A DNA stretch of 64,000 nt from an uncultured Opitutia bacterium (GTDB taxonomy: Bacteria; Verrucomicrobiota; Verrucomicrobiia; Opitutales; Opitutaceae): the NCBI GenBank assembly GCA_903859715.1, contig CAIONS010000068.1:62001-126000 (forward strand), given 5' to 3'. The notes beneath the pieces were generated by a model. That model did no database searches. It saw only the letters and a list, made by a program, of their open reading frames with translations, and had not been told where the DNA came from. A program made the position numbers and the translations under genes. Positions 1 through 64,000 of the stretch are shown in pieces (positions within the stretch are counted from its first letter, which is position 1; every line of letters begins with the position of its first letter).

Positions 1-444
1 ATCATAATAGGGAAGGTTGATCGGGGCGTGGCCGGGCGTGATGACCGGCGGATGCAGCCCGGGCTGTCGGACCGCTTCCTTCGCCGCCTCGATGTAATCG
101 AGCCGCACTGCCAGCCAGTCGGCATAGTCCTCGTAACCGGGCAGCACGCGCAGTGCGGCCAGGGCCGCCTTCGCCTCGGGTTCATACGCGGCCAGGGCCG
201 CGAGATCATTGTTGTCCAGCGCCTGCTGCAGCCGCGCGGCAAAGGCATCCCAACGTTCGCGCGAGGGGAACTCGTACTGCGCCTTGATCTCCGGCGGCGC
301 GTACTCGTCGAACAGCGACTTGCCGGCCTCGTAGAGTTCATCGGCTGACGGCTGGTCGGGCGACTTCGCCGGTTGTGGCGGCGGTTCCGCGGCGGCCAGA
401 ACGGTGGCCGTGGCAAGGAGGGAGAAAATCACACGGGAACGCAT
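1..444 (-). CDS. Secreted protein, N-terminal part (possible lytic transglycosylase)
   Basis: Open frame running off the left edge; 148 codons are visible from an ATG at 442-444. It begins with a signal peptide (MRSRVIFSLLATATVLAAAE), then a Pro-rich stretch and an acidic helical region with DELYEAGKSLFDEYAPPEIK, FPSRERWDAFAARLQ and PGYEDYADWLAVRLDYIEA. From memory, similar N-terminal regions occur in Verrucomicrobial proteins with a C-terminal SLT transglycosylase domain, but the catalytic part lies outside the window, so this is a guess. Export is well supported. It is divergent from miaB, with about 107 bases between the two start codons that should hold both promoters. Confidence 0.6.
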   Translation of the reverse strand, partial: MRSRVIFSLLATATVLAAAEPPPQPAKSPDQPSADELYEAGKSLFDEYAPPEIKAQYEFPSRERWDAFAARLQQALDNNDLAALAAYEPEAKAALAALRVLPGYEDYADWLAVRLDYIEAAKEAVRQPGLHPPVITPGHAPINLPYYD

Positions 445-551
445 GGCGAGGCAGACCGCCTCCAGCCCAGCAGGTTGCACGCGCTGAAGCCAGCCCGGGA
501 GTTTACCGTTTGACCCTTCCGGTGCGGCCTTTAGTCAGGACCGCTCCTGCC

Positions 552-1919
552 GTGAACCGCGTCCACATCAAGACCTACGGGTGCCAGATGAATGAGCGCG
601 ACAGTGAAGCTGTCGCGGCCATGTTGCGCGCCCGCGGCTACCGCATCGTCAGCCAGGAGGACGACTGCGACATCCTGCTGCTCAATACCTGCTCCGTGCG
701 GGACGCCGCCGAGCAGAAGGCGATCGGCAAGGCCGGCAATGTGCTCGCGCGCAAAAAGAAAAACCCGGACTTCGTCCTCGGGATTCTCGGCTGCATGGCG
801 CAAAACCGCGGAGCCACGCTGCTCGACCAGCTGCCGGACGTCGACCTGATCATCGGCACCCAGAAATTCCACCAGGTCCCGGACTACCTCGACAACCTTC
901 GCGCGGCACGCGACGCTGGCGTGCCGCTCGGTGAGACGATTGTCGACCTGGCCGAGGAAGCCGGTTCGCAAAACACGATCCGCGACCACGAACTCGCCGA
1001 GCACCAGGTCAGCGCCTTCGTCTCGATTCAGCAGGGCTGCAACATGGACTGCGCCTTCTGCATCGTTCCGAAAACCCGCGGCGACGAACGCTCGCGTCCG
1101 ATGGATGACATCGTGGCCGAATGCCGGACCCTCGCCGCCCGCGGGGTGAAGGAAGTCACGCTGCTCGGCCAGATCGTCACCAGCTACGGGCGGCGCGACT
1201 ATGTCCACACGGGCGGCGTGACGCCGTTCGTTCAGCTCCTCGAGAAGGTGCACGCCCTCGAAGGCATCGAACGCATCCGCTTCACATCGCCCCATCCACG
1301 CGGATTCAAGCAGGACTTGGTTGAGGCCTACGGCCGGTTGCCGAAACTCTGCGGCTATGTCCATCTGCCGATGCAGTCCGGCAGCGACCGCATCCTCCGG
1401 GCGATGAACCGGCCCTACACGCGCGAGCGCTACCGCGAGATCGTCGACGCCCTGCGGGCCGTGCGTCCCGACATGTATTTTTCGACCGATGTGATCGTCG
1501 GCTTCCCCGGCGAGACCGAAGAGGATTTCGCCCAGACGCGGGAGCTGTTCGAGGCCTGCAACTACGACATGGCCTACGTCTTCAAATACTCGATCCGCAC
1601 GGGCACGCCGGCGGCGACGATGGAAGGCCAGGTGTCCGAGGAGCAAAAAGAGGAGCGCAACCAGACCTTGCTGGCAGTGCTCGCCCGGAATTCGGAGCGG
1701 CGCAACGCCACGCTGGTGGGCTCGGTCGAGGAAGTCCTCGTCGAGGGTCCCGACAAGACCGGCCGGCGCTTCACCGGTCGCACGCGCGGAAACCGCGTGT
1801 GCATTTTCGAGGCGGAGGCGCGGCTGATCGGCTCGCTGGTGCCGCTGAAGATCACCCGCGCCAGTGTGAGCACGCTGTACGGCGAGCTGGTGCTCTCCGG
1901 TGTGACGAGTGACCTGTGA
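552..1919 (+). CDS. miaB: tRNA-2-methylthio-N6-dimethylallyladenosine synthase MiaB
   Basis: Radical-SAM methylthiotransferase that adds a methylthio group to i6A37 of tRNAs reading UNN codons. Start taken at GTG 552, directly before NRVHIKTYGCQMN; upstream in-frame sequence is not family-like. The product is 455 aa, normal for the family. The auxiliary cluster cysteines are C11, C47 and C81. The radical-SAM CxxxCxxC is C163, C167, C170 in GCNMDCAFC. A C-terminal TRAM-like domain follows. One oddity is LLGQIVTSYG where the family usually has LLGQNVNSYG. The last codons (VTSDL and stop) lie inside a short-word repeat that fills the gap to the next gene. Confidence 0.95.
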   Translation: MNRVHIKTYGCQMNERDSEAVAAMLRARGYRIVSQEDDCDILLLNTCSVRDAAEQKAIGKAGNVLARKKKNPDFVLGILGCMAQNRGATLLDQLPDVDLIIGTQKFHQVPDYLDNLRAARDAGVPLGETIVDLAEEAGSQNTIRDHELAEHQVSAFVSIQQGCNMDCAFCIVPKTRGDERSRPMDDIVAECRTLAARGVKEVTLLGQIVTSYGRRDYVHTGGVTPFVQLLEKVHALEGIERIRFTSPHPRGFKQDLVEAYGRLPKLCGYVHLPMQSGSDRILRAMNRPYTRERYREIVDALRAVRPDMYFSTDVIVGFPGETEEDFAQTRELFEACNYDMAYVFKYSIRTGTPAATMEGQVSEEQKEERNQTLLAVLARNSERRNATLVGSVEEVLVEGPDKTGRRFTGRTRGNRVCIFEAEARLIGSLVPLKITRASVSTLYGELVLSGVTSDL

Positions 1920-1994
1920 CAGGTGACGAGTTCAAACCCCGGTCGGCTCTCAGAATTTACTCGTCACCATCCTCACACCACTCGTCACTCGTCC
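1901..1994. repeat. Short-word inverted repeat (GTGACGAGT / ACTCGTCAC)
   Basis: Made of reiterated 7-10 base words: GTGACGAGTGACCTGTGACA on the left and CTCGTCAC, CTCACACCACTCGTCACTCG on the right, in inverted orientation, so the segment can fold on itself. It begins inside the last codons of miaB and ends just before the next ATG. The same construction with other words occurs at 3163-3256 and 62763-62866. Confidence 0.65.
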
Positions 1995-1995
1995 C

Positions 1996-2535
1996 ATGTC
2001 GCTTTTTCTCGCCACCCTCCTGCCCGGCCTGTTCCTCGCCGTGCTGGGTGGTTTACTGGTCTCGAATCAATCGGTGGTGACCTCCTCGCTTCAGGCCCTG
2101 CCGCGTTCCGCGACCGCCACGCTCTTCCTGTTTGGCGGCGCGGCGCTGTGGTTTTTGTGGATCGTCTGGCATTCCTCGATGGCCGACAATTTCGAGCACC
2201 CGGTGCTGCTGACGGTTGCCTTCGCGGTGGTGGCGGGTTTGGCGTTCAAATGCGTCCCTGACTTCCTCGCCGTGCGCGGCCTTTGCGTGCTGGTGCTGCT
2301 GGTCGGGTGGTACCTCCGCGCCGCCGCGTATATGGAATACGACAAGCCGCTGCGCCTGCTGCTGGTCATACCGCTTTACCTGCTGATCGCCGCCGCCCTT
2401 TGGCTTGGCGTGCAACCCTACCGCCTGCGGGATTTTTTCAGCTGGCTCTTCCTCCGTTCCGGGCGGGCCCGGACCCTCGGGGCCGGGCTGCTGGGCTACG
2501 GACTGCTGCTGGCCGGCGTGGCGTTCACCTACTGA
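1996..2535 (+). CDS. Conserved-looking multi-pass membrane protein
   Basis: A 179-aa hydrophobic protein with about five predicted transmembrane helices: residues 3-22, 40-57, 68-87, 93-108 and 115-135, plus a C-terminal helix (GLLGYGLLLAGVAF). No catalytic motif is visible and I do not recognise a named family. It lies between miaB and gmk on the same strand, with the gmk start 10 bases after its stop, so it is probably co-transcribed with gmk. The ATG at 1996 directly follows the repeat. Function unknown. Confidence 0.75.
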   Translation: MSLFLATLLPGLFLAVLGGLLVSNQSVVTSSLQALPRSATATLFLFGGAALWFLWIVWHSSMADNFEHPVLLTVAFAVVAGLAFKCVPDFLAVRGLCVLVLLVGWYLRAAAYMEYDKPLRLLLVIPLYLLIAAALWLGVQPYRLRDFFSWLFLRSGRARTLGAGLLGYGLLLAGVAFTY

Positions 2536-2545
2536 CCCCGGCACC

Positions 2546-3145
2546 GTGACCCGCGAACCGCCCGTTCTCCTGATTCTTGCCGGCCCCGCCGGCTCCGGCA
2601 AAAGCACGCTGTGCGACCGGCTCGTGGCCGAGTTCCCGGGCTTCTCCCGCGTCGTCACCACCACCACGCGCACACCGCGGACCGGAGAAGTGGACGGCGT
2701 CCATTATCATTTTCTCACGCCGGAACAGTTCGACGCGAAGGTCGCCGAGCAAGCCTTCCTGGAATGGGCGTGGGTGCACGGCAAAAAACGCTACGGCACG
2801 CTGGCTTCCAGCGTGCTCGAGCCCATGGAGCAGGGCCAAAGCCTCGTGCTCAGTGTGGATGTGCAGGGCGTGGAAAGTTTCCGCCAGGCCGCGGCATCAA
2901 ACCCCCTGCTGGCCCGGCGCATGACCACGGTGTTTATCGTGGTGGACCGCGAACGGCTCATCGCCCGCATGCGGGGACGCGCGCAGGACGACGAGGAGGA
3001 GATCGCCGGCCGCATGCGGACCGCAGAGCGCGAGCTGCGCGAGGCGGCGAAGTTTGATTTCCTGATCGAAAGCCGCACGCGCGACGAGGATTTCGCCGCG
3101 CTGCTCGAGATCCTGAAAAAAGCGCGGGCCCGGGCGGCTGACTAG
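2546..3145 (+). CDS. gmk: Guanylate kinase
   Basis: Phosphorylates GMP to GDP using ATP, an essential step of purine nucleotide supply in the cytoplasm. The 199-aa product starts at GTG 2546, chosen because TREPPVLLILAGPAGSGKST follows at once; the open frame extends upstream into the preceding membrane-protein gene. Walker A is GPAGSGKST (about 13-21). The GMP-binding region includes TTTTRTPRTGEVDGVHYHF, and DVQG and the lid segment RMRGRAQDDEEEIAGRM are present. Length is typical. Confidence 0.95.
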   Translation: MTREPPVLLILAGPAGSGKSTLCDRLVAEFPGFSRVVTTTTRTPRTGEVDGVHYHFLTPEQFDAKVAEQAFLEWAWVHGKKRYGTLASSVLEPMEQGQSLVLSVDVQGVESFRQAAASNPLLARRMTTVFIVVDRERLIARMRGRAQDDEEEIAGRMRTAERELREAAKFDFLIESRTRDEDFAALLEILKKARARAAD

Positions 3146-3162
3146 CCGGCTGAGGTTTGGGC

Positions 3163-3256
3163 GAACTTCGAACGCCCAACTTTAAACCTCCAACCTTGAA
3201 GTCCGATCTTCCCGGAACTTCGACGTTGGATGTTCAGCGTTGAATATTAGACGTTC
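3163..3256. repeat. Short-word inverted repeat (AACTT/GTTGGA type)
   Basis: Intergenic segment between the convergent gmk and gnd genes. The left half carries CGAACTTCGAACGCCCAACT and the right half GACGTTGGATGTTCAGCGTT, giving an imperfect inverted arrangement of 6-8 base words. The composition is clearly less GC-rich than the flanking genes. It may act as a bidirectional terminator. Confidence 0.55.
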
Positions 3257-3270
3257 GCTCCGGTTCTCCA

Positions 3271-4773
3271 TCACACCGCCGACTGCGGGCGGGACGGCTG
3301 CGGCCAGTCGATATGGAAGAACTTCCCGCGCGGCTGGTCGGTGCGCTCGTAGGTGTGGGCGCCGAAATAGTCGCGCTGGGCCTGGAGCAGATTGGCAGGC
3401 AGCCGGGCTGACCGGTAGCTGTCGTAATAAGCGAGGGCGGAACTGAAGGTCGGCGCGGGCACGCCGCATTCGACGGCGAGCGAGATGACCTTGCGCCAGT
3501 TGATCTGCGCCTGACGGACGGTCTTGGCGAAATACGGATCGAGCAGCAGGTTCGCGAGGTCCGGCTTCCGGGCGTAAGCCTCGGTGATTTTCTGCAAGAA
3601 GGCCGCGCGGATGATGCAGCCGCCGCGCCAGATCTGGGCGATCTCGCCGAAGTTCAGCGTCCAGCCGAACTCCTGCTGCGCCGTACGCATGAGCTGGAAG
3701 CCCTGCGCGTAGGAACAGATCTTCGAGCAGTAGAGCGCGTCGTGGATCGCCGCGAGCAGCGCCTTGCGGGAGCCGCGGTATTTCTTGCCCGGCCCTTTCA
3801 AAATCTTGGAGGCTGCAACGCGCTCCTCTTTGATCGCGGAGATGCAGCGGGCGAAAACCGCCTCGGCCACCGTCGGAGCGGGCACGCCCATGTCGAGCGC
3901 ATTGGTCGAGGTCCATTTGCCGGTGCCTTTCTGGCCGGCGGTGTCGAGGACGATATCGACGAAGGGTTTCTTCGTGACCGGGTCCTTCTGCTTCAGGATG
4001 TCCGCGGTGATCTCGATCAGGAAACTGTCGAGGATCCCCGTGTTCCATTCCGTGAAGATCGCGCCCATCTCGGCGGGCTTCAGGCCGAGCAGGCCCTTCA
4101 GCAGCGCGTAGGCCTCACAGATCATCTGCATGTCGCCATACTCGATGCCGTTGTGGACCATCTTCACGTAGTGACCCGCACCATTGGCGCCGATGTAGGT
4201 CGTGCAGGGCACGCCGCCGGTCACTGGTTTGCCGGGCGCGGCGCCCGGGATGGGCTTGCCGGTCTTCGCATCGACCTTGGCCGCGATCGCCTCCCAGATG
4301 GGCTTCAATTCCAGCCACGCGGCAAACTCGCCGCCGGGCATCAGCGACGGGCCGAAGCGCGCGCCTTCCTCGCCGCCGGACACGCCGGAACCGATGAAGC
4401 GGAGATTTTTTTCGCGCAGCGCCTTCTCGCGGCGGATCGTGTCGGTCCAGAGGGCGTTGCCGCCATCGATGACGATGTCGCCCGGCTCCAGCAGCGGCAC
4501 GAGGCTGTCGATGACCGCGTCCGTGGCCTTGCCGGCCTGGACGAGGATGACCATCTTCCGCGGCTTCGCGAGCGAGGCGACGAATTCCTGGATGGTCTGG
4601 GTGCCAACCACTCCGCCAGGTGTGGACGGATTTTCGGCGACGAACTTGTCGGTTTTTTCCGTCGTGCGGTTGAAGACGGAAATCTGAAAGCCGTGGTCGG
4701 CGATGTTGAGGGCGAGATTCTGACCCATCACGGCGAGACCGATGAGTCCGATGTCAGAGAGGGCTTTAGGCAT
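3271..4773 (-). CDS. gnd: 6-phosphogluconate dehydrogenase (decarboxylating)
   Basis: Oxidises 6-phosphogluconate to ribulose 5-phosphate, CO2 and NADPH in the pentose phosphate pathway. The 500-aa product begins [19 protein letters not shown], with the Rossmann motif GLAVMGQN. The substrate-binding segment [19 protein letters not shown] and the catalytic region [19 protein letters not shown] are intact, as is the C-terminal segment FFHIDWP. It is slightly longer than the usual 470-490 aa because of a Pro/Gly-rich loop (about residues 190-208) and a short Lys-rich loop before the dehydrogenase C-domain. Convergent with gmk. Confidence 0.97.
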
Positions 4774-4891
4774 AAAGAGAAGCGTTTCTATGTCCCTGAC
4801 CGCGCAAAAACCACTCTGTTTTTCGCAGCCTTGTCATAATCCGGTGACATCGCCACCGGTACACCGCAGTCCCAACGCAGCCGAAGGCCGG

Positions 4892-5203
4892 CTATTTCCC
4901 GCCCGGCGTCTGCTGCTGCTTGGCGCCGTAGCTGCCCTTGCTGGGGAGGAAGGGCGCGACCTTGTCGATCAGCGGAGTCAGAAAAGCCGGCTCGTTGCGC
5001 TCGTAGATCCAGTTGAACCCGACAACGGTCACGACCACGAAAACGATGATGGTCAGCACGATTTTATTCATGTGCGCCACCTTCTGCAGGATGGCCACCG
5101 CCACAATCAGGCAAAACACCACCAAGCCGACCTTCCACCAGAACTCCGGTGGCACACGCTTCAGTTTATCGATGGTCGTCTCAGCAGTGGCAAGAAACAG
5201 CAT
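4892..5203 (-). CDS. Small two-helix membrane protein
   Basis: A 103-aa product with two adjacent transmembrane helices (about residues 23-42 and 46-64), a charged loop and a Gly/Gln-rich tail ending PGGK. No enzyme motif is visible and I do not recognise the family. It lies between gnd and moeA on the same strand, with more than 80 bases on each side, so it may be a separate transcript. Codon use and the ordered hydrophobic pattern support a real gene. Confidence 0.7.
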   Translation of the reverse strand: MLFLATAETTIDKLKRVPPEFWWKVGLVVFCLIVAVAILQKVAHMNKIVLTIIVFVVVTVVGFNWIYERNEPAFLTPLIDKVAPFLPSKGSYGAKQQQTPGGK

Positions 5204-5289
5204 GCCCGGTAACTAACAGTCACCCGCGCCGAGACCAGACGAAACCGGCCGCGTGGGCGGGGTTTAGCTTTTCTTTACCCTACCTGAAT

Positions 5290-6501
5290 TCAGGTCCACA
5301 GGCGGAAAGGCGCGACGTAGCCCGCCGGAAAATCCGTCAGGTCGGCCGGCAGCTCCACAAACCCGTCCGTGCCGACCAGCCCGGAAAAATCGCCCGACGT
5401 ATTGCTGGGATCGGGCTGGGCCAGCCGTTCCGCGCCGGCGCCGCTCGCCAGCTTCACCGGCAGAAAATAAGCGAGTTTGGGCCGAAAGGTCACCGGAGCC
5501 GCCAGGGCCGCCGTCACGGGCGCGGCCGGCAAAAGGCCGCTGGCCTGCCCCAGGGCGGGCAGCACGTAGCGATGCAGGCAGGTGTACGCGGAAACGGGAT
5601 TTCCCGGCAGCGCAAACACCGGCTTGCCCTCGGGATTGACGCCGAACCAAAACGGCTTGCCCGGCCGCTGCGCGACGCCGTGGAAAACTTTCTTCACGCC
5701 CTGTGCGGCGAGTTCGTCCGGCAGGAAGTCGAATTTGCCCTTGGACACCCCGCCGGTGATCAGCACCACGTCGAACTCCGCGATGATATGCCAGAGCATG
5801 TGCTCGATCTCGTGCCGCATGTCGTGGAGATGAAACCGCTCCACCCGCGGGTAGCCGGCCGCGATCAGCGCCGCGCGCAACGCGTGGTCGTTGCTGCGGC
5901 GGATCTGGTGCGGGGCCACGGCATCCCCGACCTCCACCAGCTCATCTCCTGAAGCCACCACGGCGATCTTGGGCAGCCGGCTCAGAGTGAGCCGGGCGGC
6001 CCCGATTGCCGCCGCCACGGCGATTTCCCGGCCCGTAATGCGCGTTCCGGCCCGCACGATCACTTCACCGAGCCGATGATCGCTGCCCCGGCGATGCACC
6101 GCCTGACCGGGTTTCAGGACTGAAACCGCCGGCCGCACCGTCATGCGCGCGCCTTCAGCCTCCGTGTCCTCATAAGGAATCACCGCGTCGGCTCCCTCCG
6201 GCAACACCGCGCCGGTCATCACCTCGACGCAGGCATCGGCCGCACTGCCCAGCTGAAACGGCCGCATGCCGGCCGCCTGGGTCGCTTCAATCCGGAAGGT
6301 TCGTTGCGCGGCGGTGAGCATGGCGGCCCGCACGGCGTAGCCGTCCATGGTCACCCGGTCGAAGGGCGGCAGATCCCGGTCGCCGCGCAGGTCCCGGTGC
6401 AGGACGCGGCCCTGGGCCTCGGCCAGGGCGCAGTCCTCGCTGGCAAAGACCGGGAGGTTTTCCCGGATTTTGAGTTCGGCTTCAGCCGGCGTGAGCATCA
6501 C
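5290..6501 (-). CDS. moeA: Molybdopterin molybdenumtransferase MoeA
   Basis: Inserts molybdate into adenylylated molybdopterin in molybdenum cofactor synthesis. The 403-aa length is typical. The N-terminal domain has LPPFDRVTMDGYAVR. The central MoCF domain has VASGDELVEVGD, RRSNDHALRAAL and ITGGVSKGKFDF; the family consensus there is TGGVSMG, so Lys replaces Met. The C-terminal part has ALPGNPVSAYTCLHRYVLPAL-type sequence. The stop of the upstream OPT transporter gene lies 4 bases before this start. No other cofactor gene is in the window. Confidence 0.94.
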   Translation of the reverse strand: MMLTPAEAELKIRENLPVFASEDCALAEAQGRVLHRDLRGDRDLPPFDRVTMDGYAVRAAMLTAAQRTFRIEATQAAGMRPFQLGSAADACVEVMTGAVLPEGADAVIPYEDTEAEGARMTVRPAVSVLKPGQAVHRRGSDHRLGEVIVRAGTRITGREIAVAAAIGAARLTLSRLPKIAVVASGDELVEVGDAVAPHQIRRSNDHALRAALIAAGYPRVERFHLHDMRHEIEHMLWHIIAEFDVVLITGGVSKGKFDFLPDELAAQGVKKVFHGVAQRPGKPFWFGVNPEGKPVFALPGNPVSAYTCLHRYVLPALGQASGLLPAAPVTAALAAPVTFRPKLAYFLPVKLASGAGAERLAQPDPSNTSGDFSGLVGTDGFVELPADLTDFPAGYVAPFRLWT

Positions 6502-6505
6502 GGAC

Positions 6506-8488
6506 TCAGTAAAACAGGACGTTGATCACGGAGTTCGCGATGCCGGTGAGCGCCCAGCCGGCGATCAATCCCGCACAAATCGGTTCGCAACCCTCCACCC
6601 AGAAGGCGTGGCCCTTGGTGCCGGGCACCGGGTTTTGCCGGCCCTTCCACCAGAACAGCAGTGCCCCGAGCCACATCGTGAAGACATACTCGGGCGGCAG
6701 CACCACCCCGAGGCCGATCGAGACCGCGCTCAGCGGGAACCGGCCCTTGGTCGCAATCCGGGCGAGCTCGATCGCCGCCGCGCAGACCGCCGCGATGATC
6801 ATCGAGGCCACGGCCGAGGCCGGCAGCGAGTGCAGGCCGTGGGCAATCAGGTCTGACACGCCGCGCCACTGGACGGCCGCGGGCATGGCGAATTGGTCCG
6901 AGACGATGCTGGCCGACGAACGCAGCCCGTCCTTCCCGGGCGGCAGAAACAGCAGGTAGAACAGCGGTGCGGCGACCAGCGCGCCGGCAAAAATACCGAT
7001 CACATGGCCGATGGCCTGCTGGCGCGGTTTCGCTCCGAGCATGTAACCGGGCTTGATGTCGGAGAGCAGGTTCGCGGCGTTGGCGGAAATCTCGGCGGTC
7101 ATGCCGCCCGGGATGAGATTGCTCGCCGGGTTCGTGCGGTCGAACGCCGCCATAGTGAACTGCGTGATCTTCGCGAGCGAGCCGGTGGGCGTCCACGACG
7201 TGAGCGCCATCGAGTTCGTGCAGATGATGGCGAGCACGAAGATCAGCGGGAAGGAGATGAAGGCCAGGAACCACGGCACGCCGAAAAACTCGTGGGAGAC
7301 GGCCGCGCCCAGCACCGCGAGAACCGGCACCGCTACCGCCGACATCCACAGCGGCAGCTCGATGGCCTTGAGGACGTCGGGTTCGCCGCTGACCGCCACC
7401 GGAGCCTTCCGCTTGAAGAGACCCCGGAAGAGTTCGGGTTTGCCGGCCAGGCTGACGAGCGAGCCGACCACCATCATCGACACGGCCCACCACAGCGACC
7501 ACTGGTTGACGATCTCGGCGCGGGAAATCGCGATGACCGCGCCGTTGGCCGCCACGCGCGGCGCAATGTCGCCATGCCGGATCATGATCGGTGCGAGGAT
7601 GACAAAGTTGATGAACGCCCCGAGTAGGCAGCTCGTCGCCACCCGGATGCCCATCAACCCGCCTACTCCGATCATCGAAAGGTCCAGCGTGAGCCGCAGC
7701 CCGAGCTGGCGGAAGTCGGTGCCGAGGATGGACGGCGTCCAGAGGTGAAACCTTGTCGCGAGGTTGTAGTAGTAGGTATCGAGCCGCTCCGGCCAGGTCC
7801 ATGGCTCCTTCATCCCCAGCCAGGAATTCATCCGCAGCAGGGTGAACTGCACCAGTCGCATCCAGCCGTCGCCGGTGATAAAATTGACGAAGGCCGCCAG
7901 CGCCGCCGTCCACCCCAGCTGGCGGGCCTTGAACAGGCCGGCCTCGGCCTCGCCGTGGTACAGCGCATCGAGCACGACACCCGCGGCCCGGCCCTCGGGA
8001 AACGGCAGCTGCTCCTCGTTGATGAACCGGCGCTTCATCGGAAACGCGATGAATACCCCCAGCACCGCCACCACGAGCATCCAGGCCAGCATGTGCCACC
8101 AGGGAATGATTTTCCCCGTGACGATCATGTAGGCCGCCAGCGCGGAGATGAGCGGCGACGTCATGTAACCCGCCGCGGTGGCGATCGACTGCGTGCAGTT
8201 GTTCTCGAGGATGGTGAAATCCTGCGCGAAGCCGCTCTTCGCCAGCGCGCGATAGAACGCGAAGGCGAGGATCACCGAGGTGAGGCCGACACCGGTGGTG
8301 ATGCCTGTCTTGCCACCGATGTAGAGATTGGTCGCCGCAAGCACGCCACCGAGCAGGAACCCGGTGAAGGCCGAGCGCAGGGTCAGCTGCGGCATGTCGC
8401 CGCGGTACACATTTTCAAACCACCAGCGGTCCTTTTGCGCCCGGGTCCAGGTGCGGATCTGCTCGTTGGTCAGTTGGGGTAAAGCCAT
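6506..8488 (-). CDS. OPT family oligopeptide transporter
   Basis: Integral inner-membrane transporter of the OPT superfamily, which moves peptides or metal chelates. The start is set at ATG 8488 (MALPQLTNEQIRTW) because the 40 upstream in-frame residues are encoded by an intergenic palindromic repeat. The product is 660 aa with roughly 14-16 membrane helices. The first OPT signature is NLYIGGKTGITTGVGLTSVIL-like near residues 52-72, and a second occurs around PGYMLGAKPRQQAIGHVIG. The substrate is not predictable. It sits directly upstream of moeA on the same strand; siderophore or peptide import is equally possible. Confidence 0.9.
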   Translation of the reverse strand: MALPQLTNEQIRTWTRAQKDRWWFENVYRGDMPQLTLRSAFTGFLLGGVLAATNLYIGGKTGITTGVGLTSVILAFAFYRALAKSGFAQDFTILENNCTQSIATAAGYMTSPLISALAAYMIVTGKIIPWWHMLAWMLVVAVLGVFIAFPMKRRFINEEQLPFPEGRAAGVVLDALYHGEAEAGLFKARQLGWTAALAAFVNFITGDGWMRLVQFTLLRMNSWLGMKEPWTWPERLDTYYYNLATRFHLWTPSILGTDFRQLGLRLTLDLSMIGVGGLMGIRVATSCLLGAFINFVILAPIMIRHGDIAPRVAANGAVIAISRAEIVNQWSLWWAVSMMVVGSLVSLAGKPELFRGLFKRKAPVAVSGEPDVLKAIELPLWMSAVAVPVLAVLGAAVSHEFFGVPWFLAFISFPLIFVLAIICTNSMALTSWTPTGSLAKITQFTMAAFDRTNPASNLIPGGMTAEISANAANLLSDIKPGYMLGAKPRQQAIGHVIGIFAGALVAAPLFYLLFLPPGKDGLRSSASIVSDQFAMPAAVQWRGVSDLIAHGLHSLPASAVASMIIAAVCAAAIELARIATKGRFPLSAVSIGLGVVLPPEYVFTMWLGALLFWWKGRQNPVPGTKGHAFWVEGCEPICAGLIAGWALTGIANSVINVLFY

Positions 8489-8539
8489 GGGGTATTTTTC
8501 CGCAGCGTGCGGCGCCGGCCAAAAAAAGACGAGGCTTTC

Positions 8540-8608
8540 GTAGCAGCCGACGTGAGGAGGCTGGCTTGACCGTGAGCCGCGGACCAGCCGTCTCACGTCG
8601 GCTGCCAC
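8540..8608. repeat. Palindromic repeat family A (GTAGCAGCCGACG...)
   Basis: The left arm begins GTAGCAGCCGACGTGAGGAG, and the right arm is its imperfect reverse complement ending CTCACGTCGGCTGCCAC, around a loop of about 19 bases. Other members are at 22289, 24179, 27678 and 38013. It lies just upstream of the OPT gene start and may influence its transcript. Confidence 0.8.
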
Positions 8609-8624
8609 GGGCCGGATCTTCCGC

Positions 8625-9503
8625 TTACTCGTAGCGCGCCGCGCGCCCGAAATAATTCAGCGTCCAGATTTCCTTCCACACGCGGTAGCGGCCCTCGTGC
8701 GTGATCTTGCCGAGGTCCTCGCGATCCTGCTGGGAGTGAAGAAAGCCGAGCTCCGTGTTCAGCCGGTCGAGTTCGCCCTGGGTGGAATTCAGATCTGTGA
8801 GGGGATCGGTGGTGAAGGGCACCGTCGTTTCCCCGGCCTGGGCCAGGCGCGTGCGATGGCGGGCCAGCAGGCGCCCCAGCGAGCGGCAGAGCGGCAAGCG
8901 CTCCACGGACCACTGCTCGGGATAAAAGCCGGCAAACGGAACGTACAGGTTGTCAGTCACGAACCGATGGCCGGAGGCGGTCAGCGAAGCCACGGCGAAA
9001 CAAACGGTCACCGCCCCGCTGGACTGCGGAATGAACGTCACCTGCACCCGGGTCGCGGCATCCGGACTTTGATAGATCGACACCCGCAGGTAAATACCCC
9101 CGCCGATCTCGGCCTTCATCGCCTGGGCCTGCTTGAACCCCTGCGCCCGCAGCCAGTCGCGCAGCTGCAGCATCCGGCGCTGGGTCGGCCATTCATCGCC
9201 GCCCTGATTGGCGACGTAGCGGGGAAACAGCGGCAGCGGGCTCACGCTGAGGGCGTAAATGCTGAGCCAGTTGAGCAGCGTCTCACCCAGGAACCAGAGG
9301 AGGAAAAAGACCGTGACCAGTGCCCAGTAGGGCCGGTCGACGAATTGGAAATCGAGGCAGACCTGCGCCGCGCCGAAGGCAAACACGCCCCACCTCAGCC
9401 AGCGGTCAACGATGGACAGCACCGGCGAGGCCACGCGCTGGTTGACCTGTGCCACCACGAGCGAGAGCAGAATGGCGGCAAGGATGAGATAGGGGATTTC
9501 CAC
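8625..9503 (-). CDS. Membrane-anchored protein of unknown function
   Basis: A 292-aa product. The N-terminal 85 residues hold about three transmembrane helices (4-20, 37-53, 58-85). The remainder is a soluble domain of alternating beta and helix, with DEWPTQRRMLQLRDWLRAQG and a C-terminal helical segment rich in charged residues. I recognise no domain and no catalytic motif. A palindromic repeat follows its start region and dnaN lies about 115 bases away on the same strand. Composition matches neighbouring genes. Confidence 0.75.
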   Translation of the reverse strand: MEIPYLILAAILLSLVVAQVNQRVASPVLSIVDRWLRWGVFAFGAAQVCLDFQFVDRPYWALVTVFFLLWFLGETLLNWLSIYALSVSPLPLFPRYVANQGGDEWPTQRRMLQLRDWLRAQGFKQAQAMKAEIGGGIYLRVSIYQSPDAATRVQVTFIPQSSGAVTVCFAVASLTASGHRFVTDNLYVPFAGFYPEQWSVERLPLCRSLGRLLARHRTRLAQAGETTVPFTTDPLTDLNSTQGELDRLNTELGFLHSQQDREDLGKITHEGRYRVWKEIWTLNYFGRAARYE

Positions 9504-9540
9504 GATGGGGTCGGGGGAAGCGGAGAAATTAGGATGACGG

Positions 9541-9596
9541 GGCAGGGCGGATTATCCCTCATCCGCCGCGACGCGTTAAGGATAACGCGCCCTACC
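9541..9596. repeat. Imperfect palindrome, GGGCGGATTATCC type
   Basis: The left arm GCAGGGCGGATTATCC and right arm GGATAACGCGCCCTACC flank about 22 bases. The ends resemble the GTAGGGCG termini of repeat family B but the core differs. It lies in the gap between dnaN's 3' end and the membrane-protein gene's start. Confidence 0.6.
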
Positions 9597-9617
9597 ATCG
9601 TCACCGGGTTCTAAAAA

Positions 9618-10742
9618 TCAACTGAGCCGGACGGGCATGATCACGCAGATAAAGCTGTCGAGCGTCTTGAAGACTCCGGGGCTCACCTCGTCCTTCAGTT
9701 CGAAGAAAATCTCGTCCTTGGTCAGGGCACGGAGCGGATCCATGACAAACACCGGGTTGAACGCGACCTGCAGTTCCGGCCCGCTGTAGCCGATCGCCAT
9801 CGATTCGTGCGCCTCGCCGAAATCCGGGCTCTGCGCGGTGATCTCGAGCAGGTTGCTCGTCAGCTTGATTTTGACCGAGTTGGATTTCTCCGAACAAACC
9901 AGCGCGGCGCGATGCACGCATTGCAGGAAAAGCTCGCGCTCCAGCTTGATGCGCTGGTGCGTCTCCTTCGGGATGACCTGATTGTAATTCGGGTAGTTGC
10001 CCTCGACAACCTTCGAATAGAGGTAGACGTGGTCGATGAGCCCGCTCGTGTCCTTGTCGGTCGCGATCTGGAACGCAGCGCGGCGCTCGTTGAAGTTGAT
10101 CTTCAGCTTTTCCCCCTTGTCGAGCAGGCGGGTGAGCTCACCCACGGTTTTCGCCGGCAGGATGATGGCACCAGCGGAAGCGGCCGGCACATCGAGTTCC
10201 TTTGAAACCAAGGCGAGGCGGCGCCCATCGGTCGCGACCAGCGAGAGCTTGCCGTCCTTGAAGTTGAAATAGACGCCGTTGAGGATGTAGCGCGTCTCGT
10301 CGCTGGATTGTGCATAGGCAACGCTCTTGAGCATCGCAGTCAGCTCGGATTGCTCGAGTGTGTAGGCCTTCTCGTCCCCGAATTCCGGCAACGGGGGAAA
10401 TTCCTCCTTGCCGATGCCCATGATGCGGAAATTGGAACCGCCGGAAGTCAGCTTGACCTGGTGATTCGGCGAGGCGTCGAAGGTGACATCCACGTTGGGC
10501 AGCTCGCGCACGATGGTGGCGAGACGCTTGACCGGCAGCGTGACCGAGCCGGTTTCCTTTACCTCAGCCTTGATTTTGCAGCGGATGCCGAGGTCGAGAT
10601 TGGTGGTGGTCAGCGAAATCTGGTCCTTCTCGGCCTCAATCAGCACGTTGCTCAGGATGGGCATCGTGGCCTTGGAGCCGACGACGTTGAGCACTTGGGC
10701 AAGGCCGTTGGCGAAATGATCGCGGTTGATTTTAAATTTCAT
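9618..10742 (-). CDS. dnaN: DNA polymerase III subunit beta (sliding clamp)
   Basis: Ring-shaped processivity factor of the replicative polymerase. The 374-aa product starts [20 protein letters not shown] and ends with the clamp's peptide-binding C-terminus, [10 protein letters not shown]-like (…[12 protein letters not shown]). The three clamp domains are complete. Conserved landmarks include the TTNLDLGIR region, [14 protein letters not shown] and the terminal MPVRL. dnaA and recF are not adjacent; the next gene upstream is pssA. The leader is unusually AT-rich for this genome and contains a good -10 element. Confidence 0.97.
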
Positions 10743-10823
10743 GAGGACGGGGTGGAGGACCGGCTGTGAGATGCTAACAAAGTCTATTAGGATAAGGGAT
10801 CAATAAGTAATTAAAGCAGTATT

Positions 10824-10850
10824 ATTATAGGCGGCCAGCAACTCCAACAA
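10824..10850 (-). promoter_or_regulatory. Candidate sigma-70 promoter for dnaN
   Basis: On the minus strand, a perfect TATAAT lies at 10824-10829 and a TTGTTG at 10845-10850, with a short 15-base spacer. It lies about 80 bases upstream of the dnaN start, within the least GC-rich stretch of this region (10780-10830). The -35 and spacer are suboptimal. Confidence 0.4.
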
Positions 10851-10970
10851 CCGCCCGTTTCTCCTCTGAAAACCAGCCGGTTTCGGGCGGTGAAGAACCT
10901 CCGCCGGCCGGCCGGAAACCCCGGAGTTATTCGCAGGCCCGCGGTTGCTGGCAAGTCATGGGCAGCTTGT

Positions 10971-11861
10971 TCACAAGGGATTCGCAGCCACGGGCGGCCG
11001 GGGCCGGCCCGGCCGGCGCCATTGGCGGATCAGCCCGTAGAAAATATAACCCAGGCAGGCGCAGAGCAGGGCCACTTCCTTGAAGAGCACCACTAGGCCG
11101 GCGAAGGCCAGAAACAGCACAAAGGGCTGCAAGCGCGTCCGGGTCTGGAGATCCACGCCCTTGCCACTCGGGTAGCGCACGGTGCTCACCATCAGGATCG
11201 CGATCAGCAACATCAGCGGGGGCAGCGCGAGGGCCCACAACCGCAGGGATTTGTCCGTGGCCGCGAGGTGCAAAAGAAAAAGCACGAGCGACGCCACTGT
11301 GGCTGCCGCGGCCGGCACCGGCAGGCCGACAAAATCCTTGTTGGTGTCCTTCTTGTTCCCGTGGAGCAGGGGGTTCGTGATCACATTGAACCGGGCCAGC
11401 CGGACCGCCGCGCAGAGCAGGTAGATGAAGCCCAGAAACCAGCCGATGTTGCGGAAACTCTCGTAACCCTGCGTCGGCGATAAAATCAGGAAAAACACCA
11501 TCAGCGCCGGGGCGATGCCGAACGAGATGACGTCCGCCAGCGAATCAAATTCAGCGCCGAACAGCGACTCGCGGCCGCCCATCCGCGCCAGCCGGCCATC
11601 CAGCGTGTCGAACGCCGCCGCACCAAAGATGAACCACACCGCCTGCGTGTAGTGGCCGGAGGAGGATTGGTTCAGGTATTCCCCGGTGGGGACGGTTTCC
11701 GCCAGGCGGGCCTGGATGCAATGGATCACTGCGACAAAGCCGCAGAACAAGTTGCCCGCCGTCATCAGGTTCGGCAGGAAATAGATCCGGCTGGCCTGCG
11801 TGACGTTGTACGGGTCCTCGCGCGCGGCGAGGTCGTCGGAACCGGAGCGGCGGAAGTTCAT
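10971..11861 (-). CDS. pssA: CDP-diacylglycerol--serine O-phosphatidyltransferase
   Basis: Makes phosphatidylserine, the precursor of phosphatidylethanolamine, from CDP-diacylglycerol and serine at the membrane. The 296-aa product has the complete CDP-alcohol phosphatidyltransferase motif DGxxARx8Gx3Dx3D (DGRLARMGGRESLFGAEFD and the following SLAD, about residues 92-114). About eight hydrophobic helices and a Pro/Arg-rich tail follow. Its ATG overlaps the stop of the upstream RelE/ParE-like gene by 4 bases, so translation is probably coupled. Confidence 0.92.
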   Translation of the reverse strand: MNFRRSGSDDLAAREDPYNVTQASRIYFLPNLMTAGNLFCGFVAVIHCIQARLAETVPTGEYLNQSSSGHYTQAVWFIFGAAAFDTLDGRLARMGGRESLFGAEFDSLADVISFGIAPALMVFFLILSPTQGYESFRNIGWFLGFIYLLCAAVRLARFNVITNPLLHGNKKDTNKDFVGLPVPAAAATVASLVLFLLHLAATDKSLRLWALALPPLMLLIAILMVSTVRYPSGKGVDLQTRTRLQPFVLFLAFAGLVVLFKEVALLCACLGYIFYGLIRQWRRPGRPRPPVAANPL

Positions 11862-12208
11862 TTCGTGAGGCTCTCCAGGTATTTCCAGAATTTGGAATGC
11901 TGCTCGACCAGCTGCTGCTCGGATACCGGCAGTTTGTTACGGAGGAGGAAATCCTCGAGCGAGTTTTTGTGCAGGATGTAGTGAGTGTGCAGGGTCTCGC
12001 CCTTGACCTCGAAATAGAACCGGTAGTCGCCTGCGCGCAGCCGGTAGTATTCGCGCTCCCCGCGGTGAAAACGGCCGAGCGGCTCGCGCGGATGGGCGAG
12101 GTCCGCCGGTTTCAGGCTGCTGATGGGGTCGATGAGCTCAAGCTGCGCCAGCTTGTCCAGCTGGTTCAGCTCATGCATGCTCTGCTCGGAAAACGTGACC
12201 TGGTACAT
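11858..12208 (-). CDS. RelE/ParE-like small protein
   Basis: A 116-aa protein with the pattern of the RelE/ParE toxin fold: an N-terminal helix pair (QSMHELNQLDKLAQLELIDP), then GRFHRGEREYYRLRAGDYRFYFEV, where YRLRAGDYRF matches the family's central strands. A non-family C-terminal helix of about 30 residues (LVEQHSKFWKYLES) follows. No antitoxin gene is adjacent. It overlaps the pssA start by 4 bases, which is unusual for a toxin, so it may be a domesticated member with another role. The family call rests on one motif. Confidence 0.65.
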   Translation of the reverse strand: MYQVTFSEQSMHELNQLDKLAQLELIDPISSLKPADLAHPREPLGRFHRGEREYYRLRAGDYRFYFEVKGETLHTHYILHKNSLEDFLLRNKLPVSEQQLVEQHSKFWKYLESLTK

Positions 12209-12294
12209 GGCGGTCGGGTCACACGTAACCGGCTTGGACCCGCGGCGTCATGCCCGGGGCCGGTAGCAGGTGTAAAAATTGGCTGCGGTCGCCC

Positions 12295-12729
12295 ATGAAA
12301 AAAACGGTTCTATCTCTGACCCTCCTCTCGGCAACGCTATTCCATGCCGCGGCCCGCGCCGATGACCCCAAACCGGCGGTTCCGCCCGCGCCGAGCGCCG
12401 ACCAGGCCGCCCTCCTGAAAAAATACGACTTGAATGGGGACGGCAAACTCGACGAAGCCGAACTCGCTGCGGCCCACAAGTCCATGCTCAAGGAAAACTT
12501 GAGCGGCGCGACCGCCAACCCGCGGTTGAATAAGTTTCGTGCGGCCATGCTCAAGCGGTTCGATCGCAATGGCGACGGCCACCTGGATGCGAACGAGCGG
12601 GCTGAGATGAGGAAATGGCTGCTCGAGCGCTTCGACACCAATCACGACGGCCGGCTGGATGAGGACGAGCGCGCCGCCATGCGTGAAGCCTTCAAGGCCG
12701 AGGCCAAGGCGCTCAAGTTGAAGAATTGA
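12295..12729 (+). CDS. Secreted EF-hand calcium-binding protein
   Basis: A 144-aa exported protein. The signal peptide is MKKTVLSLTLLSATLFHAAARA. It has three EF-hand loops with the canonical Asp-rich pattern: DLNGDGKLDEAE (about 44-55), DRNGDGHLDANE (about 89-100) and DTNHDGRLDEDE (about 114-125). They probably bind calcium in the periplasm. The start at ATG 12295 is chosen because the signal peptide begins there; an in-frame ATG 45 bases earlier adds an implausible non-hydrophobic lead. Probably a single-gene transcript. Confidence 0.88.
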   Translation: MKKTVLSLTLLSATLFHAAARADDPKPAVPPAPSADQAALLKKYDLNGDGKLDEAELAAAHKSMLKENLSGATANPRLNKFRAAMLKRFDRNGDGHLDANERAEMRKWLLERFDTNHDGRLDEDERAAMREAFKAEAKALKLKN

Positions 12730-12735
12730 TCGGAC

Positions 12736-12762
12736 GTAGCGCAGACCTTCTGGCTGCGCTAC
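12736..12762. repeat. 9-bp perfect inverted repeat
   Basis: GTAGCGCAG and CTGCGCTAC flank a 9-base loop, a few bases after the EF-hand gene's stop. It could act in transcript ending, but no T-run follows. It resembles the other short palindromes of this chromosome. Confidence 0.6.
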
Positions 12763-12810
12763 ACCATCTTTCTGGTTTCCACGCGGCGACGGGCGGGCTA
12801 GACCGTCGGC

Positions 12811-14025
12811 ATGCCTGTTACTTTGTCTGACATTCGCGCTGCCCAGCGCCGTATCGCGGGCGGTGTCATCGTCTCGCCGTGTCCGGAGTCCATACCGCTT
12901 TCCGAGATCACCGGCGCGCGCATCGTCTGCAAGCTCGACAACTTCCAGCGCACCGGGTCGTTCAAGGAACGCGGCGCGCGCAACGCGCTGCTGCGGCTTT
13001 CCCCCGCGGCCAAACGGCGCGGCGTGATCGCGGCCAGCGCCGGCAATCATGCGCTCGGGCTCGCGTACCACGGCCGGTTGCTGGGCATCCCGGTCACCGT
13101 GGTCATGCCCGACTACGCGCCGCTCATCAAGATCACCACCTGCCAGCGGCTCGGCGCCACCGTGATCGTCCACGGGAAGGATTTTGCCGAGGCCCGCGCG
13201 GAGGCCGACCTGCTCGTCGCCAGTAAAAACTTCACCTACATCCATGGTTTCGATGCGCCCGATATCATCGCGGGTCAGGGCACGATCGGGCTGGAAGTCC
13301 TGAAACAGGTGCCGGATGTCGATGCCATCGTCTGCCCGATCGGCGGCGGCGGACTCATCGCCGGCCTGTCGCTTGCAGTGAAATCGTTGCGCCCGCGCGT
13401 GAAGGTCATCGGCGTCGAAAGTGTTTCCACCGGCAATTTCGCCGCCGCGCTGCGCGCCGGCAAACCGGTCACGGTGGCCCGCCGACCCACGCTGGCCGAC
13501 GGCCTGGCCACGCTCAGTGTGGGCGCCAACGCCTTTGCCCTCGCGCGCCGCCACGTGGACCAGGTGGTCAGCGTGACCGAGGACTGGATCTCCCTCGCCA
13601 TCCTGCGGATGGTCGAACTCGAAAAAACCGTGGTCGAGGGCGCCGCGGCCACCCCGCTCGCGGCGATGATGGCCGGCCGGCTCCCCAAGCTGCGCGGCCA
13701 GAAGGTCGTGCTCGTCGTCTGCGGCGGCAACATCGACCCGGCCATTCTCAGCCGCGTGATTGAAAAAGGCCTCGTGCACGACGGCCGCCTGACGCGTTTC
13801 ACCGCGAAGATCAGCGACCGCCCCGGCGGGCTGGCGATGCTGTGCCGCGTGATTGCCGACGCCGGCGCCAGCATCAAGGACATCACGCATGACCGTGCCT
13901 TCAGCGGGCCCGACGTCTACGCGGTGCATGCCGTCTGCACCGTCGAGACCCGCGACCACGCCCATATCGCGGCTCTGCATCGCGCCCTGAAGAAAAACGG
14001 CTTTCCGCTCGTCGTGGCGAAATGA
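12811..14025 (+). CDS. ilvA: Threonine ammonia-lyase
   Basis: PLP enzyme that deaminates threonine to 2-oxobutanoate, the first step of isoleucine synthesis or of threonine breakdown. The 404-aa product has the PLP lysine K52 in FQRTGSFKERGARN, a substrate loop SAGNHALG (usual consensus NHAQG), and the phosphate-binding loop GGGGLIAG. The C-terminal 75 residues form a single ACT-like domain (FTAKISDRPGGLAMLCRVI). This short single-ACT form occurs in catabolic and CimA-independent types. Its stop overlaps the next ATG by 4 bases. Confidence 0.92.
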   Translation: MPVTLSDIRAAQRRIAGGVIVSPCPESIPLSEITGARIVCKLDNFQRTGSFKERGARNALLRLSPAAKRRGVIAASAGNHALGLAYHGRLLGIPVTVVMPDYAPLIKITTCQRLGATVIVHGKDFAEARAEADLLVASKNFTYIHGFDAPDIIAGQGTIGLEVLKQVPDVDAIVCPIGGGGLIAGLSLAVKSLRPRVKVIGVESVSTGNFAAALRAGKPVTVARRPTLADGLATLSVGANAFALARRHVDQVVSVTEDWISLAILRMVELEKTVVEGAAATPLAAMMAGRLPKLRGQKVVLVVCGGNIDPAILSRVIEKGLVHDGRLTRFTAKISDRPGGLAMLCRVIADAGASIKDITHDRAFSGPDVYAVHAVCTVETRDHAHIAALHRALKKNGFPLVVAK

Positions 14026-16337
14026 CGCGACCGGCTTACGTTCGTGGCTGGCTGCTTGGTTTCGGGGTGCTGCTGGCGGTGGCCCGGCTGCACGCGGCCA
14101 CCGAGATCGACATCCCGATTTTCTCCGGCGGATTCGGCACCGCGTTCTACGAGGAGACAGCGCGCAAGTTCGAGGCGCTGCGGCCCGGCGTGAAGGTCAA
14201 CCTCTACGGTGACCCGCGCATCTGGGACAAGGTCCGCGTGCGCGTGCTGAGCGGGGATTACCCGGACGCCACGACCGCGCTGCTTTCCTGGCCCAGCCTG
14301 ATCCGTGACGGTCGCGTGCTTGATCTCACGCCGTACCTTGCCGGGCCGAACTGGGAAGGCGATGCGCGCTGGGGTGACACGTTCGTGCCTGGTGCCTTGG
14401 AAGCCTGGCGGATCGACGGCCACACCTACGGACTCCCGCTGATGAGCGCGGCTTGGGTGCTCTTTTATAACAAGGCGATCTTTCGCGCCCACGGTTGGAG
14501 TCCGCCCCGTACCTGGGATGAGTTTTTTGCCCTGTCTGAAAAAATGCGCCGCGCCGGAGTCGCGCCGCTGAGTCTGCCGGGGGTTTATATGATTTACGGG
14601 GACAGCGTGGTCAACGCGGCCTACTACAATCTGGTTGGGCGCGAGGGCTGGCGCCGGTTCAACACGTACGAGCCCGGCTTGCGGTCGAGCCCCCAATTTT
14701 ATCGCGCCGCGGAAGTGGCCAGGCGCGTCACCAGCGAGTCCATGATCGCGGGCTGGGAAGGCATGACGCACACGTCAGCGCAGCTGGCGTTTCTCGAAGG
14801 CCGCTGTGCAATGAATATCTCAGGCACCTGGCTGGTGCATGAGATGGAGGGGAAATTCCCGCCCGGGTTTGAGCTGGGTACGGTCAACCTGCCGGTTTTC
14901 GCCGACGGCGTGACGGACCCCAGCGCGATCCAGTCGGGTGCCAATTTCTTCTTTGTTTTTTCCCGGGGCCAACCCGGGCGCGAACGGCTCACGGTGGACT
15001 TCCTGCGTTTCCTGACTTCGCGCGAGCGCGCGGACGCAGCGGTGCGAACCATCGATTCGCCCGTCGCCGTGAAGGGCGTGCCGCTGGACCGGTTCTCGCC
15101 CCAGATGCGCGAAGCGGGCCGCATCGTCGCCGAGGCCCGCGACACGTACAGCGCGCCGGACCGGAACTTTGTGCCGCCGGGCTACGGCCAGGCACTGATT
15201 GACGCGCGGCAGCAGCTTTTCACCGGCCGGATCACTGCCCAGCAGTACGGCGACCGACTGGAGGCGGCGGCGGCGGCGGATCGCGAGCGGGCGAAGAATC
15301 CGTTGAGCGTCAGGGTCCAGCATGGCTGGGCCACGTTCGCTTTGCTGGTCGGGCTTGCCGGCGGTATGCTGTGGTTGGGCTGCCGCGGGCGGCGCAGTGG
15401 CGGAGGGCGAAGGCCGGAGCGCGAGGACGGCGCCTATTTCGGCCCGTTGCGCGCGCGGTTCGCGCTCGGATTCGTCGGGCCGGCCTTCGTGCTGTTCGGC
15501 GCGTTTGTCATCCTGCCGGGCCTGGTGGCGTTTGCCTGGGCCTTCACCAACTGGGACGGCATTGGCGCGCGCCAATGGGTGGGGTGGTTCAACTTCAAGG
15601 CGTTGCTGCTGGAGAGCGACGGATTCTGGGCCGCGCTGCGGAATAATTTTTTCCTGATGGTGGTGCCCACGCTGGTGGTGGTGCCGCTCTCGCTGTTCTT
15701 CGCCTGCCTGATCCATCGCGGCATCTGGGGCGCCAAGACGTTTCGCGCGCTGTTTCTTTTCCCCAACCTGCTCGGCGGCATCACGGCGACGTTGCTCTGG
15801 ATGAACGCCTACGATCCGCACACCGGCATCATCAACGCCGGGTTGGTCGAACTCGGGCAGCTGCTTGATATCGCTTGGCTGCGCTCGTTCGCCTCCCATC
15901 CGTGGCTGTCGGCGGACAACCTCTACCGCTCGCTGATCCCGATCTACATCTGGATGGCTTGCGGGTTTAACCTGATCCTCTACCTCGCCGCGATGGAGGG
16001 GATCGATCCGCAGCTGTACGAAGCGGCGGAAATGGATGGGGCGCCGGCCTGGCGGCAGTTCTTCGCGATCACGGTGCCGATGATCTGGGAGGTGCTGGTC
16101 ATCTCCGCGGTGTTCATCGTGATCGGCGGCCTCAATGCCTTTGAGCTGGTCTGGCTGCTGACCTCGCAGGAACCAGGCACGAGCTCGCATACCCTGAGCA
16201 CATTGATGGTCACCACGATGTTCCAGGACTTCCAGGTGGGTCGCGCCACGGCGGTGGCGGTCATGATGTTCATCTTCGTGCTGGTCGGCAGTGCGGCGGT
16301 CATTCGCGGACTAAAAAGGGAGGCGATCGACGCATGA
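14022..16337 (+). CDS. Solute-binding protein / ABC sugar permease fusion
   Basis: A 771-aa protein joining two parts of a carbohydrate ABC importer. Residues 1-26 form a signal or anchor segment. Residues about 27-425 are a family 1 extracellular solute-binding domain (ARKFEALRPGVKVNLYGD, YGLPLMSAAWVLFYNK, FLEGRCAMNISGTWLV). A transmembrane helix is near 432-450. Residues about 480-771 are a MalF/UgpA-type permease with six helices and the EAA loop EAAEMDGAPAWRQFFAITVP. The binding domain would thus be tethered to the channel. It overlaps ilvA and the next permease gene by 4 bases each. No ATPase gene is near. Confidence 0.9.
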   Translation: MTRPAYVRGWLLGFGVLLAVARLHAATEIDIPIFSGGFGTAFYEETARKFEALRPGVKVNLYGDPRIWDKVRVRVLSGDYPDATTALLSWPSLIRDGRVLDLTPYLAGPNWEGDARWGDTFVPGALEAWRIDGHTYGLPLMSAAWVLFYNKAIFRAHGWSPPRTWDEFFALSEKMRRAGVAPLSLPGVYMIYGDSVVNAAYYNLVGREGWRRFNTYEPGLRSSPQFYRAAEVARRVTSESMIAGWEGMTHTSAQLAFLEGRCAMNISGTWLVHEMEGKFPPGFELGTVNLPVFADGVTDPSAIQSGANFFFVFSRGQPGRERLTVDFLRFLTSRERADAAVRTIDSPVAVKGVPLDRFSPQMREAGRIVAEARDTYSAPDRNFVPPGYGQALIDARQQLFTGRITAQQYGDRLEAAAAADRERAKNPLSVRVQHGWATFALLVGLAGGMLWLGCRGRRSGGGRRPEREDGAYFGPLRARFALGFVGPAFVLFGAFVILPGLVAFAWAFTNWDGIGARQWVGWFNFKALLLESDGFWAALRNNFFLMVVPTLVVVPLSLFFACLIHRGIWGAKTFRALFLFPNLLGGITATLLWMNAYDPHTGIINAGLVELGQLLDIAWLRSFASHPWLSADNLYRSLIPIYIWMACGFNLILYLAAMEGIDPQLYEAAEMDGAPAWRQFFAITVPMIWEVLVISAVFIVIGGLNAFELVWLLTSQEPGTSSHTLSTLMVTTMFQDFQVGRATAVAVMMFIFVLVGSAAVIRGLKREAIDA

Positions 16338-17185
16338 AACCTCCGCGGCGGATATCCGAAGGCCTGATCCTCGCCGTGCTCCTCGGCTATGCGCTCTGGG
16401 TGGTGTACCCGATGGTGTGGATGGCGTACTCGTCGCTGAAGACCGATGCTGCGATCGCGCATACGCCGTTTGCGCTGCCCGCAATCGCCGACCTGCGCTT
16501 CGACAACTACGGGCACGCCTGGCGCGAGGCGCGTTTCAGTGATTATTTTTTCAATTCCGTGCTGGTCACGCTGGTTTCGGTGGGCGCGATCCTTGCCCTG
16601 GGTTCGATGGCGGCCTATGCGCTCGCGCGCTTTTATCATCCGCTGGGCCGCGGCATTTTCTGGCTCTTCCTCTCGGGCCTGATGATTCCCGTGCAGCTGT
16701 CGATTGTCCCGCTGTTTTTCGAAATGCGCACACTGGGCCTCCTGAATTCCCGGGTCGGCCTCATCCTCGTCTACACCGCCAATGGCCTGCCGTTCGCCAT
16801 TTTCATTCTCGCGGGCTTTTTCCGCTCGCTGCCACGTTCACTCTACGAGGCGGCGGTGATCGACGGGTGCGGCGAGTTCGCGGCGTTCTGGCGCGTGCTG
16901 CTGCCGCTGGCCAGGCCGGGACTCATGACGGTCGCGATCTTCCAGTTCATCGGCGTGTGGAAGGAATATTTTTTCGCTTTCATGCTCACCGGCGGCGACA
17001 CCACCAATAGCGCCCGCACCTTGCCACTGGGGTTGGCGAATCTCTCCATCACGGCCCAGTACAAGACGGATTACGGCATGCTCTTCGCCGGCCTCGTACT
17101 GGTGACGCTGCCGATCCTCGCGCTCTATCTGCTGCTCCAGCGGCACATCGTGAAAGGCGTGTCCGCTGGCGCACTGAAGGGTTAG
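16334..17185 (+). CDS. ABC sugar transporter permease, MalG type
   Basis: A 283-aa inner-membrane permease of the carbohydrate uptake (CUT1) class, and the expected partner of the fused permease directly upstream. About six transmembrane helices are predicted. The cytoplasmic EAA loop that contacts the ATPase is intact: YEAAVIDGCGEFAAFWRVLL. The ATG overlaps the preceding stop by 4 bases. The ATPase must come from elsewhere, probably a shared MsmK/MalK-like subunit. A family B palindrome starts just downstream. Confidence 0.92.
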   Translation: MKPPRRISEGLILAVLLGYALWVVYPMVWMAYSSLKTDAAIAHTPFALPAIADLRFDNYGHAWREARFSDYFFNSVLVTLVSVGAILALGSMAAYALARFYHPLGRGIFWLFLSGLMIPVQLSIVPLFFEMRTLGLLNSRVGLILVYTANGLPFAIFILAGFFRSLPRSLYEAAVIDGCGEFAAFWRVLLPLARPGLMTVAIFQFIGVWKEYFFAFMLTGGDTTNSARTLPLGLANLSITAQYKTDYGMLFAGLVLVTLPILALYLLLQRHIVKGVSAGALKG

Positions 17186-17190
17186 TGTAA

Positions 17191-17289
17191 TGTAGGGCGG
17201 GGTCGCTGACCCCGCCGGTTTGAAAGGTAGGGCGAATCTTCCGGATGAGCCGTTCCTTGGAAAGGCGGGGTCAGCGACCCCGCCCTACA
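17191..17289. repeat. Palindromic element family B, copy 1
   Basis: A 99-base element. The ends are mutual reverse complements (TGTAGGGCGGGGTCGCTGAC on the left), and each arm is itself a hairpin, GGCGGGGTC and GACCCCGCC around GCT. The core reads GGTAGGGCGAATCTTCCGGA. The core orientation is opposite to that of the copy at 20035. Confidence 0.9.
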
Positions 17290-17305
17290 AAATTACTTGG
17301 CCTCT

Positions 17306-17941
17306 TTACGGCTGGGGCGTGGTGGACGGCGTGGAGGTCTGGACCAACGTCTGCGTGCGACTCGAGGTCGTGCCGTTGGGTTTTGTGATGTCGACCACCC
17401 GAGTGTCCGTCCCAGCCGGGCCGACTGTGTTAGTGACATTCCTGTCGACCGTTTTGCCGTTGGCTCCGGTGATCGTGCCGGTGGTCGAGGTGCCCGTCGC
17501 GGTCTTCACGGTATTATTGGCGTAGGTGGAGGTTTTACCTTGGGGACCCGTGATCGTGCCCTGGCCGGAGATGGAGCCGTCGCTGTTCTTGGTCAGCGTG
17601 CCCTGGCGCGTGGACGTCGCTCCGTTGAAGCCTGTGGTGGAAGCCGAGACCGTGCCCGTGCCGGCCGCCTTGTTCCAGGTGCGGGTCGAGGACTGGGTGG
17701 CGGTCTGGCCGTTCTGGTTGGTCAGGGTGGAGAGACGGGTTTTGGTGCCTGCGGCCCGAGTGGTGGTGGAATTGACGGTGCCGCTGTTCCCATTGCTGGA
17801 CTGATAGGTGCCGGCGCGGACCCGGGTCTTGGTTTTCGGCTCCGCGGTTTCATCGGCAGCGCGCGCCGGGGTGAAGAGAGCGAGGAAAACGCCAGTCAGG
17901 ATGACGGCGGCAACGAGCTTGAAGGAGTGGTCATTTTTCAT
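17306..17941 (-). CDS. Secreted Thr/Ser/Gly-rich repetitive protein
   Basis: A 211-aa product with a signal peptide (residues 1-28, ending TPARA). The mature part is built from loosely repeated 20-25 residue units containing the themes TTTRAAGTKTRLSTLTNQNG, NGATSTRQGTLTKN, GPQGKTSTYANN, GANGKTVDRNVTN and KPNGTTSSRTQT. Gly-x-x-Gly-Lys-Thr turns alternate with Thr/Ser strands, which suggests an extended beta structure, possibly a surface or matrix protein. Cysteine is absent. Function unknown. Confidence 0.75.
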   Translation of the reverse strand: MKNDHSFKLVAAVILTGVFLALFTPARAADETAEPKTKTRVRAGTYQSSNGNSGTVNSTTTRAAGTKTRLSTLTNQNGQTATQSSTRTWNKAAGTGTVSASTTGFNGATSTRQGTLTKNSDGSISGQGTITGPQGKTSTYANNTVKTATGTSTTGTITGANGKTVDRNVTNTVGPAGTDTRVVDITKPNGTTSSRTQTLVQTSTPSTTPQP

Positions 17942-18073
17942 GGTAGGTGCAGGGAATGGTTATGGCCGGGAGACGCCGGAAGGCCCCGGCGGTTTCAAAA
18001 CCCGCCAAGCGAAAGACCACGAATTCTTGCCCCCGATGTAACCGGGCCGCCCCGGCTTCGTCCGGCATCCACC

Positions 18074-18613
18074 CTATTTTACCTTCGCACACACGATGCA
18101 GTCGCGCGGTTCCGGGCCCATGTTGGGACAGACATGCCAGCGGCGCAGAATCCCTTCCCGTTGCATCCCGGCCTTTTCCATTACCCGGGCGGAGGCTGGG
18201 TTTTCCACGTCACAAAACGCCCAGGCCCGGTAAATCCCGGGCTGCCCGAGGGACCAGTCCACCACGTGGCCGAGCGCCTCGGTCATCAACCCCTGTCGCC
18301 AGAATTTTTGCCCGAGCACATAACCGAACAGCGCATCGCGCGCATGTAGCTCGACCCCGATGGAGCCGATCAGATCGCCGGTGTCACGCCGGTGCAGCAG
18401 CCAGCCGAAATGACCGGTGCCGGTGCGCCAGGTCTCCGCCCGGGCCGCGAGGAATTCTTCCAGCGGCGGAACCTCCTCGTACGCCTTCCATGAAAGATAG
18501 CGCGTGACGACCGGATCACTCGCATACGCCGCGAAAACCGCCGGGGCGTCGCCGGCTTGTGGCGGACGCGCGCTCAGCCGCGCGGTCGTGAAGGTTTCAG
18601 GCGGGCGAAGCAT
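18074..18613 (-). CDS. GNAT family N-acetyltransferase (RimJ/RimL-like)
   Basis: A 179-aa acetyl-CoA-dependent acetyltransferase. The order of elements fits the RimJ/RimL group: the N-terminal TARLSARPPQAGDAPAVFAAY, the middle strand FGWLLHRRDTGDLIGSIGVE, the acetyl-CoA segment FGYVLGQKFWRQGLMTEAL and the C-terminal NPASARVMEKAGMQREGILR. It could modify a ribosomal protein, an antibiotic or a small amine; the sequence does not decide. It is an isolated gene, followed downstream by 130 bases without a gene. Confidence 0.88.
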   Translation of the reverse strand: MLRPPETFTTARLSARPPQAGDAPAVFAAYASDPVVTRYLSWKAYEEVPPLEEFLAARAETWRTGTGHFGWLLHRRDTGDLIGSIGVELHARDALFGYVLGQKFWRQGLMTEALGHVVDWSLGQPGIYRAWAFCDVENPASARVMEKAGMQREGILRRWHVCPNMGPEPRDCIVCAKVK

Positions 18614-18673
18614 GCTTCGTTAAACGGCAACGTTCCTCTGTGCGTCAAGGGCGGGACGGAATTTCCCAAGCCA

Positions 18674-18749
18674 TTTTTACAGGAGGCAACGGAGGAAACA
18701 GAGTGAGCTGATTTTCTCTCCTCCGTTCTCTCCGTTATCTCCTGTAAAA
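18674..18749. repeat. Palindromic repeat family D (TTTTACAGGAGG...)
   Basis: The left arm is TTTTACAGGAGGCAACGGAG and the right arm CTCCGTTATCTCCTGTAAAA, an inverted pair around about 35 bases. Relatives are at 21831, 40421 and 43503, and a lone right end lies near 32680. Confidence 0.85.
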
Positions 18750-18826
18750 GGTCCGGCTAAATTATTTTCCACCGGGGCCTTGATTTCAGGCCGGGTTGGT
18801 CCGTATCTCAGTTTGTTCCCACTCCC

Positions 18827-18964
18827 ATGATGATCACGTCCACGCCCAAATTCAGCTGCCTTACCGCGGATTGGCTTGGCGCGTCCATGCACGTCGGTCG
18901 CGCAGCTGTCATTCAGGCCCGTTACACCGGCTTGGATTGCGCCCTTGGAAGTGGTGTCACCTGA
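18827..18964 (+). CDS. Candidate small ORF upstream of an intrinsic terminator
   Basis: A 45-codon frame beginning with two ATGs (MMITSTPKFSCLTADWLG at its N-terminus), with two Cys, no membrane segment and no recognised family. It ends about 30 bases before a strong intrinsic terminator, so it would form its own short transcript ahead of the sigma-factor gene. It might be a leader peptide or a small RNA region read by chance as an ORF. Confidence 0.3.
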   Translation: MMITSTPKFSCLTADWLGASMHVGRAAVIQARYTGLDCALGSGVT

Positions 18965-18990
18965 TCGGATCACAAATATCCATCACCCCG

Positions 18991-19019
18991 ACCCACTTCC
19001 GCCCGGAAGTGGGTTTTTT
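18991..19019 (+). terminator. Strong intrinsic terminator
   Basis: A perfect 10-bp stem CCCACTTCCG / CGGAAGTGGG with a 2-base gap (extended by an A-T pair) is followed directly by six T residues and then GCTTTT. It points rightward and sits before the sigma-factor start, so it should end, or condition, transcription coming from about 18780. Confidence 0.85.
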
Positions 19020-19065
19020 GCTTTTTAGCCGAGGCCGCTTCCGGGAACGCCCACCCCAGTTCCCC

Positions 19066-19764
19066 ATGACCTCTTCACCTCCTCTTTCCCAGCTGGTCGA
19101 CACGCTCTCCGTCGTGGAGTCCGTGCTCCAGCACGTCGGCCGGCGTCTCCCGGTCCATGTTTCCCGCGAGGATCTCGCGAGCGCCGGCAAGGTTGCGCTC
19201 GTCGAGGCCTTGCTGCGCTTCACCGGTCCGCCTGCGGAGGCCCGTGCCTTCTGCTACGCACGGGTGCGCGGCGCCATGCTCGACGAACTCCGCCGGCTCG
19301 ATCCGCTTTCCCGGCGGACGCGGGCCCGCGTCCGCCTGGTGGCGCGCACGACCAACGAACTCACCGGCGAACTCGGTCGCGAGCCTGCCGACTACGAGGT
19401 CGCCGCGGCCACCGGCCTGACCGTCGGCGCCATTCGTGAGGCGGGCCGCATCGCTGTCACCGACACGTGCCCGATCGAGGGCGCGGGCTTCGAGCTGCGC
19501 GACCGCGGAGCGCCCTGTCCCGCGGAATCGGCGGCCAACGGCGATGCCGCCAGCTCTGTGCGCGCGGCGCTCGCCCGCCTGCCGGTGAACCAAGCGCTGG
19601 CCCTGCGGCGCTATTACCTCGAGGACGCCACGCTCGATGACATTGCCGGCGAACTCGGCGTGTCGCGCGAGCGCGCCCGCCAGGTGCGCGAGGCCGGCGA
19701 GAAGAAACTCCGGGCCGACTTCGTCGTGCTCGCGCTGTGGCAGTCGTTCCTCGTCCGCCGCTGA
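19066..19764 (+). CDS. RNA polymerase sigma factor, FliA/WhiG-like
   Basis: A 232-aa sigma-70 family member. Region 2 matches the sigma-28 type: LASAGKVALVEALLRF and then FCYARVRGAMLDELRRLDPL. A region 3-like part follows (NELTGELGREPADYEVAAATG). Region 4 contains a helix-turn-helix, LDDIAGELGVSRERARQVREAG. The start at ATG 19066 follows an intrinsic terminator; upstream in-frame sequence is not family-like. No flagellar or anti-sigma gene is nearby, so the regulon is unknown. Confidence 0.9.
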   Translation: MTSSPPLSQLVDTLSVVESVLQHVGRRLPVHVSREDLASAGKVALVEALLRFTGPPAEARAFCYARVRGAMLDELRRLDPLSRRTRARVRLVARTTNELTGELGREPADYEVAAATGLTVGAIREAGRIAVTDTCPIEGAGFELRDRGAPCPAESAANGDAASSVRAALARLPVNQALALRRYYLEDATLDDIAGELGVSRERARQVREAGEKKLRADFVVLALWQSFLVRR

Positions 19765-19815
19765 TTCCACCAACCCAGAATTAACTCTCCGGCCTGTCCG
19801 GAAAAGTCCTTCCCC

Positions 19816-20034
19816 ATGAAACCGTTTCCCTTGACCCGCTTCGTTCCCAAACCGCTGCGTTTAACCCAACTCTTCCGCCGCCGCTCCCGACCGGAAGTGG
19901 GCGTGTTCCCTATTCCGCCGGCTGAGCCTCCGACCGAATCGGTTCGGTACACTCCGGTCTGGTTCGGCGGCCAGGTCCTTCCGTTCATCATTGATACGCG
20001 AAACCGGGACTGCCGGCGGGATCCCTATGATTGA
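19816..20034 (+). CDS. Hypothetical small basic protein
   Basis: A 72-codon frame, MKPFPLTRFVPKPLRLTQLF..., rich in Arg and Pro, with no recognisable domain. It begins about 50 bases after the sigma-factor stop on the same strand and ends exactly at the edge of a family B palindrome. It could be a co-transcribed small gene or a chance frame in high-GC DNA; the overlapping frame on the other strand is no better. Confidence 0.35.
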   Translation: MKPFPLTRFVPKPLRLTQLFRRRSRPEVGVFPIPPAEPPTESVRYTPVWFGGQVLPFIIDTRNRDCRRDPYD

Positions 20035-20132
20035 TGTAGGGCGGGGTCGCTGACCCCGCCGCGCTTGGAAACGGCTCATCCGGAGGATTCGCCCTACCTT
20101 TCGAACGGCGGGGTCAGCGACCCTGCCCTACA
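20035..20132. repeat. Palindromic element family B, copy 2
   Basis: A 98-base element with the same hairpin-containing ends as the copy at 17191. The core here reads ACGGCTCATCCGGAGGATTC and then GCCCTACC, the reverse complement of the core at 17191 apart from a few substitutions. It separates two convergent genes. Confidence 0.9.
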
Positions 20133-20142
20133 ATCATGCGCA

Positions 20143-21216
20143 TCAGGCGATTTTTTCCCACGCCCCGGACTTCATCGAGTCCAGGATGGCGCCCAGCACG
20201 CGCTGCGCCTTGAGCCCGTCTGCGAACGTGGGGAACTCCACTTTTTCCCCGCGGATGGCTGGCACGATTGAACCCGGCGAGGCCGGGCCGCCCCTGGCGA
20301 TGAAATCCGTCGGCAGCTTCACCAGCGGCAGATCGGTTTTCCACGAAGCATAGCGCGTGAGCGTGGCGCCGGTGCGCAGCCAGATCTCCTCGGGGTGGTC
20401 CGATTCCACGGCCAGGGTCCCGCGCTCGCCGGAAATCTCGATCCGGAAAAAATTGCCGAAGCCGGGGGCAATTTGCGTGGTCTCGAAGGTCGCGACCACC
20501 CCGCCGGCCAGCTCGGCGAGAAAGGCCGCGTTGGTGTCGGTGGTGACCAGCTGCACCCGGCCGGCGGCATCCGGTTTTTCCGGGATGAGGGTCTGGGCGA
20601 TTCCGACCACGCGGCGGTAGTCGAGGCCCGTGACGAAGCGAACGCCATCGATCATGTGCACGCCGAGGTCGCCGAGCGCGCCAAAGCCGGCGAGCGTGAT
20701 ATCGTTGCGCCACGAATAAGGCCACGCCGGGGCGCCGAGAAAGCTCTGCAAATAGACGGTGTTGACGCGCGTGAGCCGTCCGAGATCGCCCGCGGCGATC
20801 AGCTCGCGCGCGAAGCGGAAGGCCGCGACGTTGCGGTAGGTGAAATTGACCCCGCCCAGCCGGCCCGCGGCGGCGCGCGCAGCCTCCATCGACTCGGCTT
20901 CGGCCACGGTCATCGCCAGCGGCTTCTCGCAGGCCACGTGCGCGCCGTGCTTCAGCGCGAGCAGGGCGAGTTCGCAGTGAAACCGGTTGGGTGTGCAGAT
21001 GGAGACGAGGTCGGGCCTCGTTTCCCGGAGCATTTTCTCCGCATCCTGAAACCGCGGCACGGCAGCCTGCGCCGCGGGCACGCGCCAGCCCTTCGGATCG
21101 GCAGTGTCAGACAGCCCGACGACGGTGACACCCGGCTGGGCTGCGATGCCGGAGAGGTGGTAACTGGCGATGCCACCCATCCCGATCACGGCATAACGGA
21201 GCGCAGGGGTTTCCAT
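20143..21216 (-). CDS. Gfo/Idh/MocA family oxidoreductase
   Basis: A 357-aa NAD(P)-dependent dehydrogenase of the glucose-fructose oxidoreductase / inositol dehydrogenase / MocA family, which acts on sugars and inositols. The N-terminal Rossmann motif is YAVIGMGGIASYHLSGI. The family motif with catalytic Lys is CEKPLAMTV (about residue 98). The C-terminal beta domain includes GFGALGDLGVHMIDGVRFVTG, with the usual GxHxID site. The exact sugar is unknown. Its 3' end faces a family B palindrome. Confidence 0.92.
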   Translation of the reverse strand: METPALRYAVIGMGGIASYHLSGIAAQPGVTVVGLSDTADPKGWRVPAAQAAVPRFQDAEKMLRETRPDLVSICTPNRFHCELALLALKHGAHVACEKPLAMTVAEAESMEAARAAAGRLGGVNFTYRNVAAFRFARELIAAGDLGRLTRVNTVYLQSFLGAPAWPYSWRNDITLAGFGALGDLGVHMIDGVRFVTGLDYRRVVGIAQTLIPEKPDAAGRVQLVTTDTNAAFLAELAGGVVATFETTQIAPGFGNFFRIEISGERGTLAVESDHPEEIWLRTGATLTRYASWKTDLPLVKLPTDFIARGGPASPGSIVPAIRGEKVEFPTFADGLKAQRVLGAILDSMKSGAWEKIA

Positions 21217-21273
21217 AGGGTGGGCAGGATGAGAAAAGGGCTCGGCGGTGTAACGCGAAATCAGGCCGGCGGG

Positions 21274-21738
21274 CTATTTCGAATCGATCCGGTCATGCGC
21301 GTCCTCCGCCCACTGGCACAGCGCGGCAACCTGAGCGTCCGTCAGCCGCGCGCTGCGATGGATGAAAGTGTAGGATTTCAACGGCATCGTTCGGTCGCGG
21401 ACCTCGTCGCACACGGCTTCGAGCTTTTTCAGCTGCCGCTTGGTTGGATAAGTACCGAACTCCGAGAAATTCAACTCCCGCCTGGCATCCTTGATATGAT
21501 CCGCGAGCCACCAACCGACAGGCTGGATCTCCGCATACCACGGATAACGGGTATGGTTCGAGTGGCAGTCGTAGCAGGCGGTGGCGAGGATCTGGCTCAC
21601 TTCGGGTGAAGGCGGATGGAGCGCGGTGATGTCATCCTTGCCGGTAAACGGAACGGCGGCCGACAGGTTTTTCATCGGCCGGAAGGCTTGGATCACGAGG
21701 AAAACCGCCGCGAGCCCGAGTAGGACTTTGGTTTTCAT
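21274..21738 (-). CDS. Exported haem-binding domain protein
   Basis: A 154-aa protein with an N-terminal signal anchor (residues 4-19) and one c-type haem motif, CYDCH (about residues 55-59), followed by SNHTRYPWYAEIQPVGWWL. That order matches the Haem_bd domain found in many Bacteroidetes and Verrucomicrobia. A conserved Trp-rich segment and the C-terminal RTMPLKSYTFIHRSARLTD are present; the Met could be the second axial ligand. It probably works in periplasmic electron transfer or haem sensing. Confidence 0.88.
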   Translation of the reverse strand: MKTKVLLGLAAVFLVIQAFRPMKNLSAAVPFTGKDDITALHPPSPEVSQILATACYDCHSNHTRYPWYAEIQPVGWWLADHIKDARRELNFSEFGTYPTKRQLKKLEAVCDEVRDRTMPLKSYTFIHRSARLTDAQVAALCQWAEDAHDRIDSK

Positions 21739-21830
21739 GGAGCGGACAATCCGCGCGCGGCTCGAAAAGTGGACACGGGAAGATTAGGGAGCTTCCGGCC
21801 GGTGCGGGCAAGCGGACAGGGGACGAATCT

Positions 21831-21922
21831 CTGTTTTTACAGGAGGTAACGGAGAGAACGGAGAAGACCTGTGCCCTCCCTTTTCCGACCTCCATTGCCT
21901 CCGTTACCTCCTATAAAAACAG
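21831..21922. repeat. Palindromic repeat family D, second copy
   Basis: CTGTTTTTACAGGAGGTAAC on the left and the imperfect reverse complement ending CCTCCTATAAAAACAG on the right. It lies in the divergent gap between the haem-binding protein gene and the cysteine-cluster gene, where a promoter would be expected. Confidence 0.85.
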
Positions 21923-21989
21923 ATCGCTCTGTCGAAACGATTGCGCGTGCCGTGCCACACGGACAGGCTCCCGGGCGTTCGTTATCCCC

Positions 21990-22292
21990 GTGAACCCGCC
22001 GACCGACTGCCTCCGCTGTGGGGCCTGCTGTTTTTCCCGTGCGGAACGTTTTGTCCGGGTGACCGGCGCCGACTGGACGCGGCTCGGTGAAGCCGCGGAG
22101 CGACTCGCGCATTTCATCGGACACCGGGCCTACATGAAAATGACGGACGGCCATTGCGCGGCGCTGGACTTGCGCACCACGGCTGAAGGAGAGCCCGAGT
22201 TTTTCTGCACGGTTTACGAAACCCGGCCCCAGATCTGCCGGGACTTGGCCCGGGGCTCACCCGAGTGCGCCGGCGAGCGGGCCAGAGTGTAG
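21990..22292 (+). CDS. YkgJ-type cysteine-cluster (zinc/iron-chelating) protein
   Basis: A 100-aa protein of the CxxCxxCC family: DCLRCGACCF near the N-terminus, then CAALD, CTVYETRPQICRDL and a last CAGE. Nine cysteines in such a short protein indicate a metal or Fe-S site. The role of this family is not settled. The stop codon TAG is supplied by the first bases of a family A palindrome, so the last residues may not be ancestral. Confidence 0.85.
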   Translation: MNPPTDCLRCGACCFSRAERFVRVTGADWTRLGEAAERLAHFIGHRAYMKMTDGHCAALDLRTTAEGEPEFFCTVYETRPQICRDLARGSPECAGERARV

Positions 22293-22422
22293 CAGCCGAC
22301 GTAAGGAGGCTGGGTTGGGATAATCGCAAAGGCGCAAAGCATGCGAAGGGCGGAGCAAAGGCCGGACATTTTTTGAGCGGATTGCCATCCGGCGGAGCCA
22401 GCCTCCTTACGTCGGCTGCTAC
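22289..22422. repeat. Palindromic repeat family A, paired copy
   Basis: The left arm GTAGCAGCCGACGTAAGGAG and an inverted right arm ending in CGGCTGCTAC enclose about 80 bases. The interior contains CGCAAAGGCGCAAAGC-like words seen in family F. The first TAG is the stop of the cysteine-cluster gene. Confidence 0.85.
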
Positions 22423-22480
22423 ACGCTTTCGCGTTAAAATCCGCCGCTGGTAAATTGGCGACACCTGTACAGCTTGTCGG

Positions 22481-23485
22481 ATGGTTCCGTTCTCCATTCT
22501 CGACCTTTCGCCGATCACCCAGGGTGGCACGGTCGCCGATGCGCTGCACCGTTCGCTCGATCTGGCGCGTCATGCCGAGCAACTCGGCTATCGCCGGTAC
22601 TGGGTGGCGGAGCATCACAATATGCCGGGCATCGCCAGTGCAGCCACGGCGGTCGTGATCGGGCACGTGGCGGCGGGCACGTCGACGATCCGCGTGGGCT
22701 CCGGTGGGGTTATGCTGCCGAATCACGCGCCGCTGGTGATTGCCGAGCAGTTCGGCACGCTGGCTGCCCTTTTTCCCGGCCGGATCGATCTTGGTCTGGG
22801 CCGCGCACCCGGCACGGATCCGGTCACGGCGCGGGCCTTGCGTCGCGGCGGCACGAATAGCGCCGATACGTTTCCGCAGGACGTCATCGAGCTGCAGAAT
22901 TATTTCGATCCCTCCGTGCCCGGCCAGGCCGTGCAAGCGGTGCCCGGCGCAGGTCTCGAGGTGCCGATCTGGCTGCTGGGTTCGAGCCTGTTCAGCGCGC
23001 AGGTCGCAGCGGCGCTGGGTCTGCCCTTCGCCTTCGCCTCGCATTTTGCTCCGGACCAACTCGGCGAAGCGCTCGATACTTATCGGCGCGAGTATACGCC
23101 GTCCGCGAAATGGCCGAAGCCCCACGCCATGGCGGCCATCGCGGTCATCGCGGCTCCCACCGACGAGGAAGCCGCCTATCTGTTCACGTCCCAGCAGCAG
23201 AGCTTCATGAGCTTGCGGCGGGGCCGGCCGGGTCCGCTGCCGCCGCCGGTGAAAGACCTCAATACCCTCAGTTCCGCGCTCGAGCAGGCCATGGTCAACC
23301 GCGCGTTCAGCGAGTCCGTGATCGGTTCGCCTGACACGATAAAGCGTGGCATCGAGGCGTTTCTCGAGCGGACAAAACTCGACGAGCTGATGGTGACCGG
23401 CGCGATTTACGATCACGCTGCCCGGCGCCGGTCGATCGAACTCATCGCCCAAACAGGATTGATTGACCTGTCGCGCACGCCTTGA
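22481..23485 (+). CDS. LLM-class flavin-dependent oxidoreductase
   Basis: A 334-aa bacterial luciferase-like monooxygenase, close to the YhbW/MsnO8 group. The N-terminus is [19 protein letters not shown], followed by the signature [14 protein letters not shown] and [30 protein letters not shown] and the C-terminal substrate region ([14 protein letters not shown]) are intact. It uses reduced FMN and oxygen on an unknown substrate. The O-methyltransferase gene starts 11 bases downstream, so the two probably form an operon. Confidence 0.92.
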
Positions 23486-23496
23486 AGCCTGACGCC

Positions 23497-24165
23497 ATGA
23501 ACCAAAATCAATGGGCCGCGGTGGACCGTTACATCACCGATGCGCTGGTGCCGGCGGATCCGGTACTGGAGGCCGCGTTGCAGGCCAGCACCGATGCCGG
23601 CCTGCCCGCGATCAACGTGGCGCCGAACCAAGGCAAGCTGCTGCACCTGCTGGCGCGGATCCACGGGGCGCGCACCATCCTGGAAATCGGCACGCTGGGC
23701 GGCTACAGCACGATCTGGCTGGCCCGCGCCCTTCCGGTGGGCGGCCGTTTGGTCACGTTGGAGTTGGATCCGAAGCATGCCGAGGTCGCCCGGGCCAATT
23801 TCGGGCGCGCGGGTTTGGCGGACGTGATCGAGCTGAAGCTCGGCCGGGCGCTGGACACGCTGCCGGGCCTGGCGGCAGAGAAACGCGGGCCCTTCGATTT
23901 CATCTTCATCGACGCCGACAAGGTCAGCATCCCCGAGTACTTTGCGTGGGCGCTCAAACTCTCGCGTCCGGGCACCGTGATCATCGTCGACAACGTCGTG
24001 CGCAAGGGCGCGGTGGTCGACGCAACCAGCAGCGATCCCAGCGTGCAGGGCGTGCGCCGTTTCAACCAGCTGCTCGCGGCTGAAAAGCGCGTGAGCGCCA
24101 CGAGCCTCCAGACTGTTGGCAGCAAGGGTTACGACGGCTTCACGCTCGTGGTGGTGAACAGCTGA
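23497..24165 (+). CDS. SAM-dependent O-methyltransferase
   Basis: A 222-aa class I methyltransferase of the catechol/caffeoyl-CoA O-methyltransferase family. The SAM-binding motif is ILEIGTLGGYSTIWLA. Metal and substrate motifs are FDFIFIDADKVSIPEYF and IIVDNVVRKGAVVD, typical for Mg-dependent catechol methylation. ATG 23497 is preferred over a TTG 15 bases earlier that overlaps the upstream stop. The linked flavin monooxygenase suggests hydroxylation followed by methylation of an aromatic compound (inference). Confidence 0.92.
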   Translation: MNQNQWAAVDRYITDALVPADPVLEAALQASTDAGLPAINVAPNQGKLLHLLARIHGARTILEIGTLGGYSTIWLARALPVGGRLVTLELDPKHAEVARANFGRAGLADVIELKLGRALDTLPGLAAEKRGPFDFIFIDADKVSIPEYFAWALKLSRPGTVIIVDNVVRKGAVVDATSSDPSVQGVRRFNQLLAAEKRVSATSLQTVGSKGYDGFTLVVVNS

Positions 24166-24178
24166 CCCGCTTGCGCCA

Positions 24179-24272
24179 GTAGCAGCCGACGTAAGGAGGC
24201 TGGTTACAGTAGCGCGCTAAAGTCAGAAGGTAGACGAAGAATCAAACCCAGCCTCCTTACGTCGGCTGCTAC
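24179..24272. repeat. Palindromic repeat family A, paired copy
   Basis: The two arms are nearly perfect reverse complements: GTAGCAGCCGACGTAAGGAG on the left, CTCCTTACGTCGGCTGCTAC on the right, around about 40 bases. It sits between convergent genes and abuts the stop of the DUF4202 gene, where it may act as a bidirectional terminator. Confidence 0.88.
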
Positions 24273-24853
24273 TATGATTCGGTCGCCTCTTGAACCAACG
24301 CGGCGATCCCCGGCGGCAGCGCGAGAGTGCCGGCCATTTTCTGGGCGCGCGGGCTGAGCTTGCGCCAGGTCTTACGGAGGATCTCCACGAATTTTCCTCG
24401 CGGATAATCCGCGTGCTGTGCGGCGAAGGCCCCGATCTCGTTTTCTAAAAACACCAGCACGGCTGCATCCTCGAGCGCCTGCGTGCCGGGATTGGTTTTA
24501 AGTCCAGTCTTGGACACCCACGTTGCGACCTCATCGGCTTCCGCTTTCGCCACGCCGGCGGAGAGGAGCAGCTCGCGCGCCCGCGCGGCCTGCTTCATGT
24601 AAAGGCTCCGGCGCCAGTTCAGGTAGCCAACTTTGCCCTCGGGAAAACTCGCGCGTGGCACGGACCAGCGCTCGAGGTGCTGGCAGCGCGCAGCGAGTAG
24701 CAATAGCGGTGTTGCTGCAGGCACGAGGCGAACCACCCAGGCCTCGACGCGGTCGGCGTACACCAGTTCAGCTGGCCGGCCATCCGCGACCCGTGTCGGA
24801 TCGGCCGCGTGTGCGGTGTCGATCAGTGAGCGGGCATCAGTGTAGGCATCCAT
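24272..24853 (-). CDS. DUF4202 family protein
   Basis: A 193-aa helical protein. Family landmarks: ELVYADRVEAWVVRL near residue 30, ARCQHLERWSVPRASFPEGK, YLNWRRSLYMKQAARARELL, GLKTNPGTQALEDAAVLVFLE and FVEILRKTWRKLSPRAQ. The conserved HLERW and LEDAxxLVFLE with nearby Asp/Glu suggest a metal-dependent hydrolase-like active site, but the function of DUF4202 is not established to my knowledge. Its stop abuts a family A palindrome. Confidence 0.88.
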   Translation of the reverse strand: MDAYTDARSLIDTAHAADPTRVADGRPAELVYADRVEAWVVRLVPAATPLLLLAARCQHLERWSVPRASFPEGKVGYLNWRRSLYMKQAARARELLLSAGVAKAEADEVATWVSKTGLKTNPGTQALEDAAVLVFLENEIGAFAAQHADYPRGKFVEILRKTWRKLSPRAQKMAGTLALPPGIAALVQEATES

Positions 24854-24876
24854 CTCGGCTCAAAGATTTTCTAATC

Positions 24877-24967
24877 TGTCATCCTGAGCGCAGCGAAGGA
24901 TCCAGTGAGACTCCGTCGTGAGCTTCGATGAAGTCCAACTGGATTCTTCACTTTGTTCCGAATGACA
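24877..24967. repeat. CHPERSEESH-type palindromic repeat, copy 1
   Basis: Begins TGTCATCCTGAGCGCAGCGA, ends TTCCGAATGACA, and carries GGATCCAGTGAGACTC and CTGGATTCTTCAC inside. Translated on the plus strand it gives the widely dispersed CHPERSEGS peptide signature. A second copy lies at 39206-39297. Confidence 0.85.
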
Positions 24968-24988
24968 ATCCGGGCTTAACGCCCCGCT

Positions 24989-26515
24989 TCAGTATACCTG
25001 GTCCTCCAGCAGCTGGAACAGCTCGGCTTCGGTGATCCGCTTCTGCGCCATCGAGTCGCGCTCGCGGAGCGTGAAGCTGCCATCTTTCTCGATCGTCTCG
25101 AAGTCGATCGTCACGCACCACGGTGTGCCGATCTCGTCCTGCCGGCGGTAACGGCGGCCGATCGCACCGGCCTCGTCGTAGAACACGGCGTAGCGGCGCT
25201 GGAGCTTCTTATAGAGTTCGCGCGCCCGGGCGGTGAGCAGCTCCTTGTTCTTCAGGAGTGGCAGCACGGCGACCTTCACCGGCGCGATGCGCGGCGAGAG
25301 CCGGAGCACGGTGCGTTTTTCCACGGCGCCCTTGTCGTCGGTGACATCCTCCTCCGCGTAGCCGGCGCAGAGCACGGCGAGCAGGATGCGGTCGACACCC
25401 ACGGCGGGCTCGATCACGTGCGGTACGAATTTCTTCTTGGTGGCCTCGTCGAAGATTTCCTGCGGCTTGCCGCTGGCGTTGGCGTGCTGGGTGAGATCGT
25501 AGTTGCCGCGGGCGGCGATGCCCCACAGCTCCTGCACGCCGAAGGGATAGCGGAACATGATGTCCACCGTGCCGCGCGAATAGAACGCGAGCTTCTCCTT
25601 CGGGTGTGTGTAGCGCGAGAGGTGGCTGTCGGGCAGGCCGATGCTCTTCAGCCAGGCCTCGCACCACGCGATCCACTCCTCATGACACGTGGCCCAGTCG
25701 GCGTCCTCGTGGATGAAATACTCCATCTCCATCTGCTCGAACTCGCGCGAGCGGAAGATGAAGTTGCGTGGCGTGATCTCGTTGCGGAACGATTTGCCGA
25801 TTTGCGCGATGCCGAACGGCAATTTCACGCGGCCGGTGTCCACGACGTTCTTGAAGTCGACGAACATACCCTGCGCCGTCTCGGGCCGCAGGTAGGCGAC
25901 GGACGACGCATCGGTCATCGCGCCGACGTTCGTCTGGAACATCATGTTGAACGAGCGCGGCGGTGTGAGGCTGCCGGGCTCGCCGGTGGCGGGGGAGGGG
26001 ATCAGATCGATCTCGTCGGGCTGCGCCTCGGTCATGTCTTTTGCCACGATCGGGGTAAGGGTGCCTTGGAGTGCTTTCTTGCGCTTGAAACTTTCGGCCG
26101 CGGCCTGGAGGTCGGCAGCGGTCTTCTCGCTTTCGAGCATGGAAACATAGCCGGCGGTCTTTCCGTCCACGATGACCGCAGCGAAAAACAACTGGTCCGC
26201 CCGGTAGCGCTGCTTGCTCACCTTGCAGTCCACGAGCGGGTCGGTGAAACCGGCGACGTGACCGGAGGCCTCCCAGACCTTGGGGTGCATGATGATCGAG
26301 GACTCGAGGCCGACAATGTCATCGCGGCGGCGGACCATGTCGTTCCACCAGCAGTCGCGGATGTTCTTCTTCAGCTCGGAGCCGAGCGGGCCGTAGTCGA
26401 AGAAGCCGTTGAAACCGCCGTAGATTTCGGACGACTGGAAGATGAAGCCGCGGCGTTTGGCCAGGGCGACAATGTTGTCCATGGAGACGGCAGCGGGGGC
26501 GGGAGAGTCGGACAT
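24989..26515 (-). CDS. glyQS: Glycine--tRNA ligase (single-chain type)
   Basis: Charges tRNA-Gly. This is the homodimeric, eukaryote/Thermus-like class II enzyme, not the alpha/beta bacterial form. The 508-aa product starts at ATG 26515 ([20 protein letters not shown]), or 11 codons later at MDNIV; earlier in-frame sequence is repeat-derived. The N-terminus has [20 protein letters not shown]. Class II motif 2 is [20 protein letters not shown], and the anticodon-binding domain occupies the last 120 residues ([13 protein letters not shown]). Confidence 0.95.
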
Positions 26516-26595
26516 AGCCTGCCAGAGATGGCGGGCGCGGCGGCGGCGGTCAATTCCCGGTTGGCGGTCCGATGCGACTAATCTTCCCTGATTTT

Positions 26596-26676
26596 CACCA
26601 CGAAGCGCACGAAGAACACGAAGGCCGATCCGGATCGAAGTTTGTTCTTCGTGACCTTCGTGCGCTTCGTGGTTAA
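26596..26676. repeat. Palindromic repeat family F (CACGAAG words)
   Basis: The left arm CACCACGAAGCGCACGAAGA is mirrored by GTGCGCTTCGTGGTTAA on the right, with further CGAAG/CTTCG words inside. A related element lies at 28753-28816, so the pair brackets the aldo-keto reductase and zinc dehydrogenase genes. Confidence 0.75.
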
Positions 26677-26720
26677 TCCGGCATTGCCCGGCTCCGGTGC
26701 ATGCGCACGCTGGGCGGCCG

Positions 26721-27662
26721 ATGCAGCTACGCCCCCTCGGCCGCACGGGTCTCCAGGTTTCCGCCATCGGATTCGGCGGTTCGCCGCTGGGCGGCGTGTT
26801 CGGGCCCATGACCCAATCCCTGGCCAACGCCACGGTGCGGGCTGCGCTGGAGGCCGGGATCAATTATTTCGACACCGCACCCTTCTATGGGGCAACCGCA
26901 TCGGAGACTGCGCTCGGGCTGGCGTTGCAGGGCGTGCCGCGCGACCGGTATGTGCTGGCGACCAAGGTCGGGCGTTACGGGCCGGAGCACCGGGATTTCG
27001 ATTTCTCCGCTGTGCGGATGGAACGCAGCGTAGACGAAAGCCTCGCGCGCCTGCGCTGCGGTCACATTGACCTGATCCAGGTGCACGACCTCGAATACGG
27101 CTCGCTGGATCAGGTGGTGAATGAAACCCTGCCCGCGCTCGACCGGCTGCGCGCCACGGGGAAGGTACGGTTTGTCGGGATCACCGGTTTGCCACTGGCC
27201 GCGCTCCGTACGGTGCAGACCCGCGCGAGGCCCCTCATCGATACGGTGCTCAGCTACTGTCATGGCACGTTGGCGGATCAGACGTTCTTGCCTGACGCGG
27301 CCGGACTGCGCCGGTCCGGGGTCGGGGTGCTGAACGCCGCGCCACTCGCCATGGGCCTGCTCACGCGCGCCGGTCCGCCGGCATGGCATCCGGCGCCTTC
27401 TGCTTTGCGCTCGGCCTGTGCGGCCGCCGCGGATTACTGCGCCCAACACGGGGCGGACCTGGCCGACCTTGCGCTGCAATACGCGCTGGGCCTGTCCGAG
27501 ATCGACTCCACCATCATCGGGCTCGCGAGTGTCGAGGAAGTCCGGCGCGCGGCCGCCTGCGCCGGACGCGCCCCGGATCCCGCGCTCCTCGCCGGCGTGC
27601 AGGCCCTGCTCGCTCCGGTGCAGGGCATCACCTGGCTGATCGGCCGGCCGGAGAACAACTGA
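26721..27662 (+). CDS. Aldo/keto reductase (L-galactose/L-fucose dehydrogenase-like)
   Basis: A 313-aa NAD(P)-dependent oxidoreductase. Catalytic tetrad candidates: Asp and Tyr in [14 protein letters not shown], Lys in LATKVGRYG and His in [15 protein letters not shown]. The sequence pattern, including the C-terminal [17 protein letters not shown], is that of sugar-1-dehydrogenases such as L-galactose and L-fucose dehydrogenase. The start at ATG 26721 precedes [14 protein letters not shown]; an ATG 24 bases earlier is less likely. The linked zinc dehydrogenase fits deoxy- or L-sugar oxidation. Confidence 0.88.
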
Positions 27663-27677
27663 AACGCTGCGACCCCA

Positions 27678-27702
27678 GTAGCAGCCGACGTAAGGAGGCT
27701 GG
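27678..27702. repeat. Family A half-site
   Basis: A single GTAGCAGCCGACGTAAGGAG and CTGG arm without its inverted partner, in the 52-base gap between the aldo-keto reductase and zinc dehydrogenase genes. Confidence 0.75.
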
Positions 27703-27714
27703 TTTTCTCCATCT

Positions 27715-28728
27715 ATGCAGACCCTCATCCTGACCCAACCTGGCGAACTCATCGCCACCGACACGCTACCGCCCTCTGCTCCCGGTCCCGGCGAAGCCCG
27801 CGTGCGAGTGCACTGCAGCGGAGTGTGCGGCACGGACCTGCATGCGTTTGCGGGCAACCAGCCATATTTCACCTACCCGCGCATTCCCGGCCACGAGTTC
27901 GGCGTCAGCGTGATCGCGGTGGGCGCGGGCGTCGCGAACGTGCGACCCGGCGACCGCTGCGCCGTCGAGCCTTACCTGAGTTGCGGGCATTGCATTGCCT
28001 GCCGCGTTGGCCGGACGAATTGCTGCGAGACCCTGAAGGTGCTCGGTGTGCACGTGGACGGCGGCTGGCGCGACGAGATCATCGTGCCCGCGGTCAAGCT
28101 GCATCCTGCGAAAAAACTCACCTTTGAACAGCTCGCCTTGGTGGAGACACTTGGCATCGGGGCGCATGCAGTCGCCCGCGGTGCGCCGGTGCGGGGCGAA
28201 TCAACCGTGGTGATCGGCGCCGGCCCGATCGGACTGGCGGTGGCGCAGTTCGCCGTGGAAGCCGGCGCCAAGGTTACGATCCTCGACGTGAACGACGCCC
28301 GCCGGGCCTTCGCTGCGCGCTGGCTCGGGGTCGGCACGCTGGAGGCGCGCGGGATGACACCCGACGCCCTGCGGGCCGCACTGGGTGGCGACCTGCCGAC
28401 GCTGGTGTTTGATGCGACAGGCAGCCCGGCCTCGATGCGGCAGGCGTTCAACTGGCCGGCGCAGGGCGGCCGCATCGTGTTCGCCAGCCTGGTGCAGGGT
28501 GAGATCGCCTTCGACGACCCGAATTTTCACCGGCGCGAACTCACGGTGATGGCGACGCGGAACAGCACGGCGGTGGAATTCCGCCGGATCATCGCGCTGA
28601 TCGAGTCAGGCCGGATCGACACGGCGCCGTGGGTGACGCACCGCGCGAAGCTGACGGACGTGCCCGCCGTCTTCGCTAGCTGGACTCGGCCCGAAACCGG
28701 CGTGATCAAGGCGATGATCGAGCTGTAG
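27715..28728 (+). CDS. Zinc-dependent alcohol/polyol dehydrogenase
   Basis: A 337-aa medium-chain dehydrogenase. Catalytic zinc ligands are C38 (GVCGTDLH) and H60-E61 (PGHEFG). The structural zinc cysteines lie in LSCGHCIACRVGRTNCC (C90, C93, C96, C103 or C104). The NAD-binding loop is VIGAGPIGLAVAQFA. The family includes L-galactonate 5-dehydrogenase, L-threonine dehydrogenase and sorbitol dehydrogenases; the close neighbour acting on a sugar favours a sugar-acid or polyol substrate (inference). A short GC stem (CGGGC/GCCCG at 28736-28747) followed by T5 may terminate it. Confidence 0.9.
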   Translation: MQTLILTQPGELIATDTLPPSAPGPGEARVRVHCSGVCGTDLHAFAGNQPYFTYPRIPGHEFGVSVIAVGAGVANVRPGDRCAVEPYLSCGHCIACRVGRTNCCETLKVLGVHVDGGWRDEIIVPAVKLHPAKKLTFEQLALVETLGIGAHAVARGAPVRGESTVVIGAGPIGLAVAQFAVEAGAKVTILDVNDARRAFAARWLGVGTLEARGMTPDALRAALGGDLPTLVFDATGSPASMRQAFNWPAQGGRIVFASLVQGEIAFDDPNFHRRELTVMATRNSTAVEFRRIIALIESGRIDTAPWVTHRAKLTDVPAVFASWTRPETGVIKAMIEL

Positions 28729-28752
28729 TCCAAAGCGGGCCTGCCCGGATTT

Positions 28753-28816
28753 TTAACCACGAAGGACAAACCCTGCTTCGGATCGGACTTCGTGAGCCTT
28801 GTGTCCTTCGTGGTTA
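28753..28816. repeat. Palindromic repeat family F, second copy
   Basis: TTAACCACGAAGGACAAACC on the left and GTGTCCTTCGTGGTTAA on the right. The ends match those of the element at 26596. The first T-run also lies just after a possible terminator stem of the zinc dehydrogenase gene. Confidence 0.75.
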
Positions 28817-28884
28817 AGTTTCAGGTTTAAAAGAAGGCTCGCGGGTGGGTGCGGAGCTGTGCGACACAAGGCGCTCTTCCCGCC

Positions 28885-30726
28885 ATGCCGAAGCTCCCCC
28901 TTGTGCCCCGTCCTGAATATCCCCGGCCGCAGTTTGTCCGCCGCGACTGGCTCTGCCTCAACGGCCGCTGGCAGTTCGAGATCGACCAGGGCGACAGCGG
29001 CCTCGACCGCGGGCTGCTCACTCGGCCGCTGAAGGATTCCATCGTCGTGCCATTCTGCCCGGAGTCGAAGCTCTCGGGGATCGGCAACACCGATTACCTC
29101 AACGCCGTGTGGTACCGCCGCGAGGTCGCGATCCCGGCGGCGTGGAAGGGCCGGCGGATCCTGCTCCATTTCCAGGCGAGCGACTACGACACGTTTGTCT
29201 GGGCCAACGGCCAGGAAGTCGGCCGGCATCGCGGCGGCATGACGCCGTTTTCGTGCGACCTCACGGACGTCGCCGTACCTGGGAAAAAAGTGACGCTCGT
29301 CATCCGGGCGCGGGACAACGCCATGGAGTCCATGCCCTCGGGCAAGCAGTCCTGGGTGTTTGAAAACTCCGGTTGCCACTACACCCGGACGACAGGTATC
29401 TGGCAGACGGTCTGGCTCGAGCCGGTGCCGCGCCGCGCGCATTTGCTGCGGCCGAAGATCGTGCCCGACGTGGCGAACCGGAAATTTTCCATCGAGCAGC
29501 CGGTGCAGGGCGCGCAGGCCGGACTGACCTTTCGCGCGCGGCTGAAACAGGCTGGGCGGATCGTGAGCGCAGCGACCTGCGTCTGTGGGCCGGGTTTTTA
29601 TCCGCGGCTGGACCTGCCTGTGCCGGCGGCCGGCCTGCGGCTCTGGTCGCCGGAAGATCCGCACCTTTACGAACTCGACCTCGCGCTGATGGACGAAGCC
29701 GGGCGGGTCGTCGACGCGGCGGAGAGCTACGCCGGCCTGCGCAGCGTGAGCATCGATGGCTTTGCGGTGAAGATTAACGGCCGTCCGGTGTTCCAGCGGC
29801 TCGTGCTCGACCAGGGTTATTATCCGGACGGCATCCTCACGGCGCCGACCGAGGCGGCGCTGGTCCGCGACATCACGCTCTCGCTGGAGGCAGGCTTCAA
29901 CGGGGCCCGGCTGCACCAAAAAGTGTTCGAGGAACGGTTTCTGTATCACGCCGACCGGCTTGGCTATCTCGTCTGGGGCGAATTCAGCGACTGGGGGCTC
30001 CATGGGAGCGAGCCGGTCCGCCGCTGGCAGCAGGAGGCCGGCGGGAAAATCGTCCGCGCCGGGAATCACAGCGGTCCGGGTCTTACCCCCGGCCATGTCA
30101 CGCAGTGGATCGAGGCCGTGCAGCGCGACTTCAACCACCCGAGCATCGTTGGCTGGTGTCCGCTCAACGAGACGGAGGGCCGCATCCATGAGCGGATCAC
30201 GGCGCACGATGACGTGATGCGCGCGATGTTCCTTGCAACGAAGCTCTATGACCCCACGCGGCCCGTGCTCGACGTGTCCGGTTACTGTCACCGCGTGCCG
30301 GAGAGCGACATCTACGACAGCCACGATTACGACCAGAACCCGAAGACCTTCGCCCAACGCCACGCCGGGCTCATGAATGGAAACCCTTTTGTGAACGACA
30401 CGCTGCGCCAGAGCAGCATCCCGTGGCGCGGCCAGCCGTATTTCGTGAGCGAGTTCGGCGGCATCTGGTGGAATCCGCACGCGAAGCCCACCGATGTCTC
30501 GTGGGGCTACGGCGACCGGCCGAAGAGCCTCGGGGAATTTTACCGACGTTTTGAGGGCCTCTGCGCCGTGCTGCTGGATCACCCGCGGATGTTTGGCTAC
30601 TGCTACACGCAGCTGACCGATGTCTACCAGGAGCAAAACGGGATTTTCTTTTTCGACCGGAAAAAGAAATACGACTTGAAGCGTGTGCGTGCGGCGCAGC
30701 AGCGGCGCGCCGCGATTGAAAGGTAG
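28885..30726 (+). CDS. Glycoside hydrolase family 2 (beta-galactosidase/glucuronidase-like)
   Basis: A 613-aa retaining beta-glycosidase with the GH2 order: sugar-binding domain (LNGRWQFEIDQGDSGLDRG to about residue 190), immunoglobulin-like domain (to about 290), then the TIM barrel. The acid/base Glu is in NHPSIVGWCPLNETEG (Asn-Glu pair), and the nucleophile is probably the Glu of YFVSEFGGIWW. There is no signal peptide at ATG 28885, so it should be cytoplasmic. The substrate may be a beta-galactoside or glucuronide. The stop TAG comes from a family B palindrome. Confidence 0.92.
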   Translation: MPKLPLVPRPEYPRPQFVRRDWLCLNGRWQFEIDQGDSGLDRGLLTRPLKDSIVVPFCPESKLSGIGNTDYLNAVWYRREVAIPAAWKGRRILLHFQASDYDTFVWANGQEVGRHRGGMTPFSCDLTDVAVPGKKVTLVIRARDNAMESMPSGKQSWVFENSGCHYTRTTGIWQTVWLEPVPRRAHLLRPKIVPDVANRKFSIEQPVQGAQAGLTFRARLKQAGRIVSAATCVCGPGFYPRLDLPVPAAGLRLWSPEDPHLYELDLALMDEAGRVVDAAESYAGLRSVSIDGFAVKINGRPVFQRLVLDQGYYPDGILTAPTEAALVRDITLSLEAGFNGARLHQKVFEERFLYHADRLGYLVWGEFSDWGLHGSEPVRRWQQEAGGKIVRAGNHSGPGLTPGHVTQWIEAVQRDFNHPSIVGWCPLNETEGRIHERITAHDDVMRAMFLATKLYDPTRPVLDVSGYCHRVPESDIYDSHDYDQNPKTFAQRHAGLMNGNPFVNDTLRQSSIPWRGQPYFVSEFGGIWWNPHAKPTDVSWGYGDRPKSLGEFYRRFEGLCAVLLDHPRMFGYCYTQLTDVYQEQNGIFFFDRKKKYDLKRVRAAQQRRAAIER

Positions 30727-30818
30727 GGCGAGTTGTCCCAACGAGCCGCAAGACTACGGCTCATCCGGAGGAATTCGCCCTACCAATGAGCCAGCGGGGT
30801 GAGGGCACCCCGCCTACA
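30723..30818. repeat. Palindromic element family B, copy 3 (diverged)
   Basis: Starts GTAGGGCGAGTTGTCC and ends in GGGGTGAGGGCACCCCGCCT and ACA; the core contains CGGCTCATCCGGAGGA, in the same orientation as copy 2. Its TAG at 30724-30726 is the stop of the GH2 gene. Confidence 0.8.
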
Positions 30819-30905
30819 ATTTTTGCTATCGGGACCAGTTCCGAGATTTAGGATCGGGCTTTGCGAGCCTTTGCGACCTTGGTGTGAAAATTCCGGGTTT
30901 TAACC

Positions 30906-31382
30906 TCAATACTTCAGCCGCACCACCCGGTAGATCCGGCTCATCAGCCACGCCGGGCCGATCAGCAGGAACTGCACGTCCTTTAGGAACGCCGGTTTTT
31001 TGCCCTCGATCCGATGGCCGATGAACTGCCCGATCCACGCCGCGGCGAAGAGCACGAGGGAAACCTCCCACACCGGCCAGCGGTCATAAAAATCCAGCCG
31101 CAGCAGCAGGGCGTGACACGCCGACATGAAGCACAGCAGGCCCACCGCGAGCGGCAGGGAGAGCCATGCATAAAAGCCAAAGGCCGCGACGATGGCCACG
31201 AGCGACCAGTTGAACCACGGCACCACGGGTTCCCAGGATGCGGGTACCGGGATGGCCCAGATGAACCCGAGCACGGAAAAAAAGATCACGGGCACGCAGA
31301 TCCAGTGGATGAGCTCGTTGGCGTGGTTCTGATGGCTCTCGCCGTATTCGGCGAACCATTGGTCGGCGGACTTGCGGGGCAT
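30906..31382 (-). CDS. DUF962 / Mpo1-like membrane protein
   Basis: A 158-aa protein with about four transmembrane helices. The family landmarks are complete: YGESHQNHANELIHWICVPV near the N-terminus (three His) and WIGQFIGHRIEGKKPAFLKD with LLIGPAWL near the C-terminus (one more His). Yeast Mpo1 of this family is an iron-dependent dioxygenase in alpha-oxidation of 2-hydroxy fatty acids; the His residues here match a metal site. Whether the bacterial protein does the same is inference. It is 8 bases downstream of the enolase-superfamily gene and probably co-transcribed. Confidence 0.9.
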   Translation of the reverse strand: MPRKSADQWFAEYGESHQNHANELIHWICVPVIFFSVLGFIWAIPVPASWEPVVPWFNWSLVAIVAAFGFYAWLSLPLAVGLLCFMSACHALLLRLDFYDRWPVWEVSLVLFAAAWIGQFIGHRIEGKKPAFLKDVQFLLIGPAWLMSRIYRVVRLKY

Positions 31383-31390
31383 GGGGCGCG

Positions 31391-32464
31391 TTAGAGCTTG
31401 GCGACCGCGCTCTTCTCCAGCGCCTTGAGATTGATGTCATGGCCGAGACCCGGACCCGCGGGGGCGTGAACCTGACCGCGCGCATCGATGCACGACTCGA
31501 ACACCACGGGATTTCCCATGACGAGCGTCTCGTAGTAATGGTTGTTCCGGATCGCGAGGCAGAGGTGGATGTTCTCGACCCCCATGCCGTGCACCTCCGC
31601 GCTGAGCTGGAAGGAATCCGCGAGATGCGCCACGCGCAGCCCGCCGGTGATGCCGCCTTTGTACCCAAAACTGGTGCGAACCATGTCGGCCGCTCCCTGC
31701 GCGATGAAATCCGCCACGTTGAAATGGCAGCCGTCGGAGGTCTCGGCCGTGAGCACCGGGATGTCGAGCTGCTCGCACAGGCGGCTGTAGGCCGTGAGGC
31801 TGAATTCCCGCATCGGCTCCTCGTACCAGAGGTAATCCGCGTCCTCGAGCGCGCGGCCCAGGTAGAGCGACTCGTAGGGATCAAACCCGGCCGAGCCGTC
31901 GTACATCAGGGCGATGTCCGGGCCGACATGCTTGCGCAAGGCCTGGCACAGCGCGGCGTCCTTCCGGGCATCGCCCCACGCGTGAAGCTTGATGGCGCGG
32001 AAACCGCGGGCGAGGCACTGGTCGGCCACGTCGAGGAATTCCTTGGTCGTCGCATAGGTCACGGTGCTGGCGTACGCGTCGATCCGGTCGCGGTAGCCGC
32101 CGAGCAGCTGGTAGAGCGGAACCCCCGCCAGCTTCGCCGTGATATCCCACAGCGCCGAGTCCACCAACCCCATCATGTACATCGGAAATTCCTCGATGCG
32201 GTCGATCTCCCACAGCTCATGCCAGAGCAGCTCCTTCATCAGCGGATTCTTGCCGATCAGCCACGGCTTGAGGCGACGGGCCACCAGGTCGAGGGCAATG
32301 GCCCCGCGGGGCGCGCGGCCCCAGCCTTCAATCCCCTCATCCGTTACCAATCGCAGCCACGTCTGCTCGGAAGTCGGGTCGGTGCCGAGCAGTCCCTTGC
32401 GCCAGACAAACGGCACCTTGGTTTTCGTGCGGACGGTGTACGCATGGACGGCGATGATCTTCAT
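31391..32464 (-). CDS. Enolase-superfamily dehydratase/racemase (mandelate racemase-like)
   Basis: A 357-aa protein starting MKIIAVHAYTVRTKTKVPF. The barrel has the Lys-x-His motif IKLHAWGDARKD, metal ligands in LMYDGSAGFD, WYEEPM and AETSDG, and a catalytic His in LSAEVHGMGVENIH, the mandelate-racemase-type arrangement used by sugar-acid dehydratases. The start at ATG 32464 is chosen because the upstream frame is repeat-like. With the nearby SDR and aldo-keto reductases it could dehydrate an aldonate made from a (deoxy)sugar (inference). Confidence 0.9.
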   Translation of the reverse strand: MKIIAVHAYTVRTKTKVPFVWRKGLLGTDPTSEQTWLRLVTDEGIEGWGRAPRGAIALDLVARRLKPWLIGKNPLMKELLWHELWEIDRIEEFPMYMMGLVDSALWDITAKLAGVPLYQLLGGYRDRIDAYASTVTYATTKEFLDVADQCLARGFRAIKLHAWGDARKDAALCQALRKHVGPDIALMYDGSAGFDPYESLYLGRALEDADYLWYEEPMREFSLTAYSRLCEQLDIPVLTAETSDGCHFNVADFIAQGAADMVRTSFGYKGGITGGLRVAHLADSFQLSAEVHGMGVENIHLCLAIRNNHYYETLVMGNPVVFESCIDARGQVHAPAGPGLGHDINLKALEKSAVAKL

Positions 32465-32573
32465 GGAGTGGGGTGGTCCTTTCATCGGCCCGCCCCGTGC
32501 GCTTGGCAACTCCGGAGCGTCGGGCGCCCGCTCTGGTTGGAGGATTAAGACGGTTCTTACATGAGGAGTTGGG

Positions 32574-32632
32574 TGTGGGGCGGATGCCCTCACCCGCCTT
32601 CGCTCCAGCGGGGTGAGGGCACCCCGCCCACA
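32574..32632. repeat. Long perfect-type hairpin, GTGGGGCGGATGCCCTCACC
   Basis: Arms GTGTGGGGCGGATGCCCTCA and GTGAGGGCACCCCGCCCACA fold around about 20 bases. It lies in the 253-base divergent gap between the enolase-superfamily gene and the SDR gene. That gap otherwise holds only a lone right end of family D near 32680, and presumably the two promoters. Confidence 0.75.
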
Positions 32633-32717
32633 TCTGTCTTGGTGGCTTCAACCAAACGGGATCATGGCCGCTGTTTCCTCCTGTAAAACCAAACCGGACT
32701 CAGCCTAGGATGACGCC

Positions 32718-33473
32718 ATGTTCGATCTCACTGGCAAAGTGGCGCTCGTCACCGGTGCGGGCTCCGGCATCGGCCGGGCTATCGCCCAGCGGTTTGCCCG
32801 GGCCGGGGCTTTGGTGCACGTGGCCGACCTCTCCGAATCAGGCGGCCGCGAAACCGTGGCGCTCGTCACGGCGGCGGGCGGGCGGGCGGAGTTTGCCCGG
32901 TTGGACGTGACGGACGAGACGGCGGTGACGGCCCTAGCTGGCCGGCTCGGTCCGCTCGATATCCTCGTGAACAACGCCGGCATCGGTCACGTGGGCACGG
33001 TGCTGCAGGCGACGGGTGATGACCTCGACCGCCTTTACCGCGTCAATGTGCGCGGCGTGTTCAATGTCTCGAAGGCGTTTCTCCCCGCGATGCTGGCGCG
33101 CCGTCGCGGCAGCATCATCAATCTCGCTTCCGTTGGTGGCATTGTCGGCATCCGCGACCGGCTGGCTTACTGCACGACGAAATTCGCGGTGGTTGGGCTC
33201 ACGAAGTCCATGGCCCTCGACCACGCGGCGGACGGCGTGCGGGTCAATTGTATCTGCCCGGGCCGCGTCGAGACGCCGTTTGTGCAGGCCCGATTGCGCG
33301 AGTATGCCGATCCGGAAAAAGCCCATCGCGAGATGAGTGCCACGCAGGCCATCGGCCGCATGGGCCGGCCGGAGGAGATCGCCGCCGCCGCGCATTATCT
33401 CGCGAGCGACGAGGCGGAGCTGGTCACCGGCACGGCGCTCATGACCGACGGGGGCTGGAGTGCAGGCAAGTAG
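32718..33473 (+). CDS. Short-chain dehydrogenase/reductase
   Basis: A 251-aa classical SDR. The cofactor motif is TGAGSGIG (12-19), NNAG is at 85-88, and the catalytic residues are S138, Y151 and K155 (YCTTK). The C-terminal CPGRVETPFVQARLREYADP and DGGWSAGK resemble SDRs that oxidise 2-keto-3-deoxy-L-fuconate or L-fucose, but this is a resemblance only. The aldo-keto reductase ATG follows its stop with no gap, so the two are one operon. Confidence 0.92.
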   Translation: MFDLTGKVALVTGAGSGIGRAIAQRFARAGALVHVADLSESGGRETVALVTAAGGRAEFARLDVTDETAVTALAGRLGPLDILVNNAGIGHVGTVLQATGDDLDRLYRVNVRGVFNVSKAFLPAMLARRRGSIINLASVGGIVGIRDRLAYCTTKFAVVGLTKSMALDHAADGVRVNCICPGRVETPFVQARLREYADPEKAHREMSATQAIGRMGRPEEIAAAAHYLASDEAELVTGTALMTDGGWSAGK

Positions 33474-34442
33474 ATGACGCCGCCGATCCAGCCGGAACTC
33501 CGGCCCACGCGTCGGGCGCAAACCGCGCCTTCAACCCGGCTGGAGCAACTCGGCCTGCAGAGCCTCCCCGTGGCATTCGGTCTCGCCGGCATCGGTGGGG
33601 CGTGGGGGCCAGTGGATGCCGGCGTGGCGCGGGAAACCCTGGCACAGGCGATCGAGTTCGGTCTCACGGCCTTTGACGTCGCGCCATCCTACGGTACCGC
33701 GGAAAAACTTTTGGGCGAAGCGCTGGCGTCGCGTCCCGGGCTACGCCCCGTGATCAGCACGAAGATCGGCCGGTTGGCGTCGTTGGATGGGACCCCGGAC
33801 AGTCGCTACGATTATACGCCCGGAGGAATCCGGGCCACGCTGGAGCAGAGTCTGGCCACCCTCGGGGTGCCGCAGGTGGATCTGCTTTTTGTGCATGAAC
33901 CGGAATTGGTCCCGGTCGGAGAGCGGGCGCGCGTGGTGGCGACACTGCGGCAGCTGCAAGCCGACGGACTCACGCGCCGGCTCGGGCTGGCGGGCGGCCA
34001 CGGCGCCGGGTGGGATCGTTACATCGAGTCAGGGGTGTTTGAGGTCGTGATGCTGTTCCGCCGCCTCGATGCCTGCATCCTGGATGGCTTGGCGGAGGAT
34101 GTGCCGCGCGTGCGCCGGGCGGGCATGGCGACCTACGGGGCGAGCCCACTGCACATGGGGCTGCTGGGTTCGCGCTATGAGGAGTTTGTCCACGGCGGCC
34201 GGAACTGGGTCTGGCCGCAGGCGATCACGCGCGCCCTCGAGCTGCACGCGCTGGCCGAGCGGAAGGGGTTGAGCCTCCCGATGCTGGCGCATCGCTTTTT
34301 GTTCAGTGTCGCGGAAATCGATCGCGTGGTGATCGGCGCCCGGAATCCGGCCGAGCTGGCCGACGCCTGGGCGGCGTGGCGGGCCGGTCCGCTGCCGGCG
34401 GAGTTATTTGCCGAGGTTTGTTCGCCGGGGCCTGCACCGTGA
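33474..34442 (+). CDS. Aldo/keto reductase (aldose 1-dehydrogenase-like)
   Basis: A 322-aa protein with the aldo-keto reductase barrel. The active-site Asp and Tyr are in FDVAPSYGTAEKLLGEAL, Lys in ISTKIGRLAS and His in LLFVHEPELV. Members with this short N-terminus and the DYTPGGIRATLEQSLATLGV pattern include L-fucose (D-threo-aldose) 1-dehydrogenase. The start directly follows the SDR stop. It is distinct from the other aldo-keto reductase at 26721. Confidence 0.9.
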   Translation: MTPPIQPELRPTRRAQTAPSTRLEQLGLQSLPVAFGLAGIGGAWGPVDAGVARETLAQAIEFGLTAFDVAPSYGTAEKLLGEALASRPGLRPVISTKIGRLASLDGTPDSRYDYTPGGIRATLEQSLATLGVPQVDLLFVHEPELVPVGERARVVATLRQLQADGLTRRLGLAGGHGAGWDRYIESGVFEVVMLFRRLDACILDGLAEDVPRVRRAGMATYGASPLHMGLLGSRYEEFVHGGRNWVWPQAITRALELHALAERKGLSLPMLAHRFLFSVAEIDRVVIGARNPAELADAWAAWRAGPLPAELFAEVCSPGPAP

Positions 34443-34519
34443 TCCGGCTTGCGCCAAAAATCGGAACCCAAAACGAAAGGCGCCGGTCAGACGCACGCAT
34501 CCGATAATTTTCTCCTGTC

Positions 34520-35263
34520 GTGAAGCTCTTTTCCCTTCCTTGTGTTGCGGCCATTTGTCTGGGTGCGGCTTCAGCTTTGGCGGCACAGGAGGCGCCCGCG
34601 GGTCCGGCTTATGACTGGCTGTTTGTGGATTCGGCCCCGGTGCCGGTCACGCAGGACCTGCCGGTTTATCCGGCCAAGGAGATCACGTGGGGTGCGAGCG
34701 GCCAGGCCACCGTGGCGTTCGTGGTCAACGAACGGGGCGAAATCGGGATGGCTGACATCCTCGTGACGGAGACCACGGACCAGGCCTTCAGCAACGCGGC
34801 GGCGGAGGCCGTACTTAAATGGAAGTATCATCCGGGCCTGAAGGACGGTCATCCCGTGCGCACGCGGCTGCTGGCGCCCTTCGCCTTCGACGCCAACGGG
34901 CGGGTCCGCCCGTTGTTGGCTCCGGATGCTTACAATCCCTATACCGGTGAAATCTCCCGGGGGAAGGACGTGCAATCCGCGAAGCCGCTGTTTCAGGCGC
35001 GACCGGATTTTCCGTCGCGGTTGCGCGACGAAGGCGTGGGCGGGGAAGTGATTCTGCGGATGGTGATCACGCCGGAAGGGGACGTCAGGAATATCCGGTT
35101 GGTAAGCATGACAGATCCGGAACTGGCGGCGGCCGCGGCGAACAGCCTCATGCGATGGAAATTCCAGCCGGCGACAGTGCAGGGGCGGTCGGTGGCGACC
35201 GCGGTTATGATACCTTTTAAGTTTGATGTGCAGTCCCGTGATGCCTCAGGGATCAGGAAGTGA
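34520..35263 (+). CDS. Exported protein with two TonB C-terminal domains
   Basis: A 247-aa protein starting at GTG 34520 with a signal peptide (ends ALAAQ). It contains two tandem TonB_C-type domains, about residues 50-118 (GQATVAFVVNERGEIGMADI...AAEAVLKWKYHPG) and about 160-240 (GEVILRMVITPEGDVRNIRL...NSLMRWKFQPA). The Pro-rich stalk and N-terminal anchor of true TonB are missing, and no ExbB/ExbD is near. It may be a periplasmic binding or adaptor protein. The stop overlaps the next GTG start by 4 bases. Confidence 0.85.
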   Translation: MKLFSLPCVAAICLGAASALAAQEAPAGPAYDWLFVDSAPVPVTQDLPVYPAKEITWGASGQATVAFVVNERGEIGMADILVTETTDQAFSNAAAEAVLKWKYHPGLKDGHPVRTRLLAPFAFDANGRVRPLLAPDAYNPYTGEISRGKDVQSAKPLFQARPDFPSRLRDEGVGGEVILRMVITPEGDVRNIRLVSMTDPELAAAAANSLMRWKFQPATVQGRSVATAVMIPFKFDVQSRDASGIRK

Positions 35264-36672
35264 TCCATCTGCGCGACGCCTCCCTTTATCGCCTCCAGCT
35301 CCGGGCCCGCATGCCGTTCCGCTACGGCATCGTGACCATGACGGAGGTGCCGCATGTCTTCCTGAACCTCACCTTCGAAATCGACGGGCAGCCGCACTCC
35401 GGCGTCGCAGCGGACCACCTGCCGCCGAAATGGTTTACCAAGGACCCGAACCGCGCGTTGAGCGACGAGATCGATGAAATGCTCGTGGTGATCCGCGCCG
35501 CCGCGGCGTTTGCGCGGACGCTGCGCGCCGCCACGCCCTTTCAATTCTGGCGCGAACTCTACGCGGCACAGGCGGAGTGGGGCCGGGCGCACAAGATTCC
35601 GCCGCTGCTCGCGCACTTCGGCACGTCGCTGGTCGAGCGCGCGTTGATCGATGCCGCTTGCCAGGCGGAAAAAACCACGCTGGCCGTGGCGCTGCATGAA
35701 AATCGCTTCGGCGTGGAACTCGGCGCGCTGCATGCGTCGCTTGCGGGCACAAGTCCGCGCGACTGGCTGCCGGCGCATCCGCCGGAACGGGTTTTTGCCC
35801 GCCACACGGTGGGATTGCTCGACCCGATCGAGGAGGCCGACATCACGCCGGCCGACCGCGTGAACGACGGCCTGCCGCAATCGCTGGCGGCGTGTGTGCG
35901 GTTTTACGGACTCCAGCATTTCAAGATCAAGATCGACGTGGACCTCACGCGGGCGCGAGAACGGCTGAAGCAGATCGCCACGGTGCTCACACGCGAGTGC
36001 GCGGGCGGCTATGCGTTCTCGCTCGACGGCAACGAGAGCTTTCGCGAACCGGCGGTGTTCGCGACGCAGATGCGCGCGCTGCTGGCGGAGCCGGCGTTGA
36101 AGGAATTTTGGCCGAAGCTGATTTTCATCGAGCAGCCGCTGCATCGCGACGTGGCGCTGACGCCGGCGGCGGACTGGTCGGCGTGGCCGGAGCGTCCGCC
36201 GATCATCATCGACGAATCCGACGCCGAGATCGGCAGCCTGCCGGCGGCGCTCGCGCTGGGCTACGCCGGGACGAGCCACAAGAACTGCAAGGGCATCTTC
36301 AAAGGTGTGGCGAACGCCTGCCTGCTCGCGCAACGCCGCGCCGCGGGCGATCCCTCCATGCTGAGTGGCGAGGACCTGACCAACGTCGGCCCAGTCGCGT
36401 TGCTCCAAGACCTCGCAGTGCAATCGATCCTCGGGGTGACCAGCGTGGAGCGCAACGGCCACCACTACTTCGCCGGCCTCGCGCAATTCCCGGCCTCGAT
36501 CCAGGAGCACGTGCTGGCCCACCACGGCGACCTCTACACCCGCAGCGCCGCCGGCTGGCCCCGCCTCGACGTGCGCGAAGGCAAGATCGCACTCGGCTCC
36601 GTATTGCGCGCCCCGTTCGGCTGCGCACCAGGATTGTCGTTCGATGGGATGGAAAGTGTTTCGCTCGTTTAA
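35260..36672 (+). CDS. Enolase-superfamily protein, long form
   Basis: A 470-aa product from GTG 35260 (IHLRDASLYRLQLRARMPFR). Barrel motifs fit the enolase superfamily: KIKID (Lys-x-Lys) near residue 223, SLDGNES, LIFIEQPLHRD, IIIDESDAE and SHKNCKGIFKG. These give three acidic metal ligands and lysines on both sides, as in muconate-lactonising and dipeptide-epimerase groups. It is about 100 residues longer than usual, with an inserted helical region before the barrel. The substrate is unknown. Its overlap with the TonB-domain gene is notable. Confidence 0.85.
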   Translation: MIHLRDASLYRLQLRARMPFRYGIVTMTEVPHVFLNLTFEIDGQPHSGVAADHLPPKWFTKDPNRALSDEIDEMLVVIRAAAAFARTLRAATPFQFWRELYAAQAEWGRAHKIPPLLAHFGTSLVERALIDAACQAEKTTLAVALHENRFGVELGALHASLAGTSPRDWLPAHPPERVFARHTVGLLDPIEEADITPADRVNDGLPQSLAACVRFYGLQHFKIKIDVDLTRARERLKQIATVLTRECAGGYAFSLDGNESFREPAVFATQMRALLAEPALKEFWPKLIFIEQPLHRDVALTPAADWSAWPERPPIIIDESDAEIGSLPAALALGYAGTSHKNCKGIFKGVANACLLAQRRAAGDPSMLSGEDLTNVGPVALLQDLAVQSILGVTSVERNGHHYFAGLAQFPASIQEHVLAHHGDLYTRSAAGWPRLDVREGKIALGSVLRAPFGCAPGLSFDGMESVSLV

Positions 36673-36691
36673 CGCGGATTAAGGCAATTAC

Positions 36692-36823
36692 GGGTGGAAC
36701 GCATTGCCCCAATGCGTTGGGCTGTAAGCTGGAGCCGCGGCGCCCTCGCCGCGGCAGGACGGAGAACGCGGCGAGAGCGCCGCATCTCCAAAACCAAGCG
36801 TGTTGAGGGCAACGCGCTCCACC
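36692..36823. repeat. Two nested palindromes upstream of the tRNA gene
   Basis: The outer arms GGGTGGAACGCATTGCC and GGCAACGCGCTCCACC enclose a second, GC-rich palindrome (GGAGCCGCGGCGCCCTCGCC and GGCGAGAGCGCCGC). This fills most of the 230-base gap between the enolase-superfamily gene and the tRNA; the rest shows only short repeated words. Confidence 0.65.
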
Positions 36824-36902
36824 ATTCAATCCGGCATGTTGGGCTGCCAGTACTTGCCACTTGTCACTTCCGCCCTTGTTCGCGACAAAGTCGCGAACAC
36901 GC

Positions 36903-36978
36903 GGGCCTATAGCTCAACGGTTAGAGCAGAGGACTCATAATCCTTTGGTTCTGGGTTCGAATCCCAGTGGGCCCACCA
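36903..36978 (+). tRNA. tRNA-Ile2 (CAU anticodon, lysidine type)
   Basis: A complete 76-base cloverleaf: acceptor GGGCCTA/TGGGCCC, D arm GCTC-AACGGTTA-GAGC, anticodon arm GAGGA-CTCATAA-TCCTT, T arm CTGGG-TTCGAAT-CCCAG, A73 and encoded CCA. The CAU anticodon could mean Met or Ile2. The acceptor pairs C4-G69 and C5-G68, the 8-base D loop and overall likeness to E. coli tRNA-Ile2 favour the AUA-reading species modified by TilS. It is not an initiator (1-72 is a pair). Elongator Met remains the alternative. Confidence 0.85.
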
Positions 36979-37022
36979 AATCGTCCAACCTACGAGCGAG
37001 TTTGCTCCTTAATAGATCGGCA

Positions 37023-37562
37023 ATGAAACATCTCGCCCCAGTTCTGATTTCTCAGCTGGTGCTGCTCGTATACCATCAGGTCACCACGCTGGTCGACTTG
37101 GCTCCGTTCAACGGGGCCAGACACTGCACGTTCAAAGAGCGCCTTGCAGAAGCCTGCACGAACGCCGTGCTGATGAGCCTGGCGCCGATCGGCTACGCGT
37201 TTCAGATCCGGAGCCTGATGATTTTTGGCGTGGTCTACTACTTCGCCTTGTTCGCGATCGAGATCGTCATTTGGTGGATTCCTTATTTCAGCATTCCCTC
37301 GGGCCGCTGGCGCAGCGGCTACAACCGGCTGCTTTCCATCGGCACGACCGACTTCCGTTCAGGCGACGCGCTGAATCACTGGCTGGCGGTCCATCAACGC
37401 CTGCATTCGGACACCCTTACGCTACTCCCGCGTATTCCGCAAAGAGTGGTGCCGAATCTGGAGCATATTCGCCTACTACCTTGTCGTGGTGGGGATCACG
37501 GCGGGGTTGATGGCTGGCGCCGGATATTGGGGCGGCGAGCTGGTGATTTCGGGCTGACATGA
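37023..37562 (+). CDS. Membrane protein gene with probable frameshift near its 3' end
   Basis: A 179-codon frame starting MKHLAPVLISQLVLLVYHQV. It has membrane helices at about 5-22, 48-66 and 70-92, then a soluble segment up to VVPNLEH. After that the frame gives a low-quality Gly/Arg tail, while the +1 frame gives a convincing membrane helix (IFAYYLVVVGITAGLMAGAG and then YWGGELVISG) ending at TGA 37555-37557, one base before the cytochrome ATG. Either a frameshift at about 37460 or remnants of two genes joined by a deletion would explain this. Function unknown. Confidence 0.6.
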   Translation: MKHLAPVLISQLVLLVYHQVTTLVDLAPFNGARHCTFKERLAEACTNAVLMSLAPIGYAFQIRSLMIFGVVYYFALFAIEIVIWWIPYFSIPSGRWRSGYNRLLSIGTTDFRSGDALNHWLAVHQRLHSDTLTLLPRIPQRVVPNLEHIRLLPCRGGDHGGVDGWRRILGRRAGDFGLT

Positions 37563-37969
37563 AATTCCTCACGGCAGGCAAGGCAGTGGGAGCCGCGGCT
37601 CTGACGGCGGGCGTGGCCCTGACCTCGGTGTGGGCCCTGGCCGGGGCCTTGCGGCGGGAAGCCGCTCGCACTTCGCATCAGCAAATCACCGCCGAGCAAC
37701 TGTTCGAGCCTGTCACGCCCACCTCCATCGGGCTGGTGACACAGGGACGGAAACTGTTTCTCGACAGCTGTGCCCACTGTCACGGTGCGGACGCCACAGG
37801 CGATGAGGGCCCTGATCTTCACGACCTGCAGGTCAGCGACCGCTACATCAGGAACACGATCACACGTGGCATTCCGCACGAGATGCCGTCATTCGCGAAG
37901 AAGCACGGTGCGGCTGATCTTGTCGCACTCACCGCCTTCGTGCGGTCGTTGAAATCGTCCGGGGACTGA
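37559..37969 (+). CDS. Membrane-anchored c-type cytochrome
   Basis: A 136-aa protein with an N-terminal signal anchor (about residues 8-30) and one haem c motif, CAHCHG (about 73-78); the distal Met ligand is probably in HEMPSF (about 102-107). This is a class I mono-haem cytochrome facing the periplasm, as in small electron carriers or the cytochrome domains of dehydrogenases and oxidases. The start overlaps or abuts the upstream disrupted membrane gene, which suggests an ancestral operon. Confidence 0.88.
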   Translation: MKFLTAGKAVGAAALTAGVALTSVWALAGALRREAARTSHQQITAEQLFEPVTPTSIGLVTQGRKLFLDSCAHCHGADATGDEGPDLHDLQVSDRYIRNTITRGIPHEMPSFAKKHGAADLVALTAFVRSLKSSGD

Positions 37970-38012
37970 ACGCGGAATTTCATCCGCGATCAAGGCGATC
38001 GGTGCTCGCAGG

Positions 38013-38037
38013 CCAGCCTCCTCACGTCGGCTGCTAC
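38013..38037. repeat. Family A half-site (reverse orientation)
   Basis: CCAGCCTCCTCACGTCGGCT followed by GCTAC-type end, a lone right arm of family A between the cytochrome gene and the convergent small membrane-protein gene. Confidence 0.7.
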
Positions 38038-38059
38038 CGGCCCAAGCGTGAATCGGGGA

Positions 38060-38395
38060 TTAGCGTTCCAGCGTGCGCGATTTCTCGCCGGGCTCGGGGA
38101 AAAACTTGGTGGGCGGCTTGGTGTTGAATTTGTAGTCGAGCCACGCACCGATGAGCAGAATTACGCCCAGCACCCCGGGCAACTTGTAACCCAGCGGGAA
38201 ACCCACCAGCAGGGCGGCCCCGAGAATCAGGCCGACCTTGTCGAGGGGGCTCATCTTGATCTGTCCCTCGAGCACAAAGCCCCGTCGTTCCGACGGAATG
38301 ATGGTCCAGCCCCGGGAGAGCCAGATCTGTACCTCGGTTGGGATGTCTTCAGGCTGCCCGGAATCTTCCGGGTCGGATTTGGAGGGAATGCGCAT
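38060..38395 (-). CDS. Small membrane protein of unknown function
   Basis: A 111-aa product starting MRIPSKSDPEDSGQPEDIPT. It has an acidic N-terminal segment, a short beta-like region (WTIIPSERRGFVLEGQIK), then two transmembrane helices (about 57-73 and 76-90) and a charged tail. I recognise no family. ATG 38395 is chosen because upstream codons lack coding character. It lies downstream of the TRIC-type channel gene on the same strand. Confidence 0.65.
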   Translation of the reverse strand: MRIPSKSDPEDSGQPEDIPTEVQIWLSRGWTIIPSERRGFVLEGQIKMSPLDKVGLILGAALLVGFPLGYKLPGVLGVILLIGAWLDYKFNTKPPTKFFPEPGEKSRTLER

Positions 38396-38539
38396 GGGAG
38401 AAATGGCGCAGTACCCGTCCGGAGTACTGGGAGCCGAGTTGAAGGATTGGAGGTGAAACCTGGCCAGGAGTTCGCGATGCCGCTGGACCGGTTCCTGCAG
38501 GCTGATGACCTGGCGACCCGCTGGCAAGAGCGGGCTGAT

Positions 38540-39181
38540 TTACCGGCCGGCCAGATCGCTGACCGGGGCGGTGCGCCAGTTGAAGGTGATGGTGAGCGCG
38601 CGGAAAACAAAGGTGAGGGCGATGGCCGCGAACGCCGCCGGAGTGGCGGCGATTTCCAGCTGCACGGTGAGAAAGACAAAGGTTACCGCACCCGCCACGG
38701 CCGTGAGCACGTAGAACTGGCCGGGTTTGAAGACGAGCGGTTCCTCGCCGGTGAGGACGTCGCGCAGCAATCCGCCGCCGGCGGCGTTGATGACCCCGAC
38801 CAGGATGGCCGCGGGCACGGCGAGCCCGGCCTGCAGGGATTTCTGCGTGCCGAACGCTGCATAGGCCCCGAGCCCGAGCGCATCGATCACCGCCACGACC
38901 CGGTGAAACCGTTTGATCTGCCGGCCGAAGAGCGCGCCAAAGAGGGTGGCGGTCGCGACGACCTCGATATAACGCGGATCCGTCAGCAGCGGCGTGGTGC
39001 CCGTGCCCTGGATGAAAATGCCGTCGCGGATGAGTCCGCCGCCGATGCCCGATGCGAGGGCGAGAAAGAACATGCCGACGATGTCGTAGCCGCGCTTGAG
39101 CGCCACCAGCGTGCCCGTCAGCGCAAACGCGAACGTGGCGCCGAGGTCGAAAAGCGCAGGCAGTGCAAAGGCGCTAGGCAT
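38540..39181 (-). CDS. Trimeric intracellular cation (TRIC) channel family protein
   Basis: A 213-aa membrane protein of the UPF0126/TRIC family. It consists of two homologous three-helix units plus a seventh helix: residues about 1-95 with ALTGTLVALKRGYDIVGMFF and GIGGGLIRDG, and about 96-185 with GAYAAFGTQKSLQAG and NAAGGGLLRDVLTGE. The paired GGG-LxRD motifs mark the cation pathway. Prokaryotic members conduct K+ or Na+, or may carry amino acids such as glycine. Confidence 0.93.
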   Translation of the reverse strand: MPSAFALPALFDLGATFAFALTGTLVALKRGYDIVGMFFLALASGIGGGLIRDGIFIQGTGTTPLLTDPRYIEVVATATLFGALFGRQIKRFHRVVAVIDALGLGAYAAFGTQKSLQAGLAVPAAILVGVINAAGGGLLRDVLTGEEPLVFKPGQFYVLTAVAGAVTFVFLTVQLEIAATPAAFAAIALTFVFRALTITFNWRTAPVSDLAGR

Positions 39182-39205
39182 TGGGAAATAGTTTCAAATC
39201 CGGTT

Positions 39206-39297
39206 TGTCATTCTGAGCGGAGCGAAGAATCCAATGAGACTCCGCGATGGGCTTCGACAATCTCCAACTGGATTCTTCACTTCGTTCAGAACGACAA
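39206..39297. repeat. CHPERSEESH-type palindromic repeat, copy 2
   Basis: TGTCATTCTGAGCGGAGCGA at the start and TTCAGAACGACA at the end, with GAATCCAATGAGACTC and CTGGATTCTTCAC inside. It is about 80 percent alike by eye to the copy at 24877 and lies between the TRIC gene start and the asparaginase gene end. Confidence 0.85.
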
Positions 39298-39315
39298 TCT
39301 TGGGACGAAACCATT

Positions 39316-40326
39316 TCAGTACGTGAAGAACATTTCCTGCAGCGCGGCGGGATCCGCGGTGCGCGTGAGCCCCAGCATCAGCAGCACGCGGGCCTTCTGC
39401 GGATTGAGTTCGTCGGCGGCAATAAAACCCAGCTCGTCGTCGCTGATCTCCAGATTGCGCTCCACGACTCCGCCGCCCGTGCGGGAGCTCCGCACCACGG
39501 CCACGCCGGCCCGGGCGGCGGCCGCGGTGGCAGCCAGTGCGACCGTGTTCAGGTTGCCATCGCCGACGCCGGCAATGACGAGGCCCTTGGCCCCGGCGCG
39601 GACGGCCGCATCGATCAATTCGCGGCCCATGCCGGCGTACGCATAAACGATGTCCACGCGCGGCAGCACGGTCGCGGGGCCGACGGAAAATTCGCTCTCC
39701 GTGGTGTGGCGCCGCACCGGCGGCGCATAGAGATGCAGGCGGCCGGCGTGCACGAGGCCGGCGAGGCCGCGGTGCGTGGCCTTGAACGTGCCGACCTGCG
39801 TGGTGTTGGTCTTGGACACCTCACGGGCGAAATGGATTTCATCGTTGGCGACGACGAGCACGCCGCGGCCGCGCGCGGCGGGATGCACGGCGACCGCCAC
39901 GGCGTTGTAGAGGTTCATCGGGCCGTCGGCGCTGATCTCCGTGGCCGGGCGCATGGCGCCGACGAGCACGACGGGTTTTGCGCTGTGCACGACGAGGTTC
40001 AGAAAGTAACCGGTCTCCTCCATCGTGTCGGTGCCGTGCGTGATGACGACGGCGGCGATGTCCGGCTCGGCGAGCGCCGCTTGCGCGCGCGCGGCGAGTT
40101 TCAGCCAGACGGCCTCGTTCATATCCTGGCTGCCGATGGCAGCGACCTGCTCGACCTCCAGCTGGGCGAGGGTGGCGAGCTGCGGGACGGCGCCGATCAG
40201 GGCCTCGATGGAAAAAGCCGCCGCCTGATAGCCACGAGAGCCGCCCGTCTGGGCGCCGGCGATGGTGCCGCCGGTGGCGAGTACGCGAACGCGGGGCAGA
40301 GCGGGGGCGGGAGTGGACGGAGGCAT
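39316..40326 (-). CDS. L-asparaginase, type II family
   Basis: Hydrolyses asparagine to aspartate and ammonia. The 336-aa product has the two catalytic signatures of the family: VLATGGTIAGAQT (first Thr, about residue 18) and VVITHGTDTMEETGYFLNL (second Thr, about 97). The SADGPMNLYNAVAVA and NDEIHFAREVSKTNTTQVGT segments are intact. The start at ATG 40326 gives no clear signal peptide, so the enzyme may be cytoplasmic despite its type II sequence. Glutaminase activity cannot be excluded. Confidence 0.93.
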   Translation of the reverse strand: MPPSTPAPALPRVRVLATGGTIAGAQTGGSRGYQAAAFSIEALIGAVPQLATLAQLEVEQVAAIGSQDMNEAVWLKLAARAQAALAEPDIAAVVITHGTDTMEETGYFLNLVVHSAKPVVLVGAMRPATEISADGPMNLYNAVAVAVHPAARGRGVLVVANDEIHFAREVSKTNTTQVGTFKATHRGLAGLVHAGRLHLYAPPVRRHTTESEFSVGPATVLPRVDIVYAYAGMGRELIDAAVRAGAKGLVIAGVGDGNLNTVALAATAAAARAGVAVVRSSRTGGGVVERNLEISDDELGFIAADELNPQKARVLLMLGLTRTADPAALQEMFFTY

Positions 40327-40420
40327 GGGGAATGGCGCAGGCATCCGGCCTGCCAGGGCACACGTTGCAGACGGGAAGCCGGCGCTACAAGCCCGGCGCG
40401 GCGCCCGATGCCTCAAGCCA

Positions 40421-40629
40421 TTTTACAGGAGGTAATGGACGAAAACGGAGAGATGAAGCCGGACTCGGAATATCCAACCACGGATTTCACGGATTCGATC
40501 AGGATAAAACCGCTGGGCTAAGGATCGATGCCTTGGAGGGGTTTTCCATCCGTGTAGATCCGTGAAATCCGTGGTTAAAAATCATGAGGTTTGCCGCTCT
40601 GCTCCGTTTCCTCCGTTACCTCCTGTAAA
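40421..40629. repeat. Nested repeats: family D enclosing family E
   Basis: This explains most of the 379-base gene-free gap 40327-40705. The outer arms are TTTTACAGGAGGTAATGGAC and CCTCCGTTACCTCCTGTAAA. Inside, at 40476-40575, lies another inverted pair, AACCACGGATTTCACGGATT and GTGAAATCCGTGGTT. The same D-around-E nesting occurs at 43503-43695. Confidence 0.85.
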
Positions 40630-40705
40630 GGCATCGGAAATTATGGAGACACGCCCTGCACTCTGCGCTGGAACTGGCGCGGCCGGCTCCGCAATCTCCC
40701 CGGCC

Positions 40706-41626
40706 ATGAACCCTGCCCCGGCCCGCGAATTGAAACTCGGCATCATCGGTCTCGATACGTCGCACGTGCTCGTCTTCAGCGACACGTTCAACAATCCTGC
40801 CTCGCCGCAGGCGTTGAAAGGTGCGCGCGTCACCGTGGCGTGGCCGGGCGGCTCGCCGGATCTCAAGTCCAGCATCAGCCGCGTGCCCGGCTACACGGCC
40901 GAGGTGCGCGACAAGTTCGGCGTCACGATCGTGGACAGCCCCGAGGCGGTGGCGCAGGCCTGCGATGCGATCCTGCTCACGTCGCTCGACGGCCGCATGC
41001 ATCCCGGGCAGTTCGCGCGGATCGCGCCCTTCGGCAAGCCGGTGTTTATGGACAAGCCCTTCGCTGTCAGCACGGCCGATGCGAAGGCGATGTTCGCCAT
41101 GGCGAAGCAGCACAACGTGCCGCTGTTTTCCTCGTCGTCGCTGCGCTTCACCGAGGCGCTCGTGAAAATCGTGACCCCGGAGACGCGGGCCTTGGTCAAG
41201 GGCGCGGACTTCTGCGGCGCCGCGGCGCATGAGCCGACGAATCCCGGGCTTTACTGGTACGGCATCCACGCCGTGGAAATGTTGTTCACCACCATGGGCC
41301 GCGGGTGCCGCAGTGTGCGCTGTGTCTCCACCGAGCATTACGACTTGGCGACGGGCGTGTGGGCGGACGGCCGCATCGGCACCGTCCGCGGCAACCGCAC
41401 GGGCAATTATGAAATGCACGGGCTGGTGCACTTCGAAAAGACCACGGCGGCGGTAAACGTGCAGACACAGGTGAAGCCCTTCTATGCGAGCCTCGCGGAG
41501 GCCTTCCTCGCGTTCTTCCGGGGAGGCGCCGTGCCGATCGACCCCGAGGAGACGATCGAACTCATCCGCTTCATCGAAGCCGCCAACGAGAGCAGCGCAA
41601 CCGGCGGCCGCGAAGTCCTGCTCTGA
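40706..41626 (+). CDS. Gfo/Idh/MocA family oxidoreductase
   Basis: A 306-aa protein starting MNPAPARELKLGIIGLDTSH. The Rossmann glycine pattern is altered (GIIGLDTSH in place of GxGxxG), which is usual for a subgroup that resembles SIS- or inositol-type members. The Lys motif MDKPFAVS is retained, as is the C-terminal active-site segment YWYGIHAVEMLFT with His. It may act on a sugar or inositol, or be a non-catalytic relative with altered cofactor use. ATG 40706 avoids the repeat-derived upstream frame. Confidence 0.87.
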   Translation: MNPAPARELKLGIIGLDTSHVLVFSDTFNNPASPQALKGARVTVAWPGGSPDLKSSISRVPGYTAEVRDKFGVTIVDSPEAVAQACDAILLTSLDGRMHPGQFARIAPFGKPVFMDKPFAVSTADAKAMFAMAKQHNVPLFSSSSLRFTEALVKIVTPETRALVKGADFCGAAAHEPTNPGLYWYGIHAVEMLFTTMGRGCRSVRCVSTEHYDLATGVWADGRIGTVRGNRTGNYEMHGLVHFEKTTAAVNVQTQVKPFYASLAEAFLAFFRGGAVPIDPEETIELIRFIEAANESSATGGREVLL

Positions 41627-41644
41627 ACCGCCGCGCGGCCAATC

Positions 41645-41673
41645 CAGTTTGTCACCCATTGGGTGACAAACTG
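41645..41673. repeat. Perfect 13-bp hairpin overlapping the regulator stop codon
   Basis: CAGTTTGTCACCC and GGGTGACAAACTG with an ATT loop, without mismatch. The TGA stop of the convergent AraC-type gene (minus strand, 41652-41654) lies in the stem. No T-run follows on either strand, so it may protect mRNA ends or bind a protein and need not be an intrinsic terminator. Confidence 0.85.
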
Positions 41674-42500
41674 AGTGGCGACTTTTGGAGGTCGCGGCGC
41701 CAGTGGCCGGGGGTGACGCCGGCGACGGCCTTGAACTGGCGGTGGAAGAAATACACGTCGGTGTAGCCGAGCGAACCGGCGATCTGTTCCAAGCTCATGG
41801 CGGATTCCTCCATCAGGCGCCGGGCGCGCTCGATGCGGGCGCGGATGACAAACTCCTGCGGGCTCAATCCGGTCAGCACGCGAACCCGCCGCGCAAGCTG
41901 GGAGACCGACAGGCCCGCCGACGCCGCCAGCGCCGGCACGGTCCACGCCGTGCCGGGATTTTCCCGGACCGCCAGCAGCACGGCGGTGAGCTTGGTGCCG
42001 TCGCTGCGCGTGACGGGGGCGCGGGCGGATTCGTCGATCTTGAGCAGGACGAGGCGCAAGGCCAGGTCGCGGCGCAAGCGACCCGTCGCCGTGTCCGCGG
42101 CGCTGCCCTGCACCACCTGCCGCGCGAGCGGCTCCAAGGTGGAGAGATCGCTCACGACCACCGGCATGACCGGCAGTTTTAAGGTTGTCGCATCCAGCGG
42201 CCGGCCCCTGGCATCCAAAAAATCCGCGTGCAGGTAAAATACCCGCAGCCGGCGCTTGGGATCATGCGTGGCGGTGAGGGCGGCGCCCGGCGGAAGCAGC
42301 AGGCAGGTGCCCGGCCCCAAGACCAGCTCGCGTCCGGCCACCCACGCGGTGCCGACTCCATCCAACACGCACCAAAGCAAAAAATCCATCAGCCGGTAGG
42401 GCTTGAACTCCCACACCGGCTCGCAGCGGATGATGCCGACCGGGGAGGTGATGCGCAGCCGGCCCGGCGCGGCAATGTCGGCCAAAGCCAAGGGAGTCAT
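41652..42500 (-). CDS. AraC family transcriptional regulator
   Basis: A 282-aa regulator. The N-terminal half is a cupin-like sensing domain (LVLGPGTCLLLPPGAALTAT). The C-terminal 100 residues hold the two AraC helix-turn-helix units: VPALAASAGLSVSQLARRVR and MSLEQIAGSLGYTDVYFFHR, then the signature FKAVAGVTPGHWRRD. ATG 42500 is chosen, with an alternative 12 codons earlier at 42536. It is divergent from the phytanoyl-CoA dioxygenase gene and probably controls it and itself in response to a sugar-like ligand. Confidence 0.92.
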   Translation of the reverse strand: MTPLALADIAAPGRLRITSPVGIIRCEPVWEFKPYRLMDFLLWCVLDGVGTAWVAGRELVLGPGTCLLLPPGAALTATHDPKRRLRVFYLHADFLDARGRPLDATTLKLPVMPVVVSDLSTLEPLARQVVQGSAADTATGRLRRDLALRLVLLKIDESARAPVTRSDGTKLTAVLLAVRENPGTAWTVPALAASAGLSVSQLARRVRVLTGLSPQEFVIRARIERARRLMEESAMSLEQIAGSLGYTDVYFFHRQFKAVAGVTPGHWRRDLQKSPLSLSPNG

Positions 42501-42528
42501 GCGCAATAAGTACAAAAATAGGCGCAAT
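42501..42528. promoter_or_regulatory. Direct-repeat operator candidate (GCGCAAT x2)
   Basis: GCGCAAT at 42501-42507 and again at 42522-42528, exactly 21 bases apart (two helical turns), separated by an AT-rich spacer. The direct orientation and 21-base phase are those of AraC-family half-sites. It lies in the 71-base divergent region shared by the regulator and the dioxygenase. Confidence 0.5.
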
Positions 42529-42571
42529 CCGTTCATTTAAAACCGGGGCAGACCCTGCTATGCTGTGCGCG

Positions 42572-43489
42572 ATGAACACAAAGACCTCCGCCCTTTACTC
42601 CATCCTGCCCGAGCGGCCCGATGCGACCATGGTCGAGCGTTACCGGGAGGAGGGTTACCTGGCCTTTCGTGAGGCGCTGACCCCGCAGGAAGTGAAGGAG
42701 GCCTCGGAAGGCATCAACGAACTCGTCCGCAAATATGCGTTCAACGAGGAGCGCACGGAGCATGTGGGCGGCGTGGGCACGTACGGGAAGGCGATCAAGA
42801 ACGGCCGCGGGATGCTGTTCAAGAGCCGCACGTCGGACTTTCATTTCCAGGTCGAGGGCACCTACGAGGCGCGTCCCGACCGGCTCGATGAGCTCGCGGA
42901 CAACATCCGGAAATTCCAGTCCTACACGAAGGAACTCCCCATCTACGATTATCTCGCGCACCGGCACCCGCGCCTCAACGCGCTGCTGGAAGGCGTGCTC
43001 GGGAAGGAGTTTCAGCCGTACTCCAGCATGGCATTGTGCAAGCCCGCCCACGGCGGCGCGGAGAAGCCGTGGCACCAGGACCTCGCCTATTTCTCGGTCA
43101 ACCGCTTCGACGGCATCTGCGGCGTGTGGATCGCGCTCGACCACGCGACGGTCGCGAACGGCTGCATGCATGTCATCCCCGGCGGCCACCTCTCCGGGCC
43201 GCGCCGGCATGAATGGTCCAAGGTCGACTGCGAGATCACCACGAAGGAAATCAATCCCGATGACGCCGTGCCGATCGAGCTGCCGCCGGGCGGGCTGATG
43301 ATTTTCCACGGAATGCTTCCGCATGAGACGCCGGTCAATAATTCCGGGCTGCGGCGGCGCGCCCTGCAGTTTCACTACCGGAGCGCCGCGACGCAGCTGG
43401 CGCCGCAGGAGGAATACCGCAGTAAGTTCGCCGGCCCCGACGGGCTGTTTATCGGCTGCGACTACTCGAAGCTGGAGAAGAGCAGCTGA
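42572..43489 (+). CDS. Phytanoyl-CoA dioxygenase family protein
   Basis: A 305-aa Fe(II)/2-oxoglutarate oxygenase. The iron ligands are His-x-Asp in KPWHQDLAYF and a distal His in FHGMLPHETPVNNS; the 2-oxoglutarate Arg is in RRRALQFHYR. Verrucomicrobial genomes carry many paralogues with unknown substrates, often near sugar genes. The divergent AraC regulator suggests an inducible catabolic role. ATG 42572 is chosen over an ATG 12 bases upstream. Confidence 0.9.
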   Translation: MNTKTSALYSILPERPDATMVERYREEGYLAFREALTPQEVKEASEGINELVRKYAFNEERTEHVGGVGTYGKAIKNGRGMLFKSRTSDFHFQVEGTYEARPDRLDELADNIRKFQSYTKELPIYDYLAHRHPRLNALLEGVLGKEFQPYSSMALCKPAHGGAEKPWHQDLAYFSVNRFDGICGVWIALDHATVANGCMHVIPGGHLSGPRRHEWSKVDCEITTKEINPDDAVPIELPPGGLMIFHGMLPHETPVNNSGLRRRALQFHYRSAATQLAPQEEYRSKFAGPDGLFIGCDYSKLEKSS

Positions 43490-43502
43490 CCGGGGCTGAT
43501 CT

Positions 43503-43695
43503 TGGAGGAGATAGCGAACGGACGGACCAAGGCATTTTTTAACCACGGATTTCACGGATTCGATCTGGATAAAGACATCCTGAGGCATGGAGTTCGGATC
43601 ACGATCAACGGCTCCCTGCCCGGATCGGTATTATCCAGATCGAATCCGTGAAATCCGTGGTTAAAACTCTCCGTTCCCTCCGTTATCTCCTGTAA
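43503..43695. repeat. Nested repeats: family D ends around family E
   Basis: This occupies most of the 335-base gene-free gap 43490-43824. The outer left arm is degraded (GGAGGAGATAGCGAACGG) and the right arm is CCCTCCGTTATCTCCTGTAA. The inner family E pair at 43535-43666 (TTTAACCACGGATTTCACGG and CCGTGAAATCCGTGGTTAAA) is well conserved. The remaining 130 bases before the next ATG show no other structure. Confidence 0.82.
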
Positions 43696-43824
43696 GAATA
43701 AAATCCATTCTCCCGCTCACGGGTCGTTATACGGATCGGCCGCATTGCGCAGGGCGTCCCCGAAGCGCCGGGCAACTCGCCGCTCGCCACCCGGGACAAG
43801 AAGTGAAAATTTGCGCGGCACGGT

Positions 43825-46179
43825 ATGAAGCCCACACCCATTAATTCGGCCGAGGTGATCTTTGAGGCGTTTTTTGACGAGACCCTGAGCGGCCTGCCGC
43901 AGTGGCGGGTGCACGAGGGCGGCGCCGCGGGCCTGCTGGTCGCGCAGCGCTGGGCCTGGGTGCAATTCGACTGGCAGCGTCCACCGGCCGATCCCGCGGT
44001 CGCCGCCCTGCGCATGAGCCGCGCGTACGACCTCGATTGTGCGGACTATGATGCACTGATGTGGTCGCTGCTGGCCCCGCCCGGCACGCGCGTGGCGCTG
44101 ACCGCGGAGACCGAGCTGGGTGAACGCCGCGCGGTCAGCACGCCCTTTGCGCAGCAGAAGCGCGAAGTCCTCCTGCCACTGGACGGAGCACAGCGGTTGC
44201 GCGGCCTGACGATCGAACTCTTCGCGGATCCGCGCGAGGCGCCGGGTGCGACCTGTGGCTGGTTCAACTGGATCGGCCTGCAGCATGGCGGACAGCTGCA
44301 GCGCCATCTCCGGCAGATCGCGCGCTTTGACGAACGCTGGGAGGATTACCTGAAGCCCGACACCTTTGAGCCGACCTTTGAGCCGGTTTACGGGCTGCAT
44401 CTCACGGGCGCGGAGCTGGCGGAGGCGCGGGGGTTGCTGACGAAGGCCGGCGGCCCGCGCATGTCGCCGCTCTGGGAACTGGCCGGGGATGCGCAGCGGC
44501 TCGTGCCCGAGGCAATGACGAATGAGTATGTCAATTTCTGGAACGACACGCGGTTCAACCGCGAGCGCGACGTCGGCAAGCATCTCCTGACGCACGGGGC
44601 GAACGCCGCGCAGGCGGCCGTGCTGTTCCGGGACAAGCGGCTCGGCCGGCTCGCGGCGCGCTACGCGATCGCGCTGGCACATTGCGCGCGCTGGGATCCG
44701 TCGTTCCTCAGCTGGATGACCGGCTGCAAGTGGGAGCATCGCGCGTTTGTGCCGAGCCTCGTGATGTACGACTGCGCACTGATCCTCGACCTGTGCGGCG
44801 AGTGGTTCACCGACTATGGCCGGCAGGTCATCCTGCGCCGGCTCGCGGAAGAGGGGCAGGGCACGAACAATTACAACATCTGGTGGCATGAATACCTTTT
44901 CTGGTGCAACCAGACCGCGTGGTTCATGCCGGGCCGCATGTATGCCTACCTGGTACTGGAGCGTGCCATGCCGGCGACCTGGGCGCCGTATCCCAAACCC
45001 GCGCAGTCGCGGGTTGCACCCTACACCGACCTCGCCCTGGCCGACCTTTACGACAACCTTTCGAAAATCCTGCTGCCCGACGGCGGCTACACCGAAGGGC
45101 CGATGTACTTCACGTTCACGGCCCGCCAGGCGATGCTCACGTGCTATTATTATGGCCGGGCCCGCGGCCGGGATGCCCGGGGACTGGTTCCGACGGCGAT
45201 GCGCGCGACCGCGCAGATGGCGGAGGTGCTGGCGAGCACGGCGGACGACCTGCAGATGATCCTGATCTGCGACGCGCAGTATATCCCGCAGGAGGGCGCG
45301 GCGTTCCTCGCGTGGCTCATGCCGGATTCGCACTGGGTCACGATCTTCCACAAATCGATCGCCCGGAGTGGCGGCCAGCCCATGACGCTGCTCGCGCAAA
45401 ACCTCCTGCGGGAGGTTCCGGCCGCGGGCCCGGTGTTCCGTCCGCTGGTCGAGATGCCCGCCATCGGCCAGCTGGCCTCGCACCGGAAGCTCGGCGCCGA
45501 ATGGGTGAAGCTCTTTCTCATGGGCAACAAGTCCGGCGCGTCGCACACGCACGAGGACAAGGGCTCCTTTGTGCTCGAGTTTGCCGGCGACAGTTTTGCG
45601 CGCGATTTCGGCAGCTGTGATTACAGCAATCCGCTCGCCGACCTGCTGAAACACTGCCAGCGGCACAACATGCTGGTGCCGATCGGCGACGGATTGCGCC
45701 CGAAGCCGGCGAACCCGATCTTTGCCGACATCACGCCCCGGGGCCGGGGCGATGAAACGTCCTTTCACGCCACGATGGAACTCGCGGCGGGTTGGGAAGG
45801 CTGGTTCACGCGCTGGAAGCGCAGCTGGGATGCGCCGAAGCCGGGCGAACTCACGATTACCGACGACTGGGCCCTGAAGCGGGGCGAGGGCGTCACGTTT
45901 TACTGGACCACGACCCTGCCGATCACGCTCGATGCGACCCGCCGCCAGGCGGTCATCGAAGGCCGCCGCGGCCGCGCCACGCTCAGTTGGGGAGCGGACA
46001 TTGAGGCCAGCGTCGAGCAACTGCCGCTCGAGGATGCGATTTGGAGAAAAGTGATGCAGGAGCGCAAGGAGCAGTACCTCGTCGCCACGCTGCACGCCGA
46101 GACCCAGCCGCGACTCTCGCTTGTGCAGCGGGGCCATAGCGGCCAACTGGCGGTGCGGTTGCAGCTGGAGTTGAAGTGA
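43825..46179 (+). CDS. Heparinase II/III family protein (polysaccharide lyase-like)
   Basis: A 784-aa protein with the two-part layout of heparinase II/III and PL12/15/21 lyases: an alpha/alpha toroid (about residues 200-560, with WWHEYLFWCNQTAWFMPGRM and GGYTEGPMYFTFTARQAM) and a C-terminal beta-sandwich. The family signature appears as SGASHTHEDKGSFVLEFAGD, with the conserved His and DKGSF. Tyr and His catalytic candidates are present, but the substrate (uronic-acid glycan) cannot be told. No clear signal peptide is seen at ATG 43825, so the site of action is uncertain. Confidence 0.88.
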   Translation: MKPTPINSAEVIFEAFFDETLSGLPQWRVHEGGAAGLLVAQRWAWVQFDWQRPPADPAVAALRMSRAYDLDCADYDALMWSLLAPPGTRVALTAETELGERRAVSTPFAQQKREVLLPLDGAQRLRGLTIELFADPREAPGATCGWFNWIGLQHGGQLQRHLRQIARFDERWEDYLKPDTFEPTFEPVYGLHLTGAELAEARGLLTKAGGPRMSPLWELAGDAQRLVPEAMTNEYVNFWNDTRFNRERDVGKHLLTHGANAAQAAVLFRDKRLGRLAARYAIALAHCARWDPSFLSWMTGCKWEHRAFVPSLVMYDCALILDLCGEWFTDYGRQVILRRLAEEGQGTNNYNIWWHEYLFWCNQTAWFMPGRMYAYLVLERAMPATWAPYPKPAQSRVAPYTDLALADLYDNLSKILLPDGGYTEGPMYFTFTARQAMLTCYYYGRARGRDARGLVPTAMRATAQMAEVLASTADDLQMILICDAQYIPQEGAAFLAWLMPDSHWVTIFHKSIARSGGQPMTLLAQNLLREVPAAGPVFRPLVEMPAIGQLASHRKLGAEWVKLFLMGNKSGASHTHEDKGSFVLEFAGDSFARDFGSCDYSNPLADLLKHCQRHNMLVPIGDGLRPKPANPIFADITPRGRGDETSFHATMELAAGWEGWFTRWKRSWDAPKPGELTITDDWALKRGEGVTFYWTTTLPITLDATRRQAVIEGRRGRATLSWGADIEASVEQLPLEDAIWRKVMQERKEQYLVATLHAETQPRLSLVQRGHSGQLAVRLQLELK

Positions 46180-46210
46180 GAGTGAACGAGCTACGATGGC
46201 CCGGACTCAC

Positions 46211-46237
46211 TTAAGGTAAAAAACCTTAAATTAAGGT
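46211..46237. promoter_or_regulatory. Triple TTAAGGT motif upstream of LuxR-type regulator
   Basis: TTAAGGT, its inverse ACCTTAA and another TTAAGGT occur within 27 bases in an AT-rich island, about 110 bases before the regulator's start. The first two form a 7-bp palindrome with a 5-base centre. This layout suits a dimeric protein operator, perhaps autoregulation. Confidence 0.45.
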
Positions 46238-46343
46238 AATATACCGCAAAACCGTGTATGCTGGACGTCGTCTTCGACTGCATCAACGATTGTGCACGCA
46301 CCAAGCGGCCGAGGCCTTGGAGCAAAAAAACGTCCATTTATCC

Positions 46344-47162
46344 ATGATTTCCCCCCAGCCCCCATCTTCGTCCACCCCTGCAATATCGGGTCATGAACTG
46401 GGGTTTCAGCGGACAGAGCGCGCCGCGCCCATTTCCCATCCGGTCCGGCGGGTGGTCATCGCGAAGCCGATGAAGTTGTATGCCGAAGCCCTGGTCGTCG
46501 TCTGCCAAAAGGTTTTTCCCGGTGCGGAAGTCCACGTCTATTGCCGCGGGATGGACGTGCTGGCGGCCCTAAGGGAGCAGCCGGCCGACCTGCTGGTGCT
46601 CGGCCTGGCCTTTCAGGACATCGATGGGCTCGATCTGCTCGAGCCCATCGCCCATGAAAAACTGGCCTCGCGCATCCTGGTGGATTCACCGCGGCGGGAT
46701 GAGTTTTCCATGTTAGTACTGCGCACGGCGCGGTTTGACGGGTTCATTGATGCTTCGTCGGAGGGCTTGGAGGCCATGATGATGGCGCTGCGTCAAGTCG
46801 CTGATGGACAAGGTTACATCAGCCCGACGGTGCGGCACAATCTGGTGGACCGGCTGGAAGCGACGGCGCTGGGCCAAAGGCTGACCCGGGCGGAGATCAG
46901 GGTCCTCAGCGTCATCGGTGACGGCAGCGACAATGATGAGGGGGCCCAACGACTCGGTCTCACGCCCTCCACGGTGCAGACCCATCGTCGCAATGTCATG
47001 CGCAAGCTGGGCGTCTCCACGAGCGCCAAACTGGTCCGGGAAGCGGTGCGATTGGGGGTGGTCCGGATTACTCCGCGTGGGGTGTTCCTGCGGTCGGGCA
47101 CTCAGGTGAAACTCTCCGACGCCATAATCGGGCCCCAATCAAAGGATGTGAATTCCACGTGA
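46344..47162 (+). CDS. LuxR-type response regulator with degenerate receiver
   Basis: A 272-aa protein. After a Pro-rich lead (to about residue 38), a receiver-like domain runs about 40-165. The phospho-acceptor position reads LLVLGLAFQDIDGLDLL, where Gly stands where Asp is expected. A LuxR/NarL helix-turn-helix closes the protein: LTRAEIRVLSVIGDGSDNDE and LTPSTVQTHRRNVMRKLGV. The ATG at 46344 is chosen because earlier codons in frame lack coding character. It may respond without phosphorylation. The TonB-dependent receptor follows after a long leader, and regulation of it is possible. Confidence 0.85.
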   Translation: MISPQPPSSSTPAISGHELGFQRTERAAPISHPVRRVVIAKPMKLYAEALVVVCQKVFPGAEVHVYCRGMDVLAALREQPADLLVLGLAFQDIDGLDLLEPIAHEKLASRILVDSPRRDEFSMLVLRTARFDGFIDASSEGLEAMMMALRQVADGQGYISPTVRHNLVDRLEATALGQRLTRAEIRVLSVIGDGSDNDEGAQRLGLTPSTVQTHRRNVMRKLGVSTSAKLVREAVRLGVVRITPRGVFLRSGTQVKLSDAIIGPQSKDVNST

Positions 47163-47218
47163 ATTCAGTGGTCAATACCTAGTTTTGGGTACGCAAGCCC
47201 ATATCGGTCGATCCCCTC

Positions 47219-47489
47219 ACTACGGCATACTCGTAGTATTCTCCTTACCCCAATCCAGTCTTTCTCTGCGCCCGTTGTACTGCGGCTTTCAGGGCACTTC
47301 CGTTCGGTAACTGATTTCGCCGGATGGATGCCACCGGGGGGTGGTTTGTTCCTGAATCTACAACCCGGCGGGCGCAGAGACCAATTTTTTTCGAGACCGC
47401 CGGAGGCATGTTATGCCCGCGGCTCGCACTCCGCGGAGCTCTAAGCTCCATCGCTTTCCACCCTTTCGGCCCGGTTCTTCCGGGCTGAA
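47219..47489 (+). ncRNA. Structured leader or small RNA upstream of the TonB-dependent receptor
   Basis: The 356-base gene-free gap 47163-47518 holds several strong stems: ACTACG/CGTAGT (47219-47237); a long closing stem TCTCTGCGCCCG (47263-47274) with CGGGCGCAGAGA (47369-47380), extended by GTTGTA/TACAAC inside and followed by a run of seven T; CCACC/GGTGG near 47330; GGAGCT/AGCTCC (47435-47449); and TTCGGCCCGG/CCGGGCTGAA (47465-47489). I recognise no known riboswitch class. It may be a cis-regulatory leader or an sRNA ending at the T-run. Confidence 0.5.
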
Positions 47490-47518
47490 GTCAGTAGTAA
47501 CTACAAAACAAACCACCC

Positions 47519-50500
47519 ATGAAATCTGAAACCTGTTTTACAGGATCTAGGCCCAGCAAGAGTCTGGTCGCCTATTTGGCCATGTTGGCCGTGATAGCAA
47601 CCCCCGTTCTCCGAGCTGCAAGCTCAGATGACGTCCAGAAACTGCAGGACGAAGTCGCGGCCCTGAAGGCGAAGCTCGCCCAGTACGAAGGCCCGAACGC
47701 CCCCGCCCCTGGCACGACGACGACGACCACCACGACGACCAAGACCGGCACCGCGGCCCTTGCGACGGATGTTGGGGTCGAAACCCTCACCCCGTTCACG
47801 GTCTCGACCGAGAAGGACAACGGTTACCTGGTGACCAATTCCGCGACCGCGACCAAGATCGGCATGGAGATCCAGAAGATCCCGCTGTCGGTCTCGGTCA
47901 TCAGTTCCGAGTTCATCCAGGATACCGGCATGCGCAGCATCACGGACATCCTGGGTTACACCTCGGGTGCCTCGACGGACAGTCACTATGCGGTGACCCG
48001 GCCGGCGAACAACCCGACGCCCACGAGCAATTTCACGATCCGTGGCTTCCCGGTGAACATCATCCTGCGTGACGGCGTGTTCCTGTACTCCATCAAGTAC
48101 GTGGCGGACAACATCGACCGCGTGGAAATCATCAAGGGCCCCGCGGCCATCTTCTTCGGCCAGGGCTATCCCGGCGGTGTGATCAACTTCATCACGAAGA
48201 CGGCCAGCCTCGGCAAGCTCCCGACGCAGATCAGCTACACGTTCGGTTCGGATAACACGAACCGCGGGCTGATCGACGAGAACCATGTGCTGTCCAAGAA
48301 TGCCGCGATCCGCATCGTGGCCGGCTGGGAAAACAGCAATGGCTACGCGGAGTTTGAATACCAGAAGCGCTTCGACCTGACGCCCTCCGTCATCCTCGAC
48401 CCGTTCGCGAACGGCAAGGTCCGGATCACGGCCAACACGATCGTCGATCAGGAACGCTTCAACGCCAATTCGAGCAGCTGGCTCTATCCGTCCGGTTGGT
48501 TCCAGGCTTATGCGTCTCCTTCGCAGGCCCTGATCAACGCGGCCGGTGCCGCGGTTTCCGGTGCGGCCAACCCGACTCTGGCCTACCAGAACCGGATCGA
48601 GGCCAACTTGGGCGCCTATGATGCCGACCGTCGCGTCGTCGCGGGCGACCCCAACCTCCCGCTCTACACCACCGACTCGCGTGGTGCCTACTACACGAAT
48701 GCCAGCGGCAACCGGATCCATGACAACCACTTCAACTTCACCAACCGCGGTACCTTCTTCCAGAACGACCAGGTCACCTCGACGTTCGGCATTGAATTGA
48801 ACCCGGTCAGCTGGTTCTCGGTGCACTACACCCTGACGCAGGACGAGACGAACTTCAGCGACCAGGAAGGCAACAATGCCCCGAACGCTGACGGTTACAC
48901 GTTCAGCGCCATCAGCGGCTGGAGTGCGACGATGTACAACCGCAAGACGCGCACGCATCAGGTCGATGCCGTGGCCAGTGTCGATGCCTTCGGCGTCAAG
49001 AGCAAGTTCCTGTTCGGCTTCTCGCTGCAGAACTACAAGCAGCAGTATGCCACGCCGGAAAACGCCTCGCCGGACTACAAGCTCGTCCCGGGCTACAACT
49101 ACCCGACGACGAATCCGGCCACCAGCCTCACGGCGGCGGACGCGACCCGCAACGTCGGCAACGCCCAGGTCATCAAGGACCGTTTCGGCAACATCCAGAC
49201 CGCGACCCAGGTGTACACCAACTGGGATCCGGCGACGCAGATCCAGCCGCCGAACTCCAAGCTGTTTGACGGTTGGGCCAATCCCCTGGACGGCTACCCG
49301 AATCAATACAACGCCTGGTACGCCAACTATCAGGGCACGGCGCTGTCGGACCGTCTGACGATCCTCGGCGGCTACCGTCACGAGGTTTACCGCCAGGCCG
49401 GTCAGGCGCTGACGGGCAACTTCCCGTGGTTCTCGCCCCCGGTTTACGCTGGCACGAACACCACCCTCTATCCTGAGGCGGCGTACGGTTACTCGGCGGC
49501 CTATGCGCTGACGAACTTCCTCACCCAGGCGGGCAACTCCTGGATGGCGGGCGCTTCGTACGAGATCAAGAAGGGCATCAGCATCTACACCTCCGAGAGC
49601 ACGACCTTCCGCTATAACAGCCTCACGCCGTTCGGTGGGTTCAACAACTCGGGCTACCTGATCGACGCCGTTGGCGCTGCGACCTTTGCGTCCTTGGTCA
49701 ATCCTGCCATCGCGGCCAACCCGGCCGGCTTCACGTTCCACTATTACAATGGTGGCACGACGCTCGTGACCACGCTCGCGCAGGCGGCGGCGGCGGAAAT
49801 TCATGACGGTGCGGACACCATCGCCCCGAATGAACAGGGCAAGAACCTCGAAATCGGCACCAAGATCTCCTTGGATGACGCCAAGCTCGTGGGCACGTTC
49901 TCGCTCTTCCAGGCGGACCGGAACAACCAGTTGGTGCAGGATCTCCAGCACCAGGCGGTTGACTCCCTGAACTACGGCAACACGGCCGGCATTCCCGGCG
50001 GTCAGCGTACGTTCCGCTGGCGCTCGGTGGCCCATAACCGGGTCACGGGTACGGATGCGGAAGTGGTCTGGTCTCCGACCCGTAACTTCCAGCTCCTGGT
50101 CAACGGCTCGTATTACTGGACGGCCAAGACGCTGTCCGATCCGTCGATCACGGCTGGCAATATCATCAACTCGATCTACTTCGGCAACCGCATCGAAAAC
50201 GTGCCGGTGTACACCGCGCACGCGTGGGCCAAGTACACGCTGAGCGAGGGCCTGCTGCACGGCCTCTCGATCGGTGGCGGCTTCCGCTACGCTTCGAAGT
50301 CGATTGAGTCGCGTTCGTCCGACTGGAATCCGAATGAGGGCGGCCTCACGGGTGACAACATGCTGGTCTGGAGTGGCTTCGTCGCCTATCCCTACGAGCT
50401 GTCGGGCTACAAGCTGGTCACCCAGTTCAACATCGATAATATCTTCAGCGCGAAGTATATCGATGGTGGCGTTGGCAACAGCCTGCTCGCCCCCACGGCG

Positions 50501-50533
50501 AACTGGACGTTGACGACGACCCTGAAGTTCTAA
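47519..50533 (+). CDS. TonB-dependent receptor
   Basis: A 1004-aa outer-membrane transporter. The signal peptide ends near LRAAS and is followed by a short coiled coil (DDVQKLQDEVAALKAKLAQY) and a linker with nine consecutive Thr. The plug domain spans about 100-260, with PLSVSVISSEFIQDTGMRSI and RVEIIKGPAAIFFGQGYPGG. The beta barrel runs to the terminal Phe (WTLTTTLKF), the BAM signal. Codon use is strongly biased to C-ending and a few preferred codons, which suggests high expression. The ligand is unknown. Confidence 0.95.
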   Translation: MKSETCFTGSRPSKSLVAYLAMLAVIATPVLRAASSDDVQKLQDEVAALKAKLAQYEGPNAPAPGTTTTTTTTTKTGTAALATDVGVETLTPFTVSTEKDNGYLVTNSATATKIGMEIQKIPLSVSVISSEFIQDTGMRSITDILGYTSGASTDSHYAVTRPANNPTPTSNFTIRGFPVNIILRDGVFLYSIKYVADNIDRVEIIKGPAAIFFGQGYPGGVINFITKTASLGKLPTQISYTFGSDNTNRGLIDENHVLSKNAAIRIVAGWENSNGYAEFEYQKRFDLTPSVILDPFANGKVRITANTIVDQERFNANSSSWLYPSGWFQAYASPSQALINAAGAAVSGAANPTLAYQNRIEANLGAYDADRRVVAGDPNLPLYTTDSRGAYYTNASGNRIHDNHFNFTNRGTFFQNDQVTSTFGIELNPVSWFSVHYTLTQDETNFSDQEGNNAPNADGYTFSAISGWSATMYNRKTRTHQVDAVASVDAFGVKSKFLFGFSLQNYKQQYATPENASPDYKLVPGYNYPTTNPATSLTAADATRNVGNAQVIKDRFGNIQTATQVYTNWDPATQIQPPNSKLFDGWANPLDGYPNQYNAWYANYQGTALSDRLTILGGYRHEVYRQAGQALTGNFPWFSPPVYAGTNTTLYPEAAYGYSAAYALTNFLTQAGNSWMAGASYEIKKGISIYTSESTTFRYNSLTPFGGFNNSGYLIDAVGAATFASLVNPAIAANPAGFTFHYYNGGTTLVTTLAQAAAAEIHDGADTIAPNEQGKNLEIGTKISLDDAKLVGTFSLFQADRNNQLVQDLQHQAVDSLNYGNTAGIPGGQRTFRWRSVAHNRVTGTDAEVVWSPTRNFQLLVNGSYYWTAKTLSDPSITAGNIINSIYFGNRIENVPVYTAHAWAKYTLSEGLLHGLSIGGGFRYASKSIESRSSDWNPNEGGLTGDNMLVWSGFVAYPYELSGYKLVTQFNIDNIFSAKYIDGGVGNSLLAPTANWTLTTTLKF

Positions 50534-50562
50534 TCCACGAGCGCTCGCAAGAGCCTTCTTTC

Positions 50563-50596
50563 AAAGGGGCGGAGACGAAAGTCTCCGCCCCTTTTT
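50563..50596 (+). terminator. Intrinsic terminator of the TonB-dependent receptor gene
   Basis: A 14-bp stem AAAGGGGCGGAGAC / GTCTCCGCCCCTTT closed by a GAAA tetraloop and followed by T5 then CATTTT. Placed 30 bases after the stop codon. Confidence 0.93.
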
Positions 50597-50737
50597 CATT
50601 TTCAGGCACCGATGGATCGGGCCGGTGGTGTGCCATGACGCCGCGGTTGTGTTAGCAGCGTTGGGCTTGTCTCGGGCGCGGCCGGATTGAGAATGCACGG
50701 GCCCGCAGCTCCTGAACCGGATTTAAGCCTCTCCACT

Positions 50738-52654
50738 ATGAGTGCATCAACGTCCACTGTTGCCCCCGAACCGCCACGCCCGTGGCCGGGCCGGGCTTGG
50801 CCGCCCCTGCTGATCGTGGCGGCCGGCGGGGCCGCTTATGCCAACAGTTTTTCCGGGCCGCTGGTGCTGGATGATCTCAACTCCATCGGGGTGAATCCCA
50901 CGATCCGGCATTGGGGCACGGCGCTGGCGCCGGTGATTGGGACGACGGTGGGCGGCCGACCCATCCTGAACCTGTCGCTGGCGATCAATTATGCGATCAG
51001 TGGAACGGAGGTGTGGAGTTATCACGTGCTCAACCTGGTGATTCATCTTTTGGCCGGGTTGACGCTCTTCGGGATCGTGCGGCGCACGCTGGCAGGAAGG
51101 GCGGGCCGGACCGCGATTCTGATCGCCAGCTTCGTCGCCCTCCTCTGGATGCTCCATCCGTTGCAAACCGAGTCGGTGACTTACATCATCCAGCGGGCGG
51201 AGTCGCTCATGGGTCTGTTTTATCTGCTCACCTTGTACTGTTTTATCCGCGGGGCGCAGGCGGATCGCACGCACAGCCACGGTTGGTATGCGCTCTCGTG
51301 GACCACCTGTCTCCTCGGCATGGGCACCAAGGAAGTCATGGTTTCCGCGCCGGTGATCGTACTGCTGTACGACCGCACCTTCCTCGCCGGCAGTTTTCGG
51401 GCCGCGCTCCGGAATAACTGGGGCGTCTATGCGGGATTGGCCGCCACGTGGCTCGTGCTGCCATTCCTGGTCCTTTCCACGCATGGCCGAACCGGGAGCG
51501 CTGGCTTTGCCAGCGGTGTTTCCGGGTGGAGCTACGCGCTGACGCAATTTCCGGCCATCGTGCACTATCTGCGGCTCTGCCTCTGGCCGCACCCACTGAT
51601 CTTCGATTACGGTGCCGCACTCACGCTCGATCCGTCGGGCGTGCTGCCATCCGCGCTCGTGATCATCACCCTGCTCACGGCGACCGTCTGGGCACTGGTC
51701 AGGCACCCGGCGCTGGGATTCCTCGGGGCCTGTTTTTTCGCGATCCTCGCCCCGAGCTCCAGTATCGTGCCTGTGGCGACCCAGACGATGGCCGAGCACC
51801 GGATGTACCTGCCGCTGATTCCGGTGATGGTCTTGGTCGTGCTGGGTCTGCACCGCGGGCTGGGGCGCGCCGCCGGGCCGGTGCTGCTGGTTATCGCCCT
51901 GATTTTAGGCGGACTAACTTTTTCGAGAAACCGGGTTTATCACACCGCGGAAGCGCTCTGGAGTGATACGGTGGCGCAGCGTCCGGGCAATGAACGTGCC
52001 CATAACAACCTCGCTTATTTCCTGCTCGAGGCGGGGCAGGACCAGGCCGGGATCGAACATTATGAGACGGCCCTGCGCCTGAATCCCGGCTACGTAGACG
52101 CTCAGTTCAACCTGGCGAATGTTTTGGCGACGATCCCCAGCCGGTCGAATGAGGCGATCGCCCATTACGAAGCCGCGCTGCGCCTGAACCCGCAGTTTTT
52201 CCAGGCGCACGACCGTTTGGGCAATGCCCTGCTGGCGGCCGGCCGGCCGGCCGAGGCCATCCCGCACTATGAGGAGGCCTTGCGCTTGAATCCAAATTTG
52301 GCCGAGGCCAATTACAACCTGGGCAATGCCCTCGAGCAGGTTCCCGGCAGGTTGAATGACGCCATCCTGCACTTTGCGGCCGCGGTGCGGCTGAAGCCGG
52401 ATTTTATCGAGGCGGGAAACAACCTGGGCAATGCCCTGAGCGCCGTGGACCGCGTGCCCGAGGCGATTGCGCAATTCGAAGCGGTGCTGCGGCTGAAGCC
52501 GGATCTGATTCCCGTTCAATTCAATCTGGCGCTGGCCCTGGTGAAAGCCGGCCGGGTGCAGGAAGCGGCCGGCCACCTCAGGACAGTCCTGCAACTGCAG
52601 CCGGACAATGCCGAGGCGAGGAAGCTGCTGGCCAATATTTCCGGGGGAGACTGA
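50738..52654 (+). CDS. Multi-pass membrane protein with TPR tail (TMTC-like)
   Basis: A 638-aa protein. Residues about 24-400 hold some ten transmembrane helices with the loop YANSFSGPLVLDDLNSI and LLWMLHPLQTESVTYIIQRA, as in TMTC/DUF1736 and PMT-type glycosyltransferase relatives. Residues about 410-635 hold roughly six TPR units (NNLAYFLLEAGQDQAGIEHY, LGNALLAAGRPAEAIPHYEE). Eukaryotic TMTC proteins are O-mannosyltransferases, so a role in protein glycosylation is possible but unproven. Convergent with the LMF1-Sel1 gene. Confidence 0.88.
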   Translation: MSASTSTVAPEPPRPWPGRAWPPLLIVAAGGAAYANSFSGPLVLDDLNSIGVNPTIRHWGTALAPVIGTTVGGRPILNLSLAINYAISGTEVWSYHVLNLVIHLLAGLTLFGIVRRTLAGRAGRTAILIASFVALLWMLHPLQTESVTYIIQRAESLMGLFYLLTLYCFIRGAQADRTHSHGWYALSWTTCLLGMGTKEVMVSAPVIVLLYDRTFLAGSFRAALRNNWGVYAGLAATWLVLPFLVLSTHGRTGSAGFASGVSGWSYALTQFPAIVHYLRLCLWPHPLIFDYGAALTLDPSGVLPSALVIITLLTATVWALVRHPALGFLGACFFAILAPSSSIVPVATQTMAEHRMYLPLIPVMVLVVLGLHRGLGRAAGPVLLVIALILGGLTFSRNRVYHTAEALWSDTVAQRPGNERAHNNLAYFLLEAGQDQAGIEHYETALRLNPGYVDAQFNLANVLATIPSRSNEAIAHYEAALRLNPQFFQAHDRLGNALLAAGRPAEAIPHYEEALRLNPNLAEANYNLGNALEQVPGRLNDAILHFAAAVRLKPDFIEAGNNLGNALSAVDRVPEAIAQFEAVLRLKPDLIPVQFNLALALVKAGRVQEAAGHLRTVLQLQPDNAEARKLLANISGGD

Positions 52655-52718
52655 ACGCTCCAAGAACCCAGCGGGGTGAGGACAACTCTTTCCACCTTTA
52701 GATCCGCTTTCGGCGGAA

Positions 52719-54896
52719 TCACCGGGATTTTTTCCAGGCCGCGATTTCCGTCGCCAGAGCCCGGGCTTTTTGGCGCGCGGCAGAAACCAGGTCGGCGCTG
52801 AGCTGCGGTTCCAGCGCAGCCAGATTCGCAGCGGCATCGTGGTCGCCTGACGCGGCTGCGAGATTAAGCCAGGCCAGGCCCTCGAGAAAGTCCTTCGCCG
52901 CGCCGCGATCCGTGACCAATAACTGGCCGAGGCTGGACTGGGCATCGACATCACCCTGTTCGGCGGCGCGGCGAAACCACCGGGCGGCCTCCGCGGGATC
53001 CTTGGGCACGCCATCGCCCTCGGCGTAGATCACGCCGAGATTAAACTGGGCATCGATCATGCCCTGCCCGGCGGCCTTGCGGTACCACCTCGCGGCTTCC
53101 GCATGATCCGGCGGCACGCCGTCGCCGCCGGCATAAATCACTGCGAGATTGAACTGGGCCGCAGCCAGTCCTTGCTCAGCGGCCTTGCGGTACCATTTCG
53201 CGGCCTCCGCGCTGTCTTTGGGCAGGTCCTCACCACCGTGGGCATAGAGGAATGCCAGATGATTCTGGGCTTCAGCATCGCCTCCCTCGGCCCTCAGCCG
53301 CGCTTCATCCAGGGCGGAAGTCGCCTCCCCGATCTGGCCTTGCGCGTTCACATACATGACCGGCTGATAGAGGCCGCCGGACTCCTTGCGCCAGTACTGC
53401 CCGGTCTTCCGATACGTGGCGAAGTCAGTGAAGCTCATCCGATAAACCGGCATCCGGATCATGGTGGCCGGCCGGTCGGGAAACGGATCGCTTTGGAACA
53501 GCCGCAGGATGTCCGGATCCCGCAGCAGCAGATGGGCCGCGACAATTCCAAACAACGGAGAGGGTGGGTCGCTGTAACCCGCGATCTGGAGGGCGGCCTC
53601 AAACCGGACATAGCGCGGCGCAATGACGGGGCTGAGCTGATCCAGCCGCTGCGGCTGGTAGCGGAAGGGATAGAGGCGCCAGGTCTTGCCGCCGTCATTC
53701 GAGCCTTCGAACTCGACGGCATAGCGATTCGACGGCGTGCCTGCGAACAGCGTGAAGGAGTTGAAGCTGCGAAAGTCCCAGAAGACGGTTTTGAAAGGCC
53801 GGGCGAGGGCGTAGGGAAAACCTTCCACCGGCATCCCGCAGTTGATCGCGAAGAACAGCACCGTCAGCCCGAAATAAGTCCAGAGCGCGATATGCCAGCC
53901 ATGGTGCCGCCACGTCCCGTCGGTCGGCGTCGCCGGGCCCGGTGCGGGCGGTGTCGACCAGCGACCCAGCCCGGGCCACGGGAATTTCCGGGCGGCCGCG
54001 GCGAGCATCTGGTCGTCGAGGAGCGTGAGGCCCAGCACGAAGGCGCCCACGTTGAGCCAGCCGAAATTGTTCGTGAGCTCGATGCCGCCCTGGAACACGG
54101 TCCAGGCCCCGAGGGCAAACCAGCGTCCGCGCCGGCCGGCGAACACCGCCAGGAGCGGGGCCGCGATTTCCGCGACGAAGGTGAGGACGATTTCAAAGAT
54201 ATGGTAGGCCTGCGGCAGCTGGTGGTCCAGGTAGCTGAGGACCGTGGGAAAGGGCGTGGTCTCATACATGGCATCCATCGCCGTGAAATTCCGCCAATGC
54301 GGATCGCCGCCGAGGAGCTTCATGATCCCGGCCTCGAACATCAGGCGGAACAGCATCCAGCGCACCATGAAGACGGCGAGGGGCAGGGGCGGTGATTTCG
54401 ATCCCAACCCGGGCCGCGCCCCGGCGGGCGCAAACGCAATGGCGACCAGCGCCAGCTCGAGCATCACGCGATCAGGCTGGGTCTCGGAAAACGCGCGCCA
54501 CGTCGTCACGAAGGACAGGAAGATTGACCAGCAGACGAAGAGCGCGATCCGCGGCCAGCGATTGAGGACCAGCATCACGGCCGCAGCCAGGCCGCACCAC
54601 CCGAGCACGGTGATCATGCCGTTGCTGCCGCTGATCCAGAACAGGCTCGGCGCCCGCAGGAACGCCACGAGGGCATTTGGGTGGGCATCCCGCAATTGGG
54701 CCAGCAATCCGTTGACCGGAGTCAGGCCATGCGGACCAATCAACGCGCCGCCATCGGCAATGATGCCCGCAAAGATGATGAGGTAGATCGCGCCAATCGC
54801 GCGCAGGACGAGCCACCGCGGCCACAGATAGGTCGCGTCGCCACCCAGTGCGGCAAAATCCTTCAGACGACGCCAGGCACCGCTCACTGCATGCAT
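52719..54896 (-). CDS. Lipase maturation factor-like membrane protein fused to Sel1 repeats
   Basis: A 725-aa fusion. Residues about 1-540 match the LMF1 family: DATYLWPRWLVLRAIGAIYL, RWMLFRLMFEAGIMKLLGGD, HWRNFTAMDAMYETTPFPTV, NNFGWLNVGAF, and the soluble part with FWDFRSFNSFT and DPPSPLFGIVAAHLLLRDPD. About eight membrane helices are present. Residues about 565-705 are four to five Sel1 repeats (AEAAKWYRKAAEQGLAAAQF), a helical scaffold for protein contacts. LMF1 helps fold secreted lipases in animals; the bacterial role is unknown. Confidence 0.9.
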   Translation of the reverse strand: MHAVSGAWRRLKDFAALGGDATYLWPRWLVLRAIGAIYLIIFAGIIADGGALIGPHGLTPVNGLLAQLRDAHPNALVAFLRAPSLFWISGSNGMITVLGWCGLAAAVMLVLNRWPRIALFVCWSIFLSFVTTWRAFSETQPDRVMLELALVAIAFAPAGARPGLGSKSPPLPLAVFMVRWMLFRLMFEAGIMKLLGGDPHWRNFTAMDAMYETTPFPTVLSYLDHQLPQAYHIFEIVLTFVAEIAAPLLAVFAGRRGRWFALGAWTVFQGGIELTNNFGWLNVGAFVLGLTLLDDQMLAAAARKFPWPGLGRWSTPPAPGPATPTDGTWRHHGWHIALWTYFGLTVLFFAINCGMPVEGFPYALARPFKTVFWDFRSFNSFTLFAGTPSNRYAVEFEGSNDGGKTWRLYPFRYQPQRLDQLSPVIAPRYVRFEAALQIAGYSDPPSPLFGIVAAHLLLRDPDILRLFQSDPFPDRPATMIRMPVYRMSFTDFATYRKTGQYWRKESGGLYQPVMYVNAQGQIGEATSALDEARLRAEGGDAEAQNHLAFLYAHGGEDLPKDSAEAAKWYRKAAEQGLAAAQFNLAVIYAGGDGVPPDHAEAARWYRKAAGQGMIDAQFNLGVIYAEGDGVPKDPAEAARWFRRAAEQGDVDAQSSLGQLLVTDRGAAKDFLEGLAWLNLAAASGDHDAAANLAALEPQLSADLVSAARQKARALATEIAAWKKSR

Positions 54897-55076
54897 GGGA
54901 GGAGGATCAATGCGGGGTGGGTTAAGGGTGAAGTTGGGGCCAAGCTATCCTTGGGACGTCACCGATCACCAAATCAACTCTTCGTTTAACGTCTATCATG
55001 TAACGAGGGAGGACGGCGTGGGAAGTCCCGCCCGCGGGATTGCACCGCGCCGGGCATTCATTTCTGCTGACGGTCC

Positions 55077-56003
55077 ATGCAACCCACGCTTCTCGTCCTC
55101 GCCGCCGGCATGGGCTCGCGCTACGGCGGGCTCAAGCAGATCGATCCGGTCGGTCCCAGCGGAGAGACCGTGCTCGACTACGCCGTGTTCGACGCGCTGC
55201 GCGCGGAGTTCGGCCGTGTGGTGTTTGTCATCCGGCGGGACTTTGAGGCGGTGTTCCGGGCGCAGATCGGGGCCAAATACGCCGATCGTATCGCGGTGGA
55301 CTACGTTTTCCAGTCGCCTGATGCCCTGCCGGCCGGCTGTTCGCCGCCGGTCGGGCGCGAAAAACCCTGGGGCACGGGTCATGCGGTGTGGTGCGCGCGC
55401 GAAGCGGTGCGCGAGCCGTTCGCGGTGATCAACGCCGATGATTTCTACGGGGCGGATTCGTTCGCGCAGCTGGCGAAATTTCTCACCGGCCCGGCGGCGA
55501 GCCCGCGGGGATTCGATCCCATGTCGGGACACCCGACACCGCGCTCGATGGCGGCCCGGTTCGCGATGGTCGGCTTCACCCTGGCCAACACCCTGTCTGA
55601 GCACGGAGCCGTGGCGCGCGGCCAATGCGTGACCGGGCTGGGCGGCCAGCTTGAGTCCATCACTGAGCGGACGGGCATTCGCGCTGCGGACGTCGGCCCG
55701 GGACGCCCGTACACGGGCAATGAAACCGTTTCGATGAACTGCTGGGGTTTTACGCCGGCGCTGTTCGCGGGCCTGGACCGGCAGCTGCAGGAATTTTTCG
55801 CGGCGCGGGGCCAGGATCCGAAGGCGGAGTTTTATCTGCCGGCGGCGGTGTCCGAGATGATCACGCGCCATGAGGCGGTCGTGAAGGTGCTGCCGACGGG
55901 CAGTGCGTGGTTCGGTGTGACATACCGCGAGGACAAGCCGCGGGTCGTCGCTGCGATCGCGGAGCTGGTGCGCATGGGAAAGTATCCTGCGAAGCTCTTT
56001 TGA
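55077..56003 (+). CDS. Sugar nucleotidyltransferase-like protein
   Basis: A 308-aa protein with the nucleotidyltransferase fold. The nucleotide-binding N-terminus is LLVLAAGMGSRYGGLKQIDP, and the metal Asp pair lies in FAVINADDFYG. Its pattern (GGLKQIDPVGPSGETVLDYA) matches a group often found beside NahK-like sugar kinases and may turn sugar-1-phosphates into NDP-sugars, although the group is not well characterised. The kinase gene follows after the GH116 gene, so the three may form one salvage route (inference). Confidence 0.88.
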   Translation: MQPTLLVLAAGMGSRYGGLKQIDPVGPSGETVLDYAVFDALRAEFGRVVFVIRRDFEAVFRAQIGAKYADRIAVDYVFQSPDALPAGCSPPVGREKPWGTGHAVWCAREAVREPFAVINADDFYGADSFAQLAKFLTGPAASPRGFDPMSGHPTPRSMAARFAMVGFTLANTLSEHGAVARGQCVTGLGGQLESITERTGIRAADVGPGRPYTGNETVSMNCWGFTPALFAGLDRQLQEFFAARGQDPKAEFYLPAAVSEMITRHEAVVKVLPTGSAWFGVTYREDKPRVVAAIAELVRMGKYPAKLF

Positions 56004-56031
56004 CGGGCACCCGGATCGGAACCGGAAGGTT

Positions 56032-56208
56032 GGCCACAAAGAGGCGCAAGGACTCGAAGGCTCCGGATCGAATCTCCCGCGCGCCTATAGGCGCAATGAA
56101 GTCTCCTTCGCAGCCCCGCTCACTTGTGCCTCTTGTGGCCACCCTCCAGGATGGAAATTTTGCGAGGCTCGGAAAATCCGTGATAATCCCTGAAATCCGT
56201 GGTTAAAA
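56032..56208. repeat. Family F-like palindrome followed by a family E half
   Basis: TGGCCACAAAGAGGCGCAAG pairs with CTTGTGCCTCTTGTGGCCA at 56123-56141, around about 70 bases. A lone family E right end (GAAATCCGTGGTTAAAAA) follows at 56190-56207. Together they fill most of the gap between the nucleotidyltransferase and GH116 genes. Confidence 0.7.
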
Positions 56209-56252
56209 ATCCGGACGTCTGATTGCGGCTTCGCCGCGTTCCTCCCTTCGCG

Positions 56253-58814
56253 GTGAAAAACTCCCCCACTTCCTGGCCGGTCCTCAAGTCGTACAGCGGC
56301 GAACATCTCACCCGGATCGCGCTGCCGGTCGGCGGCATCGGCACGGGAACCGTTTCGCTCTGCGGCTGGGGCGCGTGGCGGCACTGGGAGCTGATGAACC
56401 GGCCGGCGAAAGGGTTTAATCCCGCGGGCCAGGCTGGGGCCGGCGGATTTTTTGCGGTGCGCGCGGCGAGGCGAGGCGAGGCGGTGGTCACGCGGCTGCT
56501 GGAAGGGCCGTTGCCAGTGGCGGAGTGGGAGGGAGACGAGGGTTCGCCGGCCCGCCATGCGGGTCTGCCGCGGTTCCGGCGGTGCACGTTTCGCGCGGCT
56601 TATCCGCTGGCGCAGGTCGAGCTGGCTGACGACGCGATGCCGGTGACGGCGGTGTTGCAGGCGTTCAATCCGCTGATCCCCGGCGACACGGCGCGCAGCA
56701 GCCTGCCGGTCGCGCTGGTGCGGGTAATCCTGCGCAATCCCTCGCGGGCGCCGGTGGCGGCCTCGGTGAGCGCGGTGCTGCCCAACTTCATCGGCAACGA
56801 CGGCTTCGCCCTGAAGCTGGATGAGTTCCGCGGAAAAATGGCCTCGACCGGGTCCGCGGGCAACCGCAACGCCTGGCGCGAGGATGGCGGCCTGCGCGGC
56901 GTCGAGCTCATGTCCGAGGGCGTGGCCCGGACCCACGCTGCATGGGGCACGATGGCCCTGGCCACCACGGCACGGCGCGGCGTGACGCATCGCACGGCTT
57001 GGGCGGACTACGGGTGGAACGATGCGCTGCTCGATTTCTGGGACGATTTCTCGGCGGACGGAAAACTGGAGCCGCGTACGGCGAAGACCGACACGCCCAC
57101 GGCCTCGCTCGCGGTGGCGGTGGAAATTCCGCCCATGGGTGAGCGGACCGTGGAATTTGTCATGGCATGGCATTTTCCCAACCGGGAAAACTGGGGTCAC
57201 GGGCCGATGCATGTGTCGTCGATCGTGGGCAACCATTACGCGACCCAGTTCGGTGATGCGTGGGCGGCGGCCGAGCAGGCCGCGCAGCAGTGGCCGGGAC
57301 TGGAGCGCGACACGGTGGCCTTTGTGCGGGGTGTGGCGGAATGCGACCTGCCGCCGGAAGTGCGCGAGGCGGCCCTGTTCAATTTGTCGACGCTGCGCTC
57401 GCAGACCTGCTTCCGCACCGCGGACGGCCGGTTCTTCGGCTGGGAAGGCTGCTTCGACCGGCAGGGTAGCTGCCACGGGAACTGCACGCATGTGTGGAAT
57501 TACGAGCACGCCACGGCGAATCTGTTTCCCGACCTGGCGCGGTCGATGCGCGAGACGGAGTTCTCGGAGTACGCGATGCAGGCCGACGGCCTCATGACCT
57601 TCCGCGTGCCGCTGCCGCTGCGGCCGGTGTCGGGTCCGGTGTACGCGGCCGCGGACGGCCAAATGGGCTGCCTGCTGAAGCTGCACCGGGAGTGGCGGAT
57701 CTCGGGCGACACGGTGTGGCTGCGCGGATTGTGGCCGCGCGCGCGGGCCGCGCTGGAATTCGCGTGGCTGCCGGGCGGCTGGGATGCGGACGGTGACGGC
57801 GTGATGGAGGGCGTGCAGCACAACACGATGGACGTGGAGTATTTCGGCCCGAACCCGCAGATGGCGTCCTGGTATCTCGGCGCGCTCCGCGCGGCGGAAG
57901 AGATGGCTTTGGCGCTGGGGGAAAAGAAGTTTGCGGCGAAGTGCCGCGGGCTGTTTGAACGCGGACGGGCGTGGGTCGATGCGAACCTGTTCAACGACGA
58001 TTATTACGAACACCAGATCCGGCCGGCCGGCACTTGGGACCAGGTCCGGCCCGGGCTGGTGATCGGGCCGGAGAACAAGAATCCCGCGGCGCCCGACTAC
58101 CAACTCGGCGCCGGCTGCCTGATCGACCAGCTGGCGGGGCAGGTGAACGCGCACTTTGAAGGGCTTGGCCACCTGCTCGATCCGGAACACGAGCGCGAGG
58201 CGCTGCGCGCCGTGCTCACGCATAACCGCCGGCGCGGATTCGAGGCGCACTTCAACCACATGCGTAGCTATGTGCTGGGCGACGAGACGGCGCTGCTCAT
58301 GGCCTCGTACCCGCGCGGCCGGCGGCCGGTGCGGCCGTTTCCCTATTACACGGAGGTGATGACCGGGTTTGAATACTGCGTGGCGCTGCACCTCGCGCAG
58401 GAAGGCATGGTCCGCGATGCGCTGAAGGTGGTGCGCGATATCCGCGCGCGCTATGACGGCCGCAAGCGCAACCCCTTCGACGAAGCCGAGTGCGGTCACC
58501 ATTACGCCCGCGCGCTCAACAGCTGGGGGCTCATTGCGGCCCTGACCGGGTTTCACTATTCCGCACTGACCGCGACGCTGACCCTGGCTCCGGCCCCGCG
58601 GCGCGTCCGCTGGTTCTGGTCGAGCGGCACCGCCTGGGGCACGGTCGAGCTGGCGCCCACGCGCCTGCGCACGAAAGTCACGCTTATCTGCACCGGCGGC
58701 CGGCTGAATCTCCGGCGGCTCGAGCTGACCGGATTCGGGGCTCACGAATTTAAAACCGAGAAAACACTCGCGCCGGGCCGCTCGCTCACGATTGAAATAG
58801 CGCCCGCCGCATGA
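56253..58814 (+). CDS. Glycoside hydrolase family 116 protein (GBA2-like)
   Basis: An 853-aa protein with the N-terminal beta-sandwich and the catalytic (alpha/alpha)6 domain of GH116. The N-terminus has RIALPVGGIGTGTVSLCGWG. The nucleophile region is HVWNYEHATANLFPDLARSM and the acid/base region EGVQHNTMDVEYFGPNPQMA, the hallmark pair. Substrates in the family are beta-glucosides, beta-xylosides and beta-N-acetylglucosaminides. No signal peptide is evident with GTG 56253; the next kinase and deacetylase genes favour an N-acetylhexosamine substrate (inference). The stop overlaps the kinase start by 4 bases. Confidence 0.92.
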   Translation: MKNSPTSWPVLKSYSGEHLTRIALPVGGIGTGTVSLCGWGAWRHWELMNRPAKGFNPAGQAGAGGFFAVRAARRGEAVVTRLLEGPLPVAEWEGDEGSPARHAGLPRFRRCTFRAAYPLAQVELADDAMPVTAVLQAFNPLIPGDTARSSLPVALVRVILRNPSRAPVAASVSAVLPNFIGNDGFALKLDEFRGKMASTGSAGNRNAWREDGGLRGVELMSEGVARTHAAWGTMALATTARRGVTHRTAWADYGWNDALLDFWDDFSADGKLEPRTAKTDTPTASLAVAVEIPPMGERTVEFVMAWHFPNRENWGHGPMHVSSIVGNHYATQFGDAWAAAEQAAQQWPGLERDTVAFVRGVAECDLPPEVREAALFNLSTLRSQTCFRTADGRFFGWEGCFDRQGSCHGNCTHVWNYEHATANLFPDLARSMRETEFSEYAMQADGLMTFRVPLPLRPVSGPVYAAADGQMGCLLKLHREWRISGDTVWLRGLWPRARAALEFAWLPGGWDADGDGVMEGVQHNTMDVEYFGPNPQMASWYLGALRAAEEMALALGEKKFAAKCRGLFERGRAWVDANLFNDDYYEHQIRPAGTWDQVRPGLVIGPENKNPAAPDYQLGAGCLIDQLAGQVNAHFEGLGHLLDPEHEREALRAVLTHNRRRGFEAHFNHMRSYVLGDETALLMASYPRGRRPVRPFPYYTEVMTGFEYCVALHLAQEGMVRDALKVVRDIRARYDGRKRNPFDEAECGHHYARALNSWGLIAALTGFHYSALTATLTLAPAPRRVRWFWSSGTAWGTVELAPTRLRTKVTLICTGGRLNLRRLELTGFGAHEFKTEKTLAPGRSLTIEIAPAA

Positions 58815-59938
58815 GCCACGTCCCGGTCCCGCCCGAACTCCACGCCGTCATTCCCGCTTTTCCGCTGGAGGGCCGGCTGGTATCCGCCGCCCCGCACGGC
58901 AGCGGGCACATCAACGAGACCTACGCGGCAGTCTTTGCCACGGGGTCGGGTCAGCGCCGCTACATCTTCCAGAAGGTCAATCACCGCATTTTCAAGGACG
59001 TGCCGGCGCTGATGGACAACGTGCGGCGCGTGACGGCGCACGTCGCGACCAAGGTCCGCGCCACCGCGGGCGAGGCGGCGGCGGCCCGGGTGCTCACGCT
59101 GGTCCCGGCGCGCGATGGCCGGGCGTTCGCGCAGGATGCCGGCGGCGGTTTTTGGCGGGTATATGATTTTATCGAGGGCGCCCACACGGTGGACCGCGTG
59201 ACGAACGAGGCGCAGGCCCGCGAGGCGGCGGGGGCGTTTGGCGAATTCCAGGCGCAGCTGGCTGACCTGCCGGGCGGGCGGCTGCACGAGACGATTCCGA
59301 ATTTCCACCACACCCGCAGCCGCTTCGAGGCGTTGCGCCGCGCCGTGAAGGAAGACTCTGCGCAGCGCGCCGCCGGGGTGCAGGCCGAGATCGATTTCGC
59401 CTTTGCCCACGAAGCCGACAGCGACGTGCTGCTCACGCTGCTGGCGCGGGGCGAGATCTCCGAGCGGGTCACGCACAACGACACCAAGATCAACAACGTG
59501 ATGCTCGACGACACGACCGGCCGCACGGTGGCCGTGATCGATCTCGACACGATCATGCCCGGCCTGCCGCTCTATGATTTCGGCGAGATGGTCCGCACGT
59601 CCGCGAGTTCCACGATGGAGGACGATCCCAACCCGGCGAACATGCATGTGCTGCTGCCGCTTTTCCGGGCCCTGGTGGAAGGTTACCTCGGCTCGAAAGT
59701 GGGCGGCGTGCTGAATGCCGTTGAACGGGTGCACCTCGGCTTTGCCGGCCAGCTCATGACGTACGAGAACGGCGTCCGTTTTCTTACCGACTACCTGCAG
59801 GGCGACACCTACTACAAGATCAAGCATCCGCGCCACAACCTGGAGCGGTGCCGCACGCAGTTCGCGCTCGTCCAGAGCATTGCGGATGCGCAGGCTGAGA
59901 TGAGCGCGATCATCGCCGAAGTTTCCGGCCGCCCATGA
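58811..59938 (+). CDS. Aminoglycoside phosphotransferase-fold sugar kinase (NahK-like)
   Basis: A 375-aa kinase. Early residues GSGHINETYAA replace the usual glycine loop, followed by FQKVNHRIFKDVPALMDN. The catalytic loop is THNDTKINNVMLD and the metal Asp lies in VAVIDLDTIMPG. This matches N-acetylhexosamine 1-kinase relatives, which phosphorylate GlcNAc or GalNAc at C1. It would make the sugar-1-phosphate used by the nucleotidyltransferase upstream. It overlaps both neighbours by 4 bases. Confidence 0.9.
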   Translation: MSHVPVPPELHAVIPAFPLEGRLVSAAPHGSGHINETYAAVFATGSGQRRYIFQKVNHRIFKDVPALMDNVRRVTAHVATKVRATAGEAAAARVLTLVPARDGRAFAQDAGGGFWRVYDFIEGAHTVDRVTNEAQAREAAGAFGEFQAQLADLPGGRLHETIPNFHHTRSRFEALRRAVKEDSAQRAAGVQAEIDFAFAHEADSDVLLTLLARGEISERVTHNDTKINNVMLDDTTGRTVAVIDLDTIMPGLPLYDFGEMVRTSASSTMEDDPNPANMHVLLPLFRALVEGYLGSKVGGVLNAVERVHLGFAGQLMTYENGVRFLTDYLQGDTYYKIKHPRHNLERCRTQFALVQSIADAQAEMSAIIAEVSGRP

Positions 59939-60789
59939 AATTCTCCCGTCCCGACGCCGATGTTTTTATTCCCGAGCCTGCGGGTGTCACCCCGGAGCTG
60001 GCGCTGGCGCGGACGACGCACCTGTGCGTGATCGCGCACCAGGACGATATCGAGATCAACGCGTATCCCAGCGTGGCTGACTGTTACGGCCGGCCGGACA
60101 AATTTTTCACCGGCGTGGTGGTGACGAATGGCGCGGGTTCACCCCGTGCGGGCCCCTATGCCGCCCACACGGATGCGCAGATGCAGGAGGTGCGCCGTGA
60201 GGAGCAGCGCGCCGCCGCGCGGCTCGGAAAGTACAATCTGCAGCTGCAGCTGGCGCATCCCAGCGCGGACGTGAAGCAGTCGGATCACGCCGGCGTGCGC
60301 GCCGATCTGGCGGCAATCTTTGCCGGCTGCCGGCCCGAGGTCGTTTATCTTCATCAGCCGGCGGACAAGCACGACACACATGTGGCGGTGCTGCTGCGCT
60401 GTCTCGAAGCGCTGCGTTCCCTGCCGGCGGTGCAGCGGCCGCGCCGGGTGCTGGGCGTCGAGGCGTGGCGTGGACTGGACTGGCTCGGCGACAACGAAAA
60501 GGTCCCGCTCGATTGCAGTGGACATCCGGAACTCGCCGTGCCGCTGATGAAGGTGTTCGATTCCCAGATCGCCGGCGGCAAGCGATACGACCTCGCCGCC
60601 ATGGGCCGCCGCGAGGCCAACGCCACGTTTCATACGTCGCATGCGACGGACAAGTTCACGTCGATTGCCTGGGCGATGGATCTTACGCCGCTAGTGACAG
60701 ACGACAAACTGAGCGTGGCGGAGTTCGCACTTGGCGCCGTCGACAGGCTGCGGGCCGACGTGGCGGCGCGGATCGCAAAGTTGATGTAG
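59935..60789 (+). CDS. PIG-L family deacetylase
   Basis: A 284-aa zinc-dependent de-N-acetylase of the PIG-L/LmbE family. The metal motif is CVIAHQDDIE (His-x-Asp-Asp), and the third ligand and substrate region are HQPADKHDTHVAVLLR. It is the fourth glycan gene here and overlaps the kinase gene by 4 bases, so the operon probably handles N-acetylated sugars. The stop TAG overlaps the start of a family B-like sequence. Its last ten codons are repeated at 61518-61547 with two synonymous changes and one Val/Ala change. Confidence 0.92.
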   Translation: MKFSRPDADVFIPEPAGVTPELALARTTHLCVIAHQDDIEINAYPSVADCYGRPDKFFTGVVVTNGAGSPRAGPYAAHTDAQMQEVRREEQRAAARLGKYNLQLQLAHPSADVKQSDHAGVRADLAAIFAGCRPEVVYLHQPADKHDTHVAVLLRCLEALRSLPAVQRPRRVLGVEAWRGLDWLGDNEKVPLDCSGHPELAVPLMKVFDSQIAGGKRYDLAAMGRREANATFHTSHATDKFTSIAWAMDLTPLVTDDKLSVAEFALGAVDRLRADVAARIAKLM

Positions 60790-60793
60790 GGCG
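60760..60793. repeat. Direct repeat flanking the ORF6N gene, left copy
   Basis: This is the 3' end of the deacetylase gene (GGCGGCGCGGATCGCAAAGT onward to TAGGGCG). The right copy at 61518-61551 differs at only a few positions. The two lie 758 bases apart and bracket the ORF6N gene. Confidence 0.85.
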
Positions 60794-60960
60794 AGGCCAG
60801 CGGCCAGCATCTGCCGGAGGTTGCCCGGGAAACCCGGTCGCACGTTAAACTCGGAGGTGAAACTTGGAGCCTGTACCAAAGGACAGGGGACGGCCGGTTG
60901 CTTGGCTGGAACAGATTCCTGATTCTCGGCTATACGAGACCTTTCAGACCAACTGACTCC

Positions 60961-61515
60961 ATGCCGAGAAACACCAGCCCCGTCTCCAGCCTCGCGATTC
61001 CTGTGCCCATGGGGCATTACATCCTGACGCTTCGGGGTCAGCGTGTGATCTTAGATTCGGATCTCGCCTCCCTTTACGGTGTGACCACCAAGCGGCTGAA
61101 CGAGCAGGTTCGGCGTAATGCGGCGAAATTTCCGGGGGATTTCATGTTTCGGCTGAACGCCAAAGAAGCAAAGCACTTGGCGGCTTTAAGGTCGCAAAAT
61201 GCGACCTTAAAGCAGGGCCGGCACCGAAAATACCTGCCGTATGCCTTTACCGAGTTTGGCGCCATACAAGCCGCGAATGTCTTGAACAGCGCCGGGGCCA
61301 CACGGATGAGCGTGGAAGTGGTGCGGACGTTCGTTGAACTTCGGCATATGCTGGCATCCCATGAAGCGCTGGCGGGGAAACTTGCTGAACTCGAGACCCG
61401 GGTCGGTGCCCATGATGAACAGCTGACGGCCATCATTGAAGCCATCCGCGAACTTGCGGTGCCTACAGGGCCCGAGCATGACCGCAGGATTGGATTCCAT
61501 CCCGACAATCGCTGA
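60961..61515 (+). CDS. ORF6N domain-containing DNA-binding protein
   Basis: A 184-aa protein. The ORF6N domain (about residues 20-105) has the usual RGQRVILDSDLASLYGV, RLNEQVRRNAAKFPGDFMFR and KYLPYAFTEFGAIQAANVLN. A coiled segment follows (AGKLAELETRVGAHDEQLTA). ORF6N proteins are of phage or poxvirus-type origin and bind DNA; many bacterial copies are scattered singletons. The start is ATG 60961. Its stop lies 2 bases before a duplicated copy of the PIG-L gene end, as if inserted. Confidence 0.9.
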   Translation: MPRNTSPVSSLAIPVPMGHYILTLRGQRVILDSDLASLYGVTTKRLNEQVRRNAAKFPGDFMFRLNAKEAKHLAALRSQNATLKQGRHRKYLPYAFTEFGAIQAANVLNSAGATRMSVEVVRTFVELRHMLASHEALAGKLAELETRVGAHDEQLTAIIEAIRELAVPTGPEHDRRIGFHPDNR

Positions 61516-61517
61516 GC

Positions 61518-61551
61518 GCGGCGGCGCGGATCGCCAAATTGATGTAGGGCG
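61518..61551. repeat. Direct repeat flanking the ORF6N gene, right copy
   Basis: Reads in frame as the last residues of the deacetylase (AAARIAKLM and stop), begins 2 bases after the ORF6N stop, and runs straight into a family B palindrome. Confidence 0.85.
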
Positions 61552-61644
61552 GGGTCGCTGACCCCGCCTTGCCCAGGCAAGGCGCCTCAGCCGGAGGATC
61601 CGACCTACTGTCCAAACCGGCGGGGTCAGCGACCCCGCCCTACA
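61543..61644. repeat. Palindromic element family B, copy 4
   Basis: The arms TGTAGGGCGGGGTCGCTGAC and GTCAGCGACCCCGCCCTACA match copies 1 and 2 closely, but the core (GGCGCCTCAGCCGGAGGATC) has diverged. The right end contains the CTA that is the minus-strand TAG stop of the next gene. Confidence 0.88.
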
Positions 61645-62761
61645 ACGTCACCACGCGCTGGTCGCGGTGGGAGGTCAGGGCGGCGGCGAAGATTTCGTGG
61701 TGGGCCACGGCTTCGTCGGGAGTGGCGCAGCCGAACTTGTTGCCGAGCACGCCGGCACGCTCGGCGAGGAAGGCGGCCCACATCTGCTGGAGAATATCGG
61801 GAAAGCCGGGCTCAAAGATCGCGCCGGTGATGGTCTTGAAGGGTGTACCGAAACCAAGGTCGGTTTTCTCCCACCATTGCTCCTTGTCGCGGCGGTAGGT
61901 CCAGAAGGTCTTCGGCTCCTTGGTTGAGAAGCGCACGCCGCGGTCGGTGCCGAGCACCTCGATGATCCAGGTGTTGGTCTCGGTGGGCGCGAGCCGCTTC
62001 ATCTCCAGGGTGAGCGGAGTCGCATGGCCGGCGATCTCGGCGCTGCAGTGGAGTGTGGCGTTGTCCCAAGTATCGCACGGCGCGGTGCCGCCTTTGCCGT
62101 CGGGCCGCGTGGTATAGATCTTCTGAAGTTGGGCGAAGACGTTCGTGGGCTTCCAGCCCAGCCGCAGGGGCACGTGCGCGACGTGCATCCCGAGGTCGCC
62201 CATCACGCCGATCTCACCGCAGAATTTGGACTGGCGCTTCCAGTTGATGGGCTTGGTCGGATCGAGATCGCTGGAGTGGAGAAACGCGCAGCGGGCCTCG
62301 ATCACGCGGCCGAGCGCGCCACTGGCCGCAAGCTGCCAGGCGCGGTGCACACCCGGCAGGAAGGGAAACTCGGAGGAGACGCGCACAAACCGGCCGAGTT
62401 TTTTCGCCTCGTCGCGCACGCGGCGCGCGGCCGCGAGATCGATGCCGAAGGGTTTCTCAGCGAGGAGATCCTTCCCGGCCCGCAGGACGTCGAGGTAGAT
62501 TTCCTCGTGCAGGTGGTGCGGCACGGCCGCGTAGACGACGTCGACGTCATCGAGGGCCAGCAACTCGCGGTGGTTTGTGACGAAATGCTTCACGCCGGGC
62601 ACCTGCCGGAACCAGTCGAGCAGGCCGGGCTGCAGGTCGCAGACGGCGGTGAGCTCGGCGCGGACTGGGAAATCCACGAGCGCAAACCAGCGGGCGAGCG
62701 CGCTGGCGGCCTCGCGGCCCATCAGGCCGCCGCCGATGATGCCGATGCGGACGGGATTCAT
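61640..62761 (-). CDS. Gfo/Idh/MocA family oxidoreductase
   Basis: A 373-aa sugar dehydrogenase-like protein. The Rossmann loop is RIGIIGGGLMGREAASA. The Lys motif is LLAEKPFGID (about 98), and the active-site segment GEIGVMGDLGMHVAHVPL carries the conserved His. It is closest in layout to inositol- and glycan-related members. The stop TAG derives from the family B palindrome at its 3' end. The class I aldolase gene lies upstream on the same strand after about 115 bases. Confidence 0.92.
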   Translation of the reverse strand: MNPVRIGIIGGGLMGREAASALARWFALVDFPVRAELTAVCDLQPGLLDWFRQVPGVKHFVTNHRELLALDDVDVVYAAVPHHLHEEIYLDVLRAGKDLLAEKPFGIDLAAARRVRDEAKKLGRFVRVSSEFPFLPGVHRAWQLAASGALGRVIEARCAFLHSSDLDPTKPINWKRQSKFCGEIGVMGDLGMHVAHVPLRLGWKPTNVFAQLQKIYTTRPDGKGGTAPCDTWDNATLHCSAEIAGHATPLTLEMKRLAPTETNTWIIEVLGTDRGVRFSTKEPKTFWTYRRDKEQWWEKTDLGFGTPFKTITGAIFEPGFPDILQQMWAAFLAERAGVLGNKFGCATPDEAVAHHEIFAAALTSHRDQRVVTL

Positions 62762-62762
62762 G

Positions 62763-62866
62763 AGAGTTGAAAGGGGAAGGGTGAAAGTTGAAAGCCGGAG
62801 GGCAGATGGGTCATCGGAAATTTTGGTTGGCTCGGTCTTTCAACTTCAGTCTTCCAACTTTCAACT
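62763..62866. repeat. Short-word inverted repeat (GTTGAAAG / CTTTCAAC)
   Basis: GAGTTGAAAGGGGAAGGGTG and GTGAAAGTTGAAAG on the left; TCTTTCAACTTCAGTCTTCC and CAACTTTCAACTGC on the right. Reiterated 7-base words in inverted halves, the same construction as at 1901 and 3163 with different words. Confidence 0.75.
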
Positions 62867-62877
62867 GCACCACGCCA

Positions 62878-63708
62878 TCAGGCGAGATGCTTCATCGCTT
62901 CGGCGGCGGTGGCGCCGTCGTGGACGACGGCCATCAACGCGCGCGTGATCGCGCCGGGCTTGGGGTGCTGGATGATATTCCGGCCATAGACGATGCCGGC
63001 TGCGCCCTGCTGGAGCAAAGCTGCAGTGCGGGTGAGAATTTCGGCTTCGGGAGCCTTGCTGCCACCGCGGACGAGGACGGGAATGCCGCCGGCCGTCTCG
63101 ATGACCTTGTGATAGATGGAAACGTCATCGGTCGGGTCGGCCTTGATGATATCGGCGCCCAACTCCACGGCTTGGCGGACGAGCGGGATGATCTTGGTGG
63201 CATCGCCGTCGACCATGTAGCCGCCGGCCTTTGCGTTCGGCTGGAAGACGAGCGGCTCGATCATGAGCGGTATGCCGTAGTGGTCACACTGCGGTTTCAG
63301 GCGGAGGATGTTCTGGATGCACTGGTCCGTGACCTCAGGCTGCTCCGGGATGCGGAACAGGTTCACAACGACGCAGGACGCATCGAGCCGCACGGCCTGC
63401 AGCACGGCATCCTCCAGGATTCGGGAAAATAGCGCGCGCGGAAGCTGGGTGCCGTAGACGTTGGCGACGTCGGTGCGCAGCACGAGGGCGGGCTTGGGGC
63501 GTTGGGGCAGGCGCTGAAGATGTGCCGCCTGGCCGACCGTCAGCTGGATGGCGTCGGGCGCGGCCTCGGCGAGGATTTCAATGGCACGCGGGAGGTTCTC
63601 GATCCCGGCGAGGAAGGAGCCCTCGTTGAAGAAGCCGTGGTCGAGGGCGACATCGAAGCAGCGGCCGGTGCGGGGATTGAACAGGCGGTGAAGGCGGGCG
63701 GTTTTCAA
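62878..63708 (-). CDS. Class I aldolase (FbaB/DhnA-DeoC type)
   Basis: A 276-aa (beta/alpha)8 aldolase. The N-terminal FDVALDHGFFNEGSFLAGIE and later GADIIKADPTDDVSIYHKVI give the Schiff-base Lys region, and VLVRGGSKAPEAEIL with GIVYGRNIIQHPKPGA forms the phosphate site. Relatives cleave fructose-bisphosphate, tagatose-bisphosphate or deoxy-sugar phosphates. It is probably expressed with the Gfo/Idh/MocA gene downstream, where it could cleave the product of sugar oxidation (inference). Confidence 0.9.
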   Translation of the reverse strand: MKTARLHRLFNPRTGRCFDVALDHGFFNEGSFLAGIENLPRAIEILAEAAPDAIQLTVGQAAHLQRLPQRPKPALVLRTDVANVYGTQLPRALFSRILEDAVLQAVRLDASCVVVNLFRIPEQPEVTDQCIQNILRLKPQCDHYGIPLMIEPLVFQPNAKAGGYMVDGDATKIIPLVRQAVELGADIIKADPTDDVSIYHKVIETAGGIPVLVRGGSKAPEAEILTRTAALLQQGAAGIVYGRNIIQHPKPGAITRALMAVVHDGATAAEAMKHLA

Positions 63709-63820
63709 AGGGGTAGTGGGGTGAACGGCCCAAGCAGCAAAGGGCGCCGGGCGCGGGTGTCGAACGGGAAGTGCTGCGGGATTGATTCACAGGGAGTGCA
63801 CGCTAGCCTGCGCATCTGTC

Positions 63821-64000
63821 ATGCTCAGCGTCCCGACCGAACTGCTTATCATCTGCCTGCTGGTGCTGGCCAACGGCCTGCTCGCTATGGCGGAGACGGC
63901 GGTGGTGTCGGCCCGCAAGGCCCGGCTGCGCGAACTCGCGGCGAAAAACGACACCGGCGCCGCCAAGGCGCTCGCGCTCGCGGAGCATCCCACGCGGTTT
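63821..64000 (+). CDS. CNNM/hemolysin-type membrane protein, N-terminal part
   Basis: A frame open to the right edge; 60 codons are visible from ATG 63821. It begins with a transmembrane helix (LLIICLLVLANGLLAMAETA) followed by VVSARKARLRELAAKNDTGA and EHPTRF, the start of the DUF21/CNNM domain of TlyC-like proteins, usually followed by CBS domains. These are linked to Mg or Co transport. The rest lies outside the window. Confidence 0.85.
   Translation, partial: MLSVPTELLIICLLVLANGLLAMAETAVVSARKARLRELAAKNDTGAAKALALAEHPTRF

Follow-up and report, generated by a model that had tools for sequence, protein, structure and literature searches.

Long target duplication with restriction-modification genes was reportedly described by Nobusato et al. 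in 2000 and by Furuta et al. in 2010. In the minimal mobile elements of Neisseria, a constant pair of conserved genes encloses cargo that varies from strain to strain. Two papers describe insertion with long target duplication for restriction-modification genes (PMC1643837, PMC3031569). Homology-facilitated illegitimate recombination with displaced gene parts occurs in the T6SS immunity arrays of V. cholerae (PMC5361080), and prophage e14 supplies the 3′ end of icd and leaves a displaced end, the duplicated icd end comprising 163 bp (PMC6379469).

ORF6N genes are widespread and little studied in bacteria. They were found in 116 of the 387 genomes sampled in the phylum, and a full-text search of open papers found few that mention ORF6N, none of them in its title or abstract. 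Here we describe an ORF6N gene in a 64,000-nucleotide stretch of the draft genome of an uncultured Opitutia bacterium (genome G000), called the window below. This small gene of DNA-binding type was inserted into the chromosome right where a neighbouring gene, a PIG-L family deacetylase gene, ends, and a slightly different second copy of the PIG-L end remains beyond the ORF6N gene.

Compared with the descriptions of long target duplication (PMC1643837, PMC3031569), the locus is similar in that direct copies of the target, long and variable, flank an accessory gene (here a 38-nt repeat and a fragment of a Gfo/Idh/MocA gene, Gfo) and in that the relatives G002, G004, and G006 have sites free of the insert. 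It differs in that the cargo is a solitary ORF6N gene instead of a restriction-modification system and in that the copies in several relatives resemble different alleles. As in the V. cholerae arrays (PMC5361080), the module would have entered at a conserved anchor and the old gene part would have been displaced downstream; unlike the toxin-immunity modules there, the ORF6N gene lies beside the ends of housekeeping genes. The model that we propose would combine long target duplication, homology-facilitated illegitimate recombination, and gene-end replacement of the e14 type. We know of no report of gene-end duplication of either kind with ORF6N cargo.

Results

Structure of the ORF6N locus

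The features of the locus are listed in Table 1. The ORF6N gene scored 100.3 bits for PF10543, above the curated cut-off of 27.8, and its GC3 (0.654) was below that of the PIG-L (0.793) and Gfo (0.872) genes. It was the sole Pfam match in the insert; another four open frames that overlap or adjoin it gave none. Unlike a transposon or insertion sequence, the insert contained no Pfam transposase match and no terminal inverted repeats (none of the 10 inverted pairs in 60700-61600 connects the insert ends).

Table 1. Coordinates of features at the PIG-L/ORF6N/Gfo locus (positions in the window)
Feature	Position	Strand	Basis
PIG-L family deacetylase gene, intact, ends ...AARIAKLM*	59935..60789	+	Pfam PF02585, E 2.1e-14; 93% aa identity to G005
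Left copy of 38-nt repeat: PIG-L end, stop, 7 more bases	60759..60796	+	Repeat search; core-pattern counts
Degenerate Gfo/Idh/MocA gene fragment, start of ORF6N leader, collinear with 61763-61852	60790..60880	-	Local alignment versus shuffles
ORF6N-domain gene, 184 aa (ATG start chosen; frame open further upstream)	60961..61515	+	PF10543, E 7.7e-29
Palindrome within ORF6N coding region, stem 14, loop 3, encodes SQNAT stretch	61183..61213		Palindrome scans
Right copy: displaced PIG-L gene end and start of REP-type repeat	61517..61554	+	Repeat search; codon comparison
Paired-palindrome REP-type repeat, arms 61543-61568 and 61619-61644, 100% complementary	61543..61644		Inverted-repeat search; related copies in G000
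Gfo/Idh/MocA oxidoreductase gene, intact, convergent with PIG-L	61640..62761	-	PF01408, E 7.2e-18

The arrangement resembles that of e14 and icd with its 163-bp duplicated end (PMC6379469). A recombinase from elsewhere might have inserted an ORF6N unit at an attachment site, the unit restoring the gene end with its own version. In contrast to the prophage, the insert in the window consists of one recognisable gene without a Pfam match to an integrase or recombinase. A common core among the gene-end junctions was not seen by eye, and we consider such site-specific integration at gene ends distinctly improbable.

The two copies of the direct repeat that brackets the ORF6N gene are 38 nt long, identical at 34 positions, and spaced 758 nt apart. 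Each contains the final PIG-L codons with the stop codon, followed by the edge of a REP-type repeat. This agrees with the original prediction of a twofold PIG-L end plus repeat edge at that distance, except that the predicted ten codons are nearer eight plus the stop. The coding part common to both copies reads GCG GCG CGG ATC GC(A/C) AA(G/A) TTG ATG TAG (AARIAKLM*). Both coding differences, GCA/GCC and AAG/AAA, were confirmed in frame as the predicted synonymous third-position changes, within only 27 coding bases. The right copy begins 1 to 2 bases past the ORF6N stop codon, as had been noted, because this TGA occupies 61513-61515. A 24-nt core pattern with up to 3 mismatches matched twice in the window and never in 100 shuffles, and alignment of flank against flank around the ORF6N gene scored 28.0, compared to 15.0 for the best of 30 shuffles. 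A 19-nt core of the gene end matched the 3.18-Mb genome perfectly at just two places, the repeat copies; among the imperfect matches listed, one had 1 mismatch, one had 2, and 19 had 3.

The possibility, named beforehand as a refutation, that the duplicated segment is a common dispersed repeat proved correct for its right-hand part (TGTAGGGCGGGG...) and incorrect for the gene-end part, which falls outside the REP-type family. The right-hand part is a member of a family of paired palindromes of roughly 100 bp dispersed in G000. At least 58 of at least 60 matches of a 901-base query in G000 map to it; this count is a lower bound, as 40 of 120 candidates were scored, and several matches represent the two arms of one element. 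Copies of the REP-type repeat occur at many other places in G000, and in the window, both Gfo and the displaced PIG-L end take their stop codons from the TGTAG edges of this repeat. Since G000 is a draft of 71 contigs and the right half of the repeat is such a dispersed element, a duplicated gene end might be mimicked by coincidence or by a mis-joined contig. Against this explanation, which we regard as highly improbable, perfect matches of the coding half are limited to these two in the whole genome, four sites distinguish the copies, and other assemblies show a similar footprint, among them G381 with its two contigs.

A Gfo fragment in the ORF6N leader

The start of the ORF6N leader aligned collinearly with the Gfo gene with a score of 25, whereas none of 200 shuffles exceeded 18. 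Alignments with seven Gfo genes of relatives scored 21 to 26 (null maxima 16 to 20). The best-matching stretch is PGFPGNLRQMLAAGL versus PGFPDILQQMWAAFL. The order is therefore PIG-L, Gfo piece, ORF6N, PIG-L end, repeat, Gfo, and two imperfect copies of the gene junction flank the ORF6N cargo.

This order could result from insertion with long target duplication, in which the convergent PIG-L/Gfo junction received an ORF6N fragment while a target of at least about 330 bp, from the PIG-L end into Gfo, was duplicated, the left copy later losing its middle and both copies drifting. Such an event would explain both the PIG-L end on the right and the Gfo fragment on the left, and it has a precedent in restriction-modification genes (PMC1643837, PMC3031569). 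A single duplication predicts equal divergence of the two parts, whereas the Gfo piece differed at 14 of 48 positions and the PIG-L end at 4 of 38 (p = 0.06). We consider this explanation possible, if somewhat unlikely. The Gfo piece may be older than the duplicated PIG-L end.

The same site in related genomes

The convergent PIG-L/Gfo pair was found without ORF6N in G002, G004, and G006, with gaps of 152, 59, and 152 bp, respectively. In the nearest relative, G005 (93% PIG-L identity), the gap holds a 684-aa open frame and in G003 a 335-aa open frame; on visual inspection, the former resembles a membrane protein and the latter a sugar kinase. Thus, the search for empty sites that had been proposed as a check was successful in three relatives, with other genes in the gap of two more, and the ORF6N gene is an insertion into the PIG-L/Gfo pair, as predicted together with the second gene-end copy. 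The sites without ORF6N belong to other species of the genus, not to other strains. A likeness to minimal mobile elements therefore holds across species only: the same gap is occupied by ORF6N in G000 and by other genes in G003 and G005, and it has no cargo in G002, G004, and G006. ORF6N was matched in one of 11 other genomes of the genus (G009). No remnant of PIG-L or Gfo scored above shuffles at the site of G002 to G006, so that among the six genus sites G000 alone exceeded shuffles for a PIG-L or Gfo piece.

A mosaic test of the PIG-L 3′ end against genus members revealed no clear step; its simple ungapped comparison holds just for genes that do not differ in length, and the row of G009, whose gene is six bases shorter, is meaningless. 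The two PIG-L end copies in the window were more alike than either was to the relatives in the comparison. Because the copies are nearest each other and the PIG-L gene shows no clear mosaic step, a local duplication fits the window equally well.

Recurrence of the footprint at other ORF6N genes

Close direct repeats bracketed 16 of 119 ORF6N genes, the window included, compared to 32 of 12,804 control placements. A bracket was defined as a direct repeat of at least 25 nt and at least 44 bits with arms within 250 bp, and controls were placements of the same size elsewhere in the same windows. Set 1 consisted of 62 windows with 63 ORF6N units, mostly from the order (the window, L010, and a selection of 60 from the profile matches). 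Set 2 consisted of 60 windows with 61 units from the phylum, namely the first 60 matches by E-value with a start above 4000 that were not already used. Three of 63 and two of 61 units, respectively, were left out for too little flank. In set 1, 6 of 60 units were bracketed (11 of 8203 placements, p = 1.3e-9) and in set 2, 10 of 59 (21 of 4601 placements, p = 1.7e-12); these p values are only indicative because the control placements overlap. For the comparison of flank against flank, four loci were dropped before counting as duplicates and another four because their flanks were short. No close bracket was found for 103 of the 119 ORF6N genes.

The check for gene-end duplications at other ORF6N genes yielded copies of five genes, named by Pfam: clpB (L125, with ORF6N convergent to it), citrate synthase (L135, 5′ end), carB (L186), leuS (L225), and a glucuronyl-esterase-like gene (L156), the last detected when the arms were allowed to lie as far as 400 bp away. 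The remaining brackets were dispersed repeats, non-coding, or not identified. Six of the 10 brackets in set 2 were located at longer genes (289 aa or more), and that of L187 was a weak CT-rich match. At L153, L134, L149, L169, and L214, ORF6N is apparently bracketed by dispersed intergenic repeats instead of gene ends. A bracket at L182, formed by a whole-gene copy of an antiporter-type gene (72% identical), was dropped as a likely paralogue pair. The bracketing repeats ranged from 29 to 216 nt and their copies differ, and a fixed-length target-site duplication was rejected. The recurring element is homology at a gene end or repeat. In the comparison family PF05635, one of 30 genes was bracketed (by a 25-nt repeat), compared to 17 of 119 ORF6N genes by the same test; the excess was not significant (p = 0.12) and specificity for ORF6N is therefore not established.

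Gene-end alleles at carB, leuS, and other loci

In one genus and its near relatives, the 3′ end of carB (L186, L303 to L322) is a gene-end hotspot, behind which methylase, HNH, Mrr, or ORF6N genes follow. Eight of 21 carB loci (G647 and relatives) contained a second piece of the 200-residue carB end with E below 1e-4. The cargo behind carB was ORF6N in G647 and G730; G726 had DNA methylases there, G721 and G740 had HNH nucleases, and G741 had Mrr. The footprint is thus not exclusive to ORF6N, and a gene end, here carB in one genus, can serve as a repeated landing place for defence-like cargo. Decayed ORF6N genes lie directly after carB, which is in plus orientation, in L318 (after 2381) and L320 (after 1728).

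The start of the remnant within the carB query varied between genomes, e.g., residues 86, 113, 159, and 174 of 200, which argues against integration at a fixed attachment site. The remnants of G647 and G730, as an exception, begin at the same carB codon, as site-specific integration would predict, and the two genomes have a common ORF6N-carB joint despite diverged 5′ parts of their ORF6N genes. The crossover point at carB, which would be constant in an element of the e14/icd type, thus varies apart from these two relatives.

Seven carB remnants in six genomes were compared with the gene of their own genome and with other carB genes. The G730 remnant reached 81.5% to its own carB versus 92.6% to that of another species. 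The corresponding values for own gene and best other were 85.3 versus 94.4 in G726, 83.6 versus 87.2 in G747, 73.8 versus 82.7 for the second remnant of G725, and 93.9 versus 96.2 in G740, where the displaced copy is uncertain, as the contig begins there. The G647 remnant (96.0) and the first G725 remnant (92.3) were nearest to their own carB. In G726, 33 codons differ between the carB copies, all synonymously, and the G747 remnant contains an in-frame stop codon, as expected of a decaying copy. Differences between gene-end copies lay mostly at third positions: 35 of 52 in seven ORF6N pairs (p = 6e-7), 16 of 28 without G730 (p = 0.008), and 111 of 149 in nine pairs when the carB copies of G726 and G747 were added; two boundary codons beyond the aligned repeat, one each in L225 and G747, are part of these counts.

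In G381 (L156), the intact copy ends HTPPPAAAK, like that of G758 (HTSPPAAA...), and the remnant ends NAPSEIK; both look like natural gene ends. The two leuS ends of G518 were nearest each other and have two states in common versus the sister species G532, the remnant having changes of its own; the ORF6N sandwich was absent from the stretch seen in G532.

These results bear on long target duplication in both directions. The leuS copies of G518 and the carB copies of G647, each other's nearest, are in agreement with it. In none of G730, G726, G747, and G740 are the carB ends mutual nearest relatives, and this and the third-position bias argue against it. As the ends in G730 and G381 look like different alleles, recombination with foreign DNA is favoured there over plain target duplication; the other bracketed cases fit either. 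Given these mixed outcomes, the relatives show both pictures, the unlike-allele kind being clear in some. Recombination with a related allele, which had been suggested for the window, is thus supported in relatives by G730, G381, and the third-position bias, and the 27 coding bases of the window itself are compatible with duplication, too.

Proposed mechanism

We propose, with a probability of roughly 0.5, that ORF6N arrived in the PIG-L/Gfo pair through homologous recombination that used the gene end as its anchor. The incoming DNA would stem from a related lineage and carry its own PIG-L end and an already eroded Gfo piece beside ORF6N. Its PIG-L end would pair with the resident PIG-L gene, and its far end would join just upstream of the resident stop codon. 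The outcome would be an intact PIG-L gene with the incoming end, followed by ORF6N and by the old end of the resident, pushed downstream as a remnant, so that the target gene would stay intact throughout. We infer that the event in the window was of this kind and followed this order of steps, with a homologous joint at the PIG-L side of the insert. At the left junction, a similarity of 7 to 8 bases (GGCGAGG/GGGCGGGG) suggests that a deletion may have followed there later. Once formed, the sandwich could spread by ordinary recombination, because the gene end flanks the cargo on both sides. The footprint suggests how single genes without their own transposase or mobility functions could move and leave the target gene working.

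Palindromes in and near ORF6N genes

A REP-type palindrome does sit at the junction in the window, and gene-end palindromes had been envisaged as docking sites of ORF6N genes. As a rule, this idea was rejected because what the two copies have in common at carB, leuS, clpB, and citrate synthase is coding gene sequence.

Palindromes also occur inside the ORF6N genes themselves. Internal stems of at least 11 were present in 78 of 124 ORF6N units. Among 124 synonymous-codon shuffles a single one had such a stem, and among 302 other windows of 550 nt two did. In the fetched windows, the core TCRCANNNTGYGA with a stem of at least 9 occurred 80 times inside ORF6N genes (76.5 kb), five times within 500 bp of them, and not at all in 852 kb elsewhere. 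Our literature searches found no paper on an ORF6N-internal palindrome. The internal palindrome is probably a binding site of the ORF6N product. Solitary ORF6N genes might even be one-gene mobile cassettes that have an internal palindrome bound by their own product, enter gene ends, and hand the host gene a working end without a transposase or integrase of their own, a general view that we consider improbable.

The stems are often 11 to 19 long around TCRCANNNTGYGA, and the outer stems vary yet stay paired. The palindrome was also seen in L010 (about 1655-1728) and many other ORF6N loci; L088 and L089 have a stem of 7 only. Beyond Verrucomicrobiota, it was present in contigs named Candidatus Solibacter (stem 13) and Mycobacteriaceae (stem 11) and, on a Parabacteroides plasmid (L382), both inside the ORF6N gene (stem 9) and upstream of it (stem 11); it was absent from two other plasmids examined. 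About five palindromes were counted by eye in roughly 250 bases of the decayed ORF6N gene of L320. Palindromes of the same family are located upstream of some ORF6N genes in an operator-like position (leaders of L382, L186, L135, and L127), and the L186 leader contains three imperfect palindromes in a row.
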